DNA from: Saprospiraceae bacterium
Lineage (GTDB): Bacteria; Bacteroidota; Bacteroidia; Chitinophagales; Saprospiraceae
DNA length: 32,547 nt
Direction of reading: 5' to 3'
Assembly: GCA_018224445.1 (NCBI GenBank)
Contig: JAGTVA010000027.1
Coordinates: 1-32,547 of the forward strand
In this document: positions 1 through 32,547 of the stretch, piece by piece
Position numbering within the stretch: position 1 is the stretch's first letter
How the letters are laid out: each line of letters opens with the position of its first letter
Translations under genes and position numbers: made by a program
Notes under the pieces: model-generated
Databases searched by the model: none
What the model was told of the DNA's origin: nothing
What the model saw: the letters and a program-made list of their open reading frames with translations, nothing else

Positions 1-116
1 ACTTTTCGACTTTTCGACTTTCGACTTTTCGACTTTCGACTTTCGACTTTCGACTTTCGACTTTCGACTTTCGACTTTCGACTTTCGACTTTCGACTTTT
101 GGACTTACGACTTTCG
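1..116. repeat. Tandem repeat of heptamer ACTTTCG (some octamer ACTTTTCG units), continuing beyond the left window edge
   Basis: Units at 1-94 are 13 back-to-back ACTTT(T)CG copies (8-nt variants at units 1, 2 and 4), followed by degenerate units ACTTTTGG, ACTTACG, ACTTTCG up to 116. Confidence 0.97.
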
Positions 117-142
117 ACTAATTTGACTTTGAACTTAAAAAT

Positions 143-1063
143 ATGAAACTTACTTATTCAAACTTCTTTTTAATAGCCGGATTCATTTGCACCTCTTTTT
201 TACAAACCGGTACCGCCCAGGAACTCAACGTCAACCTGAGGGTCAGCACCCCTCAGATACAGGCTACAGATCCCCAAATATTCAGAGAATTGGAATCCGA
301 ACTAAATGATTTTCTCAACAACAGGGCATTCACCAACATCACTTACGAAAATGAGGAAAGAATCAACTGCACCTTTCAACTCACCATAAAAGAAGCTCTG
401 GATGATGTGACTTTTTCTGCCGAACTGTCGGTACAGTCCTCCAGGCCGGTTTTTAACAGCGATTATGAAACTACCATCATCAATCACCTCGACAGAGACA
501 TTCTGTTTACCTATACACAGGGACAATCCATCCAAATAACCCGGACCAGCTATTTGGACAATCTCTCTGCCCTATTGACCTTTTATGGATATTTGATCAT
601 CGGGATGGATTACGAGACCTTTGTCCCCCTGGGTGGAGAAGAGTATTTTAAAATACTTGAAAATACCGTCAATGCCGTACCTCCCTCAGAAGCAGGTAAA
701 TTTAAAGGCTGGAGGGCCATGGACGGCAATAGAAACAGGTATTGGATAGCGGAAAATCTCATGAACCCCAGAGTTGTGGCTTTCAGGGAAGCCTTATATC
801 AGTATCACAGAAAGGGCCTGGATCTCTGTCACAGCGACCCGGAAGCGTGCCGACTGGAAATATTAGCTGCCCTTCAAACCATAGACGAAGTTCACAGAGC
901 TTATCCCAACAGCATTATTGTACAGATGTTTATGAGTGCCAAAGGACAGGAAATTGTAGATATTTTCAGCAAGGCAACCCGCGGGGAACGCAATCAGGTG
1001 TACCAGATTCTCTCTAGATTGGATCCAGCCAACCTGAATATCTACAGGCCTTTAAGATCCTGA
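143..1063 (+). CDS. porD: DUF4835 / PorD-like type IX secretion-associated protein, secreted
   Basis: 306-aa ORF with signal peptide (MKLTYSNFFLIAGFICTSFLQTGTAQ) followed by ELNVNLRVSTPQIQATDPQIFRELESELNDFLNNRAFTN, typical of the DUF4835 family; recognised from memory. Confidence 0.8.
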   Translation: MKLTYSNFFLIAGFICTSFLQTGTAQELNVNLRVSTPQIQATDPQIFRELESELNDFLNNRAFTNITYENEERINCTFQLTIKEALDDVTFSAELSVQSSRPVFNSDYETTIINHLDRDILFTYTQGQSIQITRTSYLDNLSALLTFYGYLIIGMDYETFVPLGGEEYFKILENTVNAVPPSEAGKFKGWRAMDGNRNRYWIAENLMNPRVVAFREALYQYHRKGLDLCHSDPEACRLEILAALQTIDEVHRAYPNSIIVQMFMSAKGQEIVDIFSKATRGERNQVYQILSRLDPANLNIYRPLRS

Positions 1064-1082
1064 CACCTAACTGAGTTATATT

Positions 1083-1655
1083 ATGCAGAAAATAGCTGTT
1101 TTTGCTTCGGGTTCGGGCACCAACGCAGCTGCCATAGCTGATTACTTCTCGAGTCATCCTCATATTGAGGTGGCACTGGTACTCTCCAACAACCCGGATG
1201 CCGGAGTCCTGGAAAAGGCTAAACTCCGCGATATTCCCACCCTGATTATTGATAAAGGAAAATTGAATTCCCGGGAACTGGAACAGTACCTCGAGGATAA
1301 AGAAATTGACTGCATCGTCCTCGCGGGATTTCTGAAACTCATCCCCTCTAATCTCCTCAAGAAGTTTCACCCTAAAATAATAAATATTCACCCCGCCCTT
1401 CTGCCCGCCTACGGTGGCAAGGGAATGTATGGAATGAACGTGCACCGCGCAGTTTCAGATTCCGGTGATACTGAAACGGGGATTACCATACACCTCGTCA
1501 ATGAGGAGTACGACAAAGGCCAACACCTCTTTCAAGCCAAAACTCGTATAGAGCCAGGAGAAGACCCCAATGCCATCGCCGGCAAAGTGTTGAAGTTGGA
1601 ACACCACTTTTTCCCGAGAGTAATCGAGCATTACCTATTGGAAGAAAATCAATAA
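1083..1655 (+). CDS. purN: Phosphoribosylglycinamide formyltransferase
   Basis: 190 aa; motifs IAVFASGSGTNAAAI, CIVLAGFLKLIP, INIHPALLPAYGGKGMYG, ETGITIHLVNEEYDKG are characteristic of GAR transformylase. Confidence 0.95.
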   Translation: MQKIAVFASGSGTNAAAIADYFSSHPHIEVALVLSNNPDAGVLEKAKLRDIPTLIIDKGKLNSRELEQYLEDKEIDCIVLAGFLKLIPSNLLKKFHPKIINIHPALLPAYGGKGMYGMNVHRAVSDSGDTETGITIHLVNEEYDKGQHLFQAKTRIEPGEDPNAIAGKVLKLEHHFFPRVIEHYLLEENQ

Positions 1656-1694
1656 ACCCCGGATTGCCCTGGGATTGACCGATAGTGATAGAAC

Positions 1695-2669
1695 TCAGTT
1701 GAAGAACCCGTGCAATTTTTTGGAATACACGGCTGCCAAATTGTGAATTTGAGAATTATCCGGATATTTTTTTGAAAGACCTATCCACGTCTGCGCCCCA
1801 CCGCTGTGTATAAGTACCAAAGGCGCGTCTCCGTCAATCAGTTGGTTTTTTGCCAGCGCAAAAAGTACTTTTCCATTGTAAAAGGGATCCAATAAAATCC
1901 CTGTCTGAATATAAAATTTGTACAAGAATTTCACCACCTCCGGCTCAATATTTCCCATTCCCTTATCCACCCCGTAGGGCAGTAATTGAAAGTCTATTTC
2001 TTTTTTTTTCTTCGATTCAATCTCCCTTTTTACAAAATCATCAAATCTTCGGGACCTCACACTCGGAAAGATAAATAATTCAGCGTGTGCAGGAAGAAGG
2101 CTGGCAATAATTGAAGAAGTAATTCCGGTACCTGCAGCCACGGCCAATCTCAGTGGGCGGCCGGGAAGTGCTGCCCTGACTTCTTCCACCATTTCAGACA
2201 CTCCCCGAACAGACCAATTTCCACCCCCACCTTCGGGTATCCATTCCAACTCCTCAGAGTCACCCACCAGTTCAGTGGGCGAAATCTTCCCCTCCCTTAA
2301 CTCCCTCATAGCAGTTCGACTTACCACTATAAATTCAGTACCCATTTTCACGCACCAATCCATAAGGTAGGTATCCTCGCCCCGGTGTGAAGTAAATACC
2401 TTTAATTTTAATCCCTTCCATTGAGCCAGGTAGGCGAGGGCAAAAACCAAATTGGAGTATCCTCCACCCATGGTCACCAGGCACTTCGCCTTGAAATCAT
2501 CCGAAAAACACGGGTGGTACCTGAGTTTCCTCCACTTATTTCCGGAAACTACAGGGTGAATCAAATCGTCCCTCTTGATATAAATCTCGTACTTTTGTCT
2601 TTCATACTCAAAAATAACCTTTTGGGTGGGAGTAGGTTGAGAAAAGTGGTCTACCGTTACAGCATTCAT
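1695..2669 (-). CDS. PLP-dependent 1-aminocyclopropane-1-carboxylate deaminase / D-cysteine desulfhydrase family protein
   Basis: ORF track extends to 2783, but similarity starts at MNAVTVDHFSQPTPTQ (ATG at 2669). IKRDDLIHPVVSGNKWRKLRYHP contains the PLP-lysine motif, with VTMGGGYSNLVFALAYLA downstream. Confidence 0.85.
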   Translation of the reverse strand: MNAVTVDHFSQPTPTQKVIFEYERQKYEIYIKRDDLIHPVVSGNKWRKLRYHPCFSDDFKAKCLVTMGGGYSNLVFALAYLAQWKGLKLKVFTSHRGEDTYLMDWCVKMGTEFIVVSRTAMRELREGKISPTELVGDSEELEWIPEGGGGNWSVRGVSEMVEEVRAALPGRPLRLAVAAGTGITSSIIASLLPAHAELFIFPSVRSRRFDDFVKREIESKKKKEIDFQLLPYGVDKGMGNIEPEVVKFLYKFYIQTGILLDPFYNGKVLFALAKNQLIDGDAPLVLIHSGGAQTWIGLSKKYPDNSQIHNLAAVYSKKLHGFFN

Positions 2670-2829
2670 GTCAATGAGTTTTATAATTACTTGCAAATTT
2701 AGCAATTTACCTCTTGTATCGGATGGGGTTCGTATTCCACCACACCCTTGTTCCTGGTAAATCAAAAAAAAATGAAAAATCATTTAAAAATTTGCGATAT
2801 TCATTTCTATTTTTTCCTTACCTTAGTTG

Positions 2830-2904
2830 CCCGGATTATTCATAGAAAGCTTCTATTACAAGACTACATGCCTTTCACGACGAAACCCTTATGAATAATC
2901 CGGG
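2830..2904. repeat. Inverted repeat: perfect 14-bp arms CCCGGATTATTCAT / ATGAATAATCCGGG with 47-nt spacer
   Basis: Left arm 2830-2843, right arm 2891-2904; lies between divergent genes (2669 minus, 2980 plus). Confidence 0.9.
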
Positions 2905-2979
2905 TAGCTGACATCAATTGAAAAAAGCAACTTATAACCCGGTATCGCAATCACCCATTTTACACCTTACACAACACAG

Positions 2980-5900
2980 ATGAAAAGTACCATATTAAAT
3001 TTACTCATGCAGTTGAACCCTGAGATAAGAAACCGATCAATATTTAGGTCTATAGCAGTAATAACTATAAGTATAGCGGCTTTTTTTTACCTGGAAATGC
3101 CCTCTGCTTACAGTTGCAACACCCCAATTCCACTCAACATTCAGCACATTACCATTCACTCAGGTGAAATTTCGTGGTTTCAAACCGGCTCCGCAGACAG
3201 TTTTGATATTTCTTTCAGAAAAGTACCAGCCCCCTACCCCACTTACCCCCAAATAACCGGTGTTACCGAATCCTCATTTAATTTGATGGGGTTGGACCCC
3301 GGAGGACTCTACGAATTCAGGATTCGGGCACACTGTGAATCTGAAGTGAGTGACTGGTCTCAACCCCGCCGATTCATCACCCATCTGACCAATCCGTCCC
3401 CGTGCAGCATTCACCTGCCTTTGGGAGACAACAATTGCGGGGGTTTGGGTGATCTTTTCACCATCTGGGTAGATAGTGTACCCGGAGGATTTTTAGGGGT
3501 AGACGTTTTTATTTCAGAGGTCAAAGCCATCGTATCACATACCTGGCCTGCCGACCTTTCCATCACCCTGAGAAATCCCGCGGGAAATGAAATCATCCTA
3601 AGCGCCGACAACGGCATAGGAGACGACCACTACGGGGACCCTGAGTCATCGGATTGCAGTCTGGCTACTGTTTTTTCAGATGCAGCCTGCACGGGCATTG
3701 AGAGCGGAAATCCACCCTTTATCGGATTGTTTAAACCTCAGGAATCCTTCAGCATATTACACGACAGCAGTCAGGCCGCGGGAAATTGGCAATTGCATAT
3801 TTGCGATAAAGCACCGGGAGATGTGGGGACTTTGGTGTATTTTGAAATTGTTTTTGAGGAGCTGAGTTGTAAACCCCCGGAATTTAATGAAATCCTGTTT
3901 GCGGAGGAAGAAGAACTGTCGTTTAGTTTTACTGCTTTGCCCAATTGCGATTCTGTTCTGGTGGAATGGGGTCCAAAAGGATTTACCTCCTCCTTTGAAA
4001 GTGGGGTGTTGGATTCATCAGCCACCCAAATGGTGGTCGATTGTAATGCGCCATACCTTTTGATTGAGGGACTGATTCCCGCTGTAGAATACGATATTTA
4101 CATGGTTTCTCATTGCAGTGGGCAAAAATCCTCCCCCTCCTGTCCGGAGACCGTCAGTACACTTTGTGCGTCGCCCCAATTAGTTTCGGATTTTGACTCG
4201 GAAGAACTCTGTCCTCCGGTTTGCAATGAATACTGTAACCTGAGGGGTTGGTGGACCAATTCAACCGGGGCAGAATTGTCGTGGTTGGTCAACGAAGGGC
4301 CTACCCCTGCAGGGGGTACCGGGCCCTCAGCCGGTTTTGGAGATAAGGGAAACTATTTGTACTACCACAGTTCAGGCCCCGATTGTCAATACCCCGGCCT
4401 GGCAGTACTGGAATCAACTTGTCTGAAAATTCAATCCGGCAGTGGAAATTGCGATATGAGTTTTTACTATCACATGTGGGGACCTCACGTGAACAGGCTG
4501 GATTTGATTCTCTCTACGGATGGAGGGTTTACCTGGGATACGCTATGGTCACTGGCAGGTAATCAGGGCAATGAGTGGATAGAAGTACAAGTAGACCTCT
4601 CTGCCTACCACGGTACAACCGGGAAATTTAGATTCGTAGCACAGGCTGCTGAAGGCGCCTTGGGAGACATAGGACTGGATCACATACTATTATACAATTC
4701 CGTGCCGGCGGACAGCAATCAACTTTTTTACTTTGTGGATATGGATGGCGACGGGTATGGTGTGGATGGAACCGAAACTTTTTTCTGCACCCACAGTCCC
4801 CCTGAGGGATGGGCTGATCGCGGAGGAGATTGTGACGACGGCAATCCCAACATCCATCCGGGGGCCGAAATTATCCCCTGCAACTTAGTCGACGAAAATT
4901 GCACGGGACTTGAGGACGACCAACCAACTGACGATCCCATGCGAGACAGTTTGATATTGTTGATTCACGAATCCTGTGCGTTGGCCAACGACGGTTTTAT
5001 AGAAGTGGAAATTTCGGGAGGGGTTCCGCCCTACACCATTGAATGGAATAACGGCGATACCACCTCAGCAATAATTGATTTGGGCGCGGGGGTTTACTTT
5101 GCCACTGTTACGGACAGCGACGGTTGCTTGTACAGAACCGATTTTTTCGAAATTGAAAGTCAGGTCTCCATAAATTTTGTTTTTTCGGATATTGTCCGGC
5201 CGAGCTGCATTTCCTCTCACGACGGATCCATCAGCATACTCACAGGTGGAGGCTTGCCCCCTTTTCAATACAAGTGGAATACCGGCGACACCAGCAGTCA
5301 GTTGATCGGTGTAGGGCCTGGAACTTACCACCTTACAGTGACCGATGCCAATCAGTGTGAATTTGTATCTCCGAACTTTACTCTCACCGCCCAAAATCCA
5401 TTTGTTATACAAGTGGCCGAAAAGATTCAACCCAGTTGTTACGCATACCACAATGGAAGTATCCAGCTCGCGGTAACCGGAGGTGAACCACCCTACCAAT
5501 ATCTATGGAATACCGGGGACAGTCTGTATTCAATTCACAACCTGAACTCAGGCTGGTACTCAGTCACCGTTACCGACAGCACCGGATGTGCTGCAAAAAA
5601 AGATTCTATTTTTCTCGATCAACCTGAAGAACTCCTGGCTTTTTACCCGGTAGTTTCCCCTCCAATCTGTCCCGGAAAATCAACCGGTCAAATTCTCACG
5701 GAAGTACAGGGCGGAAGCTTCCCATATAGTTTTTTGTGGCAAAACGGCACTCAAAACTTCTCTACCAAAGACCTTTTGGCTATTCCATCCGGAACGTATC
5801 ACCTCAGCCTTACCGATTTTAACGGCTGCTCATTTGAGGATTGGGTAACTGTTGAAGGTCCGGATCCTTATGTGGTGGAGATCGATACCCTCATACAGGT

Positions 5901-7095
5901 AACCTGCGGCAATCGATCAGATGGACAAATAAGTCTGAGTGTATCTGGGGGGTGGCAACCCTATCAGCTATTCTGGAACAACGGAGTCGAACAGACCACC
6001 CATTTGACCAACTTGTCCAGCGGGGACTATCAATTCACCCTGACCGATCAGGCGGATTGTAAATTTACCTCCGCGCCCCTTACCATTCAAAACCTGGAAT
6101 TGCCACTGGAAATAAGTCTCCAAATCACAGATTCAATTAGCTGTAGCGGAAAAAATGATGGAGTGATTCAGGCCATGGTCAACAGTGTGTATTCGCCTTT
6201 TTTATTCAATTGGAGCCATCAAAATGCAGAGATCCTGGAGAGTTCCACTCACAGTGTTTCAGGCCTCTCCCCCAACAACTACAGCCTTACCGTTTCAGAT
6301 GCGAGTGGATGTGTAGGACACTCTTTTGCCATTCTACTCCCTGAACCCGACGAACTGCTCATCGGTCAGGTAGAAATCTATCACCCTTCCTGTCACCGCA
6401 GCAATGATGGACAAATTACTCCCAATGTCACGGGAGGCACTCCTCCTTATCGCTTTCAATGGAGTAACGAAACCGATGAGGCTGTTGCAAAAAATTTAGA
6501 GGAGGGAATTTACTCTTTTACGGTAACCGACCGCAATGGATGTGAAAAACAAAGGGGTAATTTTCAACTGAATGCCCCCTCTCCCCTGGAACTCAATATT
6601 GAAACTACAGAAGATGAGGCGGGAAAGGAAAATGGAACTGCCTCAATTCGCGTACAGGGAGGTACACCGCCTTACAACGTCATCTGGGATACCAGAATTC
6701 AGCATTACACCGACAGCAGTGCCCATCAACTTAAAGCAGGGGTGTACGATTTGACCATTGAAGATGAAAACCATTGTTTACTAGATACCACCTTTACCAT
6801 TGAACTTATCAACAGCGTACCTCATTGGACAGAAGGCGATTATACCCTTTCCCCCAACCCTACCAGCCGAGAGTTGTACCTTGATTTTTCAAGGGAAGTA
6901 AATTTTGGGGAATTGAGGTTTTATTTAATCGATCAGCTGGGCAGGAGAATTGTTTTGACTCACTATCGCGAAACCGGGTCAACACTGAGGTTACCTCTGC
7001 CTGAAAGCCTGCCTATTGGCCATTATACTCTGGAGGTTCTCCACAGTCAATTTAAATGGAAAATCACCCATTCAGTGGTCATTCACCAGGAATAA
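2980..7095 (+). CDS. Large multidomain T9SS cargo protein: FN3-like, proprotein convertase P-domain-like, MAM-like, MopE-type metal-binding motif, 8 SprB-like repeats, T9SS C-terminal sorting domain
   Basis: 1371 aa. P-domain-like TWPADLSITLRNPAGNEIILSADNG...AAGNWQLHICDKAPGDVGTL; MopE-like DMDGDGYGV...GGDCDDGNPNIHPGAEI; repeated GG.PPY.....NTGD.....L..G.Y..TVTD..GC; C-terminal YTLSPNPTSRELYLDF. Confidence 0.9.
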   Translation: MKSTILNLLMQLNPEIRNRSIFRSIAVITISIAAFFYLEMPSAYSCNTPIPLNIQHITIHSGEISWFQTGSADSFDISFRKVPAPYPTYPQITGVTESSFNLMGLDPGGLYEFRIRAHCESEVSDWSQPRRFITHLTNPSPCSIHLPLGDNNCGGLGDLFTIWVDSVPGGFLGVDVFISEVKAIVSHTWPADLSITLRNPAGNEIILSADNGIGDDHYGDPESSDCSLATVFSDAACTGIESGNPPFIGLFKPQESFSILHDSSQAAGNWQLHICDKAPGDVGTLVYFEIVFEELSCKPPEFNEILFAEEEELSFSFTALPNCDSVLVEWGPKGFTSSFESGVLDSSATQMVVDCNAPYLLIEGLIPAVEYDIYMVSHCSGQKSSPSCPETVSTLCASPQLVSDFDSEELCPPVCNEYCNLRGWWTNSTGAELSWLVNEGPTPAGGTGPSAGFGDKGNYLYYHSSGPDCQYPGLAVLESTCLKIQSGSGNCDMSFYYHMWGPHVNRLDLILSTDGGFTWDTLWSLAGNQGNEWIEVQVDLSAYHGTTGKFRFVAQAAEGALGDIGLDHILLYNSVPADSNQLFYFVDMDGDGYGVDGTETFFCTHSPPEGWADRGGDCDDGNPNIHPGAEIIPCNLVDENCTGLEDDQPTDDPMRDSLILLIHESCALANDGFIEVEISGGVPPYTIEWNNGDTTSAIIDLGAGVYFATVTDSDGCLYRTDFFEIESQVSINFVFSDIVRPSCISSHDGSISILTGGGLPPFQYKWNTGDTSSQLIGVGPGTYHLTVTDANQCEFVSPNFTLTAQNPFVIQVAEKIQPSCYAYHNGSIQLAVTGGEPPYQYLWNTGDSLYSIHNLNSGWYSVTVTDSTGCAAKKDSIFLDQPEELLAFYPVVSPPICPGKSTGQILTEVQGGSFPYSFLWQNGTQNFSTKDLLAIPSGTYHLSLTDFNGCSFEDWVTVEGPDPYVVEIDTLIQVTCGNRSDGQISLSVSGGWQPYQLFWNNGVEQTTHLTNLSSGDYQFTLTDQADCKFTSAPLTIQNLELPLEISLQITDSISCSGKNDGVIQAMVNSVYSPFLFNWSHQNAEILESSTHSVSGLSPNNYSLTVSDASGCVGHSFAILLPEPDELLIGQVEIYHPSCHRSNDGQITPNVTGGTPPYRFQWSNETDEAVAKNLEEGIYSFTVTDRNGCEKQRGNFQLNAPSPLELNIETTEDEAGKENGTASIRVQGGTPPYNVIWDTRIQHYTDSSAHQLKAGVYDLTIEDENHCLLDTTFTIELINSVPHWTEGDYTLSPNPTSRELYLDFSREVNFGELRFYLIDQLGRRIVLTHYRETGSTLRLPLPESLPIGHYTLEVLHSQFKWKITHSVVIHQE
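4945..6810 (+). repeat. Eight consecutive ~75-80 aa SprB-like repeats inside the 2980-7095 CDS
   Basis: Repeating pattern SC....DG.I...V.GG.PPY.Y.WN.GD......L..G.Y..TVTD..GC counted by eye in the translation. Confidence 0.85.
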
Positions 7096-7100
7096 AAAAA

Positions 7101-9080
7101 CTATTCATTTCTACTGATAATCCTAAAGGTCGTTCTCCTGTTTTGTTGGTGCTCTTCCTCAGTACATTCTTCACATACGCAATCCACCCTCAACTGCGAC
7201 TTTCCGTATCCTTTTGCCCTGAGCCTTCGCTCTGATATACCATCTTCCACCAGGTATTCCACTGCGGCTTGTGCCCTGTTTTGAGAGAGTTCCTGATTGT
7301 ATTCAGGGGTACCTCTACAATCGGTGTGCGACCCCAGTTCAATAGTCAGTTCCGGATTGTCGTTAAGCAAATCGGCCAGTTTATTGAGCGTAGGTTGTGC
7401 GTCTTCCCGAATTTCCCATCGATCAAAATCGTAGTAAATATCTTCTAAAATAACTTCCTGGTCAAAAAATATTTTTTCCAATACTATGTCAACGGGAATA
7501 ATCATGCGGGGATTAGCCGGATCCTTATCAAGCCCTCTGGTATCCACTCTCTTGCTTTGCCTCAAATACCCATCCGCAGAAGCAGCAACTACATATTCGG
7601 TATCGATTTCCACTTCCTTAGAGAACCTGCCGTCTCGTCGGGTTTCAACTATAAAAGTATCCACCGGGCTCATGATTTCCACCCTGGCGAAAGGCAAATT
7701 TTGCACTCCCAGCTTTCTGCTGTTGGGATCCTGGGGATCTGCGTAGAGTTGTTCGAAAACAATGCCCCTCAACACAATGGAATAGCTTATCTCGGGTTCT
7801 ATTTCTATTTTTTCCGTCGGAAATTTCTCGTAGTAGTAAATATTGTCCACTGCACCGTCTCTCGAGCTGGAAAAAAAGCCCCTTTCCAATACAAGATCGT
7901 TACTTTGATGATCGGAATCCAATACCCAACCAAAATCATCTGCTCCTGAATTTATGGGAGGCATCAGGTTTTGAACTTGTCCCCAATTTCCATCGGCCTG
8001 CCTTACCGACCTAAAAATATCGAGGCCGCCCATTCCGGGATGACCGTCACTGGAGAAATAAAGCGTATCTTTTTTCAAAAAGGGAAAAACTTCATTACCC
8101 CTGGTATTTACAGCACCGGGCAGTTTTCTGGGTTCTAACCAATCCGGCCCCCTTTTGTAAGAGACATAGAGGTCATATCCCTCCTCCTGTCCGGGCGGCT
8201 TGTAGGAAAAGATAAGTACATTGCCTTCTTCATCGACAGTGGGATGAGCGTAATTTGCCCCCTCCTCCTGAAAGGGCAGTGGTTCCGGATCGGACCAAAA
8301 CCCATTGAGGAGTTCAGTTTGCAATATTTGACAGTAACCATCTTCACCTTCTATTGATTTACATCGGGTAAAAAAAAGTGTTTTCCAGTCCCCGGTAAAA
8401 GCTAGCGTACCTTCGTTGAATTTAGAATTTAAAAAGTCGAAATCCTCGGTAAAAGAATTGCTGTTTAAATCAAAAGTAAAGTAATTGAAATATCCTCTCC
8501 CGGTCCATCCATAGGATTCTCCCTTGAAATCCGGGTGAGGTCGGTCACTCGAGAAAATTATTTTATCCGTTGAAACAAAAACCGGTGCATAATCCGAAGC
8601 AATAGAATTGAAATTTGTTTTTTGAATGCGGATGGGCCTATCCTCAGCCTCCTCTTTCCAGCGACTAGCCTGAAGTGAAACATCCCTCGCGTTTTGCCAT
8701 TCGTCCAATTGCCCGTGATCGTTCAGTAGCTCACTGAAAACCAATGCAGCCTCATCGTATTTTTCGAGCTTCATCAAGCTGTGGGCGTAGGCCTCTTTGG
8801 CCGGCAATCCATATCCCAAAGTCTGTGCAGTCTTATACCAACCGGAAGCAAGCTCGTAATTTCCCAGGCGGGAATAACTCTCTCCCAGGAAGTAGGATTT
8901 TTCAGCACGGACATCAGCCATTCTCGCATTTTCGTACTCCTCATTGTAGAGTTCAACAGCCAGGGCGTATTTTTTCAATTCAAAAGCGGTATCCCCATCC
9001 CTTATTTTCATAAGGCCGCCACACCCCTCAAGGAGGACCAGCAGGGCAATAGCAAAAAAAGGGAGTGAAAGTTTATACAT
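7101..9080 (-). CDS. PorE-like OmpA family protein: lipoprotein signal, TPR, PD40/WD40-like beta-propeller, carboxypeptidase-regulatory-like domain, C-terminal OmpA domain
   Basis: 659 aa. Lipobox-like LLVLLEGCGG; TPR-like N-terminus; PVFVSTDKIIFSSDRPHPD and PFLKKDTLYFSSDGHPGMGGLDIF (PD40); DIYYDFDRWEIREDAQPTLNKLADLLNDNPELTIELGSHTDCRGTPEYNQELSQNRAQAAVEYLV (OmpA). Confidence 0.85.
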   Translation of the reverse strand: MYKLSLPFFAIALLVLLEGCGGLMKIRDGDTAFELKKYALAVELYNEEYENARMADVRAEKSYFLGESYSRLGNYELASGWYKTAQTLGYGLPAKEAYAHSLMKLEKYDEAALVFSELLNDHGQLDEWQNARDVSLQASRWKEEAEDRPIRIQKTNFNSIASDYAPVFVSTDKIIFSSDRPHPDFKGESYGWTGRGYFNYFTFDLNSNSFTEDFDFLNSKFNEGTLAFTGDWKTLFFTRCKSIEGEDGYCQILQTELLNGFWSDPEPLPFQEEGANYAHPTVDEEGNVLIFSYKPPGQEEGYDLYVSYKRGPDWLEPRKLPGAVNTRGNEVFPFLKKDTLYFSSDGHPGMGGLDIFRSVRQADGNWGQVQNLMPPINSGADDFGWVLDSDHQSNDLVLERGFFSSSRDGAVDNIYYYEKFPTEKIEIEPEISYSIVLRGIVFEQLYADPQDPNSRKLGVQNLPFARVEIMSPVDTFIVETRRDGRFSKEVEIDTEYVVAASADGYLRQSKRVDTRGLDKDPANPRMIIPVDIVLEKIFFDQEVILEDIYYDFDRWEIREDAQPTLNKLADLLNDNPELTIELGSHTDCRGTPEYNQELSQNRAQAAVEYLVEDGISERRLRAKGYGKSQLRVDCVCEECTEEEHQQNRRTTFRIISRNE

Positions 9081-9170
9081 CGATTTTACCTCTATTCAGC
9101 TATAAGAACGGAATATTGAGAACCTTAGTTTTGTGTCTGCTTTAATTATTGGATTAATCGGAAATAATAA

Positions 9171-9206
9171 AAAAAAGGGAAAACCTGTGCAGACTTTCCC
9201 TTTTTT
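9171..9206 (-). terminator. Palindromic terminator downstream of secDF (probably bidirectional)
   Basis: AAAAAAGGGAAA (9171-9182) pairs with TTTCCCTTTTTT (9195-9206), 12-nt loop, 28 nt past the secDF stop; T-rich arm in both orientations. Confidence 0.75.
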
Positions 9207-9233
9207 ATCTAGTAATACTAAACTATTTTCTAC

Positions 9234-12200
9234 TTAAACCTTAGATCTGGCCAAAGCGGATTTTTTCTTAACGGTTCTTGCTTTCATTTCACCCGTAAAA
9301 TCGTGTACTATCGGGGTAGCTATAAAAACTGAACTGTAGGTACCTACAATAATACCAACCAGCAGGGCAAATGCAAATCCCTTGATGCTGCCACCACCAA
9401 AGATAAACAACATCAATACCACAAAGAAGGTAGTTAAAGAGGTTATAATGGTTCGGCTAATGGTACTGTTTACTGCCATATTAATCACCTCTGTTTTGTC
9501 CTTATTGACATAGATGTTTAAAAATTCCCTGATGCGGTCAAAAACCACCACGGTATCGTTAATGGAATATCCAATGATCGTCAAAAGAGCAGCTATAAAG
9601 GCCTGATCAATCTCCATTGCCCATGGAACTATACCGTGAAGTATTGAGAACACGGACAGCAAAATCAGCGTATCGTGAAACAAGGCCGCAACCGCCCCCA
9701 AACTATATTGCCATTTGCTAAATCGGATGAAGATGTATAAGAAAATTAATAAAAGCGCAAAAATAGTCGCATAAACAGAACTCCTTCGAATATCTTCTGC
9801 TATGGTAGGTCCGATTTTTGCTGAACTGATGATGTGGGTACCTCTCGAATCGGTGGTAACGAACCGATCGAAATCCACATTTCCACCTGCAATTTCATTC
9901 ACCCCTTGATAGAGCAGTTCTACTACCCTGTCGCTTACATCCTCACCAGTGTCATCTATTAGGTGAGAAGTGGTTATATTGAAGGTGTTTCTGGTGTCCA
10001 CCGCTTTGACCACCGGTTCGTCGTCAAATATTCCGGAGAATGTTTCCCTGAGGTCCTGTGAATTTACCTCGACGTCGTTTGCAAATTGGACATTATAGGA
10101 ATACCCTCCTCTGAAATCTACCCCCAATTCAAAACCCCGGGTCATAAAGGAAACAATCCCCAAAACTATGATTAATCCTGAGATCATATAAGTCACCTTC
10201 CTTTTACCCAGCCAATTTACCTGCGGATTGGCAAACATATTCTTAGTAAATCCAGTAAAAAAGGTAATTTTTCTTCCCTTTGATATGGTCCACCACTCGA
10301 TCATCATCCTTCCTAAAAGCACCGCAGTAAAGAGCGAGCAAATCACACCGATGATCAACACCACTGCAAACCCCTTAATAGGACCCATTCCAAAATAGGC
10401 GAGTACAATGGCGGTGAGGATGGTCGTTACGTTGGCATCAATAATAGCGGAGTAGGAATTTTTAAATCCGTCACTGACAGCCATCAACATCGACTTGCCT
10501 TCGCGGACCTCCTCCCGTATTCGCTCAAAAATGATCACGTTGGCATCCACCGCCATACCAATGGTGAGTACGATACCCGCTATCCCCGGGAGGGTCAACA
10601 CAGTACCGAAGGAAGACAGTGCTCCGAAAATAAAGAAAAGATTGGCAAAAAGTGCAATAATCGCCACCAAACCCCCTGTACTGTAATAGAGCAACATAAA
10701 TACCAACACCAATAAAAATCCCACCACCAATGCGGTGATACTCCTGTTGATATTGTCCTGACCCAACGAGGGCCCAACCAATGCCTCCTGAATAATTACT
10801 ATTTTGGCGGGCAGTTTACCAATCTCTAATATATTGGCCAAATCCTGCCCCTCCTGCACGGAGAAATCTCCACTTATACGAGAATCACCGGAGGGAATAG
10901 GTTCGTTTACTCTAGGTGCTGAAACCACCTCGTCGTCGAGTACAATGGCTATTTCCCTGTTGTTGTCCTGTGCGGCGCGAGAGGTCATGTCCTCCCATAT
11001 TCTGGCTCCTTCGTTATCCAGGGAGAGATTTACCACCACTTGACCGGAAACGGGATCAATGGTGCTTGAGGCCCTGATTACCCGGTCTCCTTCTATGGGT
11101 GCAGACTGAGCTCCCCTTCTCTTTTGAATGGCGTACAACTGATACTGCCGGGTCCTTTGACCGGTCTGAATATCTTTGGTGGGTTGTGCAGACCATCGAA
11201 ATTCCATATCTCTGGGAAAAAGTGCTTGAATGTCTGGCCTGGTGAGCATTTCCATTATTTGATCCCGGTGCGACCTGTCGGCTACCCCCATCACTGCAAG
11301 GGGAAAAGACAACATTTCTCCTGTCGAAGAATTGATCTCTAATAGTGACAGGAGAGGACCTCTTTCCCCGGCTTGCGTATCCTCCCCAATATCCACAGAA
11401 AGGGTATCTACGGTAACAATGGTATCTATGGGGAAATTGTCGTCGTCGTATACAAAGGATAGGGTGGTATCCAATCGAATCTCTCTTTCGGTTTCAGCTT
11501 CTGACCCATCGATTTCCTCACCCCCCGATATCACCTGCTTCAATCTCTCATCAGCACTAAAAAACCCATCCATGACCCCTTCGTCTGAGACACGGTACAC
11601 ATCCCAAAACTCGAGTTGAGCACTGGCCTGAAGGAATCTTCTCGCTCTTTCGGGGTTATCTACACCCGGCAATTCCACAATAATTATATCCCGGGATGCA
11701 TCCAGAGAGACCGAAGGTTGGGTAACCCCAAATTTATCGATTCTCTCCCGCATCCTATTAAAGGTTCGCTGAACAGTTTCATTAGCTTGCTGTCTAATTA
11801 TTCTCAGCATTTCCCCGTCGGAAGTCTCAAAAGTAATCTCCTCCCTGAGGGCTGGATTTCTAGAAAAGATAGAAACCAGTGTCTGCCCCTCTGCACGCTT
11901 GCTCCACTCGTCGTAAAAAACTGATATATAGTCGGCTTGCGCACTTGACATATTTGCTGAGGCAGCTTCTAGCGACTCCCTGAACACGGGATCTCTGCTG
12001 TTGTTTGAAAGTCCCAGTAAAAATTCTTCCAGATCAACCTGAAGTACCACACTCATTCCACCTTTGAGGTCTAATCCGAGCGCCAACTGACGCGATTTGA
12101 GTTCTTCGTAGGTGTATCCCTTTACCAAAGGCAACCTGAATATCTCCTCACTTGACATAGAATCCAAAAACGCAATCCGGGCTTCTTTTTGCCTGTCCAT

Positions 12201-12356
12201 GCGTTCATCGACATTCTCAATATGGGCGGAAACCCGTTCTGCATGGCGATCTGCTTCTCGCTCCACTTTGGTCGTCGGCAATACAAAAAAGTATTGAATC
12301 AAGGTTACAATAACCATTACGACCAGAAAAAATTTAATTATCCCTTTTCCTTGCAT
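9234..12356 (-). CDS. secDF: Fused protein translocase subunit SecDF
   Basis: 1040 aa. LGLDLKGGMSVVLQVDL, GIAGIVLTIGMAVDANVIIFERIREE (SecD) and LGVDFRGGYSYNVQF, ALLTIIGYSINDTVVVFDRIRE (SecF) in one polypeptide. Confidence 0.97.
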   Translation of the reverse strand: MQGKGIIKFFLVVMVIVTLIQYFFVLPTTKVEREADRHAERVSAHIENVDERMDRQKEARIAFLDSMSSEEIFRLPLVKGYTYEELKSRQLALGLDLKGGMSVVLQVDLEEFLLGLSNNSRDPVFRESLEAASANMSSAQADYISVFYDEWSKRAEGQTLVSIFSRNPALREEITFETSDGEMLRIIRQQANETVQRTFNRMRERIDKFGVTQPSVSLDASRDIIIVELPGVDNPERARRFLQASAQLEFWDVYRVSDEGVMDGFFSADERLKQVISGGEEIDGSEAETEREIRLDTTLSFVYDDDNFPIDTIVTVDTLSVDIGEDTQAGERGPLLSLLEINSSTGEMLSFPLAVMGVADRSHRDQIMEMLTRPDIQALFPRDMEFRWSAQPTKDIQTGQRTRQYQLYAIQKRRGAQSAPIEGDRVIRASSTIDPVSGQVVVNLSLDNEGARIWEDMTSRAAQDNNREIAIVLDDEVVSAPRVNEPIPSGDSRISGDFSVQEGQDLANILEIGKLPAKIVIIQEALVGPSLGQDNINRSITALVVGFLLVLVFMLLYYSTGGLVAIIALFANLFFIFGALSSFGTVLTLPGIAGIVLTIGMAVDANVIIFERIREEVREGKSMLMAVSDGFKNSYSAIIDANVTTILTAIVLAYFGMGPIKGFAVVLIIGVICSLFTAVLLGRMMIEWWTISKGRKITFFTGFTKNMFANPQVNWLGKRKVTYMISGLIIVLGIVSFMTRGFELGVDFRGGYSYNVQFANDVEVNSQDLRETFSGIFDDEPVVKAVDTRNTFNITTSHLIDDTGEDVSDRVVELLYQGVNEIAGGNVDFDRFVTTDSRGTHIISSAKIGPTIAEDIRRSSVYATIFALLLIFLYIFIRFSKWQYSLGAVAALFHDTLILLSVFSILHGIVPWAMEIDQAFIAALLTIIGYSINDTVVVFDRIREFLNIYVNKDKTEVINMAVNSTISRTIITSLTTFFVVLMLFIFGGGSIKGFAFALLVGIIVGTYSSVFIATPIVHDFTGEMKARTVKKKSALARSKV

Positions 12357-12396
12357 GTGTATTAGAAAATTTAAAAATGTTTTTTGAAAAACGCCA

Positions 12397-12404
12397 CAAA
12401 GATA
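12397..12404 (-). promoter_or_regulatory. Candidate Bacteroidota -7 box (TATCTTTG) for secDF
   Basis: Plus-strand CAAAGATA = TATCTTTG on minus, about 40 nt upstream of the secDF ATG; matches TAnnTTTG. No convincing -33 TTTG seen. Confidence 0.45.
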
Positions 12405-12535
12405 TACATTTAAATAAATATATCAGAACGCATTACTCCAAGAGTATCTACCCCGTGTCAACCACTGAAAAACTAAAGGTCTCTATCATAAATACAATTT
12501 ACTGCAAATCAACCACCTATATTAAAATTTTCCAT

Positions 12536-12609
12536 AAAAAAAGCCCCCGGAAATCAGGTAAAAAAGGAAGAGAATAATTTAAACAAATACGCATTTAAAC
12601 CTCCGGAGG
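12536..12609 (-). terminator. Possible long-loop terminator downstream of the TerB-like gene
   Basis: Minus-strand CCTCCGG (12603-12609) can pair with CCGGGGG (12544-12550), one G-U pair, then C and T7 (12536-12542); the loop of about 52 nt is unusually long. Confidence 0.35.
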
Positions 12610-12655
12610 TATTTTAAGGCCTGAAAAAGATACCAAAACACTCCTTCATTACTAT

Positions 12656-13114
12656 TTATAAACTGTCTACATCTGTCAACATTTCGAGCTTTCGAGCCTT
12701 GTCCTGTCTAGGCCCGTAAGTCCCCATAGCCAACAGTCCTCCCTCCGCTCTGGCTACGTGCTCTGCAAAGCTCTTGAACGATTTCAACAGTTGCAAGGCG
12801 TGCAAGGGATCCAGTTTTTGAATAATTCCATTCATTTTGGCAATTTCTTTCTCCAGGTATGCGCTCCTCTCTTCCTCATCATTGGGGAGATTGTGCACCA
12901 ATTCCAGAAACCGGTCGTCAAACTGCTCAAATACTTCAGTGTAATATCTTCTCACTGCAGGTTCCACCTTAGAATTAAACCTTCGAAGATTGGCAATGCG
13001 TTTGGCTGAATCCACCTCCTTTTTATCCAGTTCCCCATCGGCAAATGCCACATAAGCCGCTATCATCGGTATGGCATTCAGCAATTTTTTTCTGTCCTTT
13101 TCTGTGATTTTCAT
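12656..13114 (-). CDS. TerB-like (tellurite resistance TerB fold) protein
   Basis: 152 aa; helical, with AAYVAFADGELDKKEVDSAKRIANLRRF resembling TerB-type motifs. Confidence 0.6.
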   Translation of the reverse strand: MKITEKDRKKLLNAIPMIAAYVAFADGELDKKEVDSAKRIANLRRFNSKVEPAVRRYYTEVFEQFDDRFLELVHNLPNDEEERSAYLEKEIAKMNGIIQKLDPLHALQLLKSFKSFAEHVARAEGGLLAMGTYGPRQDKARKLEMLTDVDSL

Positions 13115-13385
13115 TAAATCTGGTTTTATCCTTATAATTCAAAGCCCAAATATCGGAAGAATCCTAAAAATTACTATTACCTTTTCCCATAACTTAATTA
13201 TTTTTTTCACTCAATCTATTTGTGAAGTATATTCTTAGCACCTCAAATATTTGACATTTTGATAGAGCCCTGAATACCTGCCAGTGACAAAAGGTCTTAT
13301 TTCGATTAACCCTGGTTGAGGAAACACAATTGAATCCGCAGAGGTATTTTTTTATACATTAGTCTGTAAATCCAAACACATACAT

Positions 13386-13393
13386 TATTTTTG
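13386..13393 (+). promoter_or_regulatory. Candidate -7 box (TATTTTTG) for mutS
   Basis: Matches TAnnTTTG, 40 nt upstream of the proposed TTG start; no clear -33 element, A/T-rich background. Confidence 0.3.
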
Positions 13394-13433
13394 TATAAAT
13401 TATATTTCAATATTTGAAAACAAAATCAAAATT

Positions 13434-16073
13434 TTGGCTACCAAAAGTAAAAACACCCATACCCCTTTGATGAAACAGTACTTTCGAATGAAAGGAAAAT
13501 ATCCGGACGCCATTTTGCTGTTTAGGGTGGGTGACTTTTACGAAACTTTCGGAGAAGATGCAATAACGGCTTCGAAAGTACTGGGTATCATTCTGACCAA
13601 CAGAAACAACGGTGGAAGTAAGATTGAGTTGGCCGGCTTTCCGCACCACTCCCTGGAAACCTACCTCCCCAAATTGGTCAAGGCCGGATACCGGGTAGCG
13701 GTTTGCGATCAATTGGAAAAGCCCTCCCCTCAAAAGAAAATTGTTAAACGAGGGGTTACGGAGGTAATCACCCCGGGAGTTACCATAAACGACACCCTGC
13801 TCCACCAGGGCAATAACAATTATTTGTGTGCGCTACATATCGAAAAAGAATATCAAATAGGACTGGCTTTTCTCGATATCTCCACGGGAGAGTTTTTTGT
13901 TACCCAGGGCGACCGGGAACAGGCCGATAAATACCTTCAGAGTTTTCAACCCTCAGAAATCCTTCACTCGCGAAGCCTTAAAACCGAAGTGGAAAACTGG
14001 CTCGGGGATGAGTATTACACCTACGCTATAGACGATTGGATGTTTACCGAAGAGTTCGCACTGGAAAAATTACTGCATCATTTTCAGGTGGTCTCCCTAA
14101 AGGGGTTTGGAATTCAACACTTAAAATCCGCTCAGGTGTCGGCGGGCATCATACTTCAGTATCTGAATCAAACGGAAAACAACCGACTGAATCACATTCG
14201 AAAAATAAGCAGGCTGCAATCGGGCGACTACCTCTGGCTCGATAAATTCACCATCCGAAATCTCGAATTGATCCACAGTCTTCATCCAACCGGACACTCC
14301 CTTCTCAGTATCATCGATCGCACCCTCACACCCATGGGCTCTCGCCTCCTCAAAAAGTGGTTGGTACTTCCCCTCACTTCTCTCTCCAAAATCGAAGGGA
14401 GGCATACTGCTGTTGAATTTTTATTAAAAAATACAGAGGAAAGGCATTCACTAAAAGTAGAACTCAAAAAAATGGGGGACCTGGAACGGCTGGTCTCAAA
14501 AATCACGCTGCAGCGAATCAATCCCAGAGAACTACTGCAACTGCTGCTCTCCCTCGAATCCATTACTCCCATAAAAGAGACCTTTATAGAAGAGGTCCCC
14601 CAGGCCCTGCAACAAATTGTCGATTTCCTCTCTCCCTGCAGCGATTTACAGGAACTTCTCAGGACTCAAATTCGGGAAGACGCACCCGCTGTATTCGGAA
14701 AAAGTCCTGTAATCAAAGAGGGATTTGACCCTGAATTGGACGATTGGCGACACATCATAAAAAACAGTAAAGAATTGCTCCTGGACATACAAAATCAGGA
14801 GGCTGAACGAACGGGCATTCAAAATTTAAAAATAGGCTTCAATAATGTCTTCGGCTATTACCTTGAAGTAACCAATAAATACAAAAACAAGGGAATGGTG
14901 CCGGAAGATTGGATCAGAAAACAAACCCTGACCAACTCGGAAAGGTACATTACCGAAGAGCTCAAGGACCTCGAAGCCAGGATACTTACAGCTGAGGACC
15001 AAATCGCCATTTTGGAAGAACGACTCTATTCCACCCTCATAGAAAAGCTACAAAACTATGTGGAACCCATACAAAACAACGCTCTTCAATTGGCCAAATT
15101 GGATTGCCTGATCTCCTTTGCTGAAACGGCTTTTGAAAACAACTTCGTCAAACCCGCACTCAACAACGATTACGGAATAGTAATCAAAAATGGAAGACAC
15201 CCTGTTATTGAAAAGGAAATGCCTCCCGGCCAATCCTATATACCCAATAACCTGACCATGGATACCGAGGAGAATCAAATCCTCATGATAACCGGTCCCA
15301 ATATGTCGGGTAAATCGGCTATTTTAAGGCAGACGGCCTTGATCTGCCTGTTGGCTCAAATGGGATCCTTCGTTCCCGCTGAAAGAGCCGAATTGGGATT
15401 GATAGACAAAATCTTCACGCGAGTGGGGGCTTCAGACAACATCTCCTCAGGAGAATCTACCTTTATGGTGGAAATGAATGAAACGGCCTCCATACTCAAC
15501 AACCTATCCGACCGATCGCTTATTTTACTGGATGAAATCGGGCGGGGCACCTCCACCTACGACGGAATGAGCATCGCATGGTCCATTGCGGAATACCTCC
15601 ACGAATACAAGGACCTTCGGCCGAAAACTCTTTTTGCTACTCACTACCACGAACTCAATGAATTGGAAAAATCCTTCAGCCGCATAAAGAACTATCACGT
15701 CGCCACCAAAGAGGCTGGCAATAAGGTCATATTTTTAAGAAAACTGATCAAGGGAGGATCTAACCACAGTTTTGGAATCCACGTTGCTGCCATGTCGGGT
15801 ATGCCCGATCTGGTCATTCAAAGAGCCTCTGAAATTCTCGGTGAACTCGAGGAGAAGGCAATGGAGGGAAAGGCAACAAATACTCCAATTAAAGTGAGCC
15901 CCAAACCGGCGAATTCCCAACAAAAAGAAGGCATTCAACTGAGCCTGTTCGACATGAGTAATCCACAGAGCGAGAAGGTAGCCGAACAATTGAATAAAAT
16001 GGACGTCAACGCCATGACGCCGGTGGAGTGTATGCTCAAAATCAGGGAACTTCAGGAAATATTAAAATCTTAA
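13434..16073 (+). CDS. mutS: DNA mismatch repair protein MutS
   Basis: 879 aa. TPLMKQYFRMKGKYPDAILLFRVGDFYETFGEDA; MITGPNMSGKSAILRQTALI (Walker A); LILLDEIGRGTSTYDGMSIAWSIAEYL; LFATHYHEL. The ORF-track start is TTG. Confidence 0.97.
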   Translation: MATKSKNTHTPLMKQYFRMKGKYPDAILLFRVGDFYETFGEDAITASKVLGIILTNRNNGGSKIELAGFPHHSLETYLPKLVKAGYRVAVCDQLEKPSPQKKIVKRGVTEVITPGVTINDTLLHQGNNNYLCALHIEKEYQIGLAFLDISTGEFFVTQGDREQADKYLQSFQPSEILHSRSLKTEVENWLGDEYYTYAIDDWMFTEEFALEKLLHHFQVVSLKGFGIQHLKSAQVSAGIILQYLNQTENNRLNHIRKISRLQSGDYLWLDKFTIRNLELIHSLHPTGHSLLSIIDRTLTPMGSRLLKKWLVLPLTSLSKIEGRHTAVEFLLKNTEERHSLKVELKKMGDLERLVSKITLQRINPRELLQLLLSLESITPIKETFIEEVPQALQQIVDFLSPCSDLQELLRTQIREDAPAVFGKSPVIKEGFDPELDDWRHIIKNSKELLLDIQNQEAERTGIQNLKIGFNNVFGYYLEVTNKYKNKGMVPEDWIRKQTLTNSERYITEELKDLEARILTAEDQIAILEERLYSTLIEKLQNYVEPIQNNALQLAKLDCLISFAETAFENNFVKPALNNDYGIVIKNGRHPVIEKEMPPGQSYIPNNLTMDTEENQILMITGPNMSGKSAILRQTALICLLAQMGSFVPAERAELGLIDKIFTRVGASDNISSGESTFMVEMNETASILNNLSDRSLILLDEIGRGTSTYDGMSIAWSIAEYLHEYKDLRPKTLFATHYHELNELEKSFSRIKNYHVATKEAGNKVIFLRKLIKGGSNHSFGIHVAAMSGMPDLVIQRASEILGELEEKAMEGKATNTPIKVSPKPANSQQKEGIQLSLFDMSNPQSEKVAEQLNKMDVNAMTPVECMLKIRELQEILKS

Positions 16074-16087
16074 CCCGAATTAAGTAT

Positions 16088-19000
16088 TTAGTTTTTTACT
16101 GCCTTCCTGATCAATCGGTTATTGTTTCGGATAAATTCAATACTGTACATTCCGTTGGGCCATCCGGAAGTGCTGATTTCGACATCAATATGGCCTCCAT
16201 TCCCGACTCTGCTGTAGACCTCCCGTCCCTGCATATCCCTAATTGTCACAGTGGTAATACCGGAAGATAAAAATACGGCCTCAATACTTAAAACCTCACT
16301 TATCGGGTTGGGAAAAATATCCAAACTGTAGATATCCGGAATGAGATCGTAGGAAGATAAATCGTCGACCTCAAACGGCCCGAGCTCCGCTGTGCAACCG
16401 TTGGCATCCGTAAGGGTAAGGTAGTAATGCCCCGCATCCAAATCCTCTATATCCCGCGTAGTTTGCCCTGTGGACCAAAGGTAGGTATAGGGTGCAGTGC
16501 CGCCAGTAACCTCAATAATTATACTTCCTCTTTGATCGCCGGTCACCTCGGAAACATTCAATTCCGACAGCTCAATGGGCCCGGGTTCATTCACTTCCAC
16601 CTCCACTTCTTCACTCTGTCCAATATCGTCGGTAATGACAAGCGTATACATTCCCGCCTTCAAACCGTCAAGAACGTTTAGTGAGTCTCCGGTATTCCAC
16701 AAAAATTGAAAGGGAGCATTTCCCGTTGCTGCCACAAAAACATACCCATCACTTCCTCCGTGGCAACTCACGTGCTGGATATTGACGTGGTAATTGACAG
16801 TGGAATAAGCTACAATTACCGAGTCACAAAATTCAGCTGTACCGCAGTCGTTGGTAACGGTCAGGCAAACCTCATAAGTACCGTGGTGTAAATAAGTGTG
16901 CTGAGGACTGGAGGTATCCGAACTGTTTCCATCTCCAAAATCCCACTCCCATCGGTCGGGATTGCCCTGGGATAAATCTGAGAATACCACACTCAACTCA
17001 TCGGCTTCCATCGAAAAGTCTGCCTGGACATTGGCTAATCCTTCCTCTACCGTTACTTCCGCTGAATTAAGACAGCCCGTTTCTGTGTTGGAAATCGTGA
17101 GCAGATAAGTGCCGGGGGCACTCACTGTAGGGGTCAGGGTTTGGTACCCGGAATCTATAACCCCCTCGGAGGTTGACCACTCTATTTCGAATTCGGGACC
17201 ATGGTCCGATGCTGTGGCATCCAATTGAACAGAAGCCTGAAGACAGGTCAGTTCTTCGGATGGTGCAATACTAATGAAGGGCAAATTCCTGTCCTCCTCT
17301 ACCGCCAGTGAGGTCACAGAAATACATCCCATGGAGTGGTCTGTCACCTGAAAAGTGTAGGTACCCCCCTCTGAAACGGTTAATACAAGGCTGTCGGATA
17401 ACACCTCCCCTTCAAATGCCCAAAGGTAACTGATGTCCATGCCTTCAGCAGAACCCACTCCACTGAGGGTTACCTCTTCAGTCAGGCAGGTGAGCTTTTC
17501 GGGGGTATTGACCTGTATCTCCGGAAAATCTCCCTCCTGCTCCACTTCCACCGTGGAAACAGACCAGCAACCCGAAGGTTGATGAGTTACTTCCAGGGTG
17601 TAGTTTCCCGCAGCATTGACTGTGGCGATCAGTTCATCTTCACCCGACACTATATTTCCGCTATCGGTAGTCCAGCTATAGGTGTAGTCGGGGCCTTGAG
17701 AAGAAGCTGTCCCGTCGAGTTCAGTCTCCATACTCACGCAGGTAATCACCTGATTAGGTCCTGCTATAGCCATTGGGATATTCAGATTTTCACTTAACGT
17801 AATTTGATCGCTATCGACACATTCGGAATCCGGATCGGTAACCCACAGCACGTAGGTGCCGGGAGCATCAATCAGTGGGGTGGTGGTTTCTTCTCCTTCC
17901 ACTATATTTCCATCTGAAGTGGTCCATTCAAAGGAGAGTGACCCGGGACCAGAAGATTGCCCGCCATCGAGGTAGACCGAATCCTGATTACAGGGAAATT
18001 CAAAATCATCTTCAGAAATGACGGCTTGAGGAGAGGGTATATTTCCAATTTCCACTTCAGCAGATGCACTGCAATCGTTGTCGTCTACGACTTCAACCTG
18101 GTATAGCCCGGGAGGTAAATTTTGGTAGTTTTGGAGGGGATCAAGACCAAATCCGATATCGATTAGGTATTGGGGTGTTCCTCCCAGTATCACTATTTCG
18201 AGTGTCCCGTTATCCTCATCGCATTTGGCGTCTTCCACTGCTACCATCAGTTCGAGGACTTCAGGTTCCACCACCTCGATAATTTCCGTCTGCAATTCAC
18301 ATCCATTGGCGTCGGTAAGGGTCATGTAATAATCGCCTCCCGGGAGACTGGTAATTACCGGTGAGGTTTGACCGGTATTCCAAAGGTAGGAATACCCCGG
18401 TGTCCCTCCCCAACTGCTGAGGCTAATACTCCCTTCATTGTTGTGGGCACAGAGGTTGTGATTCACCTCATCAATCTCATATTCCAGTGCTGAAGAGGGA
18501 CCTTCTATTTCAATATCTGTAAGTACGATCTGTCTCTCATTCTGATCCTCGACCGTAACCGCATAGGTGCCCTGCCCAAGTCCGTATATATTTTGTCCGG
18601 AATTTCCGTTGCTCCAGGTGTAGGTAACTGTTCCATATCCCTCTTCATAAGAGGTTTCAATCGATCCATTCATATCCCCGAAACAGATTTCATCCTGAAT
18701 TTCATCAATTTCAACAGAAAGGGAACAGGAATTTATATAGGTTTCCATAATGCTTTTTGGTGGGGACCACAAATTCCCGGGTCGAAAAGTTTTTCTATCC
18801 GGACAGATGGCATAAACGGTTGGGTAACCGCTGACCTGATAGGCATTCCGCACCGAGACATTGGGCAAATTAATAATGGGATAGGGAGTTCCCGTAACCC
18901 AATCGCCCAGGGTGGATCCGGAGCAATTGACTACATCTCCGTAGAGACAGGCTAAGTTGGTGCCCATATCGGCCTCCAAAAAAAACACCATAATCTCATC

Positions 19001-19267
19001 GGTTCCGTCGGGACCGTACTCGTCGTACAAATCAGATAAAGCCCCGGAATTGTGATAATTCCAACAAATTCCACACCAGGTCGCTGAAAACTTGAGGTAA
19101 ACGGTTTTACCCTCATCGAGATAGTCGTAAAGCGTATGCGTCACACCGTTTATATCGGTCAATGTCCAATCCGGAGCAATTGAATTGCTGGGCAATTGTC
19201 CCCAGAGGGAAAAAACAAAGGACAAACTACAAAAGAGAGAGAGTATACCTTTTTTCATAATCTTCAC
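16088..19267 (-). CDS. T9SS cargo protein with N-terminal thioredoxin-like (TlpA/AhpC-type) domain, SprB-like repeats, Ig/PKD-type domains and C-terminal sorting domain
   Basis: 1059 aa. Signal peptide; APDWTLTDINGVTHTLYDYL...YLKFSATWCGICW (CxxC) and SGYPTVYAICP (cis-Pro); GGTPGYSYLWNTGQTSPVITSLPGGDYYMTLTDANGC; PKD DRWEWDFGDGNSSDTSSPQHTYLHHGTYEVCLTVTN; C-terminal YSLDIFPNPISEVLSIE. Confidence 0.9.
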   Translation of the reverse strand: MKIMKKGILSLFCSLSFVFSLWGQLPSNSIAPDWTLTDINGVTHTLYDYLDEGKTVYLKFSATWCGICWNYHNSGALSDLYDEYGPDGTDEIMVFFLEADMGTNLACLYGDVVNCSGSTLGDWVTGTPYPIINLPNVSVRNAYQVSGYPTVYAICPDRKTFRPGNLWSPPKSIMETYINSCSLSVEIDEIQDEICFGDMNGSIETSYEEGYGTVTYTWSNGNSGQNIYGLGQGTYAVTVEDQNERQIVLTDIEIEGPSSALEYEIDEVNHNLCAHNNEGSISLSSWGGTPGYSYLWNTGQTSPVITSLPGGDYYMTLTDANGCELQTEIIEVVEPEVLELMVAVEDAKCDEDNGTLEIVILGGTPQYLIDIGFGLDPLQNYQNLPPGLYQVEVVDDNDCSASAEVEIGNIPSPQAVISEDDFEFPCNQDSVYLDGGQSSGPGSLSFEWTTSDGNIVEGEETTTPLIDAPGTYVLWVTDPDSECVDSDQITLSENLNIPMAIAGPNQVITCVSMETELDGTASSQGPDYTYSWTTDSGNIVSGEDELIATVNAAGNYTLEVTHQPSGCWSVSTVEVEQEGDFPEIQVNTPEKLTCLTEEVTLSGVGSAEGMDISYLWAFEGEVLSDSLVLTVSEGGTYTFQVTDHSMGCISVTSLAVEEDRNLPFISIAPSEELTCLQASVQLDATASDHGPEFEIEWSTSEGVIDSGYQTLTPTVSAPGTYLLTISNTETGCLNSAEVTVEEGLANVQADFSMEADELSVVFSDLSQGNPDRWEWDFGDGNSSDTSSPQHTYLHHGTYEVCLTVTNDCGTAEFCDSVIVAYSTVNYHVNIQHVSCHGGSDGYVFVAATGNAPFQFLWNTGDSLNVLDGLKAGMYTLVITDDIGQSEEVEVEVNEPGPIELSELNVSEVTGDQRGSIIIEVTGGTAPYTYLWSTGQTTRDIEDLDAGHYYLTLTDANGCTAELGPFEVDDLSSYDLIPDIYSLDIFPNPISEVLSIEAVFLSSGITTVTIRDMQGREVYSRVGNGGHIDVEISTSGWPNGMYSIEFIRNNNRLIRKAVKN

Positions 19268-19323
19268 TTTTAATTAAACTCTAGTGTCAAGTCAAGAAAG
19301 AAAAAACAATAAAACAATCCAGG

Positions 19324-20661
19324 TCAACCTTTTAAATTTTGCATCCCTTTCATCATGTTTTGCATTCCCTTCCCTTTGCTCATCATGTGCATCATTTTTT
19401 TCATCTGGTGAAACTGCTTGATAAACATGTTTACCTCGTGCACACTTCTGCCGCATCCACCGGCTATGCGTTTTTTTCTGCTCATATTGAGCAGATCCGG
19501 GTTTCCTCTTTCTTCAGGGGTCATGGAGTGTATAATGGACTCCACTTTGGAAAAAGCCTTGTCGTCTATATCGAGATTTTTCGTCATTTTGCTCATCCCG
19601 GGTATCATAGACATCAGGCTTTTGAGGTCGCCCATTTTTCTAATTTGATTCAACTGACTCAAAAAGTCGTCGAAGTCAAATTTATTCTTTTTAATTTTCT
19701 TTTCGAGCTTTTTGGCCTCCGCCTCATCGAATTGCTCCTGGGCTTTTTCTACAAAAGAGACGATATCCCCCATTCCCAGTATTCGCTGGGCCATGCGCTC
19801 GGGATGAAATACATCCAGGGTGTCCATTTTTTCCCCACTGCTGACAAACTTGATGGGCTTGCCCACAGTGTATTTGATGGAGAGGGCTGCACCCCCTCTG
19901 GTATCGCCGTCGAGTTTGGTCAATACCACCCCGTTGAAATCTATTCTATCGTTGAATACCTTGGCGGTGTTCACCGCATCCTGACCGGTCATAGAGTCGA
20001 CCACAAAAAGCGTTTCCTGGGGGAGCAGCGACTTTTTCAGTGCCTCAATTTCATTCATCATATCCTCATCCACAGAAAGACGACCGGCCGTATCCACAAT
20101 AATCACGTCGTGGTGGTGCGTATTGGCGTGAACGATGGCATTGTTGGCAATTTCCACCGGATTTTTATTCTCGAGCTCCTTGTATACAGGCACATTGATC
20201 TGATCCCCGAGTACTCCGAGTTGATCGATGGCCGCAGGGCGATACACGTCACAAGCTACCAGCAGGGGACTCATCTTCTTTTTGGATTTGAGGTAATTGG
20301 CCAGCTTCGCACTGAAAGTAGTCTTACCACTACCCTGTAGACCGGCGACCAACACCACGGCGGGTTTACCCTTGACATCGAACTCAGCCGTTTCAGAGCC
20401 CATGAGCTCCACCAATTCATCCCTCACAATTTTCACCATGAGTTCTCCCGGCTTTACAGACTTCAATACATTTTTCTGTCCGAGGGCTTTTTCTTTTATA
20501 CTTTCCGTAAACTCCTTGGCTATCTTAAAGTTTACATCTGCAGCTACCAGGGCTCTCCTGATTTCTTTAACCGACTGAGCTACATTAATCTCGGTAATTT
20601 TGTGTTGTCCTTTGAGGAGGGAAAAGGCACCTTCCAGACGTTCATTTAGGCTATCGAACAT
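19324..20661 (-). CDS. ffh: Signal recognition particle protein Ffh
   Basis: 445 aa. VVLVAGLQGSGKTTFSAKLANYL, VACDVYRPAAIDQL, VIIVDTAGRLSVDEDMM, VVLTKLDGDTRGGAALS, C-terminal M-domain rich in Met. Confidence 0.97.
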   Translation of the reverse strand: MFDSLNERLEGAFSLLKGQHKITEINVAQSVKEIRRALVAADVNFKIAKEFTESIKEKALGQKNVLKSVKPGELMVKIVRDELVELMGSETAEFDVKGKPAVVLVAGLQGSGKTTFSAKLANYLKSKKKMSPLLVACDVYRPAAIDQLGVLGDQINVPVYKELENKNPVEIANNAIVHANTHHHDVIIVDTAGRLSVDEDMMNEIEALKKSLLPQETLFVVDSMTGQDAVNTAKVFNDRIDFNGVVLTKLDGDTRGGAALSIKYTVGKPIKFVSSGEKMDTLDVFHPERMAQRILGMGDIVSFVEKAQEQFDEAEAKKLEKKIKKNKFDFDDFLSQLNQIRKMGDLKSLMSMIPGMSKMTKNLDIDDKAFSKVESIIHSMTPEERGNPDLLNMSRKKRIAGGCGRSVHEVNMFIKQFHQMKKMMHMMSKGKGMQNMMKGMQNLKG

Positions 20662-20681
20662 ATCTTTTTACAAATTTGACC

Positions 20682-20712
20682 CAAAGATAAAACAATTAAA
20701 TGTGAAACCAAA
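20682..20712 (-). promoter_or_regulatory. Bacteroidota-type promoter of ffh: TTTG-N19-TATCTTTG
   Basis: Minus strand -7 box TATCTTTG (plus CAAAGATA 20682-20689) and -33 TTTG (plus CAAA 20709-20712) separated by 19 nt; 20 nt upstream of the ffh ATG. Confidence 0.7.
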
Positions 20713-21132
20713 AGATCGTTTTTCCGAAGGTCTTGAAATTGTTTAATTCCGGCAAAGCCAAAGATTAAAATAACATCGGCCTTTCACCTCTCGGATTTCC
20801 CCCAACCCCCGAGTCTACTTTGCCCTCAAATCGGGTATATTCCTCGCTTTCGAAATCGCATTCCACCAGCAATAGAACCCACCGTATCAGCATTTTTTGA
20901 AAATATAATTACCTGAATCATTCTGAAAGTGGGAGGCTTCGCACATCCACAAGAAGACGTCTGCCTCAGCGAAACTCATAAAAATACTCTCTGATTCAGT
21001 ACTATTTAGATTTTTTACTTATTATTACTCTGGAAATTTTGGTTTATTTTAGGAAAACTAACCCAAATAATTAAGTCAACTAATTTACCTGATATTAAAC
21101 AGGGCATTATATAGAAATTAAACTCTCTAGCC

Positions 21133-21777
21133 ATGAAAAAAGTAATTATCAGTATTTTTTTATGGGGTGTATTGAGCACCTGGCTCACAGCTCAGAATTT
21201 CGAGGGTATTATTGTTTACGAACGAACTACCGATGGCGGTAGCCTGGCATTGAAAACTTATTACTTTGGAGATCAGAAAATTCGGACGGATACGCGTTTT
21301 ATTTTTGAAGACCATCACATGGATTATATTGCCATCTTTGATTTCAAAAACTACACCAATAAATATTTTTCCGATTCCGGTCATGGACCTTTCAGGCCCA
21401 TTGAAATCACTAAAAACAACATTGAATTGATGGAAGTACATCCGGACAGTATAAAGACCTTTTTGGGATTTGATTGTTATCTGATCGAAATTGAATTCGA
21501 AGTCGGTCCTTTCAGTACCTTTATGACCCAATCCAGATATCATGCCAAAGACCTTCAATTTTCTGTTCCGGAGGAGTGGATGCTGGATTATATTCAAATT
21601 ATTTCCGGTGACGATGGAATTGCGTTGTTTGTGGAAACAGACATTTCCAACGTTGATCCGGAGTTGGCGATGTTTTTACCCAAGAGTAGCTTTACTTATA
21701 ATGCGATCAAGGTAATACCTATGAAATTACCTGAGGATTTATTCCATTTTGAAGAACTGCTCGGGCGGCAGAATTAA
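21133..21777 (+). CDS. Secreted hypothetical protein, GLPGLI/DUF4412-like
   Basis: 214 aa. Signal peptide MKKVIISIFLWGVLSTWLTAQ then FEGIIVYERTTDGGSLALKTYYFGDQKIRTDT. Confidence 0.55.
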   Translation: MKKVIISIFLWGVLSTWLTAQNFEGIIVYERTTDGGSLALKTYYFGDQKIRTDTRFIFEDHHMDYIAIFDFKNYTNKYFSDSGHGPFRPIEITKNNIELMEVHPDSIKTFLGFDCYLIEIEFEVGPFSTFMTQSRYHAKDLQFSVPEEWMLDYIQIISGDDGIALFVETDISNVDPELAMFLPKSSFTYNAIKVIPMKLPEDLFHFEELLGRQN

Positions 21778-21786
21778 TTGCCGGTG

Positions 21787-22227
21787 TTATAACCATATCA
21801 ATGAAGGCCTTATTCCCACCCTGCCGTATACCAGAGCGCGCTGATGGAATAGATTTCCCAAATCGACCGCCTCCTGCAAATCAATGTTTACCACCCAAAA
21901 ACTCTGTTCGGAATCCCAATCTTCGCTTTTATCGGGCACCCCCAATCCCTTCCAATATCGGAAATCCCCTTCCTCCAAAAGTTTTTTCAAAGCACTGTTG
22001 CGCACTTTATTTTCAGTTTTATTTATCTTTTCTGACTGGGGATTCCAGGCGGTGATAAAGGCCCATGATTGAATTTGGTTCTCCTCACACCACCTTTCCA
22101 GGCGGGAGTTTTTTCGACCCAGACGGAAGGTCAAATCCAGCTCAGGCACCCGATAAGAGGTTTGATAATATGCTATAATTAACTTTTGATCACAATCAGT
22201 TTCCATAATTTGGGTTATATGATTCAC
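21787..22227 (-). CDS. DUF3293 family protein
   Basis: 146 aa. SWAFITAWNPQSEKINKTENKVRNSALKKLLEEGDFRYWKGLGVPDKSEDWDSEQSFWVVNID matches the DUF3293 pattern. Actual start may be the internal ATG at 22206 (METDCDQK). Confidence 0.8.
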   Translation of the reverse strand: MNHITQIMETDCDQKLIIAYYQTSYRVPELDLTFRLGRKNSRLERWCEENQIQSWAFITAWNPQSEKINKTENKVRNSALKKLLEEGDFRYWKGLGVPDKSEDWDSEQSFWVVNIDLQEAVDLGNLFHQRALVYGRVGIRPSLIWL

Positions 22228-22242
22228 AAAATATTACCTTTG
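22209..22242 (+). promoter_or_regulatory. Bacteroidota-type promoter of yidC: TTTG-N22-TACCTTTG
   Basis: -33 TTTG 22209-22212; -7 TACCTTTG 22235-22242, 26 nt before the yidC ATG. Confidence 0.6.
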
Positions 22243-22268
22243 CAAAATTACATTTTTAAGAGAGAATA

Positions 22269-24185
22269 ATGGATAGAAATACAGCTATAGGCATTGTATT
22301 GTTATTTATACTTTTTGTGGTTTGGGTGATGATTAACTCCCCTACTCAGGAAGAACTGGAACAGCAACGAATCGAGTTGGAACAACAGAGGTTATTGGAA
22401 GAGGCCGAGGTGGCTGACACCTTGATCAGTCCAATGGAAGCAGAGGCCGATACCCAGGTGAGAGAGGAAGTTATCCGCGACACTGCCGCTGTTACTTCAC
22501 CGGATACCACCGCGCGAATTCAACAAATGAGAGCGCTGCACGGTCCATTTGCTGCCGCTGCTTTGGGTAAAGAAGAACAAACCGTGTTGGAAAACGATTT
22601 GGTGCGTATTGTTTTTTCCAACCGCGGGGGACAGATCAGAGAGGTATGGATCAAAAACTATCTGAGGTCTTTTCTCAGCGAGGACAATGAAGAACTTCGG
22701 GATTCCCTCTTTATGATGGACCACGAGCGAAATCGCTTTGAGTACTTCCTGCAGTTGCGTCAAAACAACATAATGGTCAATACCGGTGAATTGTATTTTG
22801 ACACCCAGCTTAACGGAAATACGCTCACCTTTCGATTGCCGGCAGAAAATGGAGGTTATTTTGAACAGCGATACACTTTGCCCGACGATACCTATGCATT
22901 GGATTATGAATTGAATTTTGTCAACCTGCAAAATACCCTGGTCAATGATCCCGCTCCCGTTTCTCTAAACTGGATAAATTACCTGAATAAACTCGAACAA
23001 AACACAGGTTACGAGAGGTACTTCTCCACTGTTTACTACAAGGCAGAATCGGATCGATCCAGTTACTGTTCCTGCCGGGGCGACGATACGGAAAACAAGG
23101 ACGACACACCCCTGCGTTGGATTTCCCACGCCAATCAGTTTTTCAACAGCAGTTTGGTCGCTGAGCAACCATTTTACGGTGGATTTATGGAGACCGTTAT
23201 GCTGGACGAAGAGGCAGATGAACTCAAGTTACTGCGGAGTCGATTGGATATTCCCATTTCGATGGGCAGCCAGTCCACCTTCAATATGACTTTTTACATA
23301 GGACCTAATGAATTCGACAGATTGCAAGCCATCGGGCACGAACTCACGGATATTGTGCCCTTTGGATGGAGTATCTTTGGAACGATCAACCGATGGGTTA
23401 TTCGCCCGTTGTTTTCCTTTCTTTTTCAAGTGATTGGACATCCGGGCATGGTAATATTGGTACTGACTTTTATAGTAAAATTAGTCCTCTATCCACTGAC
23501 TTATAAAATGCTTTACTCTCAGGCCAAAATGGGTGCCCTCAAGCCTCATATGGAAAAATTGAGAGAGAAATTAAAGGGCGACCAACAAAAACTTCAAATG
23601 GAAACCATGAAGGTGTACAGGGAGTTTGGGGTGAACCCTCTAGGGGGTTGTATGCCCATGGTCCTTCAAATGCCCATTTGGTTTGCCCTCTACCGGTTTT
23701 TTCCGGCCTCCATTGAATTCCGGCAGGCCTCCTTTTTATGGGCTTCTGATTTATCTTCCTACGACTCCATCGTATACCTCGGATTCAATATCCCCTTTTA
23801 CGGAGCGCATGTGAGTTTGTTTACCCTGCTTTGGGCCGGGACTACGGTATTGTACACCTATTACAACACCAAGCACATGGACATGAATGCGGTTAACCCC
23901 ATGATGAAAAATGTGCAGTACTTTATGCCGATCATGTTTCTCTTCTTTTTCAATAGTTTTGCTGCTGGATTAACTGCTTATTTATTTTTTAGTAATATCT
24001 TTAACATCGGCCAGATCATCGCCACCAAGAACTTTATTTTTGACGACTCAAAAATAAGGGCCAAGCTGGAAGAAAACAAGAAGAAACCCAAGAAGAAGGG
24101 AGGTTTCCAGGCCCGGCTGGAAGAAGTGCTTAAAGAACAGCAACGAGTGGCTGAAGAGCGCAAAAAGAAAAAATCAAAAAAATGA
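22269..24185 (+). CDS. yidC: Membrane protein insertase YidC
   Basis: 638 aa. N-terminal TM MDRNTAIGIVLLFILFVVWVM; GHPGMVILVLTFIVKLVLYPLTYKMLYSQAKMGALKPHMEKLREKLKGDQQKLQMETMKVYREFGVNPLGGCMPMVLQMPIWFALYRFF; basic tail. Confidence 0.97.
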   Translation: MDRNTAIGIVLLFILFVVWVMINSPTQEELEQQRIELEQQRLLEEAEVADTLISPMEAEADTQVREEVIRDTAAVTSPDTTARIQQMRALHGPFAAAALGKEEQTVLENDLVRIVFSNRGGQIREVWIKNYLRSFLSEDNEELRDSLFMMDHERNRFEYFLQLRQNNIMVNTGELYFDTQLNGNTLTFRLPAENGGYFEQRYTLPDDTYALDYELNFVNLQNTLVNDPAPVSLNWINYLNKLEQNTGYERYFSTVYYKAESDRSSYCSCRGDDTENKDDTPLRWISHANQFFNSSLVAEQPFYGGFMETVMLDEEADELKLLRSRLDIPISMGSQSTFNMTFYIGPNEFDRLQAIGHELTDIVPFGWSIFGTINRWVIRPLFSFLFQVIGHPGMVILVLTFIVKLVLYPLTYKMLYSQAKMGALKPHMEKLREKLKGDQQKLQMETMKVYREFGVNPLGGCMPMVLQMPIWFALYRFFPASIEFRQASFLWASDLSSYDSIVYLGFNIPFYGAHVSLFTLLWAGTTVLYTYYNTKHMDMNAVNPMMKNVQYFMPIMFLFFFNSFAAGLTAYLFFSNIFNIGQIIATKNFIFDDSKIRAKLEENKKKPKKKGGFQARLEEVLKEQQRVAEERKKKKSKK

Positions 24186-24721
24186 CGACAACCAATCGAG
24201 TATTTCAGGTTTTATTATTCGCCATGATGTGCAGTGCATTGACGGTAGTTTCGTGCAATCGAAAAGCTGCTGACGGTTCTCAGGCGGAAGGCGACCAGGT
24301 GGAGGAGGGGTGGACTGTTTCCGAAAATCAAACTGCAGTTGCTTCTTTCAGGAGAACGGGATGTTTTGGACAATGCCCCATTTACAGAGTCTCCTTTTAC
24401 GCGAATGGAATTGCCAAATACAAGGGCGAAGCGCACGTAGATTACCCCGGAGATTACGTGGGAATTTACGACAGGGATCGCTTGAAGGAAATCATTGATT
24501 TTGCAGAAAAAAAAGGATTTTTTGAAATGGAGGACTCCTACCCTGTAGATGATCGCTACTACATTCCGGACATGTCTAATACCATCACCATGCTCAGTAC
24601 AGACCAACAGACCAAAACGATCAATCACAACAACTACGGCCCGGATGAATTAAAAGAAATTGAGAATAAACTTCAGCGTTTGGTTTATTCAATTGTTTGG
24701 CAGGGTATAACAACTAAATAA
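24182..24721 (+). CDS. DUF6438-like lipoprotein
   Basis: 179 aa; lipobox-like ALTVVSCNRKA; FRRTGCFGQCPIYRVSFYANGIAKYKGEAHVDYPGDYVG. Start overlaps the yidC stop (ATGA). Confidence 0.75.
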   Translation: MTTTNRVFQVLLFAMMCSALTVVSCNRKAADGSQAEGDQVEEGWTVSENQTAVASFRRTGCFGQCPIYRVSFYANGIAKYKGEAHVDYPGDYVGIYDRDRLKEIIDFAEKKGFFEMEDSYPVDDRYYIPDMSNTITMLSTDQQTKTINHNNYGPDELKEIENKLQRLVYSIVWQGITTK

Positions 24722-24780
24722 TTTAGTCGATGCTGGAGGTGATGAATGTGCCAAAATATTTCAACTAATCTCTGGACCCC

Positions 24781-25839
24781 ATGGAGAAAGAAATTAATGG
24801 AATTTTAAAATGCGTGGGGGTAATCGGTGCGGGAGTATTTGGAAGCACCATTGCCAACTTGTTGGCAAAAAACGCGGAGCAGGTACTCATATACTCGCGG
24901 AGGAGGGAATTTGTACAGCGTATAAACAGCGGGGATCTCGGGCCTTATCTCAACGATCCAAAAACCATAAGGGCGACCGATGATCCATCCTTTTTAGCCA
25001 ATTCCTGCACCTTGATTTTCCCCGTTTTGCCCTCGGTCTCTTTTGGCGAAGTCCTTGCCACCTTCAGTCCCTTTCTCAAACCCTCCCATATATTAATTCA
25101 CGGGACCAAAGGCCTCCATCTCCACGGCTTTGACGAAAACCAAATTTTGGATGCCACGATTTCGAGAAAATCAGTCCGTACCATGAGTGAGCTGATCCGA
25201 GAGGAGACCAATGTCCTTCGCGTGGGATGCCTTTCCGGCCCCAATCTCGCTAAAGAAATTCTGGAAGGGCAACCCACGGCAACCGTCATCGCTTCCGAAT
25301 TCGAAGAAGTAGTTGAATTGGGCCAACGAGCGCTTTCAAGCGATAAGTTTTTTGTTTTTGGCTCCAAAGATATTGTAGGAGCAGAATTAGCGGGTTCGCT
25401 GAAAAATATCATTGCCCTGGGATCCGGCCTGCTCATGGGATTGGGCTTTGGAAAAAACATGCAGGCCATGTTGATTACCCGGGGCCTCAGGGAAGTGATT
25501 TATTTTGGAAAAGCAATGGGCAGTGATAGTAAAGCATTTTTGGGTACCGCGGGTATAGGTGATATCATCGCTACCTGCACCAGCGAGAAAAGTAGAAATT
25601 TTCAGGTTGGTCAGCGACTGGCTGAAGGAGAAACACTGGAGGAAATTTTAAATTCCATGGTTGAAGTGGCCGAAGGAATCCGCACGTTAAAGATCGCGCG
25701 ACAATTAGCAAAGCATTACAATATCCACGTCCCCATTACCAATATGCTATACAGTGTTGTATTCGAGGGATACAATATCAATCGCGCCATTCACTACCTC
25801 ATGAGATATCCCTTCGCCCCCGATGTGGATTTCTTGTAA
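24781..25839 (+). CDS. gpsA: Glycerol-3-phosphate dehydrogenase [NAD(P)+]
   Basis: 352 aa. VIGAGVFGSTIANLLA; LSGPNLAKEILEGQPTATVIAS; ELAGSLKNIIALGSGLLMGLGFGKNMQAMLITRGLREV; GTAGIGDIIATCTSEKSRNFQVG. Confidence 0.95.
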   Translation: MEKEINGILKCVGVIGAGVFGSTIANLLAKNAEQVLIYSRRREFVQRINSGDLGPYLNDPKTIRATDDPSFLANSCTLIFPVLPSVSFGEVLATFSPFLKPSHILIHGTKGLHLHGFDENQILDATISRKSVRTMSELIREETNVLRVGCLSGPNLAKEILEGQPTATVIASEFEEVVELGQRALSSDKFFVFGSKDIVGAELAGSLKNIIALGSGLLMGLGFGKNMQAMLITRGLREVIYFGKAMGSDSKAFLGTAGIGDIIATCTSEKSRNFQVGQRLAEGETLEEILNSMVEVAEGIRTLKIARQLAKHYNIHVPITNMLYSVVFEGYNINRAIHYLMRYPFAPDVDFL

Positions 25840-25952
25840 TCTCTGCGCTTTTTTTTTCAAAAAAAATACACACTTTTGGAATAGCCGGGCTTTTTTTCAG
25901 TTTGAAAGAAAAATATATCCTATATTTAAGCCTAAAATACAATACGAAAAAC

Positions 25953-26972
25953 ATGAATCAAGTACCCAGTCCTCAGTTTAAAGACAAGTCCTTTTGGCAG
26001 AGACCCGAAGGAATTACCGGCATGCTGTTTTTAGCAGGATTAATAGTGGGAGGTGGATACCTGCTTTATTTGGTCCTGCCTACGCTGGTAATCATGGCTC
26101 AGAATACCCTTTATTTGGTGGGTATGCTGTTGGTTTTATTTGCTGTTTTATACATGGTGTTCGATCCGCGTATGCGCACCTTGATTTCCTACAGCTACCG
26201 AAGCATTATGAGGTGGATAACCGGAGTTTTCATCACTATTGATCCCATAGGAATATTAAAAAATTACGTCCAGGACCTCGAAAAAAACCTTCGAAAAATG
26301 GGCAAGCAAATCGGAACCATACGCGGCCAGATGAGACGACTAAAAACCATGGTGTCAGACAATGAAAAGGAAATTGAAAACAACCTGCTGATGGCGAGAA
26401 GGGCCAACCAAGAGGGCATTGAAAGGCAGGTAATGCTGTCAACCCGCAAGGCTGCTAGATTGAGAGACAGCAATGAAAAGTACCGGGAATTGCTTCAAAA
26501 ACTCGAAATTCTGTATCGCGTACTCACTAAAATGTATCAAAATTCCGAAATTCTACTCGAGGATACCAAGGATCAGGTAAAGCTGAAAGAGCAAGAGAGA
26601 AAAGCCATTCGCGCCAGTCACTCCGCAATGAAATCGGCTATGAATGTCATTTCCGGTGACAACGACAGGCGAATACTCTTCGACAAAGCCCTTGAAGCCA
26701 TAGCAGATGACGTGGCCGATAAGGTAGGAGAAATGGAGCGATTTATGGAGATGTCCTCCAATTTCATGAATTCTGTGGATTTGCAAAACGGTATCTTCGA
26801 GGAACAAGGCCTCCGTATGTTGGAGCAGTGGGAGAAGGAATCCAAACTCATGTTATTGGAAGGCGAGTCGTCTTCGAGTTCCCTCGACCTCGGGAAAAGA
26901 AAGCCTGAAAAGGAAAAATTAAAAAGAAAAAATGAAGAAAAGGGCTCTCAATACGACAGCTTATTTGATTAG
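25953..26972 (+). CDS. Membrane-anchored coiled-coil protein; C-terminal region resembles PspA/Vipp1 (IM30)
   Basis: ORF track starts at a TTG (25902); ATG at 25953 (MNQVPSPQFKDKSFW) is more likely. Two hydrophobic segments (GMLFLAGLIVGGGYLLYLVLPTLVIM, TLYLVGMLLVLFAVLYMVF), then DPIGILKNYVQDLEKNLRKMGKQIGTIRGQMRRLKTMVSDNEKEIENNLLMARRANQEG. Confidence 0.75.
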   Translation: MNQVPSPQFKDKSFWQRPEGITGMLFLAGLIVGGGYLLYLVLPTLVIMAQNTLYLVGMLLVLFAVLYMVFDPRMRTLISYSYRSIMRWITGVFITIDPIGILKNYVQDLEKNLRKMGKQIGTIRGQMRRLKTMVSDNEKEIENNLLMARRANQEGIERQVMLSTRKAARLRDSNEKYRELLQKLEILYRVLTKMYQNSEILLEDTKDQVKLKEQERKAIRASHSAMKSAMNVISGDNDRRILFDKALEAIADDVADKVGEMERFMEMSSNFMNSVDLQNGIFEEQGLRMLEQWEKESKLMLLEGESSSSSLDLGKRKPEKEKLKRKNEEKGSQYDSLFD

Positions 26973-26990
26973 AATACAAACCCGTCATTT

Positions 26991-29483
26991 ATGTTGAAGA
27001 CTCCGTACCTTATCCACTGTTTAAAAATGGTGGTTGTGTTGTTTCTCTTTATTCAGGACAGCGGTCAATTGCTAAATTCACAACCTATAGACGCTCCGTA
27101 TGGTTGTCACCACATCCACAATAATTTTCAATCCTACGGTGTATTTACTCACCGCTCAGATGCTGCTCAAAAAGTAATTCGAAGGAGCGATACCCTGAAT
27201 TTGTATCACTATGAAATTCACCTGGATGTAACCCGTTTTATTTCAGGTGAAATATACGGAAGGACCATCGTCCACCTGGAGTCATTGATGGATTCAATCC
27301 ACGTGATAACCCTCGATCTCGAAGGTTTGACAGTAGACTCTGTAAACATAGAGCAGTCCGCAATGCCCTTTAGTCACGACGGCAGATTTTTGCGCATTTT
27401 TTCCGACGAACCCCTCTCAGCCAACGACAGTATTGAAGCGGAAGTTTTTTACCACGGAAGCCCGATCACCTGCCCGTCCGGATTTGGAGGCTTTTATTTT
27501 GAGAATGGTTACGCCTACAACCTCGGAATCGGCCTGGCAGCGGACCCTCACAATTTTGGCCGCAGCTGGTTTCCCTGTTTTGATAATTTCGTGCAGCGAT
27601 CTACCTTTGAATACCACGTAAAAAGTGAGGGAGGGAGAAAAGCCCACGCCGTAGGCAGATTTATAGAAGAGCAAGCCCTTGCAGGCGACACCCTGGTAAG
27701 GGTTTACCGAATGGAACAACCCATTCCCACTTACTTGAGCAGTGTAGCTGTCTCCAACTACAGAACGATGGACTGGACCCACCAGGGGGCTTACGGCCCG
27801 GTCGATATTCAACTGATTGCAAGGTCGGGAGATCTGGATAACTTCAGGGCATCTCTTGAAGACCTGGAATACGCCATAGATGCTCTTGAATACTGGTACG
27901 GCCCTTATCCCTTTGAGCGCATAGGATATGTAATCACCACCAGAGGAGCCATGGAGCACCCCACTAATACCGCATACCCAAGCCACAGTATTGCTGGCGG
28001 ACAAAAAAGCACCCGACTGATGGCCCACGAACTCTGCCACCATTGGTGGGGAAACCTCACCACGCTCACCACTGCTAAAGACATGTGGATCAAAGAAGGG
28101 CCGGCCGAATACGGCGCTCACCTGACTCAGGAATTTATCAACGGGCCTGAGGGCCTTAAAACTGCCGTTAGAAATAACCATCAAACCACCATCGAAACTG
28201 CCCACACCGTCGACGATGGTTACTTTGCACTTTCCCCTATGCCCGCCTACAACACCTATGGAAGGCATACCTACATCCGCGGCGCTTCCGTAATCCACAA
28301 TTTGAGAGGTTACCTGGGCGACAGTCTCTTCAGGCATGGTATGCAAGGGGTGCTCATGGACAATTCCTTCTCGGCTATAGATGCTTATGAATTCAGAGAT
28401 CAACTAACAGATCTTACCGGTTGCGATCTCACTCACTTTTTTAACGATTGGATTTTTGCCCCGGGTTACGCTGATTTTTCAATAGACTCCTTTAGGGTGA
28501 TTGGCCAAAGTGGAAATAAGCACCTGGTGGAGACTTTTTTTAAACAGCGAAAATACCAAAGCCCGCATTATCACCTGGAAGTTCCCCTTCAAATAACTTT
28601 TGGGAATGCAGGCCAAAAAACAAGCGTGAGGATGATCGCCTCAGACAGTCTGTCCTCCGATACCATTGCCTTGGAATTTATTCCCGAATGGGCGGTTTTA
28701 AATGACGAACACAGCTTGAATTTAGCTTCTTTTACCAGTGTTCTTAAAATCGACCAGCCCGGAACCATTCAGGATCCGTATACCCGTACCAGGTGGGTCA
28801 CTGACCAGGTGGAAGATTCGGTGCTCTTGTATATAGAGCACCACTATTCCGGGCCTGACAAGCCCGAGGCAATGGATCCGGATTTCCGGATTTCAGCAAA
28901 TCACTATTTTGCTGTCAAAGGCAATTTTGACGAAAGTTGGAAGGCTACACTCACTCTGCGAATCGAGGGAAAGGGAAATCTAGCCCTCGACAGCGATTTG
29001 GTTTCAATAACGGAGGATTCTCTCATTTTGGTGTATCGACCCGACAGGGCTACCGAATGGGTGGAGTACCCTCACTACACCAAACATATTCTTATTCCCG
29101 GAAGTGGATCTGGTTTTATCAATATCCAAAAAATTCAATCCGGAGAATACGCTTTTGCCAATTCATTTTTTAAGGGTGGAACTCCAACAGTGGATCGCAA
29201 TCAACCCGATATAGAGTTTTCTCTTTATCCCAATCCATTGACGACAAATACCCTCCATATCGCAAGTGGGCAACAGGAGGGCAATTACCGCGCTACAATC
29301 TATGATCTGCGGGGTACTGAGGTTATGACAATTCCGGTATTGCACATCTCACCGGAGGCCGAGCAATCCATCGACCTGAAAAACCTCCTTCCGGGAACCT
29401 ATTTTTTGAATTTGAGTAAAACCGGGGACCAATCCCAATATATGAATTCAAATTTAAATGTATTACCGTTTATTAAACAATAG
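26991..29483 (+). CDS. M1 family (aminopeptidase N-like) zinc metallopeptidase with T9SS C-terminal sorting domain
   Basis: 830 aa. MAHELCHHWWGNLTTLTTAKDMWIKEGPAEY = HExxH-18-E; GAMEH at the GAMEN position; C-terminal FSLYPNPLTTNTLHI...LLPGTYFLNLS. Confidence 0.92.
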   Translation: MLKTPYLIHCLKMVVVLFLFIQDSGQLLNSQPIDAPYGCHHIHNNFQSYGVFTHRSDAAQKVIRRSDTLNLYHYEIHLDVTRFISGEIYGRTIVHLESLMDSIHVITLDLEGLTVDSVNIEQSAMPFSHDGRFLRIFSDEPLSANDSIEAEVFYHGSPITCPSGFGGFYFENGYAYNLGIGLAADPHNFGRSWFPCFDNFVQRSTFEYHVKSEGGRKAHAVGRFIEEQALAGDTLVRVYRMEQPIPTYLSSVAVSNYRTMDWTHQGAYGPVDIQLIARSGDLDNFRASLEDLEYAIDALEYWYGPYPFERIGYVITTRGAMEHPTNTAYPSHSIAGGQKSTRLMAHELCHHWWGNLTTLTTAKDMWIKEGPAEYGAHLTQEFINGPEGLKTAVRNNHQTTIETAHTVDDGYFALSPMPAYNTYGRHTYIRGASVIHNLRGYLGDSLFRHGMQGVLMDNSFSAIDAYEFRDQLTDLTGCDLTHFFNDWIFAPGYADFSIDSFRVIGQSGNKHLVETFFKQRKYQSPHYHLEVPLQITFGNAGQKTSVRMIASDSLSSDTIALEFIPEWAVLNDEHSLNLASFTSVLKIDQPGTIQDPYTRTRWVTDQVEDSVLLYIEHHYSGPDKPEAMDPDFRISANHYFAVKGNFDESWKATLTLRIEGKGNLALDSDLVSITEDSLILVYRPDRATEWVEYPHYTKHILIPGSGSGFINIQKIQSGEYAFANSFFKGGTPTVDRNQPDIEFSLYPNPLTTNTLHIASGQQEGNYRATIYDLRGTEVMTIPVLHISPEAEQSIDLKNLLPGTYFLNLSKTGDQSQYMNSNLNVLPFIKQ

Positions 29484-29609
29484 AATAGAACTCTATAGGC
29501 TATCGCAAAGTGAAATTTAATACCAGGACAATAAGTCCCAATCAGCTGAACATCAAATATTTACAATTCAATTTGGCAAGGTTTTTGTTTTGTTAATAAA
29601 AAAAACAAA

Positions 29610-29795
29610 ATGGAAACCACAGACTATTCTTTCACAAAAAAGCAGTCCTCCTACGCCCTGGATTGGTTCAATGCCATCCTGATCATCCTCATTTTAATCA
29701 TCCTCCTGATCCTTGTTTTTTTATACGATTATGGAACGGACCTATTCAATTTAATTTTTTCGAATGAAAAAATTGAAAATTTAGTCGGGCAGTAA
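29610..29795 (+). CDS. Small single-TM hypothetical protein
   Basis: 61 aa METTDYSFTKKQSSYALDWFNAILIILILIILLILVFLYDYGTDLFNLIF...; ATG start after an A-rich leader, strong hydrophobic segment. Confidence 0.5.
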   Translation: METTDYSFTKKQSSYALDWFNAILIILILIILLILVFLYDYGTDLFNLIFSNEKIENLVGQ

Positions 29796-30002
29796 ACTTG
29801 AAAAACAAACAATCAGGCCTTTCCTTCTCTACCATAAATTAAGTCGAAATTACTCGCTCCAATAAGCCCGGGTTATCGAATTAGAAAAACATCTTCACCA
29901 TCGTTCCGGATTCTCACAAGGGAATCGGTTGATTATTTTTCGTCCGGAAAATTACTTAAAGGCCAACTCAATTATCTTTTGCGAGAATCATCTTCCTGCA
30001 CG

Positions 30003-30028
30003 AAAAAAGGGCAATAAGCTTTATCGCC
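30003..30028 (-). terminator. Rho-independent terminator of tRNA-Lys
   Basis: Minus strand GGCGATAA-AGC-TTATTGCC (8-bp stem with one G-U), then C and TTTTTT; about 22 nt downstream of the tRNA 3' end. Confidence 0.85.
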
Positions 30029-30050
30029 TACTACCCTTTGATCTTGAAAG

Positions 30051-30123
30051 TGATCTCGCCGGGGCTCGAACCCGGGACCCTCTGATTAAAAGTCAGATGC
30101 TCTACCAGCTGAGCTACGAGATC
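30051..30123 (-). tRNA. tRNA-Lys (anticodon TTT), CCA not encoded
   Basis: Minus strand GATCTCGTAGCTCAGCTGGTAGAGCATCTGACTTTTAATCAGAGGGTCCCGGGTTCGAGCCCCGGCGAGATCA: 7-bp acceptor stem, D-arm, TCTGA-CTTTTAA-TCAGA anticodon arm, GGTTCGAGCC T-arm. Confidence 0.97.
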
Positions 30124-30144
30124 ATCCATTATTTTTTGGAGTTG

Positions 30145-30177
30145 CAAAGATAAAATAAAGTTTTTAAATGCCGCAAA
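30145..30177 (-). promoter_or_regulatory. Bacteroidota-type promoter of tRNA-Lys: TTTG-N21-TATCTTTG
   Basis: Plus CAAAGATA 30145-30152 and CAAA 30174-30177; -7 box about 21 nt upstream of the mature 5' end. Confidence 0.65.
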
Positions 30178-30328
30178 TCAACATGGAAATTATCAATTAT
30201 TATTTACCCCCTTCGATCAGGAGTTGACTAGTGTATGATTTACAGGAATTTAACTACCTCTATTGGATATATAGATTTATGGTTACCCCCTGTGATTATA
30301 AATCACCCTCCCGGCCTAAGACTGTGGC

Positions 30329-31240
30329 CTATATATCAAAAACTTCACCTTCCTCTGCTGCATAGGTCTCCTTAAATACTGTACTGGCCTCCTCTCTGAT
30401 TGTATCAATATCTTTATACCGGGAGGAAAAGTGTCCGACAATTAATTTTTTCACCCCTACCTTCAATGCCAATAGCGCTGCCTGCAAGGAGGTTGTGTGC
30501 ATGGTCTTTTCAGCTCTTTCCCTGTCCTCCTCCAAAAAAGTAGCCTCGTGATACAGGGTAGTCACCCCTGTGAGTATTTCTTTCTGGGCTTCAAAGGGCC
30601 GGGTGTCTGAGCAGTAGGCGTATTTTCTGGCAGGCTCTTCTTCAACCACAAAAGCCGAGGCTTTAATTACCTTTCCCGAAGAGGTTATATAATCCGCTCC
30701 CGCTCTGATTTTTTCTCTTTCCTCTCCGGGGACTCCGTATTCATCCAACAGTGCTCCGTCCAAATTCCTTTTGCCCTTCTTTTCCCCAAAAATATATCCA
30801 TAAGTAGGCACTCTGTGTTCAAGAGGAAAGGCGGTTACTGTCAGTTGCCGGTTTTCAAATATCTGTTTGACTCCTACATGATTCAATTCAAGCAATTCCA
30901 GTGGGTAGTTGAGTGGATTTCCGGTGATATTCAGTATGCACTCTACAACCTCTTTGATCCCCAAGGGAGCAATTACCTGAAGGGGTTCCGACCGATGCAT
31001 AAGATTGTACGATTGCAACAGGCCAAATAGTCCGAAAAAGTGATCTCCGTGCAGGTGACTGATGAAAATCTGTTTTATCCTGTTCTTTTTGACTCCGGCC
31101 TCGTCCATCCGCATTTGGGTTCCCTCTCCACAGTCTATCAGGAATATATCATCTCTGTATTTTAGCACCTGTGCAGAGGGATGTCTCCCATAGGCGGGAA
31201 GTGCCGAATTACTCCCTAATATTCTGACTTTAAAATCCAT
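30329..31240 (-). CDS. rnz: Ribonuclease Z
   Basis: 303 aa. DFKVRILGSNSALPAYGRHPSAQVL, FLIDCGEGTQMRMDEAGVKKNRIKQIFISHLHGDHFFGLFGLL, AYCSDTRPFE, LYHEATFLEEDRERAEKTMHTTSLQAA. Confidence 0.96.
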   Translation of the reverse strand: MDFKVRILGSNSALPAYGRHPSAQVLKYRDDIFLIDCGEGTQMRMDEAGVKKNRIKQIFISHLHGDHFFGLFGLLQSYNLMHRSEPLQVIAPLGIKEVVECILNITGNPLNYPLELLELNHVGVKQIFENRQLTVTAFPLEHRVPTYGYIFGEKKGKRNLDGALLDEYGVPGEEREKIRAGADYITSSGKVIKASAFVVEEEPARKYAYCSDTRPFEAQKEILTGVTTLYHEATFLEEDRERAEKTMHTTSLQAALLALKVGVKKLIVGHFSSRYKDIDTIREEASTVFKETYAAEEGEVFDI

Positions 31241-31276
31241 TAAAATGCTGGTTATTCCCCCGAGAACTACCGGGAT

Positions 31277-31660
31277 TTACTCCTCTTCCGCTTCACCCAA
31301 TAATTCCCTTTCGACTTCTTCCATCAGTACGAATTCTATGGACTCCTCAATGGTGGGAATAATATTAAGTATGGTATCCAGTCGGGAAATCTGAATAATT
31401 TTTCTCACGTGGTCATTTTTCAATCCGGTCACTACAAAACTACCTCCCTGTTTCAAAAGTCGGTGCGCAGTGAGTATGGAACTCAAGCCCGAGCTGTCAA
31501 TGTATTTGACTTTACTCAAATCGAGGATTAGGTTATTTACTCCCTCATTAAGTAAAAAGATAAATTCACTTTTTAATTTTGGAGCGAGGGTAGAATTCAA
31601 GTTCTCTTCATTAAATCTGAGTATGGTATACTTTTCTTCTTTTTCCAGTTCGTACTTCAT
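31277..31660 (-). CDS. STAS domain protein (anti-sigma factor antagonist-like)
   Basis: MKYELEKEEKYTILRFNEENLNSTLAPKLKSEF...NLILDLSKVKYIDSSGLSSILTAHRLLKQGGSFVVTGL; ORF track extends to 31711 but ATG at 31660 fits the domain start. Confidence 0.88.
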   Translation of the reverse strand: MKYELEKEEKYTILRFNEENLNSTLAPKLKSEFIFLLNEGVNNLILDLSKVKYIDSSGLSSILTAHRLLKQGGSFVVTGLKNDHVRKIIQISRLDTILNIIPTIEESIEFVLMEEVERELLGEAEEE

Positions 31661-31868
31661 AAAAAATAAATAGGTTATTGAATGAGTAATTAATAAGGGC
31701 CAATTTAACAAATATCCTTCTAACAGTCTACCTGTTAGTTACTTTAAACAGGATTATATTAAAAGGGTTCTCATTATTCCCGAATCTATTTTCAACACAA
31801 CCACCAATTTGCTTTCAATGGTCAGAAAGGTGGGCATCAAATGCAGACACCCCAACTGGAGTCCGGTA

Positions 31869-32547
31869 TTAAAAAGTAAACTTGGCCGCCAAACTCGGCA
31901 AAATAGGCAATTGGTCAACTCGCTCGAGTTCGATCACATCGTAATAAAAAATATTTTTCCTGTCGTAGGCATTGGTTACACTTGCTGTAATTTCAAGATT
32001 GGTGTATCGCCCGAGTTCTATAAACCTCTTCAATGAAAGATCCATTCGGTGGTAGTAAGGAAGGCGGCCCCGGTTGAGATTGTTATCAAATATGGGCCGG
32101 ACATCCGGATTTCCGCTTACATAATCTAAGTCATTGGGTTGTAAAAAGGGATAATCTCCGAAATATCCCCTGATCTGGGTAAAGGGAAAACCGGAACCCA
32201 AGTTCCACCTGGCACCTGCCTCCCATTGCTTATCAGCTCCAAATCTGTAGGTGGCTAATAAATTGACGTTGTGCCTTCGATCAAAATTGGTGGGATAGGT
32301 CTGAAATCCGTCATTCCTATCCACATAAGCGAGAGAATAAGTCGCCCAAAGATAGAGGTAGTTTCGATCGTATCTGGCAAAAAAATCAATTCCGTAAGCT
32401 TCGCCCGTTTCGGCTATATAATTTGGGTCACCAGCCCTCAGTTTATTTCGGTTGAGGTTGATCAACAACCCGTGATATTTATAATAGGGCTCAAAATTAA
32501 TCTCAATAAGATTTTCAAACAAATCCGCCTCGAGTCCCACGCCAATA
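31869..32547 (-). CDS. TonB-dependent receptor, C-terminal beta-barrel part (truncated by the window edge)
   Basis: Alternating aromatic beta-strand pattern, FDRRHNVNLLATYRFG, RLPYYHRMDLSLKRFIEL, ITASVTNAYDRKNIFYYD, terminal aromatic ...LAAKFTF. Confidence 0.85.
   Translation of the reverse strand, partial: IGVGLEADLFENLIEINFEPYYKYHGLLINLNRNKLRAGDPNYIAETGEAYGIDFFARYDRNYLYLWATYSLAYVDRNDGFQTYPTNFDRRHNVNLLATYRFGADKQWEAGARWNLGSGFPFTQIRGYFGDYPFLQPNDLDYVSGNPDVRPIFDNNLNRGRLPYYHRMDLSLKRFIELGRYTNLEITASVTNAYDRKNIFYYDVIELERVDQLPILPSLAAKFTF

Follow-up and report, generated by a model that had tools for sequence, protein, structure and literature searches.

A predicted membrane-anchored relative of PspA/Vipp1 in Saprospiraceae

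Results

Genes around the PspA-like gene

The window analysed here is a 32,547-nucleotide stretch of a Saprospiraceae contig. On its forward strand lies yidC (22269–24185), the membrane protein insertase gene recognised by NCBIfam and Pfam. Next comes a gene for a DUF6438 protein (24182–24721; PF20033, E 1.4e-25), whose first 4 nt overlap the end of yidC, so that the two may be translationally coupled. It is followed by gpsA (24781–25839), annotated as glycerol-3-phosphate dehydrogenase (phospholipid precursor), and then by the gene under study (25953–26972), which encodes a predicted membrane-anchored PspA-like protein of 339 residues plus stop. Its start codon is ATG, and an alternative TTG lies 51 nt upstream at 25902. 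We took the ATG as the start because relatives begin at its equivalent, not at the TTG; both the reading frame and the start are conserved among them. Among named records, the closest are MAGs of Saprospirales/Saprospiraceae. Two paralogs of the gene, A and B, occur in the family, and the window carries an A copy.

The next gene (26991–29483, forward strand) begins 18 nt past the stop, as the original prediction had stated, and encodes an M1 peptidase that bears a T9SS sorting tail. That prediction suggested that the two genes form a unit, and both the short gap and the retention of the adjacency in the genus of the window and in a sister lineage (G011) speak for it. The peptidase gene adjoins the A copy solely in those lineages, however, at just 4 of 59 named loci. 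The pairing is therefore no general signature, and its distribution led us to reject it as the function of the PspA-like protein. The predicted compartments also argue against a unit, since the peptidase carries an export tail whereas the PspA-like part is predicted to be cytoplasmic. We regard a two-gene unit as very improbable; the peptidase is a clade-specific neighbour and probably not a functional partner.

The proximity of yidC and gpsA recurs in several lineages, with yidC upstream of A copies in 11/54 named loci and gpsA in 13/62. Depletion of YidC induces PspA (PMC7618853), a circumstantial fit to the yidC neighbourhood of the A copy.

Predicted architecture of the protein

Hydropathy places transmembrane (TM) helix 1 at about aa 22–45 (26016–26087) and TM helix 2 at about aa 53–70 (26109–26162). 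An AlphaFold2 model built from the family alignment A1 (n = 66 sequences; mean pLDDT 79) has helices here at residues 18–49 and 52–70. Over the family, the mean number of lysines and arginines is 3.6 before the first segment, 0.06 between the segments and 4.2 after the second. Both ends of the protein are therefore predicted to be cytoplasmic.

An amphipathic helix follows at aa 72–95 (26166–26237; residues 72–93 in the model). Its hydrophobic moment, 0.27–0.32, is similar to that of alpha0 in soluble PspA, and hhalign places aa 80–96 on PspA residues 2–20. A PspA-type alpha0-like helix is thus present, though not N-terminal, with two TM helices ahead of it. This refines the TM-hairpin fusion proposed in the original prediction. 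The hairpin exists, but it is not a plain replacement of alpha0, because the helix behind it aligns with alpha0.

The two TM segments and the DPIGILKNYVQDLEKN... that the same prediction quoted from aa 97 are confirmed, the segments by hydropathy, and its description of the sequence behind them as reading DPIGILKNYVQDL... is accurate. At this point lie the DP motif and helix alpha1 (aa 97–154; 26241–26414). The arm starts DPIGIL in the window protein, the PF04012 match begins at aa 97 (profile position 23), and the model has a helix at 98–154. The second arm, alpha2/alpha3 (aa 157–230; 26421–26642), is a helix over the same residues in the model and is also covered by Foldseek matches to Vipp1. 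The long alpha1–alpha2 hairpin for which a structure prediction had been proposed as a check is therefore found, with pLDDT mostly 83–97 for the two arms in what is a predicted rather than a solved structure. Its turn lies 57 residues beyond the DP, and the alignment to the soluble PspA turn is gap-free. Beyond an elbow there is a candidate alpha4 (aa 238–274; 26664–26774; a low-confidence model helix with pLDDT about 65–80). Short C-terminal helices at 284–296 and 298–302 form a low-confidence candidate alpha5 (aa 284–302; 26802–26858; pLDDT about 55–75).

Relationship to PspA and Vipp1

PspA is a bacterial membrane-repair protein distantly related to human ESCRT-III, and both PspA and Vipp1 are believed to work by shuttling between cytoplasm and membrane. 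In PspA, Vipp1 and ESCRT-III proteins, alpha5 is domain-swapped and docks on the tip of a neighbouring protein's hairpin.

A link to this superfamily had been drawn from motif spacing. The best Pfam model for the window protein is indeed PF04012 (PspA_IM30), though at 13.9 bits against a gathering cut-off of 33.9. By Pfam's rule the protein is therefore formally outside the family. Among the matches listed, no relative reaches the cut-off, the best being 27.8 bits in the genome survey and 29.4 bits for L132. Most members of the TM family (40 of 66, best E 5e-7) have PF04012 as their Pfam match. Most matches in the genome survey enter the profile at position 21–23, the DP after alpha0. Relatives from other families of the class, at 27–28% identity to the window protein, show the identical register. 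No Snf7 Pfam match was reported for the window protein or family members, and no Pfam match relates the protein to XpaC/TelA.

We compared a profile of the TM family with one of 52 soluble Bacteroidota PspA proteins using hhalign. The alignment scored 92.0% (E 6.7e-7) and was colinear from alpha0 to alpha4, a value that hinges on the PspA set chosen and needs the IM30-like subset. Classical PspA alone gave 52% and an earlier set of 25 soluble PspA proteins 40%, both off-register. As controls, reversed columns gave 1.8%, and the maximum over 60 shuffles in blocks of seven columns was 48% (median 0.5%). Unrelated families, coiled coils included, reached at most 53%. In a small ORF set, the TM-family HMM picks up soluble PspA of the IM30-like subset at E about 1e-5; L162, a soluble PspA found with this HMM, is a full PF04012 member.

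Foldseek against the PDB put Vipp1 on top (7o3w, E 0.011), with no match at E<0.001. The match to 6zvs_A has a TMt of 0.79 and an rmsd of 3.2 over 135 columns. BAR domains come close behind Vipp1, and CHMP1B and Snf7 are also listed. With PspA/Vipp1 (IM30; Liu et al. 2021, PMC8281802) the window protein shares the alpha0-like amphipathic helix, the DP, the alpha1–alpha2/3 hairpin, an alpha1 of equal length and an alpha4 past the elbow. Unlike them, it has two leading TM helices, a score below the Pfam cut-off and an uncertain alpha5, and the C-terminal tail of the TM family is conserved and ends near YDxLF. The hairpin-elbow fold is shared with ESCRT-III/Snf7 and CHMP1B as well, but that match is weaker than the one to Vipp1, and the protein here is TM-anchored. 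No Vps4 gene was recognised near the PspA-like loci.

An unrelated TM-anchored coiled-coil hairpin could resemble PspA by convergence. In favour of this are the sub-threshold similarity to PspA, the 53% reached by a generic coiled-coil family, the BAR domains near the Foldseek top and the PDB sequence searches, which returned generic coiled coils and nothing else. Against convergence, the register stays constant in divergent relatives, the hhalign alignment is colinear well above the shuffled controls, and alpha1 matches PspA's in length. The phyletic pattern, described below, is moreover complementary to that of soluble PspA. We consider convergence unlikely. The motif-spacing argument stands as far as DP falling on DP, the position of the turn, and the profile and fold pointing to PspA/Vipp1; it falls short at the Pfam cut-off and in Foldseek E-values. 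Membership of the PspA/Vipp1/ESCRT-III superfamily is likely, not proven, and the link to PspA is supported but remote.

Distribution of the TM protein and soluble PspA

Relatives of the TM protein, mostly full length, occur in 62/101 related genomes, so the gene is no chance reading frame. Within Saprospiraceae, 113 of 120 genomes have it, mostly in two copies, and soluble PspA scores above the cut-off in just 5 of the 120. Four of the seven genomes that lack the TM protein have soluble PspA (G027, G556, G557 and G616), and G572 is the only genome of the 120 with both. Fisher's test for this exclusion gives p 2e-5 with phylogeny ignored, G027 and G616 being of one genus. The presence of soluble PspA in four of those seven genomes suggests that the two proteins replace one another in Saprospiraceae. 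The TM family turns up only sporadically in the rest of the class (21/247 genomes), and several of these are weak matches to other coiled coils.

Both paralogs, A and B, are present in the genome of Flavilitoribacter nigricans. The second copy in G049 (L074:5894-6915) is split over three reading frames; it is apparently either a paralog in decay or the product of a sequencing error.

A coiled-coil partner and an ABC importer operon

In most loci a coiled-coil gene, here called c0, lies directly upstream of the PspA-like gene: at 52/68 named A loci and 6/8 B loci, the neighbour cluster comprising 88 ORFs with overlapping loci included. It is absent at the A locus of the window and present at the B locus of the same genome (L061:5336-6022 (+)). 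The AlphaFold2 model of c0 (relatives in alignment A3; pLDDT 86) has an N-terminal amphipathic helix, a small helical bundle and a long hairpin. No family scored above its curated cut-off for the c0 protein. We considered c0 as a second PspA/ESCRT-III protein and rejected this, as Foldseek gave no convincing match (best E 0.12) and hhalign against PspA 13%.

For many B paralogs and distant relatives, genes follow for an OmpA-fused solute-binding protein (SBP-OmpA), a permease and an ATPase of the taurine/sulfonate/nitrate type. The SBP of the B operon is NMT1-like; for one distant relative, Pfam did not recognise the fold. One such protein (L066:4637-6217 (-)) combines an N-terminal TM segment, an ABC solute-binding domain and a C-terminal OmpA domain. 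This unusual fusion may tie the importer to peptidoglycan.

An ABC ATPase–permease–PBPB-OmpA operon is not found at the window locus and is present for B paralogs and for relatives in other families. The importer operon is probably ancestral because tree outgroups carry it, some branches of that tree being weak or long, and the B arrangement is probably older than A.

This raises the main rival to a PspA-like scaffold, namely that the protein is an accessory scaffold of the OmpA-fused importer. Such a protein would cluster or gate the transporter and bridge it to the cell wall, its PspA-like fold serving as a spacer, and the window copy would be a duplicate without its transporter. Importer genes behind the B paralog and its relatives in other families, together with the operon in the tree outgroups, favour this role. 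The A paralogs, however, are as widespread as B and lack the importer, with any SBP gene downstream in 3/59 cases and immediately adjacent in 0. The five genomes searched from the window genus, all drafts, gave matches to the OmpA part alone and no SBP-OmpA gene, and yet this genus keeps both paralogs.

Two genomes show natural losses. G616 (L281:7528-10024) has c0 directly followed by importer genes, SBP-OmpA first, and the PspA-like gene is missing from the operon, so the importer persists without it. Two soluble PspA genes lie elsewhere in this genome (L284 and L285), one of them adjoining a CesT_Tir_1 gene. In G031 (L286:5941-6595) a relic of the B operon remains, consisting of an 87-aa c0 fragment and a broken SBP fragment, and the PspA-like gene is gone. 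We judge a role mainly as an importer accessory to be rather unlikely.

A role in anti-phage defence was also considered; PADLOC gave no match, and we set this role aside.

Discussion

Our preferred reading, to which we give a probability of roughly 0.6, is that the window protein is a diverged PspA/Vipp1/ESCRT-III member with a TM hairpin in front, acting as a membrane-tethered scaffold in place of soluble PspA. It builds on the gene and its hydrophobic segments, the predicted fold, the remote similarity, the phyletic pattern and the neighbourhoods. From these we infer topology, polymerisation, membrane protection and the replacement of PspA. The protein would most likely sit in the inner membrane, its two ends both facing the cytoplasm. 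Its alpha1–alpha2/3 hairpins may pack against one another laterally, as they do in filaments of PspA/Vipp1. The resulting scaffold would be permanently tethered and would stabilise or remodel the inner membrane. In Saprospiraceae it could assume the role of soluble PspA.

The two paralogs lie in different gene settings. The A copy of the window sits behind yidC–DUF6438–gpsA, a membrane-biogenesis neighbourhood. The B copy is encoded with c0 upstream and in many genomes with the importer downstream; the solute-binding protein of this importer includes an OmpA-type peptidoglycan-binding domain. That the family swapped a soluble, stress-recruited PspA for an integral-membrane version unable to detach, in two paralogs, one tied to the importer and one near the YidC and GpsA genes, is a tentative proposal at somewhat under even odds.

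If this proposal is true, the protein is a scaffold of the ESCRT-III type that carries its own TM anchors and lacks a recruitment step: a bacterial ESCRT-III relative that remains where it acts. A version with two TM anchors that apparently displaces soluble PspA would raise the question of whether recruitment is needed at all. Given the gene losses in G616 and G031 and the presence of two copies, the replacement idea could be put to the test in cultured strains such as Flavilitoribacter nigricans.

According to Ravi et al. 2024 (PMC11237479), TM-bearing PspA and Snf7 homologs can be accompanied by an AAA+ ATPase, ABC genes and a PBPB-OmpA protein, and some Bacteroidetes PspA/Snf7 neighbourhoods hold a third coiled-coil gene. 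Set alongside by description, their type (example OGG56892.1) shares with ours a TM segment plus a PspA/Snf7-like coiled coil, and an ABC ATPase, a permease and an OmpA-fused SBP. The TM architecture and the transporter link are therefore not new in principle. Unlike that type, ours has no AAA+ ATPase recognised among the neighbours listed for eight loci, and it comprises two paralogs, one of them off the transporter and near yidC/gpsA. New, as far as the literature searched goes, are the two-copy state that is nearly universal among Saprospiraceae, the scarcity of soluble PspA in this family, an A paralog that lies near yidC/gpsA away from the transporter, and an alpha0-like helix following the TM hairpin.

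Two other proteins (L168:3913-5061 (-) and L077:5291-6406 (-)), neither with a Pfam match, have two TM segments, a DP or NP start and a coiled coil, and are possibly more distant relatives.
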